Translations under genes and position numbers: made by a program
In this document: positions 1 through 64,000 of the stretch, one piece after another
Numbering within the stretch: the stretch's first letter is position 1
How the letters are laid out: each line of letters opens with the position of its first letter
The notes under the pieces: model-generated
The model's database searches: none
Told to the model about the DNA's origin: nothing
Seen by the model: only the letters and a program-made list of their open reading frames with translations
Origin: Paramicrobacterium agarici
GTDB taxonomy: Bacteria > Actinomycetota > Actinomycetes > Actinomycetales > Microbacteriaceae
DNA: 64,000 nucleotides
Reading direction: 5' to 3'
Assembly: GCF_002563955.1 (NCBI RefSeq)
Contig: NZ_PDJE01000001.1
Span: 558,001-622,000 of the forward strand

Positions 1-351
1 TCGCGCACCCGGCCGTGGCGGGCGGCGGGGACCTCGATCTTCATTCACGGCAGCGAGGCCGAGGGGGTATGGGAGGCCCAAGACGCTCTCACGAGCATCG
101 CAGTGTCAGAGTTTCGCGAGCGCCTCCAAGCGGTTCGAGAACACGAGCCGTCGAGCGGCAGCTACGTGGGAATCAGCGAATCGACGCTGTGGCTCACCGA
201 CGACGAGGCGGCGCAGTACGCAGAGGCTCTGCAGCGCGCCGAACTCAGCCTCAGGAAGTCCGGCTGGACCAACACTCCGGGTCCAGGACGGCGGCTGACC
301 CGCGCTCTCTTCTCGCTTCTTCCCGAGACGCCGGCGAGCGATCAGAACTGA
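1..351 (+). CDS. C-terminal part of an unrecognised protein (5' end outside window)
   Basis: The frame is open from base 1 and closes with TGA at 349-351, giving the last 116 residues of a longer protein. Codons end mostly in G or C, as in the neighbouring genes, which supports real coding. I recognise no domain. The visible part is soluble and mixed in charge, with a stretch reading SGSYVGISESTLWLTDDEAA followed by a helix-like EALQRAELSLRKSG. A GTG at 103 is an internal codon, not necessarily a start. The gene converges with the minus-strand membrane protein and overlaps its end by about 10 bases. Confidence 0.55.
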   Translation, partial: SRTRPWRAAGTSIFIHGSEAEGVWEAQDALTSIAVSEFRERLQAVREHEPSSGSYVGISESTLWLTDDEAAQYAEALQRAELSLRKSGWTNTPGPGRRLTRALFSLLPETPASDQN

Positions 352-956
352 GGCTCGCCCGTCGCCCTCACCGCGCCATGGGACGCAAACGCGCCGAGCC
401 CGAACGCGAGAAGTGCGAACCCCGATGCCACGCCGCTCACGAGCGCGATGGCGAACGTCGCGCCGACGAGCCACAGCACGAAACCGGAGATGCCGAGCGC
501 AGTGACGATTGCGCCCAGAACGTGAAAGCGCGCGAGCCGGAAGATCGGCGCAAGCGCAAAGAAATGCGTGCCGACGACGAAGGCGACCCACGCAACACCG
601 AGCTCCGGGTGCCCCCAGGCCGTCAGCAGGCGGCTGCCGCCGAACAGGGCAATGGCTTCGATGGCAACGACGACCCAATACCCCCAGCCGAAGGGCGGGC
701 GGACACCCTGCCCTCCCCCGGCGCCAGCGACATCCGAGTGGCCGGTCCCCTTCGAGCGATAGCTCCGCACACTCAGAACGATGATCGCGGCGAGCGCGCA
801 TAGTGCGATCACCACGAGGGGAATCCGCACGACCGGCAGCGTCTCACCCGAGTTCACCCATACGAAGACGGTGCCGAAAACTCCGGCGATTTGCGCTCCG
901 ACTTCTCGTCCACGCATGGTCGGGGTTGCGTTCGCCGCCGGTGTCTCTTCGGCCAT
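342..956 (-). CDS. Hypothetical integral membrane protein, about six helices
   Basis: The product is 204 residues and strongly hydrophobic. I count about six membrane segments, including one with VRIPLVVIALCALAAIIVLS and a last pair rich in Gly, Ala and Leu. The start is placed at the ATG at 956 because GGGGGAGA lies about 8 bases upstream. A longer frame to 980 has no ribosome binding site. The gene is divergent from a TetR regulator across a perfect 8-bp inverted repeat, so the regulator probably controls it. Function unknown; the protein could be a small transporter or a scaffold. Confidence 0.7.
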   Translation of the reverse strand: MAEETPAANATPTMRGREVGAQIAGVFGTVFVWVNSGETLPVVRIPLVVIALCALAAIIVLSVRSYRSKGTGHSDVAGAGGGQGVRPPFGWGYWVVVAIEAIALFGGSRLLTAWGHPELGVAWVAFVVGTHFFALAPIFRLARFHVLGAIVTALGISGFVLWLVGATFAIALVSGVASGFALLAFGLGAFASHGAVRATGEPQF

Positions 957-980
957 GAATTGATCTCCCCCGTCTTTCAC

Positions 981-1012
981 TGAATTGGTTATAGTATGTT
1001 ATATCCAATTCA
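981..1012. promoter_or_regulatory. Candidate TetR operator between divergent genes
   Basis: Perfect inverted repeat TGAATTGG (981-988) and CCAATTCA (1005-1012) around a 16-bp AT-rich centre that contains two GTTATA direct copies. The AT-rich centre could also hold -10 elements for both directions. Position and symmetry fit the operator of the adjacent TetR gene. Inference from architecture. Confidence 0.65.
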
Positions 1013-1043
1013 GCGATGCAACCGTGATGGGCAGTTGTGATCC

Positions 1044-1679
1044 ATGGCACACCCGAGTAGAGCCACACGCGAGTACCGTTCTGCCGTACGCGAGCAGCGT
1101 GCCGCGCAGACACGAGCGGCGATTCTGGATGCTGCACGGCAGCTGTTCCGCAGCGGCGGCTTCGCGGCGACGACGGTCAACGCGATTGCCGAGCGCGCGG
1201 GGGTCTCAGCGCCGACGGTCTACGCGACCTTCGGCTCCAAGGCGAGCGTCGCGCGCGCGATCGTTGAGCAGATAGAGGAGTCGAGTCGTGCGGCGCACTG
1301 GCGCAACCGCATTGCACACGAGTCCGACCCGCACGTGATTCTGCACGCGTTCGCGCAGTGGACGGCCGAGTTCTTCAGCGCGAGCATTCCCGAACTGACA
1401 CTGGCGAGCGAGCTCACCGCCGAAGCGAGCACGATGGTTGCAGAAGGCAACGCTCGCCGGCGTGATGCCCTGACGGCGCTTGTCGGCCGACTCGCCGATC
1501 ATGCGGCGCTGCGTCCCGGCCTGTCGCAGCGCGAAGCAGTCGATCGGGTATGGATGCTGACGGGCATCGAGATGTATGTCAACGCCGTCCAGGGCTGCGG
1601 GTGGCCGATCGCGCACTACGTGTCGTGGCTCTCCGAAACGCTCGCGCAGCAGATTCTCGACCGCGGGGCCACATCCTGA
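1044..1679 (+). CDS. TetR/AcrR family transcriptional regulator
   Basis: 211 residues, usual length for the family. The N-terminal helix-turn-helix is clear at about residues 20-65: RAAILDAARQLFRSGGF, then TTVNAIAERAGVSAPTVYA, then FGSKASVARAIVEQ. The remainder is the variable ligand-binding and dimer domain. The ATG at 1044 has no obvious ribosome binding site. The gene faces the membrane-protein gene across a palindromic operator and probably represses it and itself. The ligand cannot be told from sequence. Confidence 0.9.
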   Translation: MAHPSRATREYRSAVREQRAAQTRAAILDAARQLFRSGGFAATTVNAIAERAGVSAPTVYATFGSKASVARAIVEQIEESSRAAHWRNRIAHESDPHVILHAFAQWTAEFFSASIPELTLASELTAEASTMVAEGNARRRDALTALVGRLADHAALRPGLSQREAVDRVWMLTGIEMYVNAVQGCGWPIAHYVSWLSETLAQQILDRGATS

Positions 1680-1714
1680 CGAGAACCCCGTGTGCCGGGA
1701 CCGCCGCACAGAGC

Positions 1715-1743
1715 AGTGGGCGAGCGCTGTGCGCCCGCCCACT
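1715..1743. terminator. Hairpin between convergent TetR and SPFH genes
   Basis: Perfect 8-bp stem AGTGGGCG (1715-1722) and CGCCCACT (1736-1743) with a 13-base loop. It lies between two converging stop codons. There is no U tract on either side, so termination is likely but not certain. Confidence 0.5.
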
Positions 1744-1758
1744 GGTTCCGCCTCAACG

Positions 1759-3243
1759 TCACTTGTCGCTAGACGGTGCGTCTCCAGCATCCGGCTCTGT
1801 TGTCGCTGTTGGCGCGCTGCCAGCTGCCTGCGATTCGGCCGAAGGCGACACGTGAGTCTCCTCCTGCTGAGACCGGTCGGCTGTGGAAGCCGAGGACTCA
1901 CGCATGGCCTCGCCGACGGCGCTGCCTGTGACGCGACCCTGAATGACACTCGCGAGGTCGACGCCGGTCGCTTCCTTGACCGACTCGAAAACGCCGCGCA
2001 TCGCCGATGCCGACTCTCCCGAGAACTGACTGCCCGCGGGCGACGAATCGGAGCCTGACCCGATGACGCTGATGGTGCCGATTCTCGAGTAACCCTGCGC
2101 GAACCGCTCCATGAGGTCGGGCAGAATCTCGATGGCGCGCTGAGCAATGACTCCTTCGAGATTCTCTTGAAGCGCTGCAGCCTCGGCACGGATGGCGTCA
2201 CCCTTCGCCTCACCGGCGAGACGGACCGACTCCGCCTCGGCCGCAGCACGTGCCTTGATGGCCTCGGCTTCGCTCTCGGCGACGTCGACTTCGGCCTGAG
2301 CCGCCTTCACCTGGGTGTAGGCCTTGGCGTCTGCCTCGCGCTCCTTCTCGTACTGGGCGGCGTCGGCGACGCGCTTGACGTCGGCGTCCAGCTGAGCCTG
2401 CTTGTTCTCGGCCTCTTGTTGCAGCACGTCTTGACGGGCCTGCACACGGGCGAGTGCTTCGGCCTGCTCAGCGCGGGCATTCGCCTGGCCGACTTGCGCC
2501 TTAGAGTCCGCCTCGTTCTTGTCGTACGCCGTCTGCTCGACGAGGTTGGCCTCGTCGTTGGTGATCTGCTGCTTGCGAATCGCACGCTCTGCGTTCGTTG
2601 CAGCGATCTCCGCCGCCTGACGCTTTGACTGCACCTCGGGCGCACCGAGCGACGCAATGTATCCGAGGTCGTCGGTGATGCCCTTGATCTGGAACGAGTC
2701 GAGAATCAGACCCTGGTCAGCGAGCTCTCCCGACACGTCGGCGGCGATCTGGTCTGAGAACTTCTTGCGGTCGCGCATCAGACTCACGACGGCGAGCGTG
2801 GCGACGATTCCACGAAGTGCACCCTCAAGCTGTTCTGTCGTGAACTGCTCAATCGCCTTGTCCTGCGAGGCGAATCGTTCGGCCGCGCGCTGCACGAGCT
2901 GCTTCGACGACCCGATCTTCACCATGGCGACAGCCTCGACCTCAAGGGTGACGCCGTCGTACGACTGTGCTTCAGCCTGCATCGAAACCTGGCGTGAACG
3001 CAGCGAGATGATCTCGTGGCGCTGTGTCAGCGGGTTGACGAGGGCCTTGCCGTTGACGATGACGGCGAGCGATGACTCGTCTTTGTTCTTCTTTGACTTT
3101 CCCGAGACGACGAGTGCTTCATCGGAACGAGCGACTTTGATCCACATCTTCGCAACAATCAAAGCGATGATCAGAACGACGACGACGATGGCCGCGATGA
3201 TTCCGATCAGCACCAAGACGCCGCCCGCGATGGCGAACTCCAT
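1759..3243 (-). CDS. Flotillin-like SPFH/band-7 membrane scaffold protein
   Basis: 494 residues. An N-terminal membrane segment (residues about 3-32, rich in Ile and Val) is followed by an SPFH domain with typical SLRSRQVSMQAEAQSYDGVT and RGIVATLAVVSLMRDRKKF stretches. A long Ala/Glu/Lys coiled coil (about 205-375) follows, then a Ser/Thr/Ala-rich tail. This is the flotillin (YuaG/FloT) layout. Members organise membrane microdomains at the cytoplasmic face. The start is the ATG at 3243, with GGAGG four bases upstream; an upstream in-frame start at 3279 has no such site. It may belong to an envelope-stress unit with the neighbouring PRC-barrel gene, but a strong terminator separates the two. 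Confidence 0.88.
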   Translation of the reverse strand: MEFAIAGGVLVLIGIIAAIVVVVLIIALIVAKMWIKVARSDEALVVSGKSKKNKDESSLAVIVNGKALVNPLTQRHEIISLRSRQVSMQAEAQSYDGVTLEVEAVAMVKIGSSKQLVQRAAERFASQDKAIEQFTTEQLEGALRGIVATLAVVSLMRDRKKFSDQIAADVSGELADQGLILDSFQIKGITDDLGYIASLGAPEVQSKRQAAEIAATNAERAIRKQQITNDEANLVEQTAYDKNEADSKAQVGQANARAEQAEALARVQARQDVLQQEAENKQAQLDADVKRVADAAQYEKEREADAKAYTQVKAAQAEVDVAESEAEAIKARAAAEAESVRLAGEAKGDAIRAEAAALQENLEGVIAQRAIEILPDLMERFAQGYSRIGTISVIGSGSDSSPAGSQFSGESASAMRGVFESVKEATGVDLASVIQGRVTGSAVGEAMRESSASTADRSQQEETHVSPSAESQAAGSAPTATTEPDAGDAPSSDK

Positions 3244-3354
3244 GAGACCTCCAGGTTGTCCGAGTGTTCCTCCAATCATGTCGGAGTTGTCAGCTGATGC
3301 ATAGTTCGGCGCTCAAACTGTGGAGTGCAAGCCGCGGAGATCCGTGATCGTCGG

Positions 3355-3395
3355 TGCTCACTCACGCATTGCCCGAGGCGATGCGTGAGTGAGCA
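3355..3395 (-). terminator. Strong hairpin terminator downstream of the PRC-barrel gene
   Basis: Perfect 15-bp inverted repeat, TGCTCACTCACGCAT (3355-3369) and its complement (3381-3395), with an 11-base loop. It begins 15 bases past the stop codon of the PRC-barrel gene and lies upstream of the flotillin gene, so it insulates the two. No clear U tract. Confidence 0.7.
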
Positions 3396-3409
3396 GTACT
3401 GCCGTCACC

Positions 3410-3835
3410 CTATGCGTAGCGGTAGTAGGGGAATGCCGGGTATGCGTAACCCGGCGTCCAGTACGGTGAGTATCCGTAGTACCCGAAGACCTCGTTATAG
3501 TACGACGTGTCGTTCACAAGCTCCGGATCGTAGGCAGGAGCGCCGGCGACCGTGCTTCGTGTTTGGTCTATGCGAACTTCGTCTTCCGAGATTCCCGTAA
3601 TCGCGTCGACGGGAATGAACGATTTGTCTTGTCCGATGCCCAGGAATCCGCCGGACGCGACTTCCATGAATCGCACTTTGTTCTCGTCTGGGTCGATCAG
3701 CAAGTCGTCGACCTTGCCGAGGTCGGCGCCTTCTCGATCCTTGACATCGTAGTTTCGAATGTCCTCATCGGCGCTCGTGATCGTTTCCTGAGTGTCGCTG
3801 AGCTTGATCAGTTTGCTTGCCTCATTTGTTGCCAT
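3410..3835 (-). CDS. PRC-barrel domain protein
   Basis: 141 residues. The centre (about 25-95) reads as a PRC barrel: IRNYDVKDREGADLGKVDDL, then KVRFMEVASGGFLGIG and DKSFIPVDAI. The tail is rich in Tyr, Pro and Gly (YYGYSPYWTPGYAYPAFPYY). PRC-barrel proteins of this type are often general-stress or surface-associated in actinobacteria; their binding partner is usually unknown. The start is the ATG at 3835 with GGAG nine bases upstream. An upstream TTG in frame is not preferred. Monocistronic, closed by a strong hairpin. Confidence 0.82.
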   Translation of the reverse strand: MATNEASKLIKLSDTQETITSADEDIRNYDVKDREGADLGKVDDLLIDPDENKVRFMEVASGGFLGIGQDKSFIPVDAITGISEDEVRIDQTRSTVAGAPAYDPELVNDTSYYNEVFGYYGYSPYWTPGYAYPAFPYYRYA

Positions 3836-4080
3836 GATCTGGTTCTCCAATCCTTCCTGCTGTGGTGGAGGCGGCGTGAACGTGGAACTGCACTCTCAGC
3901 TGCCATTTGCGGCCAGACTAGGTATCGCTTTCGAGCATCCTCAACCCGTTGACGGTGATCGTTACCGCATGTGAATGCAACGCCAAGGTCGCGCAGAGGC
4001 TCGCATCGCGATCTCGCGCCGGCAAGCGGTCGTTGACGTGGCGCGGAATCCATCGCCGTTTCGGCTGTCCGAGACGGAAT

Positions 4081-4755
4081 TCAGCCGGTACACGCGAGCT
4101 TCGGCTCGACTTCAGACCAGGATGCTGGTTGGCTCTCAGTGGCCCACAGGTCGATCTCTGCGCGATTACCGTCCCACTCAAGTGAGTACGTGCCAGCAGA
4201 GAACGGCATATAAGCGTCTTTGGCCGAATACTGGCCGCGCCAGTCAACGATCATGGAGCCCGGCTCGAGGATTCCGACGTCTCCCCACGACGTGACAACG
4301 AATGTGCTTTCGCGAACGACGACGCGGCACCCGTCGGCGCTCTCGCCGGGGAGCACCGAATATCGCGAGCTGGTGCTGAGCGCGACGCAAACAAGGCTCG
4401 CGGGTACTGCGAGTATGAGCGCAGCGGCGAGCACGACACGAGATGCGCGCCATGGCCGTGGGCTCATGGGACCTGCCAGAAGTATGGCTGCCAAAAGCGC
4501 GACGTATCCAACGATGGCGAGCACAATGTCAACGAGTAACCACGTCGGTACCCAGTCACCGAACGCGATCGTCAGCGATGTGAGGGAATCGGGAGACCCC
4601 GGCCGAATCAGCATGGCGATGAGAGCCACACAGCTCATGGCGATCGGGGTCACCTCGGCAATTAAGAGTGCCGCGCGCTGCCCCTTCTTCCGCACACGAT
4701 CGTCCCCGTCACCTTGTGCGTCCTGATGTCGACGGGATGGATCAGTCACCAACAC
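4081..4755 (-). CDS. Hypothetical membrane protein
   Basis: 224 residues. A charged N-terminus is followed by three hydrophobic helices (roughly residues 30-50, 72-95, 105-127), then an extracytoplasmic-looking C-terminal domain with SADGCRVVVRESTFVVTSWG and a Trp-rich end. The GTG start at 4755 is chosen because GGAGGAGG lies 7 bases upstream. No family recognised. The layout (membrane anchor plus outer domain) suggests an envelope function only in a general sense. The 245 bases between it and the PRC-barrel gene show no further gene. Confidence 0.6.
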   Translation of the reverse strand: MLVTDPSRRHQDAQGDGDDRVRKKGQRAALLIAEVTPIAMSCVALIAMLIRPGSPDSLTSLTIAFGDWVPTWLLVDIVLAIVGYVALLAAILLAGPMSPRPWRASRVVLAAALILAVPASLVCVALSTSSRYSVLPGESADGCRVVVRESTFVVTSWGDVGILEPGSMIVDWRGQYSAKDAYMPFSAGTYSLEWDGNRAEIDLWATESQPASWSEVEPKLACTG

Positions 4756-4810
4756 GGTGTGACCTCCTCCATCTCGTCGAATTTACGGATAACAATACGA
4801 GCAGTCGCCG

Positions 4811-5464
4811 CTATGGAGTCCATTCCTGAACAGCGGGCTTGCTCGCCCAATCTGCCCCAAAGAACGGAAAGGGCCACGAACCGTCCGGCACCCATTGATC
4901 CCATTCATCATCGGTAAAGATCGGCGTCCGTGCATCGAGGTCCGCCACTGCCTGCCATCCCGCGTTCCGAATCCACTGTGCTTGTGCCGAGGAGAGAATG
5001 CGTTGTTCGACCGACCATGCGAGGTGGTCCTCATCCTTCCAGCGCCAGGTCGAAAGGTCGCGCTCGGCGACAATGTCGAGGACCAGGTCGCGCGAGTCGA
5101 AACCGGCAACGGAGCGCTGCCACGCAAGCTCGAGGTTCACGTACCACCCGTCGAAGCGTTGTGCTGAGGAGTCCCATTGACGAATGACCGCGTAGTGCCG
5201 GCCTCGCGGGTGTACCCGAACGCTCGGGCCTCCGTTCCACGGAAGTTCTTGATGCCCTCCGTCCCAACCTCCCCTGAGGATTGACCCCCGTGGTCCTCCA
5301 CGTGCTCCGGTGCGGAGCCGGATCGGTGCACCATGTGGCTGGTACAGGGCAACGTGGCGGTCGTTAGCTTCGATCACGTTCGCCGCGAAACAGTAGGAAA
5401 CGGCGTCGTCAGGAACAGAGCGCCAGAGCACGGCCTCACCCCTGAACGGCTCATTTCCCTGCAT
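4811..5464 (-). CDS. DUF402 / FomD-like protein
   Basis: 217 residues. The C-terminal half carries the DUF402 pattern: FDGWYVNLELAWQRSV, then DLVLDIVAERD, then RWKDEDHLAWSVEQ, followed by a helical end. Known DUF402 members hydrolyse nucleoside phosphate or cytidylyl-phosphonate substrates (Ntdp, FomD) with acidic metal ligands; the D and E residues of the DLVLDIV and WKDEDH segments are present. GGGAGG precedes the ATG at 5464. Substrate unknown; a housekeeping nucleoside phosphatase is one possibility. Confidence 0.75.
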   Translation of the reverse strand: MQGNEPFRGEAVLWRSVPDDAVSYCFAANVIEANDRHVALYQPHGAPIRLRTGARGGPRGSILRGGWDGGHQELPWNGGPSVRVHPRGRHYAVIRQWDSSAQRFDGWYVNLELAWQRSVAGFDSRDLVLDIVAERDLSTWRWKDEDHLAWSVEQRILSSAQAQWIRNAGWQAVADLDARTPIFTDDEWDQWVPDGSWPFPFFGADWASKPAVQEWTP

Positions 5465-5998
5465 CGAGTGCCCTCCCGATCCTGCTCAGCGCTGGCGGCT
5501 GCGACCTTGCGCCCGACGCTAGCACGCCCCGAAGCCGCGACCAGTCGTTGCGAAAGATCCACCTCGCGCGGATTGCCGACGAAAGAGCATCGGTCTCTCA
5601 CGCCAGACACGGTGGGCCTGCTGGTCTTGAGATTTCCAGTACTCCGTCACGAGCCTTCTCTGGCGGAGGTAGACGTCCCGCAGCGAGGTCCTCCGTCAAA
5701 TGGACCGATCCATGCAGCGATAAAGCGTTTCGTGCTCCGCATTCTCCGACCGTTTCGATCGGTATCGTGCGTAGTGCACCGATTGAGGCGTGAGATCGAT
5801 TCCTCGTAATCACGGGGCCAGCCTGGACACACTGGAGCCAACACGACTACTACCGAACGAGGCCAGATTACTACCGCTAAGTTGATTGCGGATCTCTAGC
5901 GCGCGCAAACAGCGGCTTCTGTCGATACCTGCTCTGAACTGGGAGAGAGTCCCAATCTCAATCACAAGCGATTAGCGAGATTAGTGGCAATCGTAGTG
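5465..5998. other. Intergenic stretch with no gene seen
   Basis: About 530 bases between the DUF402 gene and the tRNA pair. Frames here are short, start without ribosome binding sites and have no recognisable products. The last 200 bases are less GC-rich than the surroundings. It presumably holds the DUF402 promoter region and the 3' trailer of the tRNA transcript. Nothing more can be supported. Confidence 0.5.
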
Positions 5999-6071
5999 TG
6001 GAGCCTAGGGGAATCGAACCCCTGACCTCCTGCTTGCAAAGCAGGCGCTCTACCAATTGAGCTAAGGCCCC
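5999..6071 (-). tRNA. tRNA-Ala, anticodon TGC
   Basis: On the minus strand a 73-base cloverleaf runs from GGGGCCTTAGC to GGCTCC plus discriminator A. The acceptor stem contains the G3-U70 wobble that identifies alanine tRNA. The anticodon loop reads CTTTGCAAG and the T loop GGTTCGATTCC. The 3' CCA is not encoded. Confidence 0.97.
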
Positions 6072-6107
6072 GAAAAGGGATGAACAGTTTAACGCGTCAT
6101 CCACAAG

Positions 6108-6181
6108 TGGGGCTACCAGGACTTGAACCTGGGACCTCTTCGTTATCAGCGAAGCGCTCTAACCGCCTGAGCTATAGCCCC
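6108..6181 (-). tRNA. tRNA-Ile, anticodon GAT
   Basis: Minus-strand 74-base cloverleaf starting GGGGCTATAGCTCAG and ending TAGCCCC plus A. The anticodon loop is CTGATAA and the T loop GGTTCAAGTCC. The 3' CCA is not encoded. The Ile-Ala tRNA pair downstream of gyrA is the standard actinobacterial arrangement. Confidence 0.97.
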
Positions 6182-6265
6182 GTTTTTGACCAGATTAGAG
6201 ATTACCCGAAATGGTCGCGAATTCCCAATCGAAAACCGCCCTCCGGCATGCCGGGAGTGTCACGA

Positions 6266-6670
6266 TCAGTTGTTCGTGAAACCGACGAGCAACCCGCCCG
6301 TGATCTTGACAGCCAAGTTGTACAAACCGGCAGCAAGAGCACCAAGGACCGTCACGATCACGAGGTTGAGAATCGCCACAATGAGCGCAAAGCCCATCAC
6401 GCGACCCAGGCCGATGATCGCTTCGAGGCCCTCCTTCGATCCCGTGACCTCCTTGTAGAGACTCGACACCTGGTCGAAGACACCCGTCGCATCGAGAACT
6501 GTGAATACCAGAAAGAAGAAGACCACGGTGATGATGGCGACCGCGATCGCGATCAGGAACGACAGCTTCAACGCCGACCAGAAGTCAATGTAGACGAGCT
6601 TCAGTCGCACCTGCTTACTCGACGGCTTTCGCGCTGACTTCTTAGCCAGTTTGTCGGCAACGCTTGTCAT
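6266..6670 (-). CDS. DUF3566 membrane protein downstream of gyrA
   Basis: 134 residues: a basic N-terminus, then KLVYIDFWSALKLSFLIAI opening a first membrane helix, a middle loop, and a second helix pair with IGLGRVMGFALIVAILNLVI ending in GLYNLAVKITGGL. This is the DUF3566 family, almost always next to gyrA in actinobacteria. It starts two bases after the gyrA stop, so it is translationally linked to gyrA. Its function is not established. Confidence 0.93.
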   Translation of the reverse strand: MTSVADKLAKKSARKPSSKQVRLKLVYIDFWSALKLSFLIAIAVAIITVVFFFLVFTVLDATGVFDQVSSLYKEVTGSKEGLEAIIGLGRVMGFALIVAILNLVIVTVLGALAAGLYNLAVKITGGLLVGFTNN

Positions 6671-6672
6671 TC

Positions 6673-11418
<4,746 letters not shown>

Positions 11419-11446
11419 CTCGTCAATATCCACCAGATTTGTCACC

Positions 11447-11935
11447 TTAACCGTAGGTATCGCGCACACCGCGGCCCTGAACCGATCTAGGGCCGCGTTT
11501 GAACGATGGGACGTTGGGGCCTTGAAAACGGATGCTGTCGATACCCGCATCGGGAAACGACGTCGCGATGCGATTCATGATCTCGACCCGCATGAGTCGC
11601 AGTTGCGTCGCCCACGCCGTCGAATCGCATTTCACCGTGAGCATCCCGCCCTCGATCCCGACCGGCTCGGAGTGTGCTGCAGTGCTCTCTCCAGCCACTT
11701 CGGCCCACCTGTTGATGAGCTCTGCTTGAGACAGCGTCGAGTCCCACCCGAGCCTGTCCGTCAGGGTATTCATGACGTCGCCAATCCCTTTGGGATCCCG
11801 GCCAGAACCGAACGGGATACTCGACGGACCGTCGTCACCACCGCGCTTTCGCCGGCCGGCGCCGCGACGGCGCCCGCCGAAGATCTCTTTGAAACGCAGG
11901 TAGACCCGCGTCGATTCGGTCTCTCTCTCAGCCAT
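11447..11935 (-). CDS. dciA: DUF721 / DciA-type replicative helicase operator
   Basis: 162 residues. A basic N-terminal segment with a Gly/Arg run is followed by the DUF721 domain at about 52-130: IGDVMNTLTDRLGWDSTL, LINRWAEVAGESTAAHSEPV and a hydrophobic strand, then QLRLMRVEIMNRI. DciA loads or remodels the DnaB helicase in bacteria without DnaC or DnaI. It is the last gene of the origin operon and overlaps recF by 8 bases. Confidence 0.88.
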   Translation of the reverse strand: MAERETESTRVYLRFKEIFGGRRRGAGRRKRGGDDGPSSIPFGSGRDPKGIGDVMNTLTDRLGWDSTLSQAELINRWAEVAGESTAAHSEPVGIEGGMLTVKCDSTAWATQLRLMRVEIMNRIATSFPDAGIDSIRFQGPNVPSFKRGPRSVQGRGVRDTYG

Positions 11936-13097
11936 CGACGATCGTTCCCGCCGAGATATGAACGGTGTGCGCGGTGAGCTGCTCCGGAATATCTTCGATC
12001 ACGGCGGCCGTGATCAGCACCTGCTCAAAACCGGCCACGGCTTCGGCCAGGCGCGAGCGACGCCCCTTATCGAGCTCAGCGAAGACGTCGTCGAGCATCA
12101 GTACCGGATCGCCCGAGTACGAGTCACGCCGCAGCAGTTCCGCCGACGCCAGCTTGAGCGAGAGCGCGAATGACCACGATTCGCCGTGACTTGCGTAGCC
12201 CTTCACGGGAAGATCGTTGAGAGAGAAGAGCACGTCATCCCGATGCGGGCCCACAAGCGTGAGACCACGTTCGAGTTCTTGCGACCTGCGCGCCACGAGA
12301 GCTCCTTGGAACGTCTCGGCCGTCGACAGATTTGCGGATGCTGTCGCCGACGCTGCCGCTTGCTCGGCGTCGTCATCTTCAGCATCCCGCCCCGAAATCG
12401 AGAGGAGCGGTTCAAGCCCTGGCCTGTGGTCTGCGTCGACAACGTGAGCGTACGCCTCCGCGAGAGGTGCGCGCAGGGCGTCGACGAGAGCGATTCGTTC
12501 GTCGATGATCTCGCTTCCGAGCGTGACGAGTTTGTCGTCCCAGACCTCCAGGGTGCTGAGCTGGGCGCCGCGAAGTCCCGAAGCGCGTGCGGACTTCATC
12601 AGCGTGTTGCGCTGCTTGAGCGTTCGGTCGTAGTCGGCCAGCACGCTCGCGAGCCTCGGCGATCGCAGCACGAGAAGCTCATCGAGAAAGCGCCGTCGGG
12701 CCCCCGGATCACCGCGGACGATGCCCAGGTCTTCAGGCGCAAACAGAACACTCGAGAAGTATCGTGGCAGCTCCCGCGGTTTGATGCTGCCGCGATTCAC
12801 CTGCGCCCGATTGGGACCAGATCGATTGAGCTGCACTTCGACGAGCATGTCCCTGCCCGCGTGGTGGAGCTTCGCGCGAACGATCGCGGCGTCTTGTCCG
12901 GCGCGAATGAGCGCTTTGTCGCTCGATACCCGATGCGATCCCAGTGTCGAGAGGTACCCGAGCGACTCGACGAGGTTGGTCTTTCCCTGCCCGTTCCGCC
13001 CGATGAAGAGATTCGCGCCAGGGTGAAGCGCCACATCAGCGGTCGCATAATTGCGAAAATCGCTGAGGTTCAAGTGCGTGACGATCACGCGTTCCAT
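11928..13097 (-). CDS. recF: DNA replication and repair protein RecF
   Basis: 389 residues. SMC-like ATPase: Walker A GRNGQGKT at 33-40, ABC signature region SHGESWSFALSLKLA, and Walker B PVLMLDDVFAELD. Conserved start LNLSDFRNYA. The family helps RecFOR load RecA at gaps. A low-complexity loop (DAEDDDAEQAAASATAS) interrupts the middle, probably a species-level insertion. The 3' end overlaps dciA. Confidence 0.97.
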   Translation of the reverse strand: MERVIVTHLNLSDFRNYATADVALHPGANLFIGRNGQGKTNLVESLGYLSTLGSHRVSSDKALIRAGQDAAIVRAKLHHAGRDMLVEVQLNRSGPNRAQVNRGSIKPRELPRYFSSVLFAPEDLGIVRGDPGARRRFLDELLVLRSPRLASVLADYDRTLKQRNTLMKSARASGLRGAQLSTLEVWDDKLVTLGSEIIDERIALVDALRAPLAEAYAHVVDADHRPGLEPLLSISGRDAEDDDAEQAAASATASANLSTAETFQGALVARRSQELERGLTLVGPHRDDVLFSLNDLPVKGYASHGESWSFALSLKLASAELLRRDSYSGDPVLMLDDVFAELDKGRRSRLAEAVAGFEQVLITAAVIEDIPEQLTAHTVHISAGTIVDG

Positions 13098-13147
13098 CGT
13101 AGGCGGTGCGCCTGACGAAGCTCACGCCACGCAGATGACGGATGCTG

Positions 13148-14038
13148 TCAGTCCTCGGACTTCTTCACAGCGTGTCCGCCGAACTGGTGACGCAGCGCAG
13201 CGACGGCCTTCATGGCGGGCGAGTCGTCCTGGCGCGAGACGAAGCGCGCGAAGATCGACGCCGAGATCGTGGGCACGGGAACGGCATTCATGATCGCCTC
13301 CTCAATCGTCCACCGACCTTCTCCGGAGTCCTCGACATAGCCTTCGATCTCCGAAAGATCGTCGTCTTCGTCGAGAGCGCGAACGAGCAGCTCAAGCAGC
13401 CATGACCGAACCACGGTTCCGCGCTGCCACGCCTTGAACGTGCCGGGAACGTCCTTGAGAAGATCGCTGCGCTTCTCCAAAAGCTCGAAGCCCTCGGCAT
13501 ATGCCTGCATGAGCGCGTATTCGATGCCGTTGTGGACCATCTTCGCGTAGTGGCCCGCCCCGACCTCGCCCGCGTGAACGAAGCCTTCATCGCGCGGTCC
13601 GTCGGGACGCAGCGCATCGAACACCGGCATCACGCGCTCAACCTGGTCCGTCGGCCCGCCGACCATGAGGCCGTACCCGTTGTCGAGTCCCCAGACGCCG
13701 CCGGAAACTCCCGCATCGATGTAGTCGATGCCCTTTTCGTCGAGCGCCTTGTCGTGTCGAAGATCATCGGTGAACTTGCTGTTGCCGCCGTCGATGACAA
13801 GATCACCCGGCTCGAGCTTCTCGGCAAGCTCCTCGATGACGGTATCCGTGATCTGTCCCGCGGGCACCATCACCCAGACGGTTCTCGGCGTTGGCAGCGC
13901 CGCGATCATCTCGTCGACGCTTGTCACGTCACTGACGTCGGGGTTCGGATCGTATCCAGTCACCTCAATGTCGGCGGCGCGCAATCGTGTGCGCATGTTT
14001 CCGCCCATGCGGCCGAGTCCGATAAGTCCAATGTGCAT
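13148..14038 (-). CDS. gnd: 6-phosphogluconate dehydrogenase, decarboxylating (short form)
   Basis: 296 residues, the short NAD-type family rather than the 470-residue form. N-terminal Rossmann GLIGLGRMGGNM (4-15), substrate loop DAGVSGGVWGLDNGYGLM, catalytic Lys in HYAKMVHNGIEYALMQ, and C-terminal DSGEGRWTIEEA. It oxidises 6-phosphogluconate to ribulose 5-phosphate in the pentose phosphate pathway. Its place between dnaN and recF is conserved in many actinobacteria and probably reflects co-transcription rather than a replication role. Confidence 0.95.
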   Translation of the reverse strand: MHIGLIGLGRMGGNMRTRLRAADIEVTGYDPNPDVSDVTSVDEMIAALPTPRTVWVMVPAGQITDTVIEELAEKLEPGDLVIDGGNSKFTDDLRHDKALDEKGIDYIDAGVSGGVWGLDNGYGLMVGGPTDQVERVMPVFDALRPDGPRDEGFVHAGEVGAGHYAKMVHNGIEYALMQAYAEGFELLEKRSDLLKDVPGTFKAWQRGTVVRSWLLELLVRALDEDDDLSEIEGYVEDSGEGRWTIEEAIMNAVPVPTISASIFARFVSRQDDSPAMKAVAALRHQFGGHAVKKSED

Positions 14039-14069
14039 GACACTCCCCTTTCGTCAGCCGCTCCGCGAG

Positions 14070-15218
14070 TCAGCGGAGCAGCAGGTTTGGCTGCAGCAGG
14101 TACTTGTAGCTGTCTGCTCCGGGCTGGTCCTTCGATGACTGACTCGTGATCAGCATCGGTCCGGGCTTGTTCGTGTTCTCAGACTTCGTGAACGAGAACC
14201 GAACGAATTCGCTGCGCACGGCGTTGAGCCCGTCGATGAGGAACGACGGTTTGAGCGAGAGAACGATGTCTTCTCCGGTCAGCAGGGCGTCGACGGATTC
14301 AGATGCCTGAGCCTGCTCTGAGCCGACGGCTTCCATCGTCAATCCGTCGATGCTGAAGGAGAAGCGCAGAGCGGCCTCTCTCTCGAGAACAAGTGAAACG
14401 CGACGCACCGCTTCGATCAGTTCAGATGTATTGATGACGGCATAGTTGTCGACGTTCTCAGGAAAGAGACGTCGCACAGGAGGGAAGGAGCCCTTGATCA
14501 GCAGCGATGTCACTGTCTTGCGATCGACGGAGAACGAGACGAGCTCGCGGTCGTCCTTGTGAGCGAAGGAAATCGAGATGTTGCCGTTATGACCGAAGGT
14601 CTTTCCGACCTCCTGCAGTGTGCGAGCCGGAACGAGCGCCGTGAGGGGCTCATCGCTCGTGATGTCGCTTCCATCCCAGTCGATGGCGCGAACGGCAACG
14701 CGATAGCGATCAGTCGCGACCATGCCGAGGCTGTTGTCATTGACTTCGAGCTGCACGCCCGTGATCACCGGAGTGACATCGTCACGGGATGCTGCGACGG
14801 CGACTTGTGCGACAGAGGTAGCGAACTCCTCGCCGGGAACAAGTCCGGTGGGGCCTTCGACCTGGGGAACCGTCGGGTACTCTTCGACCGGCATCGAGAG
14901 CAGAGTGAAGTTCGCGGAGCCGCACGTGACGAGGATCTTGTTGTCGTCAGTCGTGAAGTTGACTGGAGCATTGGGCAGTCTGCTGGCAATATCGGCGAGA
15001 AGACGGCCCGAGACGAGGATCGTTCCCTCTTCGTCGACATCAGCATCGATCTCGGTTTGCGAAGAGACCTCGTAGTCGAAGCTCGACAGACGCAGCCCTG
15101 CGTCTGTGGTCTCGATCAGCACGCCGCTGAGAATGGGCAGCGTCGTTCGCTGCGGCAGCAGTTTGACGGCGAATGAGACGGCCTCACTCAAGACATCGCG
15201 GTTGACGCTGAATCGCAC
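14070..15218 (-). CDS. dnaN: DNA polymerase III beta sliding clamp
   Basis: 382 residues. Begins MRFSVNRDVLSEAVSFAVK from a GTG at 15218; an in-frame extension to 15254 runs into the intergenic region without support. Three clamp domains follow, with RTTLPILSGVLIET in domain 1 and VSFSVDRKTVTSLLIKGSFP in domain 3. The C-terminal segment is PGADSYKYLLQPNLLLR; the usual end is a P(M/V)R motif, here degenerate. It forms the processivity ring for replication. Confidence 0.97.
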   Translation of the reverse strand: MRFSVNRDVLSEAVSFAVKLLPQRTTLPILSGVLIETTDAGLRLSSFDYEVSSQTEIDADVDEEGTILVSGRLLADIASRLPNAPVNFTTDDNKILVTCGSANFTLLSMPVEEYPTVPQVEGPTGLVPGEEFATSVAQVAVAASRDDVTPVITGVQLEVNDNSLGMVATDRYRVAVRAIDWDGSDITSDEPLTALVPARTLQEVGKTFGHNGNISISFAHKDDRELVSFSVDRKTVTSLLIKGSFPPVRRLFPENVDNYAVINTSELIEAVRRVSLVLEREAALRFSFSIDGLTMEAVGSEQAQASESVDALLTGEDIVLSLKPSFLIDGLNAVRSEFVRFSFTKSENTNKPGPMLITSQSSKDQPGADSYKYLLQPNLLLR

Positions 15219-15590
15219 CTGGTACCCCTGTCGAACTCGATGGACAAGTCGCACACCATGCTAGCCCCACATCGCTCGGGCAAAACGTGTCATTCGCCGA
15301 AACGGCGTCGGGCGGCGAAGGTTCCCGCGTGAACGTTCTTTAAGTAATTCTCTTAATCGGCTTAACCGTTGTGGAAACTGTGGATAAGTCCCGACACGCC
15401 GCTGTTTCTGTGGGAACTACACGTGTGTGAGTTGTTGAAGCGGTGTGGGATCCGCGTAATTACACGGTTGTGACCTGTCGCGGCCGAGACCCCGTCATTC
15501 ACAGCTGAGGGCCATTTTTCCCCATGTGAAGAGAAGTTGTCCGGATCTTCTCCACAAGTTATCCACAGGCCGGATTAAAGCCCCGGTGGA
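15219..15590. other. oriC: Chromosomal replication origin (oriC), dnaN-dnaA intergenic
   Basis: 372 bases without a gene. Exact DnaA boxes: TGTGGATAA at 15379-15387 (minus orientation) and TTATCCACA at 15559-15567. One-mismatch boxes: TCATTCACA at 15495-15503 and TTCTCCACA at 15548-15556. A weaker TGTGGAAAC lies at about 15370. An AT-rich stretch with TTTAAG and CTTAAT at about 15336-15366 is the best candidate for duplex unwinding. Gene context (dnaA, dnaN, parAB close by) and opposite coding directions on the two arms support the assignment. Confidence 0.88.
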
Positions 15591-17015
15591 TCAGCGGTTT
15601 CCCTGCTTGATTCTGCTGGTGAGCTCGGTCACCTGGTTATAGATCGAACGACGCTCCTGCATGAGGTCTCCAATCTTCTTGTTCGCGTACATGACCGTGG
15701 TGTGGTCGCGCCCGCCGAACAGCTGGCCGATTTTTGGCAGCGAGAGATTCGTGAGCTCGCGGCACAGATACATCGCGATCTGGCGGGACGTCGCGACGGC
15801 CTGGGAACGGCTCGAGCCGTAGAGGTCATCGACCGTGAGCTTGAAGTAGGCGGCCGTGGTGTTGATGATGTCGACCGGCGAGATGACGTTGTCTTCGTCG
15901 AGCGTGATGATGTCTTTGAGTACCGTCTGCACGAGTGCCATGTCAACCGGGGTGTGATTGAGACTGGCGAACGCCGTGACGCGAATCAGGGTTCCTTCAA
16001 GCTCGCGAATGTTGCTCGACACCTTCGAGGCGATGAACTCGAGCACCTCGTCGGGAATCTGCAGGCGCTCGCTTTGCGCCTTCTTGCGCAGAATGGCGAT
16101 GCGCGTCTCGAGATCGGGAACCTGCACATCGGTGATGAGTCCCCACTCGAAGCGCGACCGCATGCGGTCTTCGAAACCCGTCAGGTGCTTGGGGGGAAGG
16201 TCGCTTGTGATCACAACCTGCTTGTTGTGGTCGTGCAACGTGTTGAAGGTATGGAAGAACGCTTCCTGAGTCTCGGCCTTGTTCTGAAGAAACTGAATGT
16301 CGTCGATGAGGAGAATGTCGATGTCGCGGTATCGGGCTTGGAACTCTTGCCCTCGGTTGTTTGCGATCGAGTTGATGAAGTCGTTTGTGAACTCTTCGCT
16401 CGAGACGTAACGCACGCGAATTCCGGGGTACAGGTTCATGGCGTAGTGGCCGATGGCGTGCAGAAGGTGCGTTTTTCCCAGGCCCGAGTCGCCGTAGATG
16501 AAGAGCGGGTTGTACGCCTTTGCGGGTGCTTCTGAAACGGCGACCGCCGCGGCATGGGCGAAGCGGTTGGATTGCCCGATGACGAAATTGTCGAATGAAT
16601 ACTTGGGGTTCAGCCGCGTATCGTTTTGCCTTGCGGGCAGAACCGAGGGCGGCATTGAGTACGACGGCTGCTGCTCTTGTTGTTGCGGTCTGGGGGGCTC
16701 TGGCAGCGATTCGGTGTTGTAGTCGTATTCCTGCTCGATGATCTCGGGGTTCACGACGACGGCGAAGGTGGATGCTCCGTGAGACTGTTCGATCGTGTTC
16801 GCGAACGCCTGCAGAATCGGCGCCCTCATTCGCGCATTGAGCTGTCCCGCCGTGAACTCGTTGGGAACCTCAAGATAGAAGGTTCCGCCCATGATTCCCT
16901 TGGGAACGACGAGACTCAGAAAACCCTGCAGCGGCGGCGTGATCCGCTCATCGTCGGCGAGTGCATCGAGCACGATCTGCCATGTGGCTGCAACATCCTG
17001 CTGCTCGTCAGACAT
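15591..17015 (-). CDS. dnaA: Chromosomal replication initiator DnaA
   Basis: 474 residues from ATG 17015, with GGGGGAG three bases upstream. Domain I is residues 1-95. A Gln/Pro-rich linker follows (about 96-130). The AAA+ domain has Walker A GDSGLGKT at 175-182 and Walker B ILLIDD at 234-239. The C-terminal DNA-binding domain carries the signature [11 protein letters not shown] at 434-444. It binds DnaA boxes at oriC and opens the duplex. Boxes in its own upstream region suggest autoregulation. Confidence 0.99.
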
Positions 17016-17353
17016 AGACTCCCCCGTATTTATCCACAGCGTTATCCACCGATTCAACCCCACCGAAGCGCGTCGTCGCGCCGTCACCTGCAGGGGCTGT
17101 GGATAACTAGATCACATCACGGTAGTCTGAGGAAGAGGCCAAGGCAAAATTCCGCGCGGTGACGGTTGGCGCGACTCGGTGTGTCGTTGCGCTGCAGCCT
17201 GTGAAAGTTGTGGATAATTGCCCTTTTGGCATCGCGCGGTTTGACCGGGACTGCGCGACAACGTAGTTTTAATCAGTTGACGCCGCCCGATTGCGCTCGG
17301 GCATAATCTTTCCCGTTGCACACTGATGCGGCGGGTGTCCTCCAGGAGAAGTG
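17016..17353. promoter_or_regulatory. dnaA-rpmH divergent promoter region with DnaA boxes
   Basis: Three exact DnaA boxes: TTATCCACA at 17030-17038, TGTGGATAA at 17098-17106 and TGTGGATAA at 17209-17217. One near box, TTATCCACC, lies at 17042-17050. They sit over the likely dnaA promoter and could serve autoregulation or form a second half of the origin. For rpmH, two sigma-70-like candidates are TTGACC-17-TAGTTT (17241-17269) and TTGACG-19-CATAAT (17277-17307). No gene lies in this stretch. Confidence 0.7.
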
Positions 17354-17491
17354 ATGAGCAAGAGAACGTTCCAGCCGAACAACCGTCGTCGTGCAAAGGT
17401 TCACGGCTTCCGCGCCCGCATGCGTACGCGCGCCGGCCGCGCGATTGTGTCGGCCCGTCGCCGCAAGGGCCGCACAGAGCTCTCCGCGTAA
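17354..17491 (+). CDS. rpmH: 50S ribosomal protein L34
   Basis: 45 residues: [20 protein letters not shown], continuing with [20 protein letters not shown] and ending LSA. This is the standard length and sequence of L34, a basic protein of the large ribosomal subunit. CCAGGAGAAGTG precedes the ATG. It is the first gene of the rpmH-rnpA-yidD-yidC-jag-rsmG operon. Confidence 0.99.
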
Positions 17492-17508
17492 GACGGCCTC
17501 GGCCGACA

Positions 17509-17865
17509 GTGCTCGACAAGGCTCATCGCATCACGAGCGCTGCTGACTATAAGCACGTCGTGCGCCGAGGTCGACGCAGCGCTGGTAGGAGTACCGTGAC
17601 ATACGCAACGAAGAACCCGAATGGTGGCGACCCACGATTCGGGTTCATTGTTGCGAAAACGGTCGGGAATGCCGTCACTCGCAATCGCGTGCGTCGTCGG
17701 TTGAAGGCGCTCGCGTACTCGGCACTTCGCGGTGAATTGGTCCCTGAAACCCCGCTTATCGGTCGTGACCTGGTGTTTCGCGCACTACCTTCGGCATCGA
17801 CAGCATCTTTCGATGATTTGCGAGCCGATGTTTCTCGCGCAATCGCGTCTGTGGCGGCGCGATGA
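17509..17865 (+). CDS. rnpA: Ribonuclease P protein component
   Basis: 118 residues from GTG 17509. Begins MLDKAHRITSAADYKHVVRR and has the family signature RFGFIVAKTVGNAVTRNRVR followed by RRLK. It binds the RNase P RNA and aids 5' maturation of tRNAs. The frame stays open through rpmH, but the N-terminal part upstream of 17509 is a shadow of L34. Its end overlaps yidD by 4 bases (ATGA). Confidence 0.97.
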   Translation: MLDKAHRITSAADYKHVVRRGRRSAGRSTVTYATKNPNGGDPRFGFIVAKTVGNAVTRNRVRRRLKALAYSALRGELVPETPLIGRDLVFRALPSASTASFDDLRADVSRAIASVAAR

Positions 17866-18176
17866 TCGTCGACGCGCTGCGGACCGTGCTTCTCATTCCA
17901 CGCAATCTCGCTGTTGCCCTGCTTCAGGTATACCGGCGCCTTGTTTCGCCGCTGTATGGCGATGTCTGCCGGTACTACCCGTCCTGCTCCGCTTTCACCC
18001 TTCGGGCGATTCAGATCCACGGTGTCGTGATCGGGTCCGTGATGGGTGTGCGCCGCATTCTCCGGTGTCATCCGTGGGCGGCAGGCGGTATCGACGACGT
18101 GCCTGAAAAGAAGAACTTCCGTTATGCCCTGAACCGTCACGGGTTCGTGGTCTCCCCCACAGACAGAAAGAACTGA
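17862..18176 (+). CDS. yidD: Membrane protein insertion efficiency factor YidD
   Basis: 104 residues. Typical pattern: an amphipathic N-terminus, YRRLVSPLYGDVCRYYPSCS with the conserved cysteines, and RRILRCHPWAAGGIDDVP. YidD assists YidC-dependent membrane protein insertion. ATGA overlap with rnpA and 7 bases before yidC indicate one operon. Confidence 0.96.
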   Translation: MIVDALRTVLLIPRNLAVALLQVYRRLVSPLYGDVCRYYPSCSAFTLRAIQIHGVVIGSVMGVRRILRCHPWAAGGIDDVPEKKNFRYALNRHGFVVSPTDRKN

Positions 18177-18183
18177 TCGCTCC

Positions 18184-19221
18184 ATGGACATCATCGGTAC
18201 GATCCTCTGGCCGCTCAAATGGGCGGTCGAGCTGATCCTTGTTGCCTTCCACGCTCTCTTCACGTTCGTGGGGATGAATCCGGCGGCTGGTCTGACCTGG
18301 GTGCTGTCGATCGTGGGCCTCGTTCTCGTCGTGAGGGCCCTTCTCATTCCGCTGTTCGTGAAGCAGATCAAGAATCAGCGAAAGATGATGGAGGTTGCGC
18401 CCCAGCTCAAGAAGATCCAGGACAAGTACAAGGGCAAGCGCGACCAGATGTCTCGTGAGGCCATGAGTCGCGAGACCATGGCCTTGTACAAGAACACGGG
18501 AACGAACCCGATGGGTTCATGTCTTCCGCTCCTCGTGCAGATGCCGATCTTCTTCGCTCTCTTCTCCGTGCTGCGCGAGGCTGCAAGTGGAAAGCGCGGT
18601 GTTGGTCCACTCAACCAAGAGCTCGCGTCTCTGTTCGGTGACGCGTCTCTCTTCGATGTCGCGCCGCTGCACTCGAGTTTCCAAGACGCGATGAACGCGA
18701 CGCCGCCCGCTGTGGGAGTGATGGTGATCGCGGCAGTCATGGTCGTGCTGATGACGTCATCGCAGTTCTTCACGCAGCTGCAGATCATGTCGAAGAACAT
18801 CTCTGAGGAGACGAAGGCGTCTCCCATGTTCAAGCAGCAGCGCATTCTGCTGTACCTGCTCCCGTTCGTCTTCCTGTTTTCTGGGTTCGCCTTCCCCCTC
18901 GGCGTGATGTTCTACTGGCTCGTCTCCAACATCTGGACGATGGTTCAGCAGTTCATCATCATCCGCAACATGCCCATGCCGGGTACCGAAGCAGCTCGTG
19001 AGCGTGAGGCGCGGCTTGCTCGAAAGGGCAAGCTCGACAAGCTGGCAAAAGGCGACGACACGATTGTCGTCGAAGAAAAGAAGCCGGCACAGCGTCAGCA
19101 GCCAGTCGGAAAGAACCGCGCCAAGAAGCTGGCACAGCAGGGTAAGCAGGTTCCTCAGGCGAAAGAACAGAAGAAGCCGGGCTCCACTTCGGGCCCACGC
19201 GATTCCAAGGGGAAGAAGTAG
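18184..19221 (+). CDS. yidC: Membrane protein insertase YidC
   Basis: 345 residues, the short Gram-positive form without a periplasmic domain. Helices: WVLSIVGLVLVVRALLIPLF, then the charged cytoplasmic hairpin KQIKNQRKMMEVAPQLKKIQ, then GSCLPLLVQMPIFFALFSVL, and a C-terminal pair with PFVFLFSGFAFPLGVMFYWL. The basic Lys/Gln-rich tail suits ribosome contact. It inserts membrane proteins with or without SecYEG. Confidence 0.97.
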   Translation: MDIIGTILWPLKWAVELILVAFHALFTFVGMNPAAGLTWVLSIVGLVLVVRALLIPLFVKQIKNQRKMMEVAPQLKKIQDKYKGKRDQMSREAMSRETMALYKNTGTNPMGSCLPLLVQMPIFFALFSVLREAASGKRGVGPLNQELASLFGDASLFDVAPLHSSFQDAMNATPPAVGVMVIAAVMVVLMTSSQFFTQLQIMSKNISEETKASPMFKQQRILLYLLPFVFLFSGFAFPLGVMFYWLVSNIWTMVQQFIIIRNMPMPGTEAAREREARLARKGKLDKLAKGDDTIVVEEKKPAQRQQPVGKNRAKKLAQQGKQVPQAKEQKKPGSTSGPRDSKGKK

Positions 19222-19223
19222 AC

Positions 19224-19709
19224 ATGTCGGAAACGATGAACCAGAAACAGCCGACTGATTCTCTCGACCGTGAGGGCGACGCAGCTGCGGACTATATCGA
19301 GGAGCTGCTGGACATCTGCGACCTTGGCGGTGACATCGACATCGATGTGCGCAACGAGCGCGCATACGTCTCAGTGTCGGACCCGGAAGGCGAGCTCTCT
19401 CGCCTCGCGAAATCTGACGTTGTGAACGCACTGCAGGAGCTGACGAGACTTGCTGTCCAGAACGAGACGGGTTTGTTCTCCCGAGTGATCCTTGACGTCG
19501 CCGGGTCTCGCGATGCTCGTCAGGCAGAGCTGACCCGTCTCGTCGACCAGGCGATCAAGCGCATCGAAGATGGTTCGTCCGAAGCAGACCTCCCGCCGAT
19601 GTCGAGCTATGAGCGCAAACTGGTGCACGACATCGTGGCGGAGCGCGGCTTTGTTTCTGAGTCGCACGGAGAAGGCCGCGGACGCCACACGGTGATCGCT
19701 CGTCGGTGA
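19224..19709 (+). CDS. jag: Jag/KhpB-type R3H single-stranded nucleic-acid-binding protein
   Basis: 161 residues starting two bases after yidC. A KH-like part (about 20-90: AADYIEELLDICDLGGDIDI onward) is followed by an R3H domain (about 95-160: RDARQAELTRLVDQAIKRIE and MSSYERKLVHDIVAERGFV, then SHGEGRGRHTVIA). The family binds RNA and is linked to cell-wall and division control. No Jag-N domain is visible. Confidence 0.93.
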   Translation: MSETMNQKQPTDSLDREGDAAADYIEELLDICDLGGDIDIDVRNERAYVSVSDPEGELSRLAKSDVVNALQELTRLAVQNETGLFSRVILDVAGSRDARQAELTRLVDQAIKRIEDGSSEADLPPMSSYERKLVHDIVAERGFVSESHGEGRGRHTVIARR

Positions 19710-19710
19710 A

Positions 19711-19726
19711 TGTTTCACGTGAAACA
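19711..19726. other. parS: parS site 1 (perfect)
   Basis: TGTTTCACGTGAAACA, the exact 16-bp ParB-binding palindrome, one base after the jag stop codon and two bases before the rsmG start. It occupies the place where an rsmG ribosome binding site would be. Confidence 0.98.
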
Positions 19727-19728
19727 CC

Positions 19729-20382
19729 ATGACTGATCACTCGGAATCCCCCTCCCCCACGGTCGAAGCGGAACCGGCATCCGCTGCACGCGTGTTCGGC
19801 GATCGTCTTGAGCTCGCTCAGGCGTTCACGGAGAACCTTGCTCGCCATGGCGAGGAGCGCGGGCTGATTGGTCCGCTCGAACTTCCGCGGCTATGGAGTC
19901 GGCACGTTCTCAACAGCGGTGTTGTGAGTCCGCTTCTGCGTCCGGGCTATGTTGGTGACGTCGGATCGGGTGCGGGCCTCCCCGGTCTCGTTCTTGCGAT
20001 CGCACGTCCCGATGTTCATTTGACACTCATCGAACCGATGGAACGACGCGTGACCTGGCTCACCGAGCAGGTTGATGAACTGGAGCTCGACAACGTTTCT
20101 GTCTTGCGAGCGCGTGGGGAGGACGCTGTTCTCGATCACGGCCTGGACCAGGTGACCGCTCGTGCCGTCAGCGCACTTCGGAAGTTGCTGAAGATCACAG
20201 CCCCCCTCGTGCGTGACGGCGGAGAGCTCGTCCTCATGAAGGGTGCGAACGCGGCGGCAGAGATCGATGCCGCTCACAAGGAAATCCGTAAGTTCAAAGT
20301 CTCTGACGTTCGAGTCGAGATCGTCGGCGAGGGAATCGTTGACGATCCCACGCGCGTCGTGAGGGGAAACGTCCGGGCGTAG
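19729..20382 (+). CDS. rsmG: 16S rRNA (guanine-527-N7) methyltransferase RsmG
   Basis: 217 residues. Class I methyltransferase with LIGPLELPRLWSRHVLNSGV, SAM motif GDVGSGAGLPGLVLAIARPD, then LIEPMERRVTWL and VTARAVSALRKLLKITAPLV. It methylates G527 of 16S rRNA. The ATG at 19729 has no Shine-Dalgarno; a parS site fills the whole gap after jag, so translation probably depends on coupling to jag. Last gene of the rpmH operon. Confidence 0.95.
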   Translation: MTDHSESPSPTVEAEPASAARVFGDRLELAQAFTENLARHGEERGLIGPLELPRLWSRHVLNSGVVSPLLRPGYVGDVGSGAGLPGLVLAIARPDVHLTLIEPMERRVTWLTEQVDELELDNVSVLRARGEDAVLDHGLDQVTARAVSALRKLLKITAPLVRDGGELVLMKGANAAAEIDAAHKEIRKFKVSDVRVEIVGEGIVDDPTRVVRGNVRA

Positions 20383-20498
20383 ATCTCCCTTGTGGATATC
20401 TCGAACTGTCCACTGCTGTACGGCCCCTTGTGGAATGTGCGGAACTGGCGCGGAATCTCGCGGTTCTCTGACTGACCTCTCCTTGTCCGGGCCGCGGG

Positions 20499-20507
20499 TT
20501 ATCCACA
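20499..20507 (+). promoter_or_regulatory. DnaA box in the rsmG-parA gap
   Basis: Exact TTATCCACA, about 35 bases from a parS site and 630 bases upstream of parA. A DnaA box here could couple parAB expression or ParB loading to DnaA; this is inference from the sequence match. Confidence 0.6.
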
Positions 20508-20541
20508 GGCAGCGTGAGGGTGTGGAGAAAAGCTGGTGCAA

Positions 20542-20557
20542 TGTTTCACGTGAAACA
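20542..20557. other. parS: parS site 2 (perfect)
   Basis: Exact TGTTTCACGTGAAACA, intergenic, upstream of parAB. Confidence 0.98.
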
Positions 20558-20982
20558 TTCGCGGCAGCGTCCCGCTAGCGCGGGCATTGCAGGGCCGCGC
20601 TCTCGTGTTTGCTCCCTGCGACTCAGTCCGGATGCCCAGCGGCGGGTTCCGTCACACTGTTGTACGCGCCGGCGAGGAGGGGCGCTGGATGGCAGGCTGA
20701 CGGGCCTCGGCTCCGCGAAAACGGTACCGGATTGGCGTCGACTGGCGCCACCGAACGCGTTCCTAGTATATCGACCACAGATTTCCAACCGCGGCGTCCT
20801 CTGAGCTCGGAACCACCCCTGTTCTTCGAAGCTGGATATCAAGCTTTACCTGGTCTTTTAAGGTCAGAATTGCACAGGAGCGATTCTGAGCGTTGTGCCG
20901 GCGAGAGGCGGTGTTGTCAATAGCGCCTCGGACGCCGAGCATCGCCGCTCACAAGGGGTGCCCGGCAATTTACGCAGCCGAA

Positions 20983-20998
20983 TGTTTCACGTGAAACA
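20983..20998. other. parS: parS site 3 (perfect)
   Basis: Exact TGTTTCACGTGAAACA, about 135 bases upstream of parA. Confidence 0.98.
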
Positions 20999-21094
20999 TC
21001 GTCCCGTGTAGCGCTCCTCGTCCGCGGTCCTCGCAGACGAGAATGCGCAGTGAGCGCCGAACGCGTACAGTTGGTAGGTACGGTTTCGACGGAA

Positions 21095-21110
21095 GGTTTC
21101 ACGTGAAACA
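21095..21110. other. parS: parS site 4 (one mismatch)
   Basis: GGTTTCACGTGAAACA, differing from the consensus only in the first base. It lies 23 bases before the parA start, so ParB bound here could repress parAB. Confidence 0.9.
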
Positions 21111-21133
21111 TGGGATGAAGCGGTGACTCTCGC

Positions 21134-22048
21134 ATGACCGATGTCTCCTTCGATGAGTCCACTCCCCTGGCCCGTGAGCTGGCAGCGTTGACGAAGCGCC
21201 GAAAGTCCATTTCGGAGGTCTCCGTGCGCCGCCCTGACTCGACGAGAATCTTTACGATCTCGAATCAGAAGGGCGGAGTGGGCAAGACCACCACGACCGT
21301 CAATATTGCTGCCGCTTTCGCGAAGCACGGTCTCAAGGTTCTGGTCATCGACCTTGATCCTCAGGGGAATGCTTCGACCGCCCTCGGAGTGGACCACACG
21401 TCGGAGGTCCCAAGCGTGTACGACGTGCTTATCGATGACTTTCCCATGGAAGATGTGATCCAGAAGAGCCCGGAGTTTGATTCGCTCTACTGTGTTCCGT
21501 CAACGATCCATCTTGCGGGCGCGGAGATCGAACTGGTCTCACAGGTGGCCCGCGAGCATCGGCTGCGTACCGCTCTCGACGACTTCGTGAAGCGGGCCGA
21601 CGCGAATAGCTCGCCCTGGGACTACATCTTCATCGACTGCCCGCCGTCACTTGGACTTCTCACAATAAACGGATTCGTTGCAGCGACAGAGGTCTTGATC
21701 CCCATCCAGTGCGAGTACTACGCGCTTGAGGGCCTGAGTCAGCTTCTCAACAGCATCCACCTCATTCAGAAACACCTGAATCCGGTGCTGCATCTGTCGA
21801 CGATACTTCTGACGATGTTCGACTCACGCACCAATCTCGCGAATCAGGTCGCTGAAGACGTGCGCGCGCACTTCCCCGATGAAGTGCTGGACGCTGTCAT
21901 TCCGCGCGCGGTGCGGATCTCGGAAGCACCGAGCTTCGGTCAGACTGTCATCAGCCACGATCCCAGCGGCATCGGCGCCGTCTCGTACCTTGAAGCGGCG
22001 GCAGAAATAGCGCGACGCGAAGCGACTCAGAAGAAGGAAGACAACTAA
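21134..22048 (+). CDS. parA: Chromosome partitioning ATPase ParA
   Basis: 304 residues. Deviant Walker A KGGVGKT at 46-52, then VLVIDLDPQGNASTALGV, Walker B region WDYIFIDCPPSLGLLTING, and IPIQCEYYALEGLSQLLNSI. The N-terminal 37 residues are an extension ahead of the ATPase fold. ParA uses ATP-dependent DNA binding to segregate ParB-parS complexes. ATG 21134 has only a weak upstream site. A parS lies just upstream. Its stop overlaps the parB start by one base (TAATG). Confidence 0.98.
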   Translation: MTDVSFDESTPLARELAALTKRRKSISEVSVRRPDSTRIFTISNQKGGVGKTTTTVNIAAAFAKHGLKVLVIDLDPQGNASTALGVDHTSEVPSVYDVLIDDFPMEDVIQKSPEFDSLYCVPSTIHLAGAEIELVSQVAREHRLRTALDDFVKRADANSSPWDYIFIDCPPSLGLLTINGFVAATEVLIPIQCEYYALEGLSQLLNSIHLIQKHLNPVLHLSTILLTMFDSRTNLANQVAEDVRAHFPDEVLDAVIPRAVRISEAPSFGQTVISHDPSGIGAVSYLEAAAEIARREATQKKEDN

Positions 22049-23028
22049 TGGCAACTCGGCGAACAGGACTGGGTCGAGGTATCGGCGCCCTGATCCCCAC
22101 GCAGTCGGAGGGTGCGTCAACGGAGCGCCCCGTCGACGTCTTCTTTCCGGACACGGCTCGCTCCATCAACGTCGAGTCGACGGCTCAAGCAGAATCGAAC
22201 GAGCAGGCGGACCTCAAGGCGGTTCCCGGCGCGCAGCTGGTGGGATTGAGCCCGAGCGACATCATTCCCAACGCCAACCAGCCTCGACGCAACTTCGATC
22301 CGGACGACCTCGCTGAACTCGTGCACAGCATCCGCGAGTTCGGTGTGCTCCAACCCATCGTCGTCCGGACTCACGACGCCGAGAAGGGCGTCTACGAGCT
22401 GATCATGGGCGAGCGCCGTTTGCGTGCCGCCAAGGAAGCGGGACTCGACAGCATTCCCGCGGTCATCAAGGACACGTCCGACGACGCGATGTTGCGGGAC
22501 GCACTGCTCGAGAACCTGCATCGGTCAGAGCTCAATCCACTCGAAGAAGCCTCGGCGTATCAGCAGCTGCTCGAGGACTTCGGGATCACGCAGGAGCAGC
22601 TCGCCGATCGCATTGGACGATCGCGTCCACAGATCACCAACACGATCCGGCTTCTCCGTCTGCCGACGGCCGTGCAGTCAAAAGTCGCGGCTGGTGTTCT
22701 CAGTGCTGGTCACGCCCGTACGATCCTTTCGGTAAGCGAGCCCGACCTGATGGAACGGCTCGCCGCGAAGATCGTGAACGAAGACCTCTCCGTGCGCGCG
22801 GCGGAAGAGGCGGCGAAGCGCATGACGGCGAGCAGCCGCCCGAAGCCCAAACCTGGGGCGCGTCGCGGTCAGCTCGACTCGGTCGGCGAACGGCTCGGTG
22901 ACCGTCTCAATACGCGCGTCAAGGTGACTCTCGGTTCGAAGAAGGGCCAGATCGTCGTTGACTTCGCCACGATCGGCGACCTCAACCGCATTCTGGAAGA
23001 GATCGGGGAAGACCCGTATAGTGGCTGA
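22048..23028 (+). CDS. parB: Chromosome partitioning protein ParB
   Basis: 326 residues. Begins with the ParA-contact segment RRTGLGRGIGALIPT. The CTP-binding N domain shows IIPNANQPRRNFDPDDLAEL and GERRLRAA at 121-128, then ENLHRSELNPLEEASAYQQL. The helix-turn-helix is ITQEQLADRIGRSRPQITNT. The C-terminal dimer domain ends the protein. It binds parS, slides as a CTP clamp and recruits SMC. The transcript ends at a strong hairpin. Confidence 0.98.
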   Translation: MATRRTGLGRGIGALIPTQSEGASTERPVDVFFPDTARSINVESTAQAESNEQADLKAVPGAQLVGLSPSDIIPNANQPRRNFDPDDLAELVHSIREFGVLQPIVVRTHDAEKGVYELIMGERRLRAAKEAGLDSIPAVIKDTSDDAMLRDALLENLHRSELNPLEEASAYQQLLEDFGITQEQLADRIGRSRPQITNTIRLLRLPTAVQSKVAAGVLSAGHARTILSVSEPDLMERLAAKIVNEDLSVRAAEEAAKRMTASSRPKPKPGARRGQLDSVGERLGDRLNTRVKVTLGSKKGQIVVDFATIGDLNRILEEIGEDPYSG

Positions 23029-23053
23029 CACAGAAACCGGTGCGAGAGCATTG

Positions 23054-23088
23054 AAAACGGGCGGTGGATCACATCCACCGCCCGTTTT
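23054..23088. terminator. Bidirectional terminator between parB and ddl
   Basis: Perfect 16-bp stem, AAAACGGGCGGTGGAT (23054-23069) and its complement (23073-23088), with a 3-base loop. A-rich and T-rich flanks of the stem give a U run in both directions. It serves parAB on the plus strand and the Ddl-family gene on the minus strand. Confidence 0.93.
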
Positions 23089-23109
23089 GTATGATGAGCA
23101 GGCTGCTTC

Positions 23110-24063
23110 TCAGTCAGTCATCGCCCTGTGGACGAGCGTGCTGTATACCGCACTCAGTGTGAGCCCCGCAGCCTCGATGGCCTGCGGGACGAGGGAGGTC
23201 TCGGTGAGGCCGGGAAGCATGTTCGCTTCGAGGAACCAGACCGTCCCTTCAGCATCCACGATCACATCGATGCGCGAGATGTGTCGCAGACCGAGAAGCT
23301 TGTGGATGTTGACGGCCGTCGACGTGGCGAGAGCGGCAAGGTCGTCGTCAACGCGCGCAGGAGCGTAGAACATGGTCTCCCCCGCGTTGTACCGCGCTTC
23401 AAAACTGTACACTCCAGAGACCGGCTCGATCTCGACAGCCGGCAATGCCTGGGGGCCGTCGCCCATATCGACGACGGCGATGGCAAGCTCGACCCCGTCA
23501 ACCTTCTGCTCGACGAGAGCGGTGTCGGAGTAGGTATACGCATCGACCATCGCGCGCGGCAGAACGCTCGAGTCGTCGACAATGGTCACGCCCTGGGCCG
23601 ATCCACCTTGCGCCGGCTTGACCACAGCTGGTGTGCCGATTCCGGCGAGCACTTCCCCGAGCACGCCTCCCGCACCGAGCTCCCGGAACGTCTCCTGTGG
23701 AAGTGAGAGCCACTTAGGCGTTGCGAAACCCGCGCGGTCGACGAGCACTTTCGCCGTCGGCTTGAACCACGCGAGACCCGCTGCCTCGGAGTGCGAGCCG
23801 ACGTAGCGAATGCCTCGCCCACGGAGCAGGGCCTGGAGCGCGCCGTCCTCTCCGCTTGCGCCGTGCAGTGCGGGCCACACAACGTCGGGAGGGGATGCAG
23901 CGAAGTCTTCGAACAGTGTCGCATTCGGCTCACGTACCGTTACCCGGTGACCCGCACGACGCAGCTCGTCGGACAGTCGAGCGCCAGAACGAAGAGAGAC
24001 GTCGCGCTCGTGGGAGATGCCACCAGCGAGAACAGCGATGTCGAGTGCAGATTTATCCGTCAT
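23110..24063 (-). CDS. D-alanine--D-alanine ligase family ATP-grasp enzyme
   Basis: 317 residues from ATG 24063. N-terminal LDIAVLAGGISHERDVSLRS, then WPALHGASGEDGALQALL, nucleotide loop KPAQGGSAQGVTIV, and the metal site RIDVIVDAEGTVWFLEAN followed by MLPGLTETSLVPQA. The family joins two D-alanines for peptidoglycan. This copy sits outside a division/cell-wall cluster and may be a paralogue. An upstream GTG at 24093 overlaps the aminotransferase stop as GTGA and is an alternative start by coupling; GGAAG before the ATG favours 24063. Confidence 0.88.
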   Translation of the reverse strand: MTDKSALDIAVLAGGISHERDVSLRSGARLSDELRRAGHRVTVREPNATLFEDFAASPPDVVWPALHGASGEDGALQALLRGRGIRYVGSHSEAAGLAWFKPTAKVLVDRAGFATPKWLSLPQETFRELGAGGVLGEVLAGIGTPAVVKPAQGGSAQGVTIVDDSSVLPRAMVDAYTYSDTALVEQKVDGVELAIAVVDMGDGPQALPAVEIEPVSGVYSFEARYNAGETMFYAPARVDDDLAALATSTAVNIHKLLGLRHISRIDVIVDAEGTVWFLEANMLPGLTETSLVPQAIEAAGLTLSAVYSTLVHRAMTD

Positions 24064-24089
24064 GATCAGGTATTCTTCCAATCTGAGAT

Positions 24090-25412
24090 TCACGACATGT
24101 TGGGCGGAGGGGCATTGTAGTTCGATGATGATGCTCGGCCGGGGAGAGAGCCGGAGCCGCCGAACGTCTGCAGCAAGTCGAGCTCGCCGTTGACGACGTT
24201 CGCCAGGCGTCTGATTCCCACGCGGATCTGCTCCGGCGTCGGATAGCAGAACGAGAGCCGCATGTTCTGGGCGCCTCCCCCGTCTCCGTAGAAGGCTGTT
24301 CCCGGTGTGTACGCGACGAGCTCCTTCACCGCGCGCGGAAGCATTGCCTTGGAATCAAGCCCCTCGGGCAGCGTCAGCCACACGTAGAACCCGCCGTTCG
24401 GATCGGTCCACGTGCACATCGGAAGATGCTCTTCGAGAGCGGCGATCATTGTCTGCTTGCGTTCGCGGTACACGCCGCGGAACGTCTCGATCTGCCCCTT
24501 CCAATCCGCGCTGGCCAAGTACTCCGAGATGACGAGCTGGCTGAACGAAGACGGGCAGAGGATGGCCGCCTCGTTCGCCAGAATGAGCTTCTCGCGGATC
24601 GCATGCGGTGCGAGAGCCCAGCCGACGCGGAACCCCGGGGCGAGCGTCTTCGAGAAGGTGCCGAGATACACGACGCCGTCTTCGTCGAGAGAACGCAGCG
24701 CCTTCGGGGGCTCCTTGTCGAAGTAGAGCAAGCCGTACGGGTTGTCTTCGAGCACGAGAATGTCGTTCTGCTTCGCGATCTCGAGAATCTCCGCGCGCCG
24801 GCTCTCCGCGAGGGTTACTCCCGCCGGATTGTGGAACGTGGGGATCGTGTAGAGGAACTTGATGCGCTTTCCCTCGGCCTTGAGTGCCGCAATGCGCTGC
24901 CTGAGTGCCTCGGGCTCGAGACCGTCGTCGTCCATAGGAACATGGGAGATCTCGGCCTGATAGCTCTTGAAGATGACCATCGCCGTGACATAGCTCGGTC
25001 CCTCTGAAATGACGACGTCGCCGGGGTCGAGGAACAATTTGCTGAACAGCTCGAGGGCGTGCTGGCTTCCGGTCGTGACGACAATGTCAGAGGCGCTGGC
25101 AGAAATGCCCTCGAGAGCCATGACGTCAAGGATCTGCTCACGAAGGGCGGGGACGCCCTGCCCCGATCCGTACTGCAGGGCTGTCGGGCCCTGCTCACGC
25201 ATGACGCGGTCCATCGCACCGGTGACGAGATCTTCGGGAAGTGCAGAGACGTAGGGCATGCCCCCCGCAAGCGACACGACCTCCGGGCGCGAGGCGACAG
25301 CGAACAGAGCCCGCACTTCGCTCGCGGCAAGACCGGCGGCGCGCGCGGCGTAGCTGGAATACCAGGGATCGAGGTTGTTTCCGGATGAGCTGGGTCGGCC
25401 TTGTTGTGTCAC
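24090..25412 (-). CDS. PLP-dependent aminotransferase, class I/II (LysN/2-aminoadipate type)
   Basis: 440 residues from GTG 25412. The fold-type I pattern is clear: EVVSLAGGMPYVSALP, TALQYGSGQGVPALREQI, TTGSQHALELFSKLFLDPGD, PTFHNPAGVTLAESRR, VLEDNPYGLLYFDKE and the PLP lysine in LGTFSKTLAPGFRVGW. This MocR-like subgroup often acts on aromatic or 2-aminoadipate-type substrates. The start may instead be ATG 25439, which lacks a ribosome binding site. It forms a two-gene unit with the Ddl-family gene. Confidence 0.9.
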   Translation of the reverse strand: MTQQGRPSSSGNNLDPWYSSYAARAAGLAASEVRALFAVASRPEVVSLAGGMPYVSALPEDLVTGAMDRVMREQGPTALQYGSGQGVPALREQILDVMALEGISASASDIVVTTGSQHALELFSKLFLDPGDVVISEGPSYVTAMVIFKSYQAEISHVPMDDDGLEPEALRQRIAALKAEGKRIKFLYTIPTFHNPAGVTLAESRRAEILEIAKQNDILVLEDNPYGLLYFDKEPPKALRSLDEDGVVYLGTFSKTLAPGFRVGWALAPHAIREKLILANEAAILCPSSFSQLVISEYLASADWKGQIETFRGVYRERKQTMIAALEEHLPMCTWTDPNGGFYVWLTLPEGLDSKAMLPRAVKELVAYTPGTAFYGDGGGAQNMRLSFCYPTPEQIRVGIRRLANVVNGELDLLQTFGGSGSLPGRASSSNYNAPPPNMS

Positions 25413-25495
25413 GTGAATCCGTTTCTTCTCTCTGATCATGGTAGTCGCAGGTGCCCCTGGCCACGGGCCGCGTTGCACTCGCGCTTAACCGAAAA

Positions 25496-25526
25496 TCGAC
25501 CCGCCCGGCGTAGCCGGACGGGTCGA
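25496..25526 (-). terminator. Intrinsic terminator of the trxB-trxA unit
   Basis: Stem TCGACCCG (25496-25503) and CGGGTCGA (25519-25526) with an inner CCGG/CCGG pair. Read on the minus strand it is followed by TTTTC. It starts 15 bases after the trxA stop. Confidence 0.88.
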
Positions 25527-25540
25527 TAAGGTCTCGTCGG

Positions 25541-25864
25541 CTACGCGAGGTAGGCGGCGAGGTCGGCCTCAAGGGCCGGCTTCGGCTTGGCGCCAATGAC
25601 AGTCGTCGCCACCTCTCCCCCGCTGAAGACCTTCATGGCGGGAATCGAGGTGATCTGGTACTGCATGGCAAGGTTGGGGTTCTCGTCGACATTCACCTTG
25701 ACGATGTCGATCTTGTCGCTGTTCTCTGTAGCGATCTCGTCGAGAATCGGCGAAACCATGCGACACGGTCCGCACCATTCCGCCCAGAAGTCAACGAGGA
25801 CGGGCTTCTCAGACTTCAAGACCTCGGCCTCGAAAGTCTGCTCAGTTACTGCGCGAGCGGTCAT
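25541..25864 (-). CDS. trxA: Thioredoxin
   Basis: 107 residues, standard length. Active site WCGPC with cysteines 31 and 34 after PVLVDFWAEW, then ITSIPAMKVFSGGEV with the cis-proline. It reduces protein disulfides, recharged by the adjacent thioredoxin reductase. 44 bases separate it from trxB; both are read on the minus strand and end at a terminator. Confidence 0.98.
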   Translation of the reverse strand: MTARAVTEQTFEAEVLKSEKPVLVDFWAEWCGPCRMVSPILDEIATENSDKIDIVKVNVDENPNLAMQYQITSIPAMKVFSGGEVATTVIGAKPKPALEADLAAYLA

Positions 25865-25908
25865 TGTGTCTCCTTCATCTTGGGTACAGCGGATGCTGTC
25901 GGTCGGCG

Positions 25909-26886
25909 TCAGGCGACGTGACCGGCAAGTTGGTCGACACCGGTGTCAGGTTCACCGGCTTCATCTAAAGACGCGAGGTAATGCTCGGCATCGAGGGCGG
26001 CGACCGTTCCGCTGCCCGCCGCGGTCGCTGCCTGGCGGTAGGTGGGGTCGATGACGTCACCCGCGGCGAAAACACCGGCGAGGTTTGTCTTGGAGGACCG
26101 TCCGTCAACGGCGATCGTTCCTTCGTCGGTAAGGTCGAGCTGGCCGTGCACGAGGTGGGTGCGGGGATCGTTTCCGATCGCGACGAAGAGACCCTGAACA
26201 TCGAGGTGAGACTCAGCGCCGTCGACCGTGTTGCGCAGGGTCAGGCCTGTGACAGCATCCTCTCCGCTGATTCCCACCACCTCGTTGTTCCAGACGAACT
26301 CGATCTTGGGGTTGCTGAGCGCACGCTCCTGCATGATCTTGGAGGCGCGAAGGCTGTCGCGGCGGTGGACGATGTAGACCTTCTCTGCGAAGCGCGTGAG
26401 GAACGTCGCCTCTTCCATGGCGGAGTCTCCCCCGCCGACGACGGCGATGGTCTTGCCTTTGAAGAAGAAACCATCGCACGTGGCGCACCAGCTGACTCCG
26501 CGGCCAGAGAGGCGCTCTTCGTCGTCAAGCCCGATCTTGCGGTAGGCCGAGCCGGTCGCAACGATGACGGAACGCGCTTCGTAGGTGTCGCCAAGCATGG
26601 TCTTGACAGTCTTGACGGGGCCGTCGAGCTGAACGGAGTCGACGTCGTCGTAGACGACCTGTGCGCCGAAGCGCTCGGCCTGAGCCTGCATCTTGGTCAT
26701 GAGTTCCGGTCCGAGAATGCCCTCGGGAAAACCGGGGAAGTTCTCAACGTCTGTCGTGTTCATGAGCTCGCCGCCTGCTTCGACAGAACTGGCGATGACG
26801 ATCGGCTCGAGCTCTGCCCGCGCTGCGTAGATCGCCGCCGTATAGCCGGCGGGGCCGGATCCAATGATGATGACGTTGTGCACCAA
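25909..26886 (-). CDS. trxB: Thioredoxin-disulfide reductase
   Basis: 325 residues. FAD-binding GSGPAGYTAAIYAARA (9-24), the redox pair CATC at 134-137 followed by DGF, NADPH-binding VVGGGDSAMEEATFL, and C-terminal GVFAAGDVIDPTYRQ. It transfers electrons from NADPH to thioredoxin. It lies downstream of murJ on the same strand with a 143-base gap. Confidence 0.98.
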   Translation of the reverse strand: MVHNVIIIGSGPAGYTAAIYAARAELEPIVIASSVEAGGELMNTTDVENFPGFPEGILGPELMTKMQAQAERFGAQVVYDDVDSVQLDGPVKTVKTMLGDTYEARSVIVATGSAYRKIGLDDEERLSGRGVSWCATCDGFFFKGKTIAVVGGGDSAMEEATFLTRFAEKVYIVHRRDSLRASKIMQERALSNPKIEFVWNNEVVGISGEDAVTGLTLRNTVDGAESHLDVQGLFVAIGNDPRTHLVHGQLDLTDEGTIAVDGRSSKTNLAGVFAAGDVIDPTYRQAATAAGSGTVAALDAEHYLASLDEAGEPDTGVDQLAGHVA

Positions 26887-27029
26887 GTCTCCTGACGTTG
26901 ACGTTCTGTCGAATAGAACACAGTGTAGTCAGCAACTATTCCAGGTGAATCTGGGTTGACGTCGAGCGTTCTGCCCCTCTCAGCATCCCGTGTAACCACG
27001 TAGCACGGTTACGGATGCGGCGAGAGACG

Positions 27030-28670
27030 CTATCGACCGAGGCGACGCTTGAGCGGAGCGAGCGCACCCCTGAGATCAGGAGTGCGCAGAGCGATCAGGA
27101 TGCCGAAATAGACGACGGCCATCGCAGTGGCCACGATCGCCATCGTCGCGATAGCACCGAGCGCGGAGCCGACAGCGAAGCCGCCCTCGACGGTGGCGCC
27201 GAGAGCCCACGTGATGAGCCAGCCGACGCCGGCGGCCGGCAGCGCCGCGAGAATGAACCGCAAGATCGCGAGCAGGACAGGCCGGGCACCGAGACCGCCG
27301 ATCTTGCGACGAAGGAAGAGGTAGCCGACGACGAGCTGTGCCGTACCGGCGACGGAGATCGAAACAGCGAGACCGACGCCGATCCACTCGCGCGGCAGCA
27401 GAGAGCACGACAGCGCGAGCGCGATGAACAGCGATGACTGCACCACGGTGGAGAGGAACGGCGTTCGCGTGTCTCCGAGAGCGTAGAACGTGCGTTGCAC
27501 GACGAAGAGAAGTGTGAAGGGGAGAAGGTCTCCGAGATACGCCAGAATAACGATCGACATCTGGCCTGCCTGCGGCAGAGTTCCGGTGAAGAGGCTCGAG
27601 AACGGCAGTGCGACGACCGCGATGACGGCGCCCGCGAGCACGATCAGCAGGGTGATCTGCCTGGCGGCCCGAGCGACATCTTCTTTCATGGTCTCGATGA
27701 GGCCCGCGTTCACGTGTTCGGCCATTCGCGTGAAGTACGCGGTGGCGACAGAGACCGCAATGACCGAGTGCGGGAGCATGATGATGAGCCACGAGCTCTG
27801 CAGCGTGGCCGTCGACGCGCCATGGCCGGACGCAAGCATCGCCACATTCGTCTGAATGAGACCACCCAGTTGCGTCAGCAGAAGAGAGCCGAACGTCCAC
27901 CCTGCGAGCTTGCCCGTCGCTCGGAGGCCGATACCGCGCCAGTGGAAGTCCGGCCGATATGAGAGCCCGATGCGGCGCCAGAACAAGAACAAGATGAGGG
28001 CCTGAGCGACGATGCCCGCTGTCGCGGATCCCGCGAGAACCAGGATCATGCCGTCGGTCCACTCTGTGACGAGACGCGTTCCCGCAGCATCCGCCCTGAA
28101 GATCACCATGAAGGCGATGAGTCCCGCCATCGCAATCACGTTGTTGACCGCTGGTGCCCACGTGAATGGACCGAACAGCTTGTGGGCGTTGAGGATCTCG
28201 CCAAGCAGCGAGTAGAGCCCGTAGAACAGCACTTGCGGAAGGCACCAGTACGCGAATGCGGTGGCGAGGGCGCGTGCATCCGGGTCGATATCGCCGCTGC
28301 TGAGGTAGAGGTTCACAATGAACGGGGCAGCGAGAGTAACGACGAGCGTCACGGCGATCAGGATGACGAGGGCGACCGTGAGCAGCTTGTTAATGTACGC
28401 GCGCCCGCGGTCTTCTCCCACGATGGCTCGCACGATCGTCGGCACCAGAACGGCGCTCAGTACGCCGCCCGCGACGATCGAGTAGATCTGATTGGGAAGC
28501 TGGTTTGCGACACCGAACGCGTCGGCGCCAGCGCTGCCAACGCTTCCGATCGCCATGGCGAGCAGCACGGCCTTGGCGAAGCCCAGGAGGCGTGACACCA
28601 CAGTTCCTGAGGCCAGGAAGATGCTCGCACGGCCGATGGACTCGCGGCCGTCGTTCTCGGCGTCAGTCAC
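27030..28670 (-). CDS. murJ: Lipid II flippase MurJ (MviN)
   Basis: 546 residues from GTG 28670, with about 14 hydrophobic helices. Family signs include ASIFLASGTVVSRLLGFAKA at the start, FGVANQLPNQIYSIVAGGVL, and LLPFTLLFVVQRTFYALGDT. It moves lipid II across the membrane for peptidoglycan synthesis. The start overlaps the DUF6049 stop by 8 bases and has GGAG seven bases upstream. The family often carries a C-terminal pseudokinase in mycobacteria; it is absent here. Confidence 0.95.
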   Translation of the reverse strand: MTDAENDGRESIGRASIFLASGTVVSRLLGFAKAVLLAMAIGSVGSAGADAFGVANQLPNQIYSIVAGGVLSAVLVPTIVRAIVGEDRGRAYINKLLTVALVILIAVTLVVTLAAPFIVNLYLSSGDIDPDARALATAFAYWCLPQVLFYGLYSLLGEILNAHKLFGPFTWAPAVNNVIAMAGLIAFMVIFRADAAGTRLVTEWTDGMILVLAGSATAGIVAQALILFLFWRRIGLSYRPDFHWRGIGLRATGKLAGWTFGSLLLTQLGGLIQTNVAMLASGHGASTATLQSSWLIIMLPHSVIAVSVATAYFTRMAEHVNAGLIETMKEDVARAARQITLLIVLAGAVIAVVALPFSSLFTGTLPQAGQMSIVILAYLGDLLPFTLLFVVQRTFYALGDTRTPFLSTVVQSSLFIALALSCSLLPREWIGVGLAVSISVAGTAQLVVGYLFLRRKIGGLGARPVLLAILRFILAALPAAGVGWLITWALGATVEGGFAVGSALGAIATMAIVATAMAVVYFGILIALRTPDLRGALAPLKRRLGR

Positions 28671-30888
28671 TTTCGCGCTCCGTCGGTGGCTCGTCCGGAG
28701 CCGGCGCCTCGGGACGAGATGCGTCATCTGCTGCCTGCTCATCGCCGTCCGACGCGCTGTCCTGCGTGTCGGCGGCCGCATGCTCCCGGCGACGTCGCAG
28801 AACCGTGCGGATGACGCCGAAGATGAACAGCAGGCTGACCCCGGCAATCAGAATGATCGTGCCGATGCGCTCCCAGTCCGCTCGTACCGTGACGGGGACC
28901 GTCGAGCTCTCGGTGAGCGAGACGCCCTCGGCCGTGTACAGATTGAGCCGGAGGTTGACGTCGCCGTTGCCGAGCCGAGCCGTCACGGGAATGGAGATGG
29001 CCTGCTGGGTCTCTGCGGGAATCTCGGTGAGCTCTGACGATTCGACAGCGAGCCTCGGATTGTCGGGCGACGCCCTCATGATCACGTGAACGGGCAGGTC
29101 GAGGCTGTTGCGCACGGAGATCTTGATCGAGATCTGATCGGCGATCATCAGAATCGGACTCGACTGCACGATCGTCACAGAATTGAGGACGTCGTTCGTG
29201 CTCTGCTCGAACTCGGCGACCGCGTCGGACCACCCGTCGAGGTCGGAGCGCCATCCGATGGAGTATGCCGTGAGCTTGGCCGCGTCGTGACGGCCGATCA
29301 GGAGGCTCGGATCGGAAAGTGCCGTGGAGAACGCGGCGATGTCGTCGTCAAAGGACGCGATGCGCGTGAATGCCGAGATGCGCTCCTCGGACTGCGGCTT
29401 GTCGACGAGCTCGAGGCCGCCGTTCTCGGCGAGCTCAATCGATTCGAGATCGGTCATTGCGACGCCGGGCGTGGATTCCAGCGTCGACAGCACGGCCGAC
29501 ATGCGCTCGGCGTTCGTCGGCCAGGTGCGATCCATGGTGAGAAGGATGCTGCGCTCTCCAGCGCCGGACTCCCCCGCGATGACCGCGAGCTTCGCTTCGA
29601 GAGCGGCAAGCGCGTCGCTCTGACCCGTATCGCTCGCCGCGGTCGCCGCGCGCCTCAAGTCATCGGATGCCGCAGAGTCGGCGATGAACGCTGTCGTGTC
29701 GCCAAGCGACACCTTTGCGTCGACGGTCGAGTGCGCACCTGCTGACGTGTTCGACGACGAGAGGATCACGGGTCCGAGCTTCGCGTTCTCAAAGCCGGAG
29801 AGGTCGGCCTTGGTCACGGTGTCGTCGTCGGGCCAGACGGCGGAGGGGAAGGTGTAGGGAAACTCGAGAAGAGTGTCGAGCGAGGGGATGCCGTCGGGGT
29901 CGACGGGCGGTGTCGGAGTAGGCGTCACGGCGGCACCGTTCGGACTCGGTGTTTCTGTGCCGGTCGGCGTGGTCGGCTGATCGGGCTCGTCGTCGGGCAC
30001 CGGCGTGAAGTTGTTCGGATCGATGCCGAACATGAGCGATGAGGGCTGCTGAAGCGCGGACGCCCCCGACTGCAGCTGGGCGGTCGGATCGGCATCAGCA
30101 TACTGAAGCGGGAATATGTTGTGTCCCGAGGTCTCGAGCGTGCGGAGCCACTCGACCGCGCTTTCGGGCGCCGCTGAGCCGAGCGCGCGAACGGATGCGA
30201 TGATTCGCGGGTCGATCGCGATCGCCACGTCGTGGGCGAGCACACCGTTCAGCTGCTGCGTGAGGGAGCCCTCTTCGGACGTGTATGCCGCGAGATCCTC
30301 AGCGCTGACGAGGCTCTCGGCCGTGGGCGGGAGCGTGATGGGAACGGCAATGGCGACCGTGACGGGATCGGGAGTCTCTCCTGCCTGAAAGGCGAACGCA
30401 TCGCGGGACTGCGCTGTCGCGCTGCCCGCGACGTATGTGCCCGAGAACGCATATGCGCCGAACGTCTCGGGCAGATCGAGATCATCGCTCGTCACGGTGA
30501 CGGGTGTGCTGGTCCACGTGGAGCTCGGGTCGATGGCCGGAACATCCAGGGTGTCGAGCGTGACCGACGACTCCGTGTCAGCCGCCGAAACATCGAGAAA
30601 CGTCGCGAGCTCGTTGCGCGAGCTGAATGGCTCGTCGCCGGCCGAGAGCACGACGTGGCCAGATGCGAGGGCGTCGTCGGTCGAGTTCGTCACCGTGACG
30701 CTCGCCCGCATTTCGCCGTCGGGGACCAGCGGAGTGTCGAGCAGCTCGACGGTGAGCACGACGCCGCCGTCGGCCTGCACGGCCGAGCGAGCGGTCCCCT
30801 CGGCGGCCGACGACGGCGTGAGGGCCAGCGACGACAAACCGACGGCCGTGATGACGGCCGCGCGCGCAAGGGTCGTAGGAAGAGTCAT
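28663..30888 (-). CDS. DUF6049 secreted/membrane-anchored protein
   Basis: 741 residues. Signal peptide at 1-29 (ARAAVITAVGLSSLALTPSSA, cleavage near SAA). A large extracellular part contains a Pro/Thr-rich linker (about 300-335) and a C-terminal membrane helix (IGTIILIAGVSLLFIFGVI), then an RRRRE stop and an acidic cytoplasmic tail. In actinobacteria this family sits directly before murJ, as here, with overlapping genes. It is probably part of envelope assembly; its molecular role is not established. Confidence 0.88.
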   Translation of the reverse strand: MTLPTTLARAAVITAVGLSSLALTPSSAAEGTARSAVQADGGVVLTVELLDTPLVPDGEMRASVTVTNSTDDALASGHVVLSAGDEPFSSRNELATFLDVSAADTESSVTLDTLDVPAIDPSSTWTSTPVTVTSDDLDLPETFGAYAFSGTYVAGSATAQSRDAFAFQAGETPDPVTVAIAVPITLPPTAESLVSAEDLAAYTSEEGSLTQQLNGVLAHDVAIAIDPRIIASVRALGSAAPESAVEWLRTLETSGHNIFPLQYADADPTAQLQSGASALQQPSSLMFGIDPNNFTPVPDDEPDQPTTPTGTETPSPNGAAVTPTPTPPVDPDGIPSLDTLLEFPYTFPSAVWPDDDTVTKADLSGFENAKLGPVILSSSNTSAGAHSTVDAKVSLGDTTAFIADSAASDDLRRAATAASDTGQSDALAALEAKLAVIAGESGAGERSILLTMDRTWPTNAERMSAVLSTLESTPGVAMTDLESIELAENGGLELVDKPQSEERISAFTRIASFDDDIAAFSTALSDPSLLIGRHDAAKLTAYSIGWRSDLDGWSDAVAEFEQSTNDVLNSVTIVQSSPILMIADQISIKISVRNSLDLPVHVIMRASPDNPRLAVESSELTEIPAETQQAISIPVTARLGNGDVNLRLNLYTAEGVSLTESSTVPVTVRADWERIGTIILIAGVSLLFIFGVIRTVLRRRREHAAADTQDSASDGDEQAADDASRPEAPAPDEPPTERESD

Positions 30889-30975
30889 AGTGTTGGCGAG
30901 CCACCGCGACGGGCGAGGGCTCAGCCGATTCTACGTTGCGCGAGACTCAGCTTCCCTGAGCGCGATCGGAGCGCC

Positions 30976-31365
30976 CTACTCCTCTGAGCGGCGGCTCGCG
31001 GGTTCGGCTGGAGAGATCTGCGCATGGTCGAGGTCGCCCGCGAGGGTCCAGACCGCTCGTGTGAGCTCTGGATGACGGTGCGCAATATCGCGAAGGATGC
31101 CGTACTCGAGACGATCTGCTTCGGAGCGCAGCCGCGCAGCATCCGATCGCCCTGTCTTCTGCCCGAGCCGGGCAAGCAGAAACTCGGCGGTCTTGCCGAG
31201 CCGGTCGAGCTCTTCGTCTCGCAGAGCGGTGACGACGAGCTGGTCGACGGTCGGGAGGAACTGCAGAAACTCCCACGGATCTTCGCCGTCGCGCGAACGA
31301 TGTTCGATGAGAACGTCGAGCTCAAGACGCGCGTCGGCTCGCAGGCGGGCGAGGGAGTCGCTCAT
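30976..31365 (-). CDS. Hypothetical soluble protein
   Basis: 129 residues, largely helical and charged: LARLRADARLELDVLIEHRS, EDPWEFLQFLPTVDQLVVTA, RLEYGILRDIAHRHPEL. No family recognised. Codon use matches neighbouring genes. It precedes DUF6049 on the same strand with an 87-base gap. The ATG has only a weak purine-rich upstream stretch. Confidence 0.6.
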   Translation of the reverse strand: MSDSLARLRADARLELDVLIEHRSRDGEDPWEFLQFLPTVDQLVVTALRDEELDRLGKTAEFLLARLGQKTGRSDAARLRSEADRLEYGILRDIAHRHPELTRAVWTLAGDLDHAQISPAEPASRRSEE

Positions 31366-31480
31366 CTCTGCTCTCTTTCACCGGTTCCGACGTGCCCATC
31401 CAGGGTACGTCTTCGGCGCGGCGTCATGCGCTGCCCTCGGAAATACCCGCGTTCGGCGCAACCATATGTCACGATGGTCT

Positions 31481-31861
31481 ATGGCCACTTCACGACTGAG
31501 CGACAGCACACTCGAGCACTTCGCCACTGTTCTGCAGCGCCGCAGAGAAGAACTGCTGCACCTGATGCACGCCAACGACGAGGCGCTCGGCCAGGTACGC
31601 GAATCGCTCAGCGAGGGGACGAACGACGACGAGCACGACCCCGAGGGCCCGACGATGTCGGATGAGTGGTCGAAGCTCACCGGTTTGCAGGCCGAGGGCG
31701 TGACGGAGCTGCGCGAACTCGACGCCGCTCTCGAGCGCATCTCGAATCACGAGTTCGGCATGTGCGCGTCGTGCGGCACCGCGATCGGACGGCCCCGGCT
31801 CGAGGCGCGGCCCTATACGACGCTGTGCATCGACTGCGCGCGCAAGGCCGAGACCCACTGA
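31481..31861 (+). CDS. DksA/TraR C4-type zinc-finger protein
   Basis: 126 residues. An N-terminal coiled coil (about 5-85: LEHFATVLQRRREELLHLMH and an acidic EGTNDDEHDPEGP) is followed by a C4 zinc finger at about 98-122: CASCG-x17-CIDC. DksA homologues enter the RNA polymerase secondary channel. Actinobacterial short forms are poorly characterised. ATG 31481 is preferred from family starts; 31466 is an in-frame alternative. Neither has a strong ribosome binding site, so the message may be leaderless. Confidence 0.85.
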   Translation: MATSRLSDSTLEHFATVLQRRREELLHLMHANDEALGQVRESLSEGTNDDEHDPEGPTMSDEWSKLTGLQAEGVTELRELDAALERISNHEFGMCASCGTAIGRPRLEARPYTTLCIDCARKAETH

Positions 31862-31900
31862 CGCGGGCGCGGCTCTGCTGTGCGGCCCCGGACCACGGGC

Positions 31901-34024
31901 TCACGCCTGCAGCGCTAGCGTGAACGGGAGTACCGAGCCGGCGCCGGCGTTGAGCAGCGCCTGACCGGCGACCGTGAGAGTCCATCTGCTGTCGGCGCGG
32001 TCGTCGACGAGCAGAATCGGCGCGCCCGCGTGGGCGGCGAGCCCATGTGCCAGATCGGCGCCGATGCGAAAGCGGCCCCACACCGACGAGAGGCGAAAGA
32101 CGCTGTTCATGGTTCCCGTCGCAGGCGCGGTCGCCTCGCCATCGAGTGCGCCGAGATATGGCAGTCGGCCGATCGACGAGAGTCCAGCCGCGAGCGAGCC
32201 GACAAGCTGCGGGCGGGTGTGCGATGGGACCGACACGATCGCGGCCGGACGCTGCTCCCAGTCCCAGTCGGCGAGAACGCGCACGCACGCATCGAGAACA
32301 TCGGAGCCGACGGGTGCGTCGGCTGCGTTCGGAGCGAAGATCTCGCGCAAGCGGCCTCCCCATCCCAGGTCGGTGAGCCGCGCAAGTGCTCGACCGGGCT
32401 CGAGTCGTCGCTCTGGTGAGATGCGCCCCTTGACGGCAAGCCCGACACGGTCTGATCCTGTCGGCCATTGCGCGCGCGGCTCGATCGGCACGCCGACGCG
32501 CGCGAGGCTCTGCGTCGCAGCATCCCTCGAGCCCTCGTCGGCGTCGACCGGATACCACCGTCCTGCGCAGACGTCGCAGCGGCCGCAGTCCTCTGCTGTG
32601 TCATCGTCGAGCTGACGCTGCAGAAACGCCATGCGGCACTCGTCGCCGCTCTCATAGCGAATCATGGCGTTCTGCTCGGCAACGCGCTCGGCGGCAATGC
32701 GTTCATAGCGCTCGCTGTCGTGCTGCCACGGCACGCCCGTCGTGACCCAGCCGCCCTGAACCCGCTGCACAGCGCCGTCGACGTCGAGCACCTTGAGCAG
32801 CAGTTCGAGAGTGCTGCGCTTGAGGTCGACGCGCGACTCGAGCGCCGGGGTCGAGAGCGGCCGATCCGACTCGGCGAGTGCGGCGAGAACACCGTGCGCG
32901 GCCTGCTCATCGGGCATGGATGCTGTCGCGAAGTAGCGCCAGATCGCGCGATCTTCTTCACCGGGCAGCAGCAGAACATCTGCGTGCTCGGTCGCACGCC
33001 CCGCACGCCCCACCTGCTGATAGTAGGAGACCGGGGAAGACGGCGCGCCGAGGTGCACGACGAAGCCAAGATCGGGCTTGTCGAAGCCCATGCCGAGAGC
33101 GCTCGTGGCGACGAGTGCCTTGACGTCGTTCGCCTTGAGCGCCTCTTCGGCCCGCTCTCGGTCGCCCGGGTCGGTGCGCCCCGTGTAGGCGAGCACGTTG
33201 TGCCCCGCGTCGCGCAGAAGCCGGGCGGTGTCTTCGGCGGCGGAGACCGTGAGGGCGTAGACGATGCCGCTCCCCGGCAGATCTGCGAGGTGACTGAGCA
33301 GCCACGCGAGTCTCGCGGCGCTGTCGGCAAGCTGGAGCACGCCGAGGCGTAACGATCGTCGCGCAAGCGGACCCCTGATGGTCGTCACCGCTTGCCCTCC
33401 GGCGCTCAGCTGCTCTTCGACGTCGTCGGCGACGCGCTTGTTCGCCGTCGCGGTGGTCGCGAGAACCGGAACGCCGGCCGGCATGCGCGAGACGAGGTCG
33501 CGCAAACGGCGGTAGTCGGGACGAAAATCGTGGCCCCAGTCGGAGATGCAGTGCGCCTCGTCAACGACGAGCAAACCCGTGCGGTCGACAAGCTGCGGCA
33601 GCTGCTCGTCGCGGAACGAGGGGTTGTTCAAGCGCTCGGGTGACACGAGCAGCACGTCGATCTCGTCGCGCCCCAGGGCATCGACCACGTCTGCCCACTC
33701 GTGCGCGTTGGCAGAGCTGATGGATGCTGCCCGCACGCCGGCCCGCGCAGCGGCAGCGATCTGGTCGCGCATGAGAGCGAGTAGCGGCGAGACCAGGAGC
33801 GTCGGTCCCGCACCGGCCTGGCGCAGAAGCAGCGTGGCGACGAAGTAGACGGCGGACTTGCCCCACCCGGTGCGCTGTACGACGAGGGTGCGCTCACGAT
33901 CGTCGACGAGCGCTGAGATCGCCTCGAACTGTCCGTCGTGAAACTCTGCGTCGTCTCGTCCGACAAGGGTGCGCAGCTTCTCGAGTGCGGCGATTCGGGT
34001 TGTGTCAATCACACACCTAGACAA
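31901..34024 (-). CDS. recQ: RecQ-type ATP-dependent DNA helicase with C-terminal phosphoribosyltransferase-like domain
   Basis: 707 residues. Helicase core: Walker A RTGWGKSA at 51-58, DEAH at 155-158 in LLVVDEAHCISDWGHDFRPD, motif V/VI region TSALGMGFDKPDLGFVVH and QQVGRAGRA. A zinc site CGRCDVCAG follows. The last 120 residues read SVPSHTRPQLVGSLAAGL and GAPILLVDDRADSRWTLTVA, the PRPP-loop pattern of a phosphoribosyltransferase (ComF-like). The frame opens with TTG 34024; GTG 34012 is an alternative start. It acts in DNA repair; the tail's role is unknown. Confidence 0.88.
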   Translation of the reverse strand: MSRCVIDTTRIAALEKLRTLVGRDDAEFHDGQFEAISALVDDRERTLVVQRTGWGKSAVYFVATLLLRQAGAGPTLLVSPLLALMRDQIAAAARAGVRAASISSANAHEWADVVDALGRDEIDVLLVSPERLNNPSFRDEQLPQLVDRTGLLVVDEAHCISDWGHDFRPDYRRLRDLVSRMPAGVPVLATTATANKRVADDVEEQLSAGGQAVTTIRGPLARRSLRLGVLQLADSAARLAWLLSHLADLPGSGIVYALTVSAAEDTARLLRDAGHNVLAYTGRTDPGDRERAEEALKANDVKALVATSALGMGFDKPDLGFVVHLGAPSSPVSYYQQVGRAGRATEHADVLLLPGEEDRAIWRYFATASMPDEQAAHGVLAALAESDRPLSTPALESRVDLKRSTLELLLKVLDVDGAVQRVQGGWVTTGVPWQHDSERYERIAAERVAEQNAMIRYESGDECRMAFLQRQLDDDTAEDCGRCDVCAGRWYPVDADEGSRDAATQSLARVGVPIEPRAQWPTGSDRVGLAVKGRISPERRLEPGRALARLTDLGWGGRLREIFAPNAADAPVGSDVLDACVRVLADWDWEQRPAAIVSVPSHTRPQLVGSLAAGLSSIGRLPYLGALDGEATAPATGTMNSVFRLSSVWGRFRIGADLAHGLAAHAGAPILLVDDRADSRWTLTVAGQALLNAGAGSVLPFTLALQA

Positions 34025-34139
34025 TCAGACGCGTATGACAGCGCGGTGGTCGCACCGAGAGCTGTGGAGAACGTCGGGTGTATCCACAGATCGGCGATAT
34101 GGGCGTCGTGTCGCGACAGCAACCGGGCACCATCGGCGT

Positions 34140-34574
34140 ATGACTATCAGCGCAGAAGAAGCAGCTCACGCGCCGCTCGTGAGCGATGAGCAGATTGAGA
34201 TGCGAGTGAGCGACCTCGTGGGAAAGGCCATCAAGCGGCAATGGTGGATGTTGTTTCTCGACGAGAACGACGTACAGCTGCCCCACATAGTCCCCGTCGA
34301 CGGCGCGCCGCTCGTGCCCGACGATGCGGCGACGCAGCACAGTGCCGAGGGAATGGGCGCGATCATGGACGAGCTCGGCGCCGCGCAGGTGATTCTGGTC
34401 TGGGAGCGCCCGACCGGACCGACCGTCGCCATGCCCGACCGAGTGTGGGCCAGATCGCTCGCGGAGGCGGCTCGACGCCGCGGCATTCGCGTGCGCGCGC
34501 AGCTGATCAGCCACAGCAACGGCGTGCGGTGGCTGGCCCCCGACGATTACCTCGAACACAACCTGCCGTCGTAA
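34140..34574 (+). CDS. Hypothetical protein
   Basis: 144 residues from ATG 34140. A helical start (VSDEQIEMRVSDLVGKAIKR) is followed by an alternating strand/helix part (QWWMLFLDENDVQLPHIVPV, AAQVILVWERPTGPTVAM, RGIRVRAQLISHSNGVRWLA). The middle is faintly like a RadC/JAB fold, but no metal-binding His-x-His is present. Divergent from recQ and probably independent. Function unknown. Confidence 0.6.
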   Translation: MTISAEEAAHAPLVSDEQIEMRVSDLVGKAIKRQWWMLFLDENDVQLPHIVPVDGAPLVPDDAATQHSAEGMGAIMDELGAAQVILVWERPTGPTVAMPDRVWARSLAEAARRRGIRVRAQLISHSNGVRWLAPDDYLEHNLPS

Positions 34575-34629
34575 CCGGTGCAGCCCGTTTCACGGAGCGG
34601 ATGCTGCCGCGACAGCGTGCTGAGAGAAT

Positions 34630-36222
34630 ATGCGAGTGACTCCACCGATCGCTCCGCTGCCAGCGCGTGACGCGCAGCCCGCGCTCCCGCAGAAGCTCAG
34701 GGCCGATCTGACGGCCGCAGCCTTCTCGGTCTCGACGCTCACGGCCCTGTGGGGAGACGACGCCGAGCGGGCGCTGCACCGCAATCAGCGCGTGCCGGCG
34801 ATTCGCCGCCTCGATGAGCAGGCCGTGACGCCCGCGTCGACGCTCGCGCGGCTGTTCGTGCTCGGTCTCGACGTACCCCGCGAGCAGGTTGAGCGCGCGC
34901 TGCCGACGCTGGGTATCGACGGCGCTGCCGAGCTTGGTCTCATGAGCGCAGCGGGCGACAGCATCCGTCCCCTCAAAGATCTGCGGCCGTACAGTTTTGT
35001 CGACGCAGACGGTGCGGGCAGCTGGTGGATCGTGTCTGACCTCGGCGAGCTCAGTCGCCCTGGTCCGCTCGACGAAGACCACGTGCTCGGCGTTGGCGGG
35101 GCATCGATGACGCTCGCGGGCCTCATGCTGCAGGCGAGAGTCGATCGGGTGCTTGACCTGGGCACCGGTTGCGGCATTCAGGCGCTGCACGCCGCTCGGC
35201 ACGCAAAGCACGTGGTCGCCACGGACATCTCGGATGCGGCGCTGACCACGGCCCGGCTGAACGCCGACCTCAATGCGGTGACCAACATCGAGTTTCGGCA
35301 CGGCAGTCTGTATGAACCGGTCGCGGGTGAACGGTTCGATCGGATCGTGAGCAATCCGCCGTTCGTCATCACACCGCGGCGGCCGGGTGTGCCGGCGTAT
35401 GAGTACCGCGACGGCGGGCTCGTGGGCGATGAGATCGTGCGCACCGTGATCGTCGGCAGCGCCGACCACTTGGTACCAGGCGGCACCGTGCAGATGCTGG
35501 CGAACTGGGAGTATCGCGCCGGCGAAACAGGCAGTGATCGCGTTGCGCGCTGGCTGCACGACAACGCCGCAGACGCCCTCGATTCGTGGGTCATCGAGCG
35601 TGAGGTGCAGTCTCCCGAGGAGTACGCCGAGACGTGGATTCGCGACGGCGGCACGCGCGAAGGGACGGAGAAGTTCAATGCACTCTACGGGGCGTGGCTT
35701 GACGACTTTGCCGAGCGCGGAGTGCGTCAGGTGGGCTTCGGCTATGTCTTTCTGAGGCGACGAGACGCGTCGTCGGGCCCCGTGTGGAACCGCCATGAGC
35801 GGTTACTGTCCGCGCCGGGGCAGAACGAAGCGGGACTCGGCGTGCACATCGCAGCGTGCGTCGCCGCGCATGATGCGCAAGCCAGGTTGAGCGATGACGA
35901 CCTCGCCGCTTCGACGCTCGTCGTCGCAGGAGATGTCACTCAGGAGCAGCACCACTGGCCCGGAAGCGACGATCCCACAGCGATCATCGTGCGTCAGGGC
36001 GGCGGCTTCGGCCGCAGCATCCCCGTCGATACCGCTCTTGCCGCGCTCGTCGGCGCATGCGACGGCGACCTGTCGGTCGGCGCGATCACAGCAGCGCTCG
36101 CTCAGCTTCTCGAGGTCGACGAGCGAGCGCTGAGGGCGCAGCTGCTTCCGCGCGTGCGCGAGTTCGTCGACGACGGCATCCTCTCGTTTGCGCTACCTCA
36201 GAAGCCCGATCGCCAAAGATAA
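34630..36222 (+). CDS. Class I SAM-dependent methyltransferase (DUF7059-type N-terminus)
   Basis: 530 residues. An N-terminal helical domain (1-150) precedes a Rossmann methyltransferase: RVLDLGTGCGIQALHAARHA, ATDISDAALTTARLNADLNA, and IVSNPPFVITPRRPGV with the NPPF motif typical of N6-adenine or glutamine/HemK-like methyltransferases. A C-terminal domain of about 150 residues follows. Large actinobacterial members like this are annotated as methyltransferases of unknown target. GTG 34636 is a possible alternative start. Confidence 0.85.
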   Translation: MRVTPPIAPLPARDAQPALPQKLRADLTAAAFSVSTLTALWGDDAERALHRNQRVPAIRRLDEQAVTPASTLARLFVLGLDVPREQVERALPTLGIDGAAELGLMSAAGDSIRPLKDLRPYSFVDADGAGSWWIVSDLGELSRPGPLDEDHVLGVGGASMTLAGLMLQARVDRVLDLGTGCGIQALHAARHAKHVVATDISDAALTTARLNADLNAVTNIEFRHGSLYEPVAGERFDRIVSNPPFVITPRRPGVPAYEYRDGGLVGDEIVRTVIVGSADHLVPGGTVQMLANWEYRAGETGSDRVARWLHDNAADALDSWVIEREVQSPEEYAETWIRDGGTREGTEKFNALYGAWLDDFAERGVRQVGFGYVFLRRRDASSGPVWNRHERLLSAPGQNEAGLGVHIAACVAAHDAQARLSDDDLAASTLVVAGDVTQEQHHWPGSDDPTAIIVRQGGGFGRSIPVDTALAALVGACDGDLSVGAITAALAQLLEVDERALRAQLLPRVREFVDDGILSFALPQKPDRQR

Positions 36223-36298
36223 GGCACCTGCCCGATGAACGAGGGCTACCTTAGCTTCCACTCTGGGGGTATTGACCGAGATACCGAGAGTGGACATC

Positions 36299-36595
36299 AT
36301 GTACGCATCACCAGAGCTGTACTACGACATTGAATATCGTCAGCATGAACGCGCGCTCGAGAACGCTGCCGCCTATCGTCGCGCCGCTGAGTTCAGCCCG
36401 GGTCAGGTTTCGCTGAGGACACCCGCGTTCGCGCGCCTCGTAACCTGGCTGAGGGGTGTTGCCACGGCGCGTCGGGAGCGTCGCAGGGGCGGTGGAATTG
36501 CGCTCGACAGTGTCGAGACGAGAACTTCTGCCGCACCGGCGCTGCCCGCAGGCCAGTCGGAACCGAATAACACGAGGGTGGATGCTGTCGCCTGA
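36299..36595 (+). CDS. Small hypothetical protein
   Basis: 98 residues from ATG 36299. Begins MYASPELYYDIEYRQHERAL, a Tyr-rich helix-like segment, then a basic middle (RRERRRGGG) and a disordered Pro/Ala tail. A frame extension to 36272 has no ribosome binding site. It lies 40 bases upstream of the LuxR-type gene on the same strand. Could be a small regulatory or membrane-associated protein; no family recognised. Confidence 0.5.
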   Translation: MYASPELYYDIEYRQHERALENAAAYRRAAEFSPGQVSLRTPAFARLVTWLRGVATARRERRRGGGIALDSVETRTSAAPALPAGQSEPNNTRVDAVA

Positions 36596-36638
36596 GGTTC
36601 CGCCCGTCGATGTCGGTGCTTCGTGGCACGATTGGTGC

Positions 36639-39524
36639 ATGATCGGAACGCCCGTGCGAGCCTCAATGGTGGGGCGCGACGCCGAGCTGTCGGCGTTGAG
36701 CGACATTTTCGCGCGCAGCCTCGCCGGGTCGCCTCACGTCGCGCTTGTCGCGGGCGAAGCGGGCATCGGCAAGACGCGGCTTCTGCGCGAGTTTCAGGAG
36801 CACGCGCGCACGCGTGCGAACGTCGCCGTGGGCCAGTGCATCGACTATGGCGCGACGCCGGTTCCGTACGCGCCGATCGTCAGCATTCTGCGCACGATCG
36901 TCGCCGACATGGGCGCCGAAGCCGCGCGCGAGGTCGCCGGCCCCGGGCGCGATGCTCTGCTGCTTCTGCTTCCTGAACTCGGCGACGGCCCGCTCGACTG
37001 GAGCGAGGTGAGCGCGAGCCGTCTGCACGACGTGATCGCGGTGCTCATTGAGGCATACGCGCAGCAGGCGCCGCTTGTCGTCATGATCGAAGACCTGCAC
37101 TGGGCAGACGACTCGACGCTGACGATGCTGCGTTTTCTCATGCGGGCCATCACGAATGTGCGCGTGCTGATCGTCGTGAGCGTGCGCAGCGAAGACGTGG
37201 GTCGTGGTTCCGCCGTGCACACCTTTCTCGCCGAAAGCGAGCGCGCTCGGCTCATGGAGCGGATCGAGCTGACGCGGCTCGATCGTCAGCAGGTGCGTGA
37301 TCTTGCCGAGACGTTTCGCCGGAGCCCGCTCGATGACGACGCCCTTGACCGCGTCTTCGATCGAACCGAGGGCGTGCCGTTCTTTGTCGAAGAGCTGTCG
37401 AGCTGCACTGAAGGCGCCATGCCCGACACCCTTCGAGATCTTCTTCTCGCTCGTTACGACGCGCTCGACGCAACCGCACAGCGCATCGTTCGCGTGCTCT
37501 CGGCGTCGAACGGCTGGCTTCCGCACGTGATTCTGCGCGACGTGGTTGACGAGAGTGACGCCGACCTCGACGACGCCGTGCGCGCCGGTGTGCAGGCAAG
37601 CATTCTCGAGGTCGATCGCGACGCCTACTGCTTTCGCCATTCGCTGCTGCGTGAGGCCGCACAAGGAGAGCTTCTGCCCGGTGAGCGAGGCCGCGTTCAC
37701 CTTGCATATGCGCGCGCCTTCGAGCAGCATCCTGAAATCGATGCCGAGTACGAGATTGCGCACCATTGGAACGCCGCCGGTGATTCGCCGCGCGCGCTCG
37801 CCTCGGCCGTGACGGCGATGATGAGCGCGAAGAAGGCCTACGCCTACGCGACCGCTTCTCAGCTGGGCGAGCTCGCAATCGAGCTCTGGGAGCGTGTGCC
37901 CGATGCGGAGGACTTGACGGGGACAACGCGAGTGCGGCTGCTCTCGACGGTTGCGTCGATGCACAGAAATGCGGGGTCGGGCGAACGCGCGATCGCCGTC
38001 GTCAATGCCGCACTCGACGAAGCAGATCGCTCCCCCGTTGAGCCAGCGCTCTTCGTTCGGCTGCTGCGCGATAAAGCGCAGTACCTCGCGAACATCGGAA
38101 GACCGGGAGCCGTCGAGCTGCTCATCGACGCGCTTGCGCTCATGGGCGACGTCGACGACGAGCATCCCTCGCACGTTCACGATGAGAAGCTGCGCGCCAA
38201 CCTGCTCAACATGCTGGCGGCGCGCTACATGCTCGCGGGAAAGGCTCACGAGGCGATCGTCACCGCGGCTACCGCCCACGACGTGGCAATGGCGGCGGGC
38301 GAGCGGTCCGAACAGTCAGTCGCCGCGAATCTGCGCGGCATGTCGCGTGCTCAGCTCGGCGACATCGACGAGGCGCTCGCCGATCTCGAGCGTGCGCGCG
38401 AGAACGCCATCGACTCGAGTTCGCGCCTGCGCTTCAGTGTCAATTACTCCGACCTCCTCAATCTTCTCGGCCGCTACCAGGAGGCGATCGACGTGGCGCG
38501 CGCGGGCCTTGCCCGCGCGATCGAGCTCGGCGTTGAACGCAGCTCGGGGGCCATCATGCTGCACAACCTGATCGATCCGCTCTTCGCCCTCGGCGACATT
38601 GATGAAGCCGAGCGGATCATCGACCGCACGCTCTCGCTGGGGAGCCTCACGGTTCCGCAGTCCTACACCCAGAGAACGCGCGTGCAGGCGCTGCTGTGGC
38701 GGGGTGACACCGCGACGGCCAAGCGGCTTGCCGAGCAATGGCTTCCGGGATTCGACGTGACAGCGACCGTCGAACGGCAACTGTGGTGGGCGTCGGGCAC
38801 CCTGCGGGTGGAACTTGCGCTCGCCGATCGCGACTGGACGACGGCGTGGCAGACGGTTACGACGATCCTCGACGATCCGGCAAGCGCCAGTCACGTCGTT
38901 CACCGTCGCAACCGGCTGCTCGATGCGGCGGGTATCGTGGCGCGCTTGCGAACCGTGGTCTCTGAGAGTGAAGCGGATGCTGCCGCTGCTACGGTTCTCA
39001 ACGCATGGCGTGCGCTCCCCGACCCCGTGACGCCCGAACCGCTTTCTGCCATCGTCACGGGGCTCGTTGCCGTGCCCGATGCGTCGGGCGTTGACGTTCT
39101 CCGGGCAGCGGCCGACGCAGCTGAGGACCCCACCGTGCCCGCCCTGACCCGTCCGTTCGTGTACATGCAGTACGCGAAGGCGCTTGTCGCCTCGGGCGAG
39201 CGTTCGCGCGCAGCATCCACTCTTGCCCATGCTCTTGAGGTGGTGACGGCGCTGGCGCATGCGGGACTACGGGCGGAGCTTGAAGAGTATGCTGACGCTG
39301 CGGGACTGCGGTCACCGGCCGATGTCGGGAGTATGCCGATTCTGACGGCGCGTGAGAGCCAGGTTCTCGATCTGATTGCGCAGGGCCTCAGCAACCGTCA
39401 GATCGGTGAGCGGCTGTTCATCAGCACCAAGACGGCCAGCGTCCACGTTTCGGCGATTCTGCGCAAACTCGGGGTTTCCACGCGAACAGAAGCGGCCGTC
39501 GCTGCGCGCCGCGCCGTCGGTTAG
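36639..39524 (+). CDS. LuxR-family (LAL type) regulator with ATPase and TPR-like domains
   Basis: 961 residues. AAA ATPase: Walker A GEAGIGKT at 39-46 and Walker B VVMIEDLHWADDSTLTML. A long helical repeat region (about 330-880, TPR-like) follows. The C-terminal LuxR helix-turn-helix is at about 895-955 (LTARESQVLDLIAQGLSNRQ and STKTASVHVSAILRKLGVST). Known LALs such as MalT are inducer-dependent activators. The start lacks a clear ribosome binding site. The target genes are not evident from position. Confidence 0.92.
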   Translation: MIGTPVRASMVGRDAELSALSDIFARSLAGSPHVALVAGEAGIGKTRLLREFQEHARTRANVAVGQCIDYGATPVPYAPIVSILRTIVADMGAEAAREVAGPGRDALLLLLPELGDGPLDWSEVSASRLHDVIAVLIEAYAQQAPLVVMIEDLHWADDSTLTMLRFLMRAITNVRVLIVVSVRSEDVGRGSAVHTFLAESERARLMERIELTRLDRQQVRDLAETFRRSPLDDDALDRVFDRTEGVPFFVEELSSCTEGAMPDTLRDLLLARYDALDATAQRIVRVLSASNGWLPHVILRDVVDESDADLDDAVRAGVQASILEVDRDAYCFRHSLLREAAQGELLPGERGRVHLAYARAFEQHPEIDAEYEIAHHWNAAGDSPRALASAVTAMMSAKKAYAYATASQLGELAIELWERVPDAEDLTGTTRVRLLSTVASMHRNAGSGERAIAVVNAALDEADRSPVEPALFVRLLRDKAQYLANIGRPGAVELLIDALALMGDVDDEHPSHVHDEKLRANLLNMLAARYMLAGKAHEAIVTAATAHDVAMAAGERSEQSVAANLRGMSRAQLGDIDEALADLERARENAIDSSSRLRFSVNYSDLLNLLGRYQEAIDVARAGLARAIELGVERSSGAIMLHNLIDPLFALGDIDEAERIIDRTLSLGSLTVPQSYTQRTRVQALLWRGDTATAKRLAEQWLPGFDVTATVERQLWWASGTLRVELALADRDWTTAWQTVTTILDDPASASHVVHRRNRLLDAAGIVARLRTVVSESEADAAAATVLNAWRALPDPVTPEPLSAIVTGLVAVPDASGVDVLRAAADAAEDPTVPALTRPFVYMQYAKALVASGERSRAASTLAHALEVVTALAHAGLRAELEEYADAAGLRSPADVGSMPILTARESQVLDLIAQGLSNRQIGERLFISTKTASVHVSAILRKLGVSTRTEAAVAARRAVG

Positions 39525-39608
39525 CGGCTCGCCGTCGTCTATTCACCGTCCGTTCGGACTCGTGTGCTGTGATGTGGGTAACCGAAGAAGCCAGCGAATG
39601 GATGCGTC

Positions 39609-40550
39609 GTGACTCCACGAACGGCCGAGTACCCGAGGCCGGACCACTTTCTTCTGCACATCAGCGACACCCACCTGCTCGGTGGGGATCGCAGGCTCTA
39701 CGGCTCTGTCGACCCGGCGGAGCAGCTGCGTACGCTCTTTGCGGAGCTTGAGGGCTCTGAGGGTCGTCCCGATGCCATTGTGTTCACGGGTGACCTTGCC
39801 GATAAGGGCGAGCCCGAGGCCTACGACCTGCTGCGTCGTATTGTCGAGCCCGCAGCCGAGAGACTCGGTGCCCGGGTGATCTGGGCCATGGGCAATCACG
39901 ACAATCGTGCGGCAGTCAGATCGGAGCTATTGGCCGAGCCGCCGAGCATGCTTCCCATCAATCGGGTGTACGACGTGAATGGCCTGCGGGTCATTACGCT
40001 CGACACGAGTGTTCCGGGTGAACACTATGGTGATGTCACGGCAGAGCAGCTTGCGTGGCTTCGGGAACAGCTTGCCGTTCCTGCTCCGCACGGCACGATT
40101 CTGGCGATGCATCATCCGCCGATTCCGAGTGTTCTCGACCTGGCGGTGAGTGTCGAGTTGCGTGATCAGGCTGCGCTTGCTGAGGTGCTGAGGGGTACGG
40201 ATGTGCGCAGCATCCTTGCGGGGCATTTGCACTACTCATCGACAGCGACCTTTGCGGGCATTCCTGTGTCGGTGGCGTCGGCCAGTTGTTATACGCAGGA
40301 TCTCAATGTGCCTGTCGGCGGAACGCGTGGTCGTGACGGGGCTCGTGCCTTCAACCTTGTACATGTGTATGAGAGCACGGTGTTGCACTCGGTCGTGCCG
40401 CTGGGGCAGTATCAGGTGCTTGATTATGTGGATGCTGATGAGACGGCGAGACGTCTGAAGGCAGATGGGGTCGAGATTCCGTTGTCTCGTATGCAGGCGG
40501 CGGCAGCTGCTGACGCGGTGGCGAATCGCGAGCCTGCGCCGGTCGGCTAG
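39609..40550 (+). CDS. Calcineurin-like phosphodiesterase, CpdA family
   Basis: 313 residues from GTG 39609. All five metallophosphoesterase motifs are present: [31 protein letters not shown] and LAGHLHYS. The family (CpdA, Rv0805) hydrolyses 3',5'-cyclic nucleotides or other phosphodiesters using two metals. Substrate not proved. Plus strand, 84 bases after the LuxR-type gene. Confidence 0.9.
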
Positions 40551-40715
40551 CTGGCAGTGGTGCCGAAGCAGGGTCTCATCCGTCACTGCGTGTGTGAGAT
40601 GACCCGACGTCGGGCTGTTGACGGACAGACTTGCGGTCTTTGAGCGTCTGGGCACTCCGAGTAGCGCTTCGAGTGGTTTCACTCGTGCATGTTGTGTCTC
40701 GGGGCCGCCGCGTTG

Positions 40716-42284
40716 TCAGGGACGCGGCCCGGTATCTCGTTCGTCGTCGGGTGGACCGCCGTTTTCACTGGTGGTTGTGCCTTCGAGCGCACTCGTGCCT
40801 GGTCTCGTCGCGTTGGTCCCGCGCCGGGGCACGCTCGTCCCTGTCTCGGCCGCGTTTGTTCCTGGTTCTGCCGCAGTCGTATCGCGTCTGGTTGCTTCGC
40901 GCTGTCCCAAATAGCGTCTGTTGACATACCAGCCCGGTGGGACCACGCGTGGTCGACCGGTTTCGTCGCGGATGATGGCCCATTCTCCGTGTTCGACAAC
41001 GCGGTGGTGCCACCAACACAGCAGGACGCCGTTGGACAGGTCTGTTCTTCCGCCGGTTTTCCATCCGTGAATGTGGTGGGCTTCGCACAGCCAGGCGGGA
41101 ATCTGGCAGTCGGGGACCGCGCAGGTGTTGCCGTCACGTGCGATCAGGGCGAGGCGTTGTTTCGGGGAGAACTCCCGGCTGGCATGTCCCAGGTCAAGCA
41201 CCTCCCCGTGCTCGTCGATCTGCACGTGCCGGGTATCGCCGTCGCACTGCATCTGGGTCACGAACCTCATTGGCAGCGGCACCGGTGTCCCCGGTGACCA
41301 CGCTGCCCCGGTTCCGCTGTCGAGGTTGCGTTCATCCACAGTCACCAGCACGGTCGGTCCTCGCCCGTGGAGTTTCGGTGCGGTCTTCTGTTTTCCGGTG
41401 CCGCCGATGATCGTCGTGAATACGTCGGCGCGTTCTTGCGGTTTCGACCGCTCCTCCGGTGCTTGCTCGTTGTCGGCTTGCTCGTCGGCATGCATAAACG
41501 TTGGGCTGGTGCGTTTGGACATGTATGCGTCAAACACGGGTGTCACTTGTGCTGCCTGTTCCGGGGACAGGGTGCCGGTGATCTTCAGGGTCCCGTTTTC
41601 TTGATGCCGAAACACCAGCTTCCTCGCCTCATGCAGTTCCTCCGCGGTGGGTTCGACCCCATCAGGGTCGAGAACGGCGCAGAACGCTCTCGCCTGCTGC
41701 CGCAGGTTATCCGCGGACACGGGTGCCTCCCCGTTCGCGCCGGTCGCGTTGCCCAGCAAGGTCGCTTCGGCCCAGTCCATCTGCTCCGGCACCGCCCGCG
41801 GCAGGACCGGTGCGAGTGTCGCGGTGATTGCTTCGGCAGCATCCAAACCGATGACACCGTCCCTCAACGCTTGCGCGGTCTGCGCGAACATCGGAGCAAG
41901 GGGCAGCCCGGTGTCGGAAACTCTCGGTGTCGTGTGGGTGGCGAGTTTCGTGTATCGGTAGGCGGTCGAGTTCTTCGCCCCCGTGATCTTCTCAAACAGT
42001 CCCGTCGCAGAGGACGCCCCATGACGAGCGGCGAGACCGTTGAATCCGGCGTTGGTGTCGGAGCGGCGGGCGATGTCACCGACGTTGCCGACCTGGCGGC
42101 CCTCGACAAGACGAGCAATGTTCCCGAGCAGACCGGTTAACTCCAGCAGGGCATCCGCGGAGAGCGTGCTTGGGTCGACATCGGTAAGGTTCGCGACAGT
42201 CGACAGCGCTTCTTCAGCGGCACGCACAGCGACAGCATCCGGCCCCTCCGGAGACCCGAATCGTGCTGCTGCCGTGTCTTCCAT
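40716..42284 (-). CDS. DUF222 / HNH endonuclease (13E12 repeat family)
   Basis: 522 residues from ATG 42284, with GGAAGA eight bases upstream. DUF222 occupies about 20-330. The HNH domain near 375-430 reads RDGNTCAVPDCQIPAWLCEA, HHIHGWKTGGRTDLSNGV and LLCWWHHRVVEHG. The last 45 residues are a Gly/Thr repeat (PGTNAAETGTSVPRRGTNA). Such proteins are multi-copy in actinobacteria; nuclease activity and mobility are uncertain. No flanking repeats of an insertion element are seen. Confidence 0.88.
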   Translation of the reverse strand: MEDTAAARFGSPEGPDAVAVRAAEEALSTVANLTDVDPSTLSADALLELTGLLGNIARLVEGRQVGNVGDIARRSDTNAGFNGLAARHGASSATGLFEKITGAKNSTAYRYTKLATHTTPRVSDTGLPLAPMFAQTAQALRDGVIGLDAAEAITATLAPVLPRAVPEQMDWAEATLLGNATGANGEAPVSADNLRQQARAFCAVLDPDGVEPTAEELHEARKLVFRHQENGTLKITGTLSPEQAAQVTPVFDAYMSKRTSPTFMHADEQADNEQAPEERSKPQERADVFTTIIGGTGKQKTAPKLHGRGPTVLVTVDERNLDSGTGAAWSPGTPVPLPMRFVTQMQCDGDTRHVQIDEHGEVLDLGHASREFSPKQRLALIARDGNTCAVPDCQIPAWLCEAHHIHGWKTGGRTDLSNGVLLCWWHHRVVEHGEWAIIRDETGRPRVVPPGWYVNRRYLGQREATRRDTTAAEPGTNAAETGTSVPRRGTNATRPGTSALEGTTTSENGGPPDDERDTGPRP

Positions 42285-42506
42285 GCCAAGAGTCTTCCAG
42301 GACCCACTGACATTTCCGCCGACAGAAGACCCGGTCACAGCGGTATTGTGGAAAACCGTGGAGACACGTTACTTGTGGACGATGAGTGAGGCCGAAGGGT
42401 GGGCGAGTGGTCCACGTCCGACGCGATGGGTAGAGCGCATCTCGAGCGCGCGCGACACTCGAACCGCAATGCCGAGAAGCTGTCGCCCACTCTGCTCACG
42501 TACCGG

Positions 42507-44216
42507 CTAGAGCTCTTCCTTCTCCCACGGCGCCGGGAAGGGGAAGTAGCGATTGAGAAACCCCAGAACAGCCCGGGTTCGCTCCGCGTCGCTCAACTCG
42601 GGATTCGAGCCATCATTGAGGCAGAACATGTCTTGGTCACGCTTGCGCAGCAGCCGCTCCAGCGCCGGGATCGAGCTCTTCAGCGTCGTTTCAATGTATT
42701 TGACCTTTGCCTGCCGCTGCTCAACGGCTCGACCCGTCATGAGGGCGTAGTAGTGGTAAAACGAGTTCGTTACCGAGATGTCCGTCGCCGACCGGAATCG
42801 CGCTGCCGCCGTGCGACGAAACTCGTCAGGAAACTCTCGTTCCATTTCGGCGAGCACGCTCACTCGCAGAGGTGCAGCGCAGTGCTCAAGGTGCCGAGTC
42901 GTGACCTTGCCGAACCGTGACCGCAGAACATCACGATTCACCCGAGCCGCATTCTCATGACCACTGCGCGCGGGATCGGTCTCACCTAAACCGATTCGTG
43001 TGCGGGCTTCGACGAACTTGGTGACTCCCCCGGGAGAAAAGAACATATCGGGACTCACTGGCCGCCCGAAGAACATGTCGTCGTTGGAATACAAGAAGTG
43101 CTCCGCGAGTCCCGGAATGTGGTGAAGCTGGCACTCTACCGCGTGCGAATTGTGGGTCGGCAGTACGCTCGGATCGGCGAAATGCTTCTCGGCAGGCACG
43201 AAGGTGACCTTGGGATGCCGCTGGATCCACGCCGGCGCGGGAGAGTCCGTCGCGATGAAAATGCGTCGAATCCACGGGGCGAAAAGGTAGATGCTGCGAA
43301 GCGCATACTTCAACTCATCGATTTGACGAAAGCGAGCCACCGAATCGTCGCCCTCCCCCACAACGACGCCGGACATCTGCTCACGGCGCTTCTTCTGGTA
43401 CTCGGTGCTCGACCCGTCGACCCATGAGAACACCATGTCGATGTCGAAGCCGATATCGCTGGCGAGTTCCGCGAACATATTCTCGAGCGTGGGCCACTCT
43501 CGGCCGAAGCGCCGCACTGTCGCGATGACGGCTTCTGAACGGTCGAGCTGCTGTCGAGTAAGTGCGTTGGGCGTTGGAGCAACGATCGTCTGCTCGCCGA
43601 AGCTCCAGAACTCCAACTGCGGAGCCGTTTCTGGCCCATAGCGGAGTCGACCGATCGGCTCAACGCGGGGCCGGAACAGGCGAAGGACCTTCGCCTTCGG
43701 GTTTGTCGAGAGCCGACCGTCTGCGAGGAGCACCGGGCGCGCTTCTTTATCGACCACGTAAAACGGCGAACCTGAGACGTCGCGATTGTGCTTCTTCTTG
43801 AGTGTCAGCGCGTAGAACGGTTCGTTGGCAAACGACTCGGCGAAGGCTGCCTCCACCGCTCGGCGGTCTCGGCGATCGACGGCAATAGTTTCTTGGTCCT
43901 CCTCCCCTCGCACGAGGAGGTAGTCAATGCCGGCAGCGTCAAGCGCGTCGCCGATCGCGGTGAGATCCGCGATCATCGCGTCGCGGGGCGTGAACGTTCC
44001 GGTCGCGAGTGCATATTGCCCCTTGCGCTGTACGACGTCGTCGCGATCGAACGGGTTTCGCTCGTCGACGCGAATGACGGGTTCGTCGCTCCCCAGGCGC
44101 GGTGCGTCGTGGGCCGGTTCTGATGCGACCAGGCCGCTGGACTCGAAGGAGTACTCCTGGGGGCGGAATGCCACCGCAGCATCCGAGTCATATCTGTCGT
44201 CGTCTGGACTGGTCAT
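42507..44216 (-). CDS. Stealth-family exopolysaccharide phosphotransferase
   Basis: 569 residues. Stealth regions: DMVFSWVDGSSTEYQKKR (260-277), IDELKYALRSIYLFAPWIRR (299-318), NSHAVECQLHHIPGLAEHFL (356-375) followed by YSNDDMFFGRP. The 250-residue N-terminal part includes a nucleotidyl-like segment (DAAGIDYLLVRGEEDQETI). Stealth proteins transfer hexose-1-phosphates in capsule and cell-surface polysaccharide synthesis (CpsY, SacB). It stands alone here, without other glycan genes. Confidence 0.9.
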   Translation of the reverse strand: MTSPDDDRYDSDAAVAFRPQEYSFESSGLVASEPAHDAPRLGSDEPVIRVDERNPFDRDDVVQRKGQYALATGTFTPRDAMIADLTAIGDALDAAGIDYLLVRGEEDQETIAVDRRDRRAVEAAFAESFANEPFYALTLKKKHNRDVSGSPFYVVDKEARPVLLADGRLSTNPKAKVLRLFRPRVEPIGRLRYGPETAPQLEFWSFGEQTIVAPTPNALTRQQLDRSEAVIATVRRFGREWPTLENMFAELASDIGFDIDMVFSWVDGSSTEYQKKRREQMSGVVVGEGDDSVARFRQIDELKYALRSIYLFAPWIRRIFIATDSPAPAWIQRHPKVTFVPAEKHFADPSVLPTHNSHAVECQLHHIPGLAEHFLYSNDDMFFGRPVSPDMFFSPGGVTKFVEARTRIGLGETDPARSGHENAARVNRDVLRSRFGKVTTRHLEHCAAPLRVSVLAEMEREFPDEFRRTAAARFRSATDISVTNSFYHYYALMTGRAVEQRQAKVKYIETTLKSSIPALERLLRKRDQDMFCLNDGSNPELSDAERTRAVLGFLNRYFPFPAPWEKEEL

Positions 44217-44323
44217 CGCACCCCCCTGGTTTCTTCGTCAGTCTACGGCGACGGTGTGGACCGCACGAGGCCCGAGACCGCTGTGGTGCCCGGGCCCGTG
44301 CCGCACCTGCTAAATGACGTGCG

Positions 44324-44938
44324 CTACTTCTCGAGAGCGAAGCCGGTCGTCCAGCTCGTCTTCTCGTTGGCGGCGAGCGTGAGCTGCAGGAAGCCCAGCC
44401 CCTCGAGCTCTCGAGCGCGCTTCAGTGATCCGGCGTCCGTGGCCTGCAGGCCTGCCGACACGATGACGTCCGACAGTGACGCCTTCGCTTCAGCGCTGTC
44501 ACCCGCGACCAGGACGACAGTCGGCGTCTGGCCGACGGTTCCGCTCGCGAGCGTTGCGGCAAAGTTCGTGTTGAACGCCTTGACGACGTTCGCAGCGGGC
44601 AACTTCGCCTGGATCTCAGCCGCAGCCGACGAATCTGCGGGCACAACGAGCGCGTCGAACGTGCTGAAGTCGAGGGGGTTCGTGAGATCCACGACCGTCT
44701 TCCCATTGAGCTGGTTTCCGTAGGTGGAGAGCACGTCATCGATTGCAGGGTACGGCAGCGCGAGAATGACGATATCGCCCGTGAGCTCGTCGCCCACGAC
44801 TCCGGCCGAAACGGCCTCTGAGATGCGAGCCTTCTCGATGTCGCGAGCGATCACCTGTACAGAGTGTCCACCGTTCACGAGTCGGTTCGCGATGGCACTT
44901 CCCATGTTTCCCGCGCCAATGATGGAGATAGCGGTCAT
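44324..44938 (-). CDS. NADPH:F420 oxidoreductase-like / NAD(P)-binding protein
   Basis: 204 residues from ATG 44938, with AGGAGG six bases upstream. N-terminal Rossmann IIGAGNMGSAIANRLVNGGH, then DIVILALPYPAIDDVL, LNGKTVVDLTNPLDF and VVKAFNTNFAATLASG. This is the F420-dependent NADP reductase (FNO) fold; close homologues in actinobacteria may use other cofactors. Divergent from a MarR gene with two palindromes in between, so probably MarR-repressed and induced by a redox or small-molecule signal. Confidence 0.85.
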   Translation of the reverse strand: MTAISIIGAGNMGSAIANRLVNGGHSVQVIARDIEKARISEAVSAGVVGDELTGDIVILALPYPAIDDVLSTYGNQLNGKTVVDLTNPLDFSTFDALVVPADSSAAAEIQAKLPAANVVKAFNTNFAATLASGTVGQTPTVVLVAGDSAEAKASLSDVIVSAGLQATDAGSLKRARELEGLGFLQLTLAANEKTSWTTGFALEK

Positions 44939-44990
44939 ATGTATCCTCCTGATGTATGTAGTGGGAACTGCACGGCCGGCCGCTCCCAAA

Positions 44991-45041
44991 CTAGTTGTTG
45001 CTACAAGTAGATTAGCAAGCCTTTAGTTGTAGCGTCAACTA
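44991..45041. promoter_or_regulatory. Two candidate MarR operators
   Basis: Operator 1: CTAGTTGT (44991-44998), TGCT, ACAAGTAG (45003-45010), one mismatch from perfect. Operator 2: TAGTTG (45024-45029), TAGCGT, CAACTA (45036-45041), perfect. Both share the half-site TAGTTGT. Their position between divergent starts (44938 and 45058) fits autoregulation. Confidence 0.7.
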
Positions 45042-45057
45042 TCGGTAGAATGGGTGC

Positions 45058-45546
45058 ATGACAGAACCGGAATGGCTCTCGCCCGAGCAGCTTGTCGCAT
45101 GGACTCGGCTCGTCGCCGTCGTCGAGCTGTTGCCCGGGGCTCTCGACACTCAGCTTCAGCGCGACGCAGATCTGACGCATTTCGAATACTTCACCCTTGC
45201 GATGCTCTCGGAGGCCGAACACCGATCGTTGCGCATGACCGCGCTCGCGTCGCGCACGAATGCGACGCTTCCTCGCCTGTCTCACGTGGTCTCGCGGCTG
45301 GAGCGGCGCGGCTATGTGCGACGCACTCCCGACGTGGATGATCGTCGTGCAATCAACGCCCAGCTCACTGACGAGGGCTGGCAGAAGGTGCTCGCGACGG
45401 CTCCCGGGCACGTGGCGACGGTCCGGAGGAACGTCATCGACGCTCTCGACGATCGAGACACGGAAGACCTGCGCCGAATTATGGCAAAGGTGCTTGAGCG
45501 GCTTGACCCAGAAGGCCGATTCGGCATGACGACGGGCCCGATGTAG
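45058..45546 (+). CDS. MarR family transcriptional regulator
   Basis: 162 residues. Winged helix: LTHFEYFTLAMLSEAEHRSL, TALASRTNATLPRLSHVVSR, LERRGYVRRTPDVDDRRAIN with the wing. Flanking helices form the dimer. It likely represses itself and the divergent reductase; the ligand may be phenolic or oxidative, as for many MarR proteins. Confidence 0.93.
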   Translation: MTEPEWLSPEQLVAWTRLVAVVELLPGALDTQLQRDADLTHFEYFTLAMLSEAEHRSLRMTALASRTNATLPRLSHVVSRLERRGYVRRTPDVDDRRAINAQLTDEGWQKVLATAPGHVATVRRNVIDALDDRDTEDLRRIMAKVLERLDPEGRFGMTTGPM

Positions 45547-45548
45547 CG

Positions 45549-46121
45549 CTAGGACTGAGGGCCAGGCGCGACAGCGGAAGCGCGAGCATGGAGATCGGCG
45601 AGCTCGTCGAGCTGCCCGGCGAGTGCACGCTCGTGCCGCTCGCTCGCCGCAAAAACGCCGTCCGCGACATGCTCGGCAACCCACGCGATTTCGACGTTGC
45701 TGTGCACGCCGATCATTCCGAGGTTCGCAAGGACCGGCTGAAGGGCGACGACGGCCCGGGTTCCCCCGGCAAGGCCGCCGTAACTCACCAGCCCGACCGG
45801 CTTGTCGCTCCACTCGCGAAAGAGAAAATCCAGGGCGTTCTTGAGCGGTGCGCTGAAGCTGTGGTTGTACTCGGGCATGACGAACATGAACGCATCCGCG
45901 CCGTCGACCTGCCGGCTCCACCGCAGCGTGTGCTCATTGACATACGCGCGAAGCCGAGGGTGCTCCGGCTCGTCGAGGAACGGAAGCTGCAGCTGCGCGA
46001 GGTCAGCGACCTCGATCTCAAACCGGCCATGCTCTCGAGCGCGTTCGACAGCCCATTCGCCAACGGCCGCGCCGACGCGGCCCGGTCGCGTGCTCGCGAT
46101 GACGAGGAGTAGGCGGGGCAT
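45549..46121 (-). CDS. NADPH-dependent FMN reductase
   Basis: 190 residues. Flavodoxin-like fold with LLVIASTRPGRVGAAVGEW at the FMN phosphate site and MPEYNHSFSAPLKNALDFLF, the classic flavin-binding loop. It reduces FMN or quinones with NAD(P)H. Its ATG overlaps the IclR stop by one base, so it is in the IclR operon; it may supply reduced flavin to an oxygenase or act in quinone detoxification. Confidence 0.92.
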   Translation of the reverse strand: MPRLLLVIASTRPGRVGAAVGEWAVERAREHGRFEIEVADLAQLQLPFLDEPEHPRLRAYVNEHTLRWSRQVDGADAFMFVMPEYNHSFSAPLKNALDFLFREWSDKPVGLVSYGGLAGGTRAVVALQPVLANLGMIGVHSNVEIAWVAEHVADGVFAASERHERALAGQLDELADLHARASAVAPGPQS

Positions 46122-46918
46122 CAGCCGACCTCGGCGAGTGGACGGTTCTCGAATCGCGCCCAGTCTCCGCTGATCGCCCCCGCGGCAGTGAGCAGCTTTG
46201 GCAGGTACTCATCGATGAGCGTCTCGACGCTCGTCTCAAGCGCGTGCGCGTTCACGTTGACGGCGGCCACAACGTCGCCGGCACCATTGCGAATGGGCGC
46301 TGCGATCGAGCGGATCGCGGGAGCGAGCTGCTGATCGGTGACAGCCCAGCCGGCCGCGCGGACCTCTCGTAGGGTCTCCTCAATCTCGTCGGCCTCTGGA
46401 TGCCAGGTGGGCGTCACGCCCGACAGTGACGGGATCGTGAGAGTGCGCCGAAGCTCGTCAGGAGGCAGCGAGGCGAGCAGCACCTTCCCGAGCGAGGTCG
46501 ACAGCGCGGGAAAGCGTGTCCCGATCGAGACCGAGAGCGTCACGAGCTTGGGTACGGCTACTCGCGAAACGTAGACGATGTCGGAACCCTCGAGCTGAGC
46601 GATCGAACACGATTGTCCGAGTGAGGCGCTCAGATCAACGAGGTGCGGGCGCGTGAGCTCCCAGATGCCGCTCGAGGACACGTAGGCCATGCCGAGGTCG
46701 AGGACCCGAGGTGTCAACGAGTAGGCGCCGTCGTCGGAGCGCACGTAACCGAGCTCATCGAGGGTCAGCAGAATGCGGCGCACAGTCGGCCGCGCGAGCC
46801 CCGTCTCGCTTGCGAGCTCGCTCAGACTGAGCACATTCCCTCGCGTGCCGAACGCGCGAATGACATCGAGACCTCGTGCTATCGCCTCAATGAATTCGGG
46901 ACGCGTGCTTTCCCGCAT
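46121..46918 (-). CDS. IclR family regulator (PcaR/PobR-like)
   Basis: 265 residues. Winged helix at about 10-75 (RGLDVIRAFGTRGNVLSLSE, TGLARPTVRRILLTLDELGY). C-terminal effector domain with SCSIAQLEGSDIVYVSRV and IRSIAAPIRNGAGDVVAAVN. IclR proteins of this type control aromatic degradation operons. Divergent from the CoA-transferase operon, with a palindrome near each start. Confidence 0.93.
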   Translation of the reverse strand: MRESTRPEFIEAIARGLDVIRAFGTRGNVLSLSELASETGLARPTVRRILLTLDELGYVRSDDGAYSLTPRVLDLGMAYVSSSGIWELTRPHLVDLSASLGQSCSIAQLEGSDIVYVSRVAVPKLVTLSVSIGTRFPALSTSLGKVLLASLPPDELRRTLTIPSLSGVTPTWHPEADEIEETLREVRAAGWAVTDQQLAPAIRSIAAPIRNGAGDVVAAVNVNAHALETSVETLIDEYLPKLLTAAGAISGDWARFENRPLAEVG

Positions 46919-46927
46919 GGTCCTCCT

Positions 46928-47060
46928 CGGTCAACTGTCCGATTTCCGACTCTACACAGGCTCGAGCACAAACTGCACCCTCCGGACGAAGACGTACGGA
47001 TGCTTGACGTACAAGCAAAGCGGCGCTTCAATGGAGTATCGCTATACGGACAATTGTCCG
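46928..47060. promoter_or_regulatory. Pair of IclR operators between divergent iclR and CoA-transferase genes
   Basis: Perfect 14-bp palindrome CGGACAATTGTCCG at 47047-47060, 18 bases before the CoA-transferase start. A second copy, CGGTCAACTGTCCG, lies at 46928-46941 close to the iclR start, with two differences. The two copies 119 bases apart suggest looping or dual control. Assignment to this IclR protein is inference. Confidence 0.75.
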
Positions 47061-47078
47061 AAACGATTGGGAGTAGCA

Positions 47079-48317
47079 ATGACGCCATCCGCTCCGGCAC
47101 CGAGTGCTGCCGAAGAAGCACTGCGGCAGCTCGCCGCCGAAAGTGCCGAGGGCCCGCTGGCCGGCCTGCTCATCGCGGACTTCTCGCGCGTTCTCGCGGG
47201 ACCGTACGCCACGCAGCTGATGGCAGATCTCGGTGCGACCGTCGTGAAGGTCGAGAGCCCTGCCGGTGACGAGACCCGTTCCTGGTCCCCGCCGGAGCGC
47301 GACGGCGTCTCCACCTACTACCTGGGCATCAATCGCAACAAGTACGATGTGGTTCTCGACTTTCGTGACGAGGGCGATCGGAGTCTCGCGCTGGAACTCG
47401 CGCGTCGCGCCGACGTTGTGATCGAGAACTTCAAGCCGGGCGGGCTGCAGAAGTTCGGCCTCGACTACGAGTCCGTGGCCGCGGTGAACCCGGCGGTGAT
47501 CTACGCCTCGATCAGCGGCTTCGGCTCGAAGAAAGGAGCGACGCTGCCCGGTTACGACCTGATCGTGCAGGCAGCATCCGGTCTCATGAGCCTGACGGGT
47601 TCGCCTGACGGCCCCGCCTATCGCAGCGGCGTTTCGGTGTTCGACATCATGACGGGAATGCAGGCCACGATCGGCATCCTCGCGGCGCTGAATCATCGCA
47701 CTCAGACCGGCGACGGGCAGCACATCGAGGTGAACCTGCTCTCGACGGCTCTTTCCGCCATGGCCAACCACAGCTCGACGTATGTTGCCGGCGGGACGAT
47801 TCCCTTCCGAATGGGGAACGCCCACCCCAGCCTCTTCCCCTACGAGCCGCTGCCAGCGAGCGACGGGGAGATCATTATCGTCGCCGCCAACGATCGACAG
47901 TTTGCGAAGCTCGCGGCTGCCATCGGGCGTTCGCACCTCGCCGACGATGAGCGTTTCACGACCACGGAAGAGCGCAACCGCAACCGAGGAGAGCTGCGGC
48001 TTCTGCTTGTCGACGCGCTCGCAGCTCACACCGCCGCAGAGTGGTTCGACATCCTCACCGATGCCGGAATCGCGTGCGGGCCGATCAACACGATCGATGG
48101 CGGCGTCGCGCTCGCGGAACGCCTCGGCCTCGACCCCATCGTGCAGGTCGGCGAGGGCGAGCAGTCCGTGCCGATGATCCGCAACCCGATAACGTTCTCG
48201 CGCACGCAGCCGCGATATGACTCGCCGCCGCCCGCCCTCGGGCAGGATGACGGCCGCATCAGGGCGTGGCTGAGCGGCACACCCGACCATTCAGACGGAG
48301 GATTCGCGAATGACTGA
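47079..48317 (+). CDS. CaiB/BaiF class III CoA-transferase
   Basis: 412 residues from ATG 47079, GGGAG upstream. LLIADFSRVLAGPYATQLMA, LGATVVKVESPAGDETRSW, INRNKYDVVLDFRDEG, and DVVIENFKPGGLQKFGLDY, a pattern where the catalytic Asp follows around residue 170. It moves CoA between acyl donors and acceptors. It is first in an operon with a citrate-synthase-family lyase, so it likely makes a CoA thioester that the lyase cleaves. Overlaps the next gene by 8 bases. Confidence 0.93.
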   Translation: MTPSAPAPSAAEEALRQLAAESAEGPLAGLLIADFSRVLAGPYATQLMADLGATVVKVESPAGDETRSWSPPERDGVSTYYLGINRNKYDVVLDFRDEGDRSLALELARRADVVIENFKPGGLQKFGLDYESVAAVNPAVIYASISGFGSKKGATLPGYDLIVQAASGLMSLTGSPDGPAYRSGVSVFDIMTGMQATIGILAALNHRTQTGDGQHIEVNLLSTALSAMANHSSTYVAGGTIPFRMGNAHPSLFPYEPLPASDGEIIIVAANDRQFAKLAAAIGRSHLADDERFTTTEERNRNRGELRLLLVDALAAHTAAEWFDILTDAGIACGPINTIDGGVALAERLGLDPIVQVGEGEQSVPMIRNPITFSRTQPRYDSPPPALGQDDGRIRAWLSGTPDHSDGGFAND

Positions 48318-49113
48318 GTACCCAACGGGAATCGGAACGAGTACGCCCGAGTCGATCTCGCTGCTCGGGCAGGACCTCGCTGGCGAGCTCCTCGGCCAGG
48401 TCGGCTTCGGCGAACTTGCATATCGACTCGCGACGAAGCGCCAGCCGACGGCGGGCCAGCTCCGCGTATTCGAAGCGGTCCTCGTCTCGCTCGCAGACCA
48501 CGGCTTCACTCCCACAGCTCTTGCCGCGCGCCTCACGTACTACAGCGCCCCCGATTCGCTGCAAGGCGCTGTTGCCGCGGGACTTCTCGGCGGCGGATCC
48601 CGGTTTCTCGGAGTCACCGAAGACACGGGCGCCTACCTCCACGGAATCGTGAAGAATCACGATGACACCGAAGGTTGGGGGAGCGACCGCTGGGACGATA
48701 TCGCCCGCACCGCGATCACCGAGAGCCGCTCCGCCGGCGAGAAGATCCCGGGGCTTGGCCATCCCGTGCACAAGAACGGAGATCCTCGCACCCCGGTGAT
48801 CATGAGGATCGCCGAGGAGTCCGGTGTAAAGGGCGCGCACTTGGAACTGTTCGAGGCCATCGGACGCGTGCACCCCGAGCTTCTCGGACGCACGCTCCCC
48901 CTCAACGGGGCCGGCGTCGCGGGTGCGGCCCTCGTCGATGCCGGGCTTCCCGTCAGCCTGCTCCGAGGCTTCGCGCTTCTTGCGCGCACGGCGGGACTCA
49001 TTGGCCACATCGCCGAGGAAGATGAGAACCCCATCGGCCCCGCAATCTACACGCACGTCGACCGCAACGCGGTATACACGCCGCCCGCAGCACCGGGCGA
49101 GACGGCTCGCTGA
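48310..49113 (+). CDS. Citrate-synthase-family (citryl-CoA lyase-like) protein
   Basis: 267 residues, about the size of the ATP-citrate lyase C-terminal citryl-CoA lyase module. Key segments: QPTAGQLRVFEAVLVSLADH (helical), VAAGLLGGGSRFLGVTEDTG, KIPGLGHPVHKNGDPRTP with the catalytic-type His, and FALLARTAGLIGHIAEED. Family members make or break citryl-type CoA bonds. Here it likely cleaves a citrate-like CoA ester formed after ring opening. GGAGG lies eight bases before the ATG. Confidence 0.85.
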   Translation: MTEYPTGIGTSTPESISLLGQDLAGELLGQVGFGELAYRLATKRQPTAGQLRVFEAVLVSLADHGFTPTALAARLTYYSAPDSLQGAVAAGLLGGGSRFLGVTEDTGAYLHGIVKNHDDTEGWGSDRWDDIARTAITESRSAGEKIPGLGHPVHKNGDPRTPVIMRIAEESGVKGAHLELFEAIGRVHPELLGRTLPLNGAGVAGAALVDAGLPVSLLRGFALLARTAGLIGHIAEEDENPIGPAIYTHVDRNAVYTPPAAPGETAR

Positions 49114-49148
49114 CCCCAGCCCTCAATCACCGACTCAAAGGAGAGAAC

Positions 49149-50012
49149 ATGGCGACACTGAGTGCGGTGCTCGCGACGACGCACCACCCGTTCTATCTGA
49201 AGGCGACCGAACTGACGCCGCCGGAAGAACGCATACCCCAGGCAGCAGAGTGGAAGCGAAAAGTCGAGGCGTACCGCGAGACGCTGACGGCAGCCGATCC
49301 AGACATTCTCGTGATGGTCGGCGCTGATCACTTCCATCAGTTCTTCTCCGATAACTATCCGACGTTCCTCATCGGAAAACAGCCCACATACGACGGAACG
49401 TTTTACAACGAGGAGCGCGAATTCAGCATCCCGAAATATGTTCTCGACGGGCATGAAGAGCTCTCGGGCTACATGCTCCAGGGCCTGCTCGACCGCGGCT
49501 TCGACTTCTCCGTCAGTCACGAGCTCAAGATCGACCATTCGATCATCTGCCCGATCATTACCACTCGACCTCAGGCCGATCTGCCGATCGTGCCCATCTA
49601 CACAAACATCTTCGCGCCACCGCTTCCGTCCCCGAAGCGGTTCTGGGATCTCGGCCGGGCCATCCGCTCGATCATCGACGAGTACCCGTCCGACGCGAAG
49701 ATCGCAGCCGTTGGCAGCGGACACCTGTCGCTCGAGCTCGGTGGGCCCCGGCAGTTCGGTGAAACGGGGCCGGATCCCGAGTTCGACAGGCAGGCGATCG
49801 AGTGGCTGAGCACGGGCAACGTTGACGCGATTCTCGAGAATGTGACGCACGAAAGCATGGCTGGAGCCGGGAACGCAACACACGGTTTCATGGACCTCAT
49901 CCTCATGATGGGCATCGCCGGCCCGGAGGCCGCTGCCTACACGGACAGCCTCGATCTCTTCCACACGATGGAGGCCTACATCACCTGGTACCCGAACGGA
50001 GATCCGCGATGA
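49149..50012 (+). CDS. Class III extradiol ring-cleavage dioxygenase, catalytic subunit (LigB-like)
   Basis: 287 residues. The fold of protocatechuate 4,5-dioxygenase beta subunits: HHPF with His12, VGADHFHQFF with His61, DHSIICPIITTR, and AVGSGHLSLELGGP. His12 and His61 match iron ligands of LigB; a Glu near 235 would be the third. It opens a catechol- or gallate-type ring with O2. The small subunit follows at once (4-base overlap). Confidence 0.92.
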   Translation: MATLSAVLATTHHPFYLKATELTPPEERIPQAAEWKRKVEAYRETLTAADPDILVMVGADHFHQFFSDNYPTFLIGKQPTYDGTFYNEEREFSIPKYVLDGHEELSGYMLQGLLDRGFDFSVSHELKIDHSIICPIITTRPQADLPIVPIYTNIFAPPLPSPKRFWDLGRAIRSIIDEYPSDAKIAAVGSGHLSLELGGPRQFGETGPDPEFDRQAIEWLSTGNVDAILENVTHESMAGAGNATHGFMDLILMMGIAGPEAAAYTDSLDLFHTMEAYITWYPNGDPR

Positions 50013-50383
50013 GCACGTACTACGTGAACAAGTTTCTCTATCAAGTTGACCGGGATCCCGAGCTCCTCGCGCAATACAAGGCGAACCCTCAGTCGATGGT
50101 CGATGACTGGGATGCCGATTTCGGACGTCGCCTCGGTAACGGCGCGACGGTCGAGCGCACGAGTTGGCTCTCGCTTGAACCGGAGGAGCGCCAGGCGCTC
50201 GTCGACCACGACTACGTGGCGCTGTTCGAGATGGGTGCCCACTTCTTCCTCACGCTCACCATCTTCATCGCCATCTACGAGGAAGACTATGCCGCCCAGC
50301 ACGGGCCGCTGTCGTTCCAGCGCGAGTACGCATCGAAGCTCTCCCATTGGCTTGGCACGAGCTACCCGAGCGTCGCGCTCTGA
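50009..50383 (+). CDS. LigA-like dioxygenase small subunit
   Basis: 124 residues. LigA superfamily pattern: VNKFLYQVDRDPELLAQYKA, LSLEPEERQALVDHDYVALF, MGAHFFLTLTIFIAIYEEDY. In protocatechuate 4,5-dioxygenase the alpha subunit covers the active site. Starts inside the end of the LigB-like gene, supporting a paired enzyme. Confidence 0.9.
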   Translation: MSTYYVNKFLYQVDRDPELLAQYKANPQSMVDDWDADFGRRLGNGATVERTSWLSLEPEERQALVDHDYVALFEMGAHFFLTLTIFIAIYEEDYAAQHGPLSFQREYASKLSHWLGTSYPSVAL

Positions 50384-50431
50384 ACAGAGCAGCATCCATT
50401 CCCCGCCACCCCCAGGCAAAGGAGCCGAACA

Positions 50432-51919
50432 ATGACACAGGAGACAACCCCACTTCCCCGCGACGGTCAGCCGATCGTGTTTCGCAACGGCACGGTGCTG
50501 ACGATGAACGGCCGACGCGACGTCCTGCACAAGGGCGACGTGCTGGTCTCGAGAGACACCATCGACGCCGTGGGCACGGCGCTCGAGGTGCCAGAAGGCA
50601 CATTCGAGATCGACGCCGACGGCGGCATCCTCATGCCCGGCATGATCGACACTCACCGGCACATGTGGCAGACCGCCATGCGGGGCTACGGCGCCGATTG
50701 GACGCTCACGCAGTACTTCGTCTGGTACTACCTCGAGTATGGCAAGCACTTCCGACCGCAAGACATCTACGCCGGCAACGCGCTTTCGGCCATGGACGCG
50801 ATCGACGCCGGAGTCACGACGACCGTCGATTGGTCGCACGGGCTGCGGACCATTGAGCACGCGGAAGCAGCACTCGACGCTCTTCGCGCTTCGACGGGAC
50901 GCTTCGTCTTCGCGCCGGGGAACATCTTCGGCGCACCATGGGAGTGGGCGTCCAACCCCGAGTTCACGCGGTTCATCCGTGACAACAACACCGAGTCGGA
51001 GATGCTTCGATTCCAGCTTGCATTCGATGTCACGGGCGATCCTGAATTTCCCGAGCGAGGTGCTTTTGAGACGGCGCGCGAGCTCGGCCTCCCCGTGACG
51101 ACGCATGCGGGAGTGTGGGGAGCGACGAATGACGACGGCATCCGCCTGATGTATGAAAACGGCTTCATGACGCCCGAGACCGTCTATGTGCACGCGGCGA
51201 CGCTGAACAACGACTCCTATCAGCGCATCGCGGCAACCGGCGGCTCCGTTTCTCTCTCGACCGAGAGCGAGCAGAGTTGCGGGCAGGGCTACCCACCGTC
51301 GTGGGTGCTCCGGACCCACGCGATCCCCATGTCGCTTTCCGTCGACACGAGTGTCTGGTTCTCGAGTGACCTGTTCTCAGCGATGCGAGCCACTCTCGGC
51401 GCCGACCGCGCCTGGGAGCACATCAAGGCACACGAGAAGGGAGACACCATCACGCATTCCCACCTGCGCGCCGAACACGTCGTGGAGTGGTCGACGCTGG
51501 GTGGCGCGAAGGCTCTCGGAATCGACGATCTCGTCGGAAGTCTGGAGCCTGGAAAGAAGGCCGACGTGGTGCTCGTCAAGAACGATACGTCGCCGACGAT
51601 GTTCCCGATCATGAATCCGTACGGACACATTGCCCTGCAGGCAGGGCGCGCAGACGTGCACACCGTGCTCGTCAACGGAGCGATCGCAAAGTTCCAGAAC
51701 GAACTTCTCGATTCCGAGGTCGCGCGCGCGAAGGCAGACGTCGAGCAGACTGTCGATTATCTGCGGAGCACACTCGGCGACGACGTCTGGGAGTCCGGAA
51801 TGAACCCAGAGATACCCGAGACTAAGGTGCTCGACAATCCGTACATGTACACCGACTACCGCAGTGACGCGACCCATCGGGGAGCGGAGCCCGAGGACGC
51901 GGAGCCCGCCGTGAGCTGA
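50432..51919 (+). CDS. Amidohydrolase family protein (ATZ/TRZ/deaminase type)
   Basis: 495 residues. GGILMPGMIDTHRHMWQTAM with the metal-binding His-x-His, VTTHAGVWGA, YVHAATLNN, and SLSVDTSVWFSSDLFSAMRA with the last metal ligand, then the C-terminal beta sandwich LGSLEPGKKADVVLVKNDTS-like segment. This branch removes amino or chloro groups from heteroaromatic rings or deaminates. AAAGGAG precedes the ATG. It probably acts before or after the dioxygenase in the same operon. Confidence 0.9.
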   Translation: MTQETTPLPRDGQPIVFRNGTVLTMNGRRDVLHKGDVLVSRDTIDAVGTALEVPEGTFEIDADGGILMPGMIDTHRHMWQTAMRGYGADWTLTQYFVWYYLEYGKHFRPQDIYAGNALSAMDAIDAGVTTTVDWSHGLRTIEHAEAALDALRASTGRFVFAPGNIFGAPWEWASNPEFTRFIRDNNTESEMLRFQLAFDVTGDPEFPERGAFETARELGLPVTTHAGVWGATNDDGIRLMYENGFMTPETVYVHAATLNNDSYQRIAATGGSVSLSTESEQSCGQGYPPSWVLRTHAIPMSLSVDTSVWFSSDLFSAMRATLGADRAWEHIKAHEKGDTITHSHLRAEHVVEWSTLGGAKALGIDDLVGSLEPGKKADVVLVKNDTSPTMFPIMNPYGHIALQAGRADVHTVLVNGAIAKFQNELLDSEVARAKADVEQTVDYLRSTLGDDVWESGMNPEIPETKVLDNPYMYTDYRSDATHRGAEPEDAEPAVS

Positions 51920-51961
51920 CGTTGTGAGCGCGCCGTGTTCGCTGTGGGCGAGGCATAAGCG

Positions 51962-51988
51962 TTAGCACTCGGAATAGGAGAGTGCTAA
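51962..51988. promoter_or_regulatory. CIRCE element (HrcA operator)
   Basis: Perfect TTAGCACTC (51962-51970), nine-base spacer, GAGTGCTAA (51980-51988). This is the consensus CIRCE inverted repeat bound by HrcA. It lies 48 bases before the Hsp20 start codon. Confidence 0.97.
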
Positions 51989-52036
51989 TCTCAGTTGTAG
52001 TTGAGTAAGACACACTCAAGTTTTGGAGGAGACCTC

Positions 52037-52477
52037 ATGGCTACAACATTCGACCCGTTCCGGGAGTTCGCGACGCTTGCGGGCGCACTTGCCGATGCAC
52101 CGTCGGGACCTCGACGGATGCCGATGGATCTGTACCGCGACGGCGACACCTACGTGCTGAACGCCGACCTTCCGGGAATCGACCCGGGCTCGGTCGACAT
52201 CGACGTGGACGGGCAGCTCCTGACGATCCGCGCCGAGCGCACGGTGAGCAGCGGCGACGGCGTGAAGTGGATCACGCGTGAGCGCGGAACGGCCTCGTAC
52301 CTGCGCCAGCTCAGCCTCGGCCAGGGAATCGACACCGAGAAGATCAGCGCGACCTACGACAATGGGGTGCTCAGCATCATGATCCCCGTGAGCGAGCGCG
52401 CGAAGCCCCGCAAGATCGCTGTGACCTCTGCCGGATCGGACGAATCCGCGGAGCTCAGCGATGCCACCACGGTATAA
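52037..52477 (+). CDS. Small heat-shock protein, Hsp20/alpha-crystallin family
   Basis: 146 residues from ATG 52037, with GGAGGAG upstream. The alpha-crystallin domain spans about 28-125: MDLYRDGDTYVLNADLPGID, GQLLTIRAERTVSSGDGVKW, YLRQLSLGQGIDTEKISATY, DNGVLSIMIPVSE. A short Ser/Glu tail ends it. It holds unfolding proteins. A CIRCE element upstream predicts heat induction through HrcA, and a hairpin closes the monocistronic unit. Confidence 0.96.
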   Translation: MATTFDPFREFATLAGALADAPSGPRRMPMDLYRDGDTYVLNADLPGIDPGSVDIDVDGQLLTIRAERTVSSGDGVKWITRERGTASYLRQLSLGQGIDTEKISATYDNGVLSIMIPVSERAKPRKIAVTSAGSDESAELSDATTV

Positions 52478-52489
52478 CGCCCCAGTGCA

Positions 52490-52525
52490 GAAGCGGCCGT
52501 CGACCACCCGGTCGGCGGCCGTTTC
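52490..52525 (+). terminator. Terminator of the hsp20 gene
   Basis: 16-bp stem (52490-52505 with 52510-52525, two G-U pairs) and a 4-base loop ACCC. The right arm ends TTTC. It begins 12 bases after the stop codon. Confidence 0.85.
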
Positions 52526-52594
52526 GCGCATCGGGCAGGCGCAGCACAGCTAATCGCTGTAGGGTTTTTGGTCGTCCCCGATTCGAAAGTGCTT

Positions 52595-53578
52595 ATGTCT
52601 GAGAGCCCCCTCGACGAGAGCCCGTACGACGTGCTCGGCGTCGATCGCACCGCGAGCAATGAGGAGCTTCGCCGTGCATACCGTCGGCGTGCGCGGCAGA
52701 CACATCCTGACCTCGGGGGAAGCGCCGCCACATTCAACGCCGTACAGCTCGCGTGGGAGCAGCTCGGCACTCCCGAATCACGGGCAGCGTACGATCGGGG
52801 CGCGTCGGCTCGACCAGCATCCGCCCCCGCATCTGACGAGTCGGAACACGTGTGGGCAACGAGCCGATCGCGATCGACGCAGCGCGATTCACGCCCCAAG
52901 GCGCGCATGTACGGACACCCCGGAGGCCGGGCGCGCGATCGATTCACCACGCTGATGCGCGAATGGGTCGGCCGCGGCAGCGAGCCCGTCGACATCTACG
53001 ACGACGCGCTCATTCGCCGCGCGCCGAGCGAAATCAAGCACGCCCTCGCCGACGCGCTCGCTGAAGAGGCGACGGCCCGCGCGCTCGGCGACCTCGGCAT
53101 GGGCTACACCGTGTGGCACGGGGTCGCGACCGAGCGCGGAAGCGACACATGGGTCGTTGATGCGGATGCTGCCGCAAGCGACACCCGCAAGATCGACCAC
53201 GTCGTGCTGGGCCCGAGCGGCCTGTTCGCTGTGCAGTCAGAGGACTGGGGAGCACCTGCACGGCCCCGCCGCGGAGACCTCATCAGCGAGGGGCTGGCAA
53301 AGGGGGAGAAGCCGGTGCACGCGCTTGCGACCCGCGCGAAGGCCGTCGCCCGCGCTGCTCGCGTGAAGTTCACGGCCCTCATCGTCGTGCTGCCCGACAA
53401 CGCCCTCGACGGCGCGATCACGGCACTCGGGCGAACGCGCGGCCTGCCGGCTTTCGCCGTGCAACGCTCCGTGATCGGCCACTTTCTGCGCACCGGGGTT
53501 CCGGATGCGCCGCGACCGGCAGGTACGGACATGTTCGAGGTGCGCACACGGCTGCAGAACAGCATCCGTCTGGTCTGA
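52595..53578 (+). CDS. J-domain protein with NERD-like domain
   Basis: 327 residues from ATG 52595. J domain at about 9-70: SPYDVLGVDRTASNEELRRA, HPD at 37-39 and FNAVQLAWEQLGTPESRAAY. A disordered basic linker (about 72-115) follows. Residues about 140-260 resemble a NERD domain (IDHVVLGPSGLFAVQSEDWG), but the ExK motif of active nucleases reads QSED. The HPD motif would stimulate an Hsp70. Function of the fusion is unknown. Confidence 0.8.
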   Translation: MSESPLDESPYDVLGVDRTASNEELRRAYRRRARQTHPDLGGSAATFNAVQLAWEQLGTPESRAAYDRGASARPASAPASDESEHVWATSRSRSTQRDSRPKARMYGHPGGRARDRFTTLMREWVGRGSEPVDIYDDALIRRAPSEIKHALADALAEEATARALGDLGMGYTVWHGVATERGSDTWVVDADAAASDTRKIDHVVLGPSGLFAVQSEDWGAPARPRRGDLISEGLAKGEKPVHALATRAKAVARAARVKFTALIVVLPDNALDGAITALGRTRGLPAFAVQRSVIGHFLRTGVPDAPRPAGTDMFEVRTRLQNSIRLV

Positions 53579-53667
53579 TTTCCGTCGCGCGGGGGATGTG
53601 TCGCAACTGACCCGCCGCGTACCGTTGTGGCCAGAATCAGTCGAGCGGCGGCCGCGGAGGCGAGAGC

Positions 53668-53889
53668 ATGAGCAAGCGCACCAGAGAGGCGAACATGGGC
53701 GCCGGCCTGGCGATCGGTATCGGCGTCGGCATGGCGATGGGTGTCGCATTGGACAACATCGGAACCGGCTTGTCGATCGGTATCGCGATCGGTATTGCGT
53801 TCGGCATCGCGTTCAACGCCGAGAAGAAGAGCGACGGGCCGAAGGACGACCCAGAGGACGGCTCCGGCCCCGAGCGGCCGGAGCCGTGA
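53668..53889 (+). CDS. Small glycine-zipper membrane protein
   Basis: 73 residues. Residues 10-50 are a glycine-zipper pair of hydrophobic segments (MGAGLAIGIGVGMAMG and GTGLSIGIAIGIAFGIAF). A charged, Pro-rich tail follows. GGAGGCGAG precedes the ATG. Glycine-zipper peptides of this size occur in membranes and in contact-dependent systems; no partner genes indicate a role here. Confidence 0.7.
   Translation: MSKRTREANMGAGLAIGIGVGMAMGVALDNIGTGLSIGIAIGIAFGIAFNAEKKSDGPKDDPEDGSGPERPEP
53858..53887. terminator. Hairpin at the end of the glycine-zipper gene
   Basis: Perfect 12-bp stem ACGGCTCCGGCC (53858-53869) and GGCCGGAGCCGT (53876-53887), loop of six bases. It overlaps the stop codon and lies between two convergent genes. 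No U tract. Confidence 0.55.
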
Positions 53890-53904
53890 CATCGGGTCTC
53901 TCGC

Positions 53905-54510
53905 TCAAACCGGTCGAGGTGCCCCGAGCCGACGGCGATTGCGCAGCGCGATGACGACGGCGATCGGCTTGATCAGCAGGTTCTCGCCGAGGCGATAGTC
54001 CTCGCCCCGCACGAGGCGCGCGGCAAGATCCGGTCGTTGCTCGGCGAGAAAAGCGCGACCGAACTCGGCGTGCATGGAGTCGGAGACGACCTTGATGCGG
54101 TCGGCATCCTCGACCAGCGGAATCGCATTCTCGATGTTCTGCCACGTTGAACGGCTCTCACCGTCTAGGCGCATCGGCCCGGAGTACCCGCGCTGCTGCG
54201 CATAGCGGGCCATGATCTCGGCCTCGGGCGTGCTGCTGGCAACCGGCCCGCCGCAGAGCACGAGAACGCTGCGTGATGCATGCGGGTCGATCGAGCGGAT
54301 GCCGGCGCGAACGCGACTGCGATTGATGATGTTCGCACGGCTTCCGCGGTTCTTGTAGCCAAGAACGACGACGGCCTCGGTCGCGCCCCGAACGTCGGCA
54401 TCGCCCAGCTGACGCGTGCTCGCGCGCCAGTGCAGCAGCTCAGCACAGGCAAGGATGCTGCCGGCGGCAGCAAGTGGAAGGGCGATGCCGAGAACCCGCA
54501 GTACGCGCAT
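53905..54510 (-). CDS. YdcF family (DUF218) protein
   Basis: 201 residues. An N-terminal membrane helix or signal (LGIALPLAAAGSILACAELL) is followed by the DUF218 fold: AVVVLGYKNRGSRANI, VLVLCGGPVASSTPEAEIMA, GESRSTWQNIENAIPLVEDA. Related SanA/YdcF proteins act in envelope barrier function and may bind SAM. It lies six bases after the exopolyphosphatase-family stop, so the two are co-transcribed. Confidence 0.9.
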   Translation of the reverse strand: MRVLRVLGIALPLAAAGSILACAELLHWRASTRQLGDADVRGATEAVVVLGYKNRGSRANIINRSRVRAGIRSIDPHASRSVLVLCGGPVASSTPEAEIMARYAQQRGYSGPMRLDGESRSTWQNIENAIPLVEDADRIKVVSDSMHAEFGRAFLAEQRPDLAARLVRGEDYRLGENLLIKPIAVVIALRNRRRLGAPRPV

Positions 54511-54516
54511 CGTGGC

Positions 54517-55455
54517 TCAATCGGCGAGCGAGAGGGCGACGCCATCGAGAATGTCGTGCTCGCTCGTGACCACGGAGTCGAGTGAGCCGCCTGCCGCCGC
54601 AACCGCGTCGACGGTCCGCGTGAGCACGGTGTGCCACGTGATCGCGCCCGCGGCGATGACATCGACGCGCCCCGGGTGCATGTAGGGGAGCGCCGCACGT
54701 TGCTCGCGGGGCATGGCCGCCAGCTCATCGCACGCGGCGAGCATCGCCGACATGCTCGAGCGCGTGCCATTGATCGCACCCGGATCGTAGCGATCGAGGC
54801 GGAGAGCGTGCGCCGTGAGCGTCGTGATGGTTCCGGCGACACCGACAACCTCGCGCACGCGACCGAGATCGACGGACGCTGCCGCGCCATCGATTGCGGC
54901 GTTGACGTCGCGCACGATGCCCGCCCGGTCGTCGGCCGACGGCGGGTCGCTCGTGACGTTGCGTTCGGTCATGCGCACACAGCCGACGTCCATAGAGAAC
55001 GACGAGAGGTCGCCGCCGTCGCCGAGCACGAGCTCGGTCGAGCCGCCGCCGAGATCGACGACGAGGCGCCCGGGGCCGGGAGGGAGCACGCTCGTGGCGC
55101 CGCGGAACGAGAGCTCGGCCTCTTCGGTGCCCGCGAGCACTTCGGGCTCGACGCCAATGATGTCGCGGACGGCATCGATGAAGACGAGCCGGTTCGCAGC
55201 ATCCCGAGTCGCCGACGTCGCGACGAAGCGCACACGTTCAACGTCGCTGTCGCGGCATTGTGCGGCGTACTCGCGGGTGGTGTCGAGTGTGCGGTCGAGG
55301 GCGGCGTCATCGAAACGGCCCGTGCGGTCGACGCCTTGCCCGAGGCGAACGACCTTGAGCGTGCGCGCGACGTCGGTGAGTTTTCCGTCGGCGACATCGG
55401 CGATGAGCAGGCGAATGGAGTTGGTGCCACAGTCGATGGCGGCGACGCGGGTCAT
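54517..55455 (-). CDS. Ppx/GppA phosphatase family protein
   Basis: 312 residues from ATG 55455, AGAAGGAG five bases upstream. AAIDCGTNSIRLLIADV, FVATSATRDAANR, LVVDLGGGSTELVLGDGG and VVGVAGTITTLTAHAL are the sugar-kinase/Hsp70-fold motifs of exopolyphosphatases. It lacks the C-terminal HD domain of longer forms. It breaks down polyphosphate or pppGpp; the exact substrate is open. Upstream of ydcF in one unit. Confidence 0.92.
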   Translation of the reverse strand: MTRVAAIDCGTNSIRLLIADVADGKLTDVARTLKVVRLGQGVDRTGRFDDAALDRTLDTTREYAAQCRDSDVERVRFVATSATRDAANRLVFIDAVRDIIGVEPEVLAGTEEAELSFRGATSVLPPGPGRLVVDLGGGSTELVLGDGGDLSSFSMDVGCVRMTERNVTSDPPSADDRAGIVRDVNAAIDGAAASVDLGRVREVVGVAGTITTLTAHALRLDRYDPGAINGTRSSMSAMLAACDELAAMPREQRAALPYMHPGRVDVIAAGAITWHTVLTRTVDAVAAAGGSLDSVVTSEHDILDGVALSLAD

Positions 55456-55513
55456 GAATACTCCTTCTGAGAGACGCGAGTTTCACTGTAGTCGCCGTGA
55501 AGCGCCGAGGTTC

Positions 55514-55735
55514 TCACGTCAGCTTGCGGTACGAGTGCGCCTTCACGCGCTCGCCGACGACACTCCACGGATGCGGTTGCGCGGCGTACATGTCGTCGAC
55601 CAGCTGCTGGTCAACGTCGTCGTAGGCGTAGAGACCGCCGGATTCGAATTGCACCAGCAGGGTGCGCGTGCCCGGGTCGTATGCGACAGCATCCAGCGCA
55701 TCGGACTCGATCGGCTCCAATCTCATGGCATCCAT
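55514..55735 (-). CDS. KTSC domain protein
   Basis: 73 residues. IESDALDAVAYDPGTRTLLV, FESGGLYAYDDVDQQLVDDM and a C-terminal HSYRKLT match the KTSC domain, found alone or with lysyl-tRNA synthetase-like and phage proteins. Here the end reads YRKLT. Function unknown. Two in-frame ATGs (55735, 55726) are possible starts. Confidence 0.8.
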   Translation of the reverse strand: MDAMRLEPIESDALDAVAYDPGTRTLLVQFESGGLYAYDDVDQQLVDDMYAAQPHPWSVVGERVKAHSYRKLT

Positions 55736-55760
55736 TCCATACCACGGTGGCGCGGTGCCG

Positions 55761-57215
55761 CTAGGGCGGCGGGTAGAGGCGAATCGCGGTGCGCGACGGG
55801 CTGATGTCCCACGAGCGGTCGGGTGGCGTTCCTGCCATCGTTACGTGGCGCTGACGCTGGCTCGCGCGCACATCGGCGTCGAGCGCGTCGATGTCGACGT
55901 GGCTGAGCAGACGTTCTCGCAAGCGATCGACGATACCTGCATCGTCGGGCAGCGGCGCGAGGTTGCGCAGCTCATGGGGGTCGGCATCGAGGTCGAAGAG
56001 CAGTGCCGGCTGATTGCGGACGTAAACGTACTTGTATCTTCCCGCCCGCAGCGCGAGCAGCGGTTCGAGCGTTCCCTCGGCGAGATACTCGAACTCGGCT
56101 TCGTCTCGCCCCGGCGACCGTGGATCATGCAAGACCGGGGCGAGGGATTCCCCGTCGAGCTCGGCGATATGGGCTGCCGCGTCCGGGACATTGCCGATCT
56201 CCATGAGCGTTGGCGTCAGGTCAACGAGGGAGACGACGCCGGGGCGTCGTCCTGGTTGAACGCCGGTTCCGCTGACCAGCAGCGGAACTTTTGCTGAGCC
56301 CTCACGATAGGTGCGCTTGAACCACATGCCGTGCTCGCCGAGCATCTCGCTGTGGTCGCTCGTGAACACCACGACCGTGTCGTCACGCAGCCCGAGCCGA
56401 TCCAGTTCTGCGAGCAGGCGGCCAACGAGGTCGTCGACGTACGAGACGACGGCGAAGTACGCTCGCCGTGCCGTCTGTGTCTCTTGCTCGCTCAGGGGGA
56501 ACCTGTCGGCCTCGTGGTGTATCTGGATCCACTGGTCGAACGGGTGCAGCTCGTCGAACGGAACGGCAGGATCGTTCGGCGGAGGGATCTCGACGTCATC
56601 GTAGCGATGCCAGTACTCGGCGGGGACGATGAAGGGGTCGTGCGGGTGCACGAAAGACGAGCACAGCAGAAACGGTACGCTGTCGGCGGCGAGGGCGCGC
56701 AAGCGGGTCAGAGACGTGTGCAGAACCTCTTCGTCGTAGGCCAGCTGCTGACTCCACGGCTGAACCGGGTCGCCGCGCAGCCGCGTGACGCTCGTGCCCG
56801 GATTCGCAGTGGCACCATCGGTCCAATCGGGTGTGAGCGCATAGGATGCCGGCGCAGAGTCAGAGGTGAGGCGTTCGTCGAAGCCGTGCATCTGGTCGGG
56901 TCCCGCGAAATGCATTTTTCCCGAGAGAACGGTCGTGTAGCCCGCGCGGTTGAGGTGATGCGCGAGCGTGGGAACGCGCGCCGGCAGTTCGGATCCGTTG
57001 TCGTAAATGCCGAGGTTGCGGCCAAGTCGTCCCGTGAGGAGAGAGGCGCGGGAGGGGAGGCAGATTGGCGACGTGCAGTAGGCGTTCTCGAAAACCGCGC
57101 TCTGATCGACAAGCTCGTCGAGATGTGGTGTGACAACGCTCGGATGCCCGAGTGCCGAGATCACGTCGTGGGCCATCTGGTCGACGACAATGAGAAGGAT
57201 ATTGGGACGATCCAT
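55761..57215 (-). CDS. Type I sulfatase (choline-sulfatase-like)
   Basis: 484 residues. NILLIVVDQMAHDV gives the metal Asp12; SPICLPSRASLLTGR has the formylglycine motif CLPSR at 52-56 (Cys52); LSGKMHFAGPDQMHGF and VVFTSDHSEMLGEHGMWFKR follow. It cleaves sulfate esters after conversion of Cys to formylglycine, which needs an FGE or anSME elsewhere. No signal peptide, so cytoplasmic. Divergent from the inositol operon, sharing its control region. GGAG lies before the ATG. Confidence 0.93.
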   Translation of the reverse strand: MDRPNILLIVVDQMAHDVISALGHPSVVTPHLDELVDQSAVFENAYCTSPICLPSRASLLTGRLGRNLGIYDNGSELPARVPTLAHHLNRAGYTTVLSGKMHFAGPDQMHGFDERLTSDSAPASYALTPDWTDGATANPGTSVTRLRGDPVQPWSQQLAYDEEVLHTSLTRLRALAADSVPFLLCSSFVHPHDPFIVPAEYWHRYDDVEIPPPNDPAVPFDELHPFDQWIQIHHEADRFPLSEQETQTARRAYFAVVSYVDDLVGRLLAELDRLGLRDDTVVVFTSDHSEMLGEHGMWFKRTYREGSAKVPLLVSGTGVQPGRRPGVVSLVDLTPTLMEIGNVPDAAAHIAELDGESLAPVLHDPRSPGRDEAEFEYLAEGTLEPLLALRAGRYKYVYVRNQPALLFDLDADPHELRNLAPLPDDAGIVDRLRERLLSHVDIDALDADVRASQRQRHVTMAGTPPDRSWDISPSRTAIRLYPPP

Positions 57216-57299
57216 GTCGCTCCTTCGCGGCTGACTCCCTCTGACAACGATCCACAGATGTGGTCAGAGCGCACGGGTTCACGCGCGTGGGGCGTGCAC

Positions 57300-57329
57300 T
57301 TGACGTGGTATTTGTTAAGACAATAAGAT
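57300..57329. promoter_or_regulatory. Promoter and IolR-like operator for the inositol operon
   Basis: A TTGACG (57300-57305) stands upstream of TAAGAT (57324-57329) with an 18-base spacer. Inside the spacer lies TGTTAAGACA (57313-57322), whose complement TGTCTTAACA fits the IolR motif KGWCHTRACA known from Corynebacterium. TTGT-TAAG-ACAA is also a small palindrome. Repressor binding here would block transcription of iolC and possibly the sulfatase. Confidence 0.6.
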
Positions 57330-57373
57330 GTAAACAAGCTTGAGCACTTCACGAGAGAGCGATACACCGACGT

Positions 57374-58342
57374 ATGACCACCCAGAACGAACCATTCGAC
57401 CTGATCACCATCGGCCGGATCGGCACAGACATCTACCCGCTCCAAGACGGCGTGGGTCTCGAAGAGGTCGAGACGTTCGGCAAGTACCTCGGTGGAAGCG
57501 CGACGAACGTCGCTGTCGCCGCCGCACGACACGGGCTTCACTCCGCCGTGGTCACCGGCGTTGGTGATGATCCGTTCGGCCGATTCTGCATTCGCGAGGC
57601 GGGACGTCTTGGGGTCGACAACCGCTTCATCATGGTCGACGACGAGAACCCCACACCCGTGACATTCTGCGAGATCTTTCCTCCAGACGACTTTCCGCTC
57701 TACTTTTACCGCAAGCCGAAGGCCCCCGACCTGAACATCACGCCGGAGCACCTCGACCTCGAAGCGATCCGGCATGCGCGCATCTACTGGTCGACGGTCA
57801 CGGGACTGTCGGAAGAGCCGAGCCGCGGATCTCACTTTGCCGCATGGGACGCACGCGAGCGCCGAGAGCACACGATTCTCGACCTCGACTACCGTCCCAT
57901 GTTCTGGGAGTCGGCCGAGGCAGCACGCGAGCAGGTTCAGAAGGCGCTCGAGCATGTGACCGTCGCGGTCGGCAACAAAGAGGAGTGCGAGGTCGCGGTG
58001 GGGGAGACAGACCCCGAGCGCGCTGCCGACGCGCTGCTCGAACGCGGCGTCGAGATCGCGATCGTCAAGCAGGGACCCAAGGGTGTTCTCGCGAAGACCC
58101 GCGACGAGAGCGTCATCGTTCCGCCGTACTTCGTCGACGTGGTCAACGGGCTCGGAGCCGGCGACAGCTTCGGCGGAGCTCTCGCCTTCGGGCTGCTGAG
58201 CGAGTGGTCGCTCGACCGCATCCTGCGCTTCGCCAACGTGGCTGGGGCGATCGTCGCCTCTCGCCGCGAGTGCTCCACGGCGATGCCCGAGACTCACGAG
58301 ATCGACAAGGTTCTGAAGGAGAGCGACTATGTCGGCAACTGA
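57374..58342 (+). CDS. iolC: 5-dehydro-2-deoxygluconokinase
   Basis: 322 residues. PfkB-family kinase: FDLITIGRIGTDIYPLQDG, FGKYLGGSATNVAVAAARHG, FCEIFPPDDFPLYFYRKPKA (typical of IolC), and DVVNGLGAGDSFGGALAFGL with the catalytic Asp. It phosphorylates 5-dehydro-2-deoxygluconate in myo-inositol degradation. First gene of the operon; its end overlaps the next gene by 14 bases. Confidence 0.95.
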   Translation: MTTQNEPFDLITIGRIGTDIYPLQDGVGLEEVETFGKYLGGSATNVAVAAARHGLHSAVVTGVGDDPFGRFCIREAGRLGVDNRFIMVDDENPTPVTFCEIFPPDDFPLYFYRKPKAPDLNITPEHLDLEAIRHARIYWSTVTGLSEEPSRGSHFAAWDARERREHTILDLDYRPMFWESAEAAREQVQKALEHVTVAVGNKEECEVAVGETDPERAADALLERGVEIAIVKQGPKGVLAKTRDESVIVPPYFVDVVNGLGAGDSFGGALAFGLLSEWSLDRILRFANVAGAIVASRRECSTAMPETHEIDKVLKESDYVGN

Positions 58343-59249
58343 CACCGTGACGGCAGCGCCGATCATTACACCGCAGCAGTTCGAGCAACTGCGCGAGACG
58401 CGCGCCTTTCACCCTGAGAAGGTTGCCGCCGCGCATGCCGCTCGCACGCGCCGCCCCCTTCTGACCGACGGCCGCCTCTTCATCGTCGCCGCTGATCACC
58501 CGGCTCGTGGGGCGCTCGGCGTGCGCGACGATCAGATGGCGATGGCCGACCGCTACGATCTGCTCAACAGGCTCGCCCTCGCCGTGAGCCGCCCGGGCGT
58601 CGACGGCGTGCTCGGAACGCCCGACATCATCGACGATCTCGCCCTGCTCGGCGTTCTCGACGACAAGGTGGTCGTCGGCTCGATGAACCGCGGAGGGCTC
58701 AAGGGTGCTGCCTTCGAGATGGACGACCGCGTCACCGCGTACGACATCGACTCGATTGTGCGCGACCGGCTCGACTTCGCGAAGACGCTTCTGCGCGTCA
58801 ACCTCGACGACGCGGCAACCGAGAACACGCTCGTTGCCAATGCGCACGCGGTGTCGGATGCTGCCGCAGCATCCGTTCCCATCATGGTCGAGCCGTTCAT
58901 GAGCGACTGGAAGGGTGACGCCGTGGTCAACGACCTCTCGACGGAGGCCGTCATCAGGAGCGTCGCGATCGCGCAGGGCCTCGGCACGAGCTCGGCCTAC
59001 ACGTGGCTCAAGCTTCCCGTCGTCGACGAGATGGAACGCGTCATGGCGTCGACGACGCTTCCGACGCTGCTTCTGGGCGGCGACCCCTCGGGTCAGCCCG
59101 AAGAGACCTACCGCCGCTGGGAGAACGCGCTCGCGCTGCCCGGCGTGCGCGGTCTCGTCGTGGGCAGAACCCTCGTGTACCCGCCGGACGGCGACGTGGC
59201 GCACGCCGTCGACACCGCTGCCGAACTCGTGCATCAGCGCACGAACTGA
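58329..59249 (+). CDS. Cgl0159-type (beta/alpha)8 aldolase of inositol catabolism
   Basis: 306 residues. DhnA-type barrel: RLFIVAADHPARGALGVRDD, GVDGVLGTPDIIDDLALLGV, VPIMVEPFMSD, and SSAYTWLKLPVVDEMERV with the putative Schiff-base Lys. The family sits in actinobacterial iol operons and probably cleaves 6-phospho-5-dehydro-2-deoxygluconate (the IolJ step). The role is from context and homology, not proved. Confidence 0.88.
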   Translation: MSATDTVTAAPIITPQQFEQLRETRAFHPEKVAAAHAARTRRPLLTDGRLFIVAADHPARGALGVRDDQMAMADRYDLLNRLALAVSRPGVDGVLGTPDIIDDLALLGVLDDKVVVGSMNRGGLKGAAFEMDDRVTAYDIDSIVRDRLDFAKTLLRVNLDDAATENTLVANAHAVSDAAAASVPIMVEPFMSDWKGDAVVNDLSTEAVIRSVAIAQGLGTSSAYTWLKLPVVDEMERVMASTTLPTLLLGGDPSGQPEETYRRWENALALPGVRGLVVGRTLVYPPDGDVAHAVDTAAELVHQRTN

Positions 59250-59269
59250 GACTTGTCAAAGGAGAGAAA

Positions 59270-60781
59270 ATGACCGAGAACACTGATCGTCCTGTGGTGT
59301 CGCATTGGGTTGATGGCGCGGAGTTCACGTCGTCGAGTGGGCGTACGGCGCCTGTGTTCAATCCGGCGACGGGTGAGCAGACGAAGGATCTGGCTCTGGC
59401 GAATGATGCGGAGATTCGTGCGGCGATCCGGTCGGCGTCTGATGCGTTTCCGGGGTGGCGCGACCTGTCGATGGCGAAGCGTCAGGCGATCATCTTCAAA
59501 TTTCGTGAGCTGTTGAACGAGCGCAAGCTCGAGTTGGCCGAGATCATCACGAGCGAGCACGGCAAGGTGGTGTCGGATGCTGCCGGTGAGGTGCAGCGCG
59601 GTCTTGAGGTTGTGGACCTGGCGTGCGGTTTCCCGCACCTGATCAAGGGCGATTTCTCGGAGAACGTGTCGACGGGTGTCGATGTGTATTCGATCAAGCA
59701 GCCGCTGGGTGTTGTGGGGATCATCAGCCCATTCAATTTTCCGGCGATGGTGCCGTTGTGGTTCTTCCCGATCGCGATCGCGGCGGGTAACACGGTGGTG
59801 TTGAAGCCGAGTGAGAAGGATCCGTCGGCTGCGGTGTGGATGGCGAAGCTGTGGAAGGAAGCGGGCCTTCCTGATGGTGTGTTCACGGTGTTGCAGGGGG
59901 ATAAGCAGGCGGTGGATGGGTTGCTGACGGCGCCGGAGGTGCGGTCGATCTCGTTTGTGGGGTCTACGCCGATCGCGCAGTACATTTACGAGACTGCGGC
60001 GAAGCACGGCAAGCGGGTGCAGGCGCTCGGTGGGGCGAATAACCACATGATGGTGTTGCCGGATGCTGATCTGGACCTTGTTGCGGATCAGGCGATCAAC
60101 TCCGGCTATGGTTCCGCGGGGGAGCGGTGCATGGCACAGTCCGTCGTGATCGCCGTGGAGCCGGTCGCAGACGCGCTGATCGACAAGATCCGTGAGCGCA
60201 TGGCGAAGCTGACCGTCGGTGACGGGCGCGACAACCCCGACATGGGGCCGCTTGTCACAGCGCAGCATCGCGACAAGGTGCGCGGCTACATCGACATTGC
60301 TGAGCAGGACGGTGCCGACATCGTCGTCGACGGGCGTGGTTTCACCGTTGATGGTGCTGAGGACGGGTTCTGGTTGGGCCCGACGCTGATCGACAACATC
60401 CCGTTGTCGTCGAAGGCGTACTCGGAGGAGATCTTCGGACCTGTGCTCTCGATCGTGCGGGTGCAGACGTTCCAAGAGGGCATGGACCTGATCAACTCGG
60501 GCCAGTTCGGCAACGGCACCGCGATCTTCACCAACGATGGTGGTGCTGCCCGGCGGTTCCAGAACGAGGTCGAGGTCGGCATGATCGGCATCAACGTGCC
60601 GATTCCGGTTCCGGTGGCGTATCACTCGTTCGGCGGGTGGAAGCAGTCGCTGTTCGGCAGCGCGAAGGCATACGGTGTGCACGGATTCGACTTCTTCACC
60701 CAAGAGAAGGCCATCACCTCACGCTGGCTCGACCCCGCAACCCACGGCGGCATCAACCTCGGATTCCCCGAAAACGACTAG
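59270..60781 (+). CDS. iolA: Methylmalonate-semialdehyde dehydrogenase (acylating)
   Basis: 503 residues from ATG 59270, AAAGGAGAG upstream. Aldehyde dehydrogenase: GVVGIISPFNFPAMVPLWFF, NTVVLKPSEKDPSAAVWMAK, FVGSTPIAQYIYETAAKHG, and the nucleophile in YGSAGERCMAQSVV. The acylating MmsA/IolA type converts malonate semialdehyde to acetyl-CoA and CO2. The first two thirds use many GTG, TCG and GGT codons, unlike neighbours. An upstream reading-frame extension to 59003 is a shadow. Confidence 0.95.
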   Translation: MTENTDRPVVSHWVDGAEFTSSSGRTAPVFNPATGEQTKDLALANDAEIRAAIRSASDAFPGWRDLSMAKRQAIIFKFRELLNERKLELAEIITSEHGKVVSDAAGEVQRGLEVVDLACGFPHLIKGDFSENVSTGVDVYSIKQPLGVVGIISPFNFPAMVPLWFFPIAIAAGNTVVLKPSEKDPSAAVWMAKLWKEAGLPDGVFTVLQGDKQAVDGLLTAPEVRSISFVGSTPIAQYIYETAAKHGKRVQALGGANNHMMVLPDADLDLVADQAINSGYGSAGERCMAQSVVIAVEPVADALIDKIRERMAKLTVGDGRDNPDMGPLVTAQHRDKVRGYIDIAEQDGADIVVDGRGFTVDGAEDGFWLGPTLIDNIPLSSKAYSEEIFGPVLSIVRVQTFQEGMDLINSGQFGNGTAIFTNDGGAARRFQNEVEVGMIGINVPIPVPVAYHSFGGWKQSLFGSAKAYGVHGFDFFTQEKAITSRWLDPATHGGINLGFPEND

Positions 60782-60823
60782 CAGAGCAACGACCAACCCG
60801 CACGAGATTTACGGAGCATTCTC

Positions 60824-61753
60824 ATGACGCAGTGGTTCTACCGCAACGGCGAACTCGCCCGCGACGGCTGGCAGAGCGTTGTCGACGGAGAGCTCGAGGG
60901 CTGGCAGCACACGGGACTGCGCATCGCCGAGCTGGCGGCAGGGGAGTCGCGCGATCTCTCCGCGGGAGACGTGGAACGGCTCGTCATTCCACTCGCGGGC
61001 TCGTTCCACGTTGAGTACGCGAGAGATCAGCTGACGGATGCTGTCGAGAGCGACGTCGCCGTCCTGGTCGGTCGCCGATCGGTCTTCGACGGGCCACCCG
61101 ACGTTCTCTATCTGCCGGCCGGAACGTCAGCGACGATCTCGGGATCGGGCCGTGTCGCGGTGGCCGAGGCGCCGGTGTCGGGGGAGGCGGCTGCGCAACA
61201 GCATCCGGTCACCTACATTCCACAGGCAGACGTTCCCGTCGAGCTGCGCGGTGCCGGGCGCTCGAGTCGACAGGTGCACAACTACGGAACGCCCGCGGCA
61301 CTCGCCGCATCGAAGTTCATTGTGTGCGAGGTGATCACGCCTGCTGAGAACTGGTCGTCGTTCCCCGCTCACAAGCACGACACTCATGTGCCGGGCACCG
61401 AGTCGCGGCTCGAGGAGATCTACTACTTCGAGACGGCCGTGTCTCGCGGGCTCGACGCCCCGGCCGAGGCCGACCCCTTCGGGCTCTTCGCCACGTACTC
61501 GTCGAGCGCAGGCGACATCGACATCAACGCGATCGTGCGCACGGGCGACATCGCCCTCGTGCCCTACGGATACCACGGACCCGCCGCAGCGGCGCCCGGG
61601 TACGACATGTACTACCTCAATGTGATGGCAGGGCCAGACGCCGAGCGGGTCTGGAACATCACAGACGACCCCGCGCACGGGTGGGTGCGCGCCAGCTGGG
61701 AGGGCCAGGAGTTCGACTCCCGGCTTCCGTACCGTGAAGAAGAAGGGCAGTGA
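60824..61753 (+). CDS. iolB: 5-deoxy-glucuronate isomerase
   Basis: 309 residues. Bicupin: WFYRNGELARDGWQSVVDGE, VLYLPAGTSATISGSG, WSSFPAHKHDTHVPGTESRL with metal-binding His residues, EEIYYFE, VPYGYHGPAAAAPGYDMYYL. It converts 5-deoxyglucuronate to 5-dehydro-2-deoxygluconate. The 4-base overlap with the next frame shows a tight operon. Confidence 0.95.
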   Translation: MTQWFYRNGELARDGWQSVVDGELEGWQHTGLRIAELAAGESRDLSAGDVERLVIPLAGSFHVEYARDQLTDAVESDVAVLVGRRSVFDGPPDVLYLPAGTSATISGSGRVAVAEAPVSGEAAAQQHPVTYIPQADVPVELRGAGRSSRQVHNYGTPAALAASKFIVCEVITPAENWSSFPAHKHDTHVPGTESRLEEIYYFETAVSRGLDAPAEADPFGLFATYSSSAGDIDINAIVRTGDIALVPYGYHGPAAAAPGYDMYYLNVMAGPDAERVWNITDDPAHGWVRASWEGQEFDSRLPYREEEGQ

Positions 61754-61755
61754 CC

Positions 61756-63651
61756 ATGTCACGGCGAATGACGGTGGGCCAAGCGCTCGTGGAGTTTCTC
61801 GGGCACCAGTGGACGGTAGACGGTGATGTGCGCGAGCGCACGATCCCGGGCGTCTTCGGCATCTTCGGCCACGGAAACGTGGCAGGGCTCGGCCAGGCGA
61901 TCGCCCAGGCGAACGCTCTCGAGCCCGACCTGCTGCCGTACCACCAGGCGCGCAACGAGCAGGCCATGGTGCACCAGGCGGTCGGCTATGCGCGCATGCA
62001 CCGCCGGCGCGGCACCTTCGCCTGCGCAGCATCCGTCGGTCCTGGCGCCGCCAACATGCTCACGGGCGCGGCTCTCGCGACGTCGAACCGGCTTCCCGCG
62101 CTGCTGCTGCCGAGCGACACATTCGCCACGCGCGTATCTGATCCGGTGCTGCAGCAGCTGGAGATGCCGCACGACACCTCCGTGCAGGTGACCGACGCCT
62201 TCCGGCCGCTGTCGAAGTTCTTCGACCGCGTTGACCGCCCAGAGCAGCTGTTCTCGATCGCGCTCGCCGCCATGCGCGTGCTCACGGACCCGGCCGAGAC
62301 CGGCGCCGTGACGATCGCCCTGCCCGAAGATGTTCAGGCCGAGGTGCTTGACGTGCCCGAGGAGTTTCTCGCCGACCGTGAGTGGCACATTCGTCGCCCA
62401 CTCGCCGAGCACGGGCCGATCGAGCGTGCCGCCGCGGCGATTCGCGGCGCGCAGAAGCCCATCGTCGTGGCGGGCGGCGGGGTGCTGTACGCCGACGCCG
62501 AGAACGATCTGCGTGACCTCGTGGAGCACACGGGAATTCCCGTCGGCACGTCGCAGGCCGGCGGGGGAGTGCTCGCGTGGGACCACGCGCAGAACCTGGG
62601 GGGAATCGGGGCGACCGGCACCACGGCGGCCAACCGCATTGCGGAGCAGGCCGACGTGGTGATCGGCATCGGCACCCGGTACAGCGACTTCACGACGGCG
62701 AGCCGCACCGCCTTCCAAAACCCCGACGTGACGTTCGTGAACATCAACGTCGCGTCGTTCGACGCCTACAAGCACGGCAGTCAGCTGCCCGTCATCGCCG
62801 ACGCGGGCGAAGCGCTGCGCAGCCTGCGCACGCTGCTCGACGGTCACCGAGTCTCCGACGAGTTCGCCACGCGCGTGGCCGACGAGAAGAAGGCATGGGA
62901 TGCTGTCGTCGACGCTGCCTTCGAGCCGACCGGCGCCGAGCTTCCCGGACAAAGCGAGATCATCGGCGCCGTGCAGGGCGCGAGCGACCCGCGCGACGTG
63001 ATCGTGCAGGCAGCCGGATCGCTGCCGGGAGACCTGCACAAGCTGTGGCGTGTGCGTGACGCCCTCGGCTACCACGTGGAGTACGCGTTCTCGTGCATGG
63101 GCTACGAGATCGCGGGAGGACTCGGCGTGCGACGCGGAGCACCCGACCGTGACGTGATCGTGATGGTGGGCGACGGTTCGTACCTCATGCTGCACACGGA
63201 GCTCGTCACCGCCGTGGCCGAGGGCCTCAAGATCATCGTGATCATCGTGCAGAACCACGGCTACGCCTCGATCGGAGCCCTGTCGGAGACCACGGGATCC
63301 CAGCGTTTCGGCACCAAGTACCGCACGCTCGACGAGTCGGCGCGCAACTTCCAGGGCAACGAGGTGCTGCCCATCGATCTTGCGGCGAACGCCCGCAGCT
63401 ACGGCGTCGACGTGATCGAGGTGGACCCATCAGCATCCGCCATTGACGACCTGAAACAGGCGATCGCCGCGGCCAAAGCCTCGGACAGGTCGACTGTGAT
63501 CCACATCAACTCCAACCCGCTCGACTACGCGCCCGACGGCGAGGGCTGGTGGGATGTGCCCGTCGCCCCCGTCTCGGAGCTTGAGTCGACGCAGACCGCA
63601 TACGACGAGTACCTCGTCGACAAGGCCAGGCAGAAGCCGCTGCTTGGCTGA
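61756..63651 (+). CDS. iolD: 3D-(3,5/4)-trihydroxycyclohexane-1,2-dione hydrolase
   Basis: 631 residues. ThDP enzyme: N-terminal LPYHQARNEQAMVHQAVGYA with the catalytic-type Glu, middle VVAGGGVLYADAENDLRD, and C-terminal ThDP motif MVGDGSYLMLHTELVTAVAE through IIVIIVQNHGYASIGALSET. It opens the inositol-derived ring to 5-deoxyglucuronate. ATG 61756 has AAGGG at a good distance; GTG 61750 overlapping iolB is the alternative. Confidence 0.95.
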   Translation: MSRRMTVGQALVEFLGHQWTVDGDVRERTIPGVFGIFGHGNVAGLGQAIAQANALEPDLLPYHQARNEQAMVHQAVGYARMHRRRGTFACAASVGPGAANMLTGAALATSNRLPALLLPSDTFATRVSDPVLQQLEMPHDTSVQVTDAFRPLSKFFDRVDRPEQLFSIALAAMRVLTDPAETGAVTIALPEDVQAEVLDVPEEFLADREWHIRRPLAEHGPIERAAAAIRGAQKPIVVAGGGVLYADAENDLRDLVEHTGIPVGTSQAGGGVLAWDHAQNLGGIGATGTTAANRIAEQADVVIGIGTRYSDFTTASRTAFQNPDVTFVNINVASFDAYKHGSQLPVIADAGEALRSLRTLLDGHRVSDEFATRVADEKKAWDAVVDAAFEPTGAELPGQSEIIGAVQGASDPRDVIVQAAGSLPGDLHKLWRVRDALGYHVEYAFSCMGYEIAGGLGVRRGAPDRDVIVMVGDGSYLMLHTELVTAVAEGLKIIVIIVQNHGYASIGALSETTGSQRFGTKYRTLDESARNFQGNEVLPIDLAANARSYGVDVIEVDPSASAIDDLKQAIAAAKASDRSTVIHINSNPLDYAPDGEGWWDVPVAPVSELESTQTAYDEYLVDKARQKPLLG

Positions 63652-63700
63652 CAGCATCCGCCCACAGAATCGTCAGAACGTCAGAGAGGACGACATTCGT

Positions 63701-64000
63701 ATGTCGAACGGAATTCGCATCGGCACCGCCCCCGACTCGTGGGGCGTGTGGTTCCCCGACGACCCCAATCAGGTTCCGTGGGAGCGGTTCCTCGACGAGG
63801 TCGTCGAGGCCGGGTACACCTGGATCGAGCTCGGTCCCTACGGCTACCTGCCGACCGACCCGCATCAGCTTGAAGACGAGCTCGGCACCCGCGGACTCAA
63901 GCTCTCGGCCGGCACGGTCTTCACGGGTTTTCACAAGGGCGACGACCAGTGGAAGCGCGCGTGGGATCAGGCGCTCGCCGTTGCAGGGCTCGCCTCGAAG
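63701..64000 (+). CDS. Sugar phosphate isomerase/epimerase, IolE/IolH-type (cut by window end)
   Basis: The frame from ATG 63701 is open to the window end (100 codons). It reads MSNGIRIGTAPDSWGVWFPD, then DEVVEAGYTWIELGPYGYLP and GLKLSAGTVFTGF, typical of a xylose-isomerase-like TIM barrel. In iol operons this position is usually inosose dehydratase (IolE) or IolH. The missing 3' end prevents a firm choice. Confidence 0.85.
   Translation, partial: MSNGIRIGTAPDSWGVWFPDDPNQVPWERFLDEVVEAGYTWIELGPYGYLPTDPHQLEDELGTRGLKLSAGTVFTGFHKGDDQWKRAWDQALAVAGLASK

Follow-up and report, generated by a model that had tools for sequence, protein, structure and literature searches.

In the protocatechuate 4,5-cleavage/gallate scheme, ring opening by LigAB or GalA is followed by LigC, LigI, LigJ and LigK, or by GalB and GalC. 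An operon of the soil bacterium Paramicrobacterium agarici (GCF_002563955.1, contig NZ_PDJE01000001.1) has a CoA-transferase and a citrate-synthase-family lyase in place of the hydratase and aldolase of 4,5-cleavage – raising the question of which compound is degraded here, and how. We conclude that the operon probably opens a benzene-type ring and that a CoA-using, citrate-synthase-like enzyme then splits the product, an ending that differs from those of textbook pathways. As a preliminary description of the locus had claimed for the adjoining genes, we recognized no LigC, LigI, LigJ or LigK in the nine genes that we checked between 44.3 and 51.9 kb. That description had also considered a known LigI/LigJ/LigK pathway elsewhere in the genome; for the LigK part, the genome holds no match at the family cut-off (best 150.6 versus 304.5 bits).

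Organization and distribution of the gene set

We analyzed a 64,000 nt stretch (forward strand, 558,001-622,000; hereafter the window). An ORF check of the window confirmed five operon ORFs at 47079..51919, in the order CoA-transferase, citryl-CoA-lyase-like, LigB-like, LigA-like and amidohydrolase, with IclR and FMN reductase genes divergent (Table 1). These positions and family matches agree with the five-gene, IclR-controlled operon of the preliminary description, which had overlooked the FMN reductase gene adjoining the regulator. The CoA-transferase and lyase genes overlap by 8 nt and the LigB and LigA genes by 4 nt, the remaining intergenic gaps are 35 and 48 nt, and the FMN reductase start codon overlaps the IclR stop by one base. 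We place the CoA-transferase start at 47079, in a frame that is open from 46773. No consensus promoter was found in the divergent region.

Table 1. Features of the locus, in window coordinates
Feature	Position	Strand	Match or basis
NADPH-dependent FMN reductase (probable quinone reductase)	45549..46121	-	PF03358, 124 bits
IclR-type regulator, PcaR/PcaU/PobR-like	46121..46918	-	PcaR/PobR-type model, 266.8 bits, below 284.75 cut-off
Divergent control region, 160 nt	46919..47078	.	coordinates
Class III (CaiB/BaiF) CoA-transferase	47079..48317	+	PF02515, 391 bits
Citrate-synthase-family 'citryl-CoA lyase'	48310..49113	+	PF00285 Citrate_synt; PRK06224.1-5
LigB-like catalytic subunit, altered metal site	49149..50012	+	PF02900, 98 bits, cut-off 26.3
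LigA-like small subunit	50009..50383	+	PF07746, 22.9 bits, below 25.3 cut-off
Amidohydrolase, PRK08204/COG0402 type, without HxxE Glu	50432..51919	+	Amidohydro_1 PF01979

We gathered 90 loci via the lyase, of which 58 have full flanks. Of the 90, 85 also encode the CoA-transferase, in every case immediately before the lyase and in an unchanged order. In 68 of the 85, a LigB gene goes with this pair; the five-gene arrangement is therefore not a chance one. The fixed gene order that the preliminary description had proposed to look for thus holds in all 85 loci for the CoA-transferase–lyase pair. An amidohydrolase relative (at least 42% identity) occurs in 46 of the 58 loci with full flanks. LigA lies directly 3' of LigB in 67 of 68 LigB-bearing loci (the exception is L057), an IclR relative is found in 62/85, and an FMN reductase relative lies near the module in 9/85, with FMN-reductase-type genes also near plasmid copies L109 (Pfam-checked), L110 and L114. 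Nearly all loci with full flanks (56/58) carry a ring-cleavage gene, whether LigB, intradiol or PcpA-like. The four core genes were also found on alphaproteobacterial plasmids, whose neighborhoods come from incomplete PLSDB gene tables.

A minority of lyase loci are organized differently. An AMP-binding CoA-ligase-like frame, recognized by eye, abuts the lyase in L044 and L051, which lack the CoA-transferase, and L055 encodes the lyase with no recognized CoA-transferase, CoA ligase or dioxygenase. Among 11 regions fetched via distant lyase matches, six list acyl-CoA dehydrogenase genes and no thiolase.

LigAB-like genes thus belong to a conserved set together with genes for a CoA-transferase and a lyase of the citrate synthase family. 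This set is also widely shared but unstudied: no title or abstract listed in searches of the open PMC library describes the module, and passages of PMC13118837 and PMC2864759 concern other genes.

Residue changes in the encoded enzymes

The CoA-transferase belongs to class III by its PF02515 match and by the FD of its VFDIMTG motif (D189, which we take to be the catalytic Asp), with at least 95% conservation across 83 rows. The other enzymes depart from their families at the active site.

The nearest solved relatives of LigB, the only LigB match in its genome, are gallate and protocatechuate dioxygenases. The module shares with the protocatechuate 4,5-cleavage and gallate pathways the LigB and LigA-like pair and the H12, H61 and H130 positions, kept in 68/68 copies, but differs in two residues. 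In the alignment both His ligands are retained and Gly246 replaces the Glu ligand in 68/68; the position is Glu in two MhpB proteins, one gallate dioxygenase and one further class III protein. Leu195 replaces the His of GGLSH in 68/68, with His192 three residues earlier. Presuming the 2-His-1-Glu iron ligand roles at these positions, and taking the GGLSH His to be the catalytic one of LigAB-type extradiol dioxygenases, the protein has the LigB domain of that class and lacks both its complete metal site and its catalytic His. His245, a candidate for a shifted third ligand, does not line up with the Glu: when LigB is aligned with gallate dioxygenase, YgiD and two MhpB proteins, Gly246 falls there. 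The fit of YgiD is poor, with its first two ligands out of register, and the placement of its His234 is weak. A His may nevertheless complete the site.

At E 1e-20 or better, 1583 proteins match LigB. Among the 120 matches listed, names where given are generic ('protocatechuate 4,5-dioxygenase beta chain', 'DODA-type'). Judged by aligned residues, neither name suits the active site of the 68 copies examined: the position that is Glu or His in those families is Gly.

The lyase scores 283 bits against the NCBIfam citryl-CoA lyase subfamily (cut-off 193). It resembles citryl-CoA lyase (6hxp) and citrate synthase in sequence family, His64, His151, Arg160 and Arg226, but has Ala201 (LNGAG) in place of the Asp of LNVDG and His154 in place of the 6hxp Tyr. 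Ala was found in 83/83 relatives, a count that leaves out seven rows with a stop in the extracted frame and three below 50% identity. If the catalytic His-His-Asp roles carry over from citrate synthase and citryl-CoA lyase, as we assume, both catalytic His are present and the Asp is gone – half of what the preliminary description had named as counting against its own route. Without the Asp, the lyase has no obvious proton donor for an acetyl-CoA enolate.

The amidohydrolase keeps the metal site (HxH, strand-5 His, strand-6 His, strand-8 Asp) in 44/44 relatives and in the window copy, as do the COG0402 deaminases (TrzA/AtzA, guanine and 8-oxoguanine deaminase). The HxxE Glu of those deaminases, also present in the best solved relative, is however Val in all 44 relatives and the window copy; seven rows with a stop in frame and one below 42% identity were left out of these counts. 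The residue test thus argues against a deaminase. The family part of the earlier 'deaminase-type amidohydrolase' label stands and its active-site part does not, and the amino- or heteroaromatic substrate deduced from that label is not supported.

Dioxygenase exchange and accessory genes

A hydroxyquinol-1,2-dioxygenase-like intradiol enzyme repeatedly stands in the place of LigB, and the two co-occur in none of the 85 loci. Among loci with full flanks, LigB is present in 46 of 58 and the intradiol enzyme in 8 of 58, never together (P 2.6e-7, a statistic that ignores relatedness). Mapped on a quickly built tree of the lyase, the 10 rows labelled intradiol call for eight changes, at least five of them forced, and sister pairs differ in dioxygenase type (e.g., L081/L076 in Arthrobacter) – though 29 of 89 inner branches are open, the label is weakly clustered and some changes may be tree noise. 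Two intradiol proteins compared with solved structures matched hydroxyquinol-type dioxygenases best, above protocatechuate 3,4-dioxygenase. L056 has a third dioxygenase type, with 2,6-dichlorohydroquinone dioxygenase as its best solved match and a maleylacetate-reductase-like gene nearby. Judged by these best matches, two of the three dioxygenase types point to maleylacetate. The repeated exchange of unrelated dioxygenases offers a direct experimental handle on the substrate.

The hydroxyquinol scheme runs from hydroxyquinol 1,2-dioxygenase through maleylacetate reductase to 3-oxoadipate CoA-transferase and thiolase. With it the module shares the replacing intradiol enzyme and quinone-handling neighbors: apart from the FMN reductase, recurrent genes in the vicinity include DoxX, azoreductase-like genes (recognized by eye) and PIG3-like quinone-reductase genes that score below the family cut-off. 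It differs in that only 5/85 loci carry a reductase-like gene next to the module; L056 and L070 retain both this gene and a thiolase there. Searched with the L056 reductase-like protein, 18 of 59 genomes gave a match and that of P. agarici gave none. A relative was found in 17 of 42 module genomes searched, including five of six intradiol-type genomes (L050, L074, L076, L079 and L098; not L092), and no match at E 1e-40 was found in 24 of 35 LigB-type genomes.

A plasmid operon, L124, encodes an FAD hydroxylase, a hydroxyquinol-type intradiol dioxygenase, the CoA-transferase, the lyase, LeuC and LeuD, with no reductase among the genes listed in the plasmid gene table. Maleate hydratase is a LeuCD-like enzyme, which this pair resembles. 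LeuC lies beside the module only in L124; additional LeuD genes are near the module in L036, L083, L088 and L101 and by the lyase in L047, and two of three extra-LeuD genomes lack a second LeuC. P. agarici has no such genes beside its module; as candidates for a hydration or isomerization step, its genome has a single LeuC above cut-off and a single match to the Asp/Glu racemase family, both lying outside the window and its surroundings, and the neighbors of an aconitase-like gene (G000:676597-677838) suggest no link. Three loci (L028, L036 and L101) carry an aryl-ketone-hydrolase-like protein and an FAD hydroxylase; the best solved match of the L036 hydrolase-like copy is 2,6-dihydroxypseudooxynicotine hydrolase.

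Candidate degradation routes

Our preferred but tentative reading is that the operon serves as the lower pathway for rings of the hydroxyquinol type (benzene carrying 1,2- and 1,4-related hydroxyl groups) or a close analogue, acting through CoA-dependent cleavage of a beta-keto acid; here we infer what the substrate is, how each reaction proceeds and what the amidohydrolase does. LigAB with its re-wired metal site would open the ring. The product would be a beta-keto dicarboxylic acid – most likely maleylacetate, with or without substituents – which the CoA-transferase would turn into a CoA thioester. With water, the Asp-less lyase could split this beta-keto thioester into acetyl-CoA and a maleate-type C4 acid, destined for the citric acid cycle via hydration (LeuCD type) or isomerization – thereby bypassing maleylacetate reductase. 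The FMN reductase may hold the hydroquinone in reduced form, and the amidohydrolase may supply the ring substrate or act at the step of the FAD hydroxylase that replaces it in some copies. To our knowledge, normal extradiol cleavage would not yield maleylacetate from hydroxyquinol, so the model needs altered LigAB regiochemistry.

Favoring the hydroxyquinol model are the pairing of CoA-transferase and lyase alongside a ring-cleavage gene (with a CoA-ligase-like frame instead of the transferase in L044 and L051), the exchange of LigB with intradiol enzymes, the best solved matches of the replacing dioxygenases, the gene content of L124 and the additional LeuD genes, the lack of a reductase match in P. 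agarici and in 24 of 35 LigB-type genomes, and the acyl-CoA dehydrogenase regions that list no thiolase. Counting against it are the altered regiochemistry that it needs, the lack of an obvious proton donor in the lyase, the reductase relatives in module genomes, above all those of the intradiol type, the reductase-like gene and thiolase of L056 and L070, the restriction of LeuC to L124, the extra-LeuD genomes with no second LeuC, and the gene content of L055. The amidohydrolase of most copies fits no step, which also counts against it.

It is possible, though doubtful, that such a reductase-free pathway is common to Actinomycetota and Pseudomonadota, with LigAB carrying out a hydroxyquinol-like ring opening without its carboxylate iron ligand and the Asp-less lyase acting as a beta-ketoacyl-CoA hydrolase that yields acetyl-CoA and maleate. 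If so, many aromatic-degradation annotations in soil bacteria would be wrong, reduction would not be the only fate of maleylacetate, and a new reaction would be added to the citrate-synthase fold.

Alternatively, the CoA-transferase and lyase could act before ring cleavage, taking an acetic-acid side chain off a dearomatized tertiary alcohol to give acetyl-CoA and a quinone. The FMN reductase would reduce this quinone, and the dioxygenase would open its ring. We consider this rather unlikely. Retro-aldol cleavage of a tertiary alcohol is a known reaction of the citrate-synthase fold, and the recurrent FMN reductase and quinone-handling genes fit, as would the reductase and thiolase of the L056 type and the reductase relatives of intradiol-type genomes; but a dearomatizing oxygenase was not recognized in most modules, and maleylacetate would then be left without a listed route in the L124 operon. 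Nor does the auxin (iad) pathway (PMC12633357, PMC9613470) serve as a direct parallel, since PMC12633357 describes an AMP-forming ligase together with an enzyme annotated as a ketothiolase rather than this lyase.

An unlikely alternative is a substrate of the hydroxylated phloroglucinol kind, 1,2,3,5-tetrahydroxybenzene or an analogue, opened to 2,4-dioxoadipate whose CoA ester gives acetyl-CoA and oxaloacetate. A vicinal triol should give the same product by extradiol or intradiol cleavage, which would explain the dioxygenase exchange without odd regiochemistry, and the hydrolase-like protein and FAD hydroxylase of L028, L036 and L101 would fit; the LeuCD and maleylacetate-reductase-like neighbors, however, are left unexplained.

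The preliminary description had proposed that LigAB opens a gallate- or protocatechuate-like ring to a product hydrated to 4-carboxy-4-hydroxy-2-oxoadipate, a citrate-like tertiary alcohol whose CoA ester would be cleaved to acetyl-CoA and an oxo acid. The nearest solved LigB relatives and the lyase family suit this proposal, and LeuCD-type or amidohydrolase-superfamily enzymes could serve as the hydratase, LigJ being an amidohydrolase-superfamily example. It nonetheless appears improbable: the lyase lacks its Asp throughout, neither the Glu ligand nor the catalytic His is present in LigB, the two exchanged intradiol proteins compared are of the hydroxyquinol type, and a plain aldolase route would need no CoA.

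That LigB and LigA are no longer oxygenases, with the module acting on a non-aromatic compound and the replacing enzymes suiting a different pathway, is highly improbable – the third ligand and catalytic His are lost in every LigB copy, but H12, H61 and H130 persist and LigB is repeatedly swapped with relatives of known ring-cleavage dioxygenases.

Gene order and distribution of the module

In Paramicrobacterium agarici (G000, a 3.23 Mb Microbacteriaceae genome), two gene pairs of the operon overlap by 8 and 4 nt and the other gaps measure 35 and 48 nt. We looked for a consensus promoter and found none for the operon, a result that says little for P. agarici.

Features of the operon and its flanks in the window
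Feature	Position	Strand
Class III CoA-transferase, citrate-synthase-family 'citryl-CoA lyase', LigB, LigA-like protein, amidohydrolase	47079 to 51919	+
IclR regulator, PcaR/PobR type	beside operon	-
FMN reductase	beside operon	-

A lyase scan of genome contigs returned at least 566 relatives, of which we kept the best 80, a sample biased to close relatives. With 7 short loci (one being the window) and 3 plasmid loci this gave 90 loci, among which one genome is perhaps represented twice in some cases. CoA-transferase and lyase are both present in 85 of the 90. The preliminary description had proposed looking for the gene set in a fixed order elsewhere, and the CoA-transferase indeed lies directly 5' of the lyase in 85/85 sampled loci that hold both; the gene-set observation is confirmed more strongly than it was originally put. 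Among the five remaining loci, two (L047 and L075) start at a contig edge, two (L044:6433-8004 and L051:6487-8007) replace the CoA-transferase by a frame that by eye resembles an AMP-binding CoA ligase, immediately 5' of the lyase, with a contig end soon past the lyase, and L055 holds a lyase with no recognised CoA-transferase or CoA-ligase-like frame. LigB is found in 68/85 and LigA in 67/85 loci, LigA being immediately 3' of LigB every time. By title, the sampled loci belong to Actinomycetota, Chloroflexota and one Acidobacteria assembly, and many are metagenome bins.

Full flanks (3.5 kb or more on each side) are available for 58 loci, among which we identified LigB in 46, an intradiol dioxygenase in 8 and a PcpA-like dioxygenase in 6 (4 of them with LigB); two (L021 and L102) have none of these. 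The amidohydrolase is present in 46/58. Plasmids of Sinorhizobium, Aminobacter and Martelella hold lyase, CoA-transferase, LigB and LigA together, and Neorhizobium does in part. The Sinorhizobium LigB is 84% identical to that of the window, while the lyases of these plasmid copies are ~37% identical and precede the CoA-transferase, a reversed order. Amidohydrolase identity to the window's is as low as 30% in Sinorhizobium and Martelella, and the gene table of the Aminobacter copy lists no such enzyme. We found no publications on this module among open-licence PMC papers.

We also observed LigB/LigA pairs on two Rhizobium plasmids (L111:4425-5653 and L113:13974-15202), with LigB ~70% identical to the window's and neighbours that include cytochrome P450, cytochrome-c peroxidase and sensor kinases (VirA-like in L113). 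Since no CoA-transferase or lyase is listed near them, the LigAB pair may work there in another setting.

Exchange of dioxygenases and the origin of the ring substrate

LigB and an intradiol enzyme occur together in 0/85 loci (P 2.6e-7 across the 58 full-flank loci, under an assumption of independence that these loci violate). On a quick lyase tree (92 rows, some long; 29 of 89 inner branches open) the intradiol label, carried by 10 rows, changes 8 times, with at least 5 changes forced by well supported branches, and is hardly clustered (8 changes versus a shuffled mean of 9.6). Sister pairs include the Arthrobacter loci L081 (LigAB) and L076 (intradiol), and a Burkholderia glumae plasmid operon (L124) is a separate intradiol case within the proteobacterial clade. 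The best solved matches of the L050 and L124 intradiol proteins are hydroxyquinol-type dioxygenases; the other eight were identified by 39-75% identity to that of L050, L054 and L076 being least similar. The PcpA-like protein of L056 best matches 2,6-dichlorohydroquinone 1,2-dioxygenase. The exchange and the hydroxyquinol-type matches make it very likely that LigAB and hydroxyquinol-type dioxygenases yield an identical product.

An amidohydrolase of at least 42% identity accompanies FAD hydroxylases or LeuD in 0/85 loci, some of which have incomplete flanks. In L101, where an FAD hydroxylase and LeuD are both present, the amidohydrolase is only ~30% identical. Five full-flank LigB loci have no close amidohydrolase (L028, L036, L081, L088 and L101): four carry an FAD hydroxylase, and L088 a CocE-type hydrolase and LeuD. 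Because of this mutual exclusion, the amidohydrolase probably either provides the ring substrate through hydrolysis or takes over the hydration step. Close to several copies of the module (L034, L058, L060, L097 and L110:10959-11984) lies a gene of MetE/UroD-like methyltransferase type, a hint of methoxylated substrates.

Altered active sites

The lyase retains both citrate-synthase His positions. Compared with the citryl-CoA lyase 6hxp, which has Asp and Tyr, the window lyase has Ala (LNGAG versus LNVDG) and His154 at those positions, a pattern present in 83/83 rows of at least 50% identity. Among 20 lyases compared, 19 have Ala, Ser or Thr in place of the Asp. The exception, which keeps the Asp, is L008:254-2205. 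This more distant locus, in a same-genus genome (G002) that has no close lyase copy, pairs a CoA-transferase of 32% identity with a lyase of 28%; the L008 lyase is a natural control for the clade without Asp. The preliminary description had proposed that a gallate- or protocatechuate-like ring opens to a citrate-like tertiary alcohol, which is then activated to CoA and cleaved, a route that a lyase without the catalytic His and Asp would speak against. The lyase has kept the His and lost the Asp, and we regard that route as improbable.

LigB keeps H12, H61 and H130 in 68/68 sequences, with Gly246 at the third-ligand place and Leu195 at the catalytic His place (each 68/68); His192 is conserved in 68/68 and His245 in 67/68. 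In a weak alignment, the ligand His234 of E. coli YgiD falls at the third-ligand place. The third-ligand Gly and the His at position 192 recur in a LigB relative on pAtK84c (L138:5001-6163; 33-36% identical, annotated 2,3-dihydroxybiphenyl dioxygenase), so the changed metal site extends beyond this module. In the amidohydrolase the metal ligands are present, and Val replaces the HxxE Glu in the window and in 44/44 relatives. With residue roles taken from the known enzymes, three of the five operon enzymes (the lyase, LigB and the amidohydrolase) belong by sequence to their named families yet are predicted to be without part of the catalytic set.

A proposed route from ring cleavage to acetyl-CoA

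We consider it likely that ring opening is coupled here to CoA activation and a citrate-synthase-type C-C cleavage. The specific version through maleylacetate, whose CoA ester would be split into acetyl-CoA and maleate, we put forward more tentatively, at somewhat under even chances. The most complete small operon is that of B. glumae, with insertion sequences farther out and the order intradiol dioxygenase, lyase, FAD hydroxylase, CoA-transferase, LeuC, LeuD and TIM-barrel protein. All but the TIM-barrel protein could be placed in a scheme in which phenol would be converted to hydroxyquinol, maleylacetate and maleylacetyl-CoA, then to acetyl-CoA and maleate, and the maleate to malate.

LeuD genes are likewise found close to the module in L036, L083, L088 and L101, and close to the lyase in L047. 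The L036, L088 and L083 genomes have this LeuD in addition to an ordinary leuCD; only one of these three has a second LeuC. In the window's genome we observed a 647-aa aconitase-like protein (L134:5896-7839), besides leuC and another aconitase match (a 941-aa frame); its gene adjoins what by eye is a thiamine-diphosphate-type enzyme.

The iron-alcohol-dehydrogenase neighbour in L056 best matches 'alcohol dehydrogenase IV' (3iv7); as the maleylacetate reductases 3w5s and 3hl0 rank lower, we call it reductase-like. Next to the module, L056 and L070 encode a reductase-like protein and a thiolase. The L056 reductase-like protein has no match in the window's genome. Nor does a hydroxyquinol-type intradiol query, in a search run without a positive control, although this query does find relatives in other loci. 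Among 42 genomes selected from the loci, mostly isolates, a reductase relative (E 1e-40) is found in 17 and absent from 25: 11/35 LigB-type, 5/6 intradiol-type and 1/1 PcpA-type. The reductase is thus usually absent with LigB-type copies and usually somewhere in the genome with intradiol-type copies, which weakens the argument for a reductase-free route for the latter.

Acyl-CoA dehydrogenases are listed in 6 of the 11 regions around distant lyase matches (L104, L105, L115, L119, L121 and L123; the others being L116-L118, L120 and L122), and the gene tables of these six stretches, which are incomplete, list no thiolase. This suits an enzyme releasing acetyl-CoA from 3-oxo- or 3-hydroxyacyl-CoA, either alike. 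In the Roseomonas region, a gene of the Asp/Glu racemase family, which includes maleate isomerases, lies two genes upstream of the distant lyase (L123:5127-5864).
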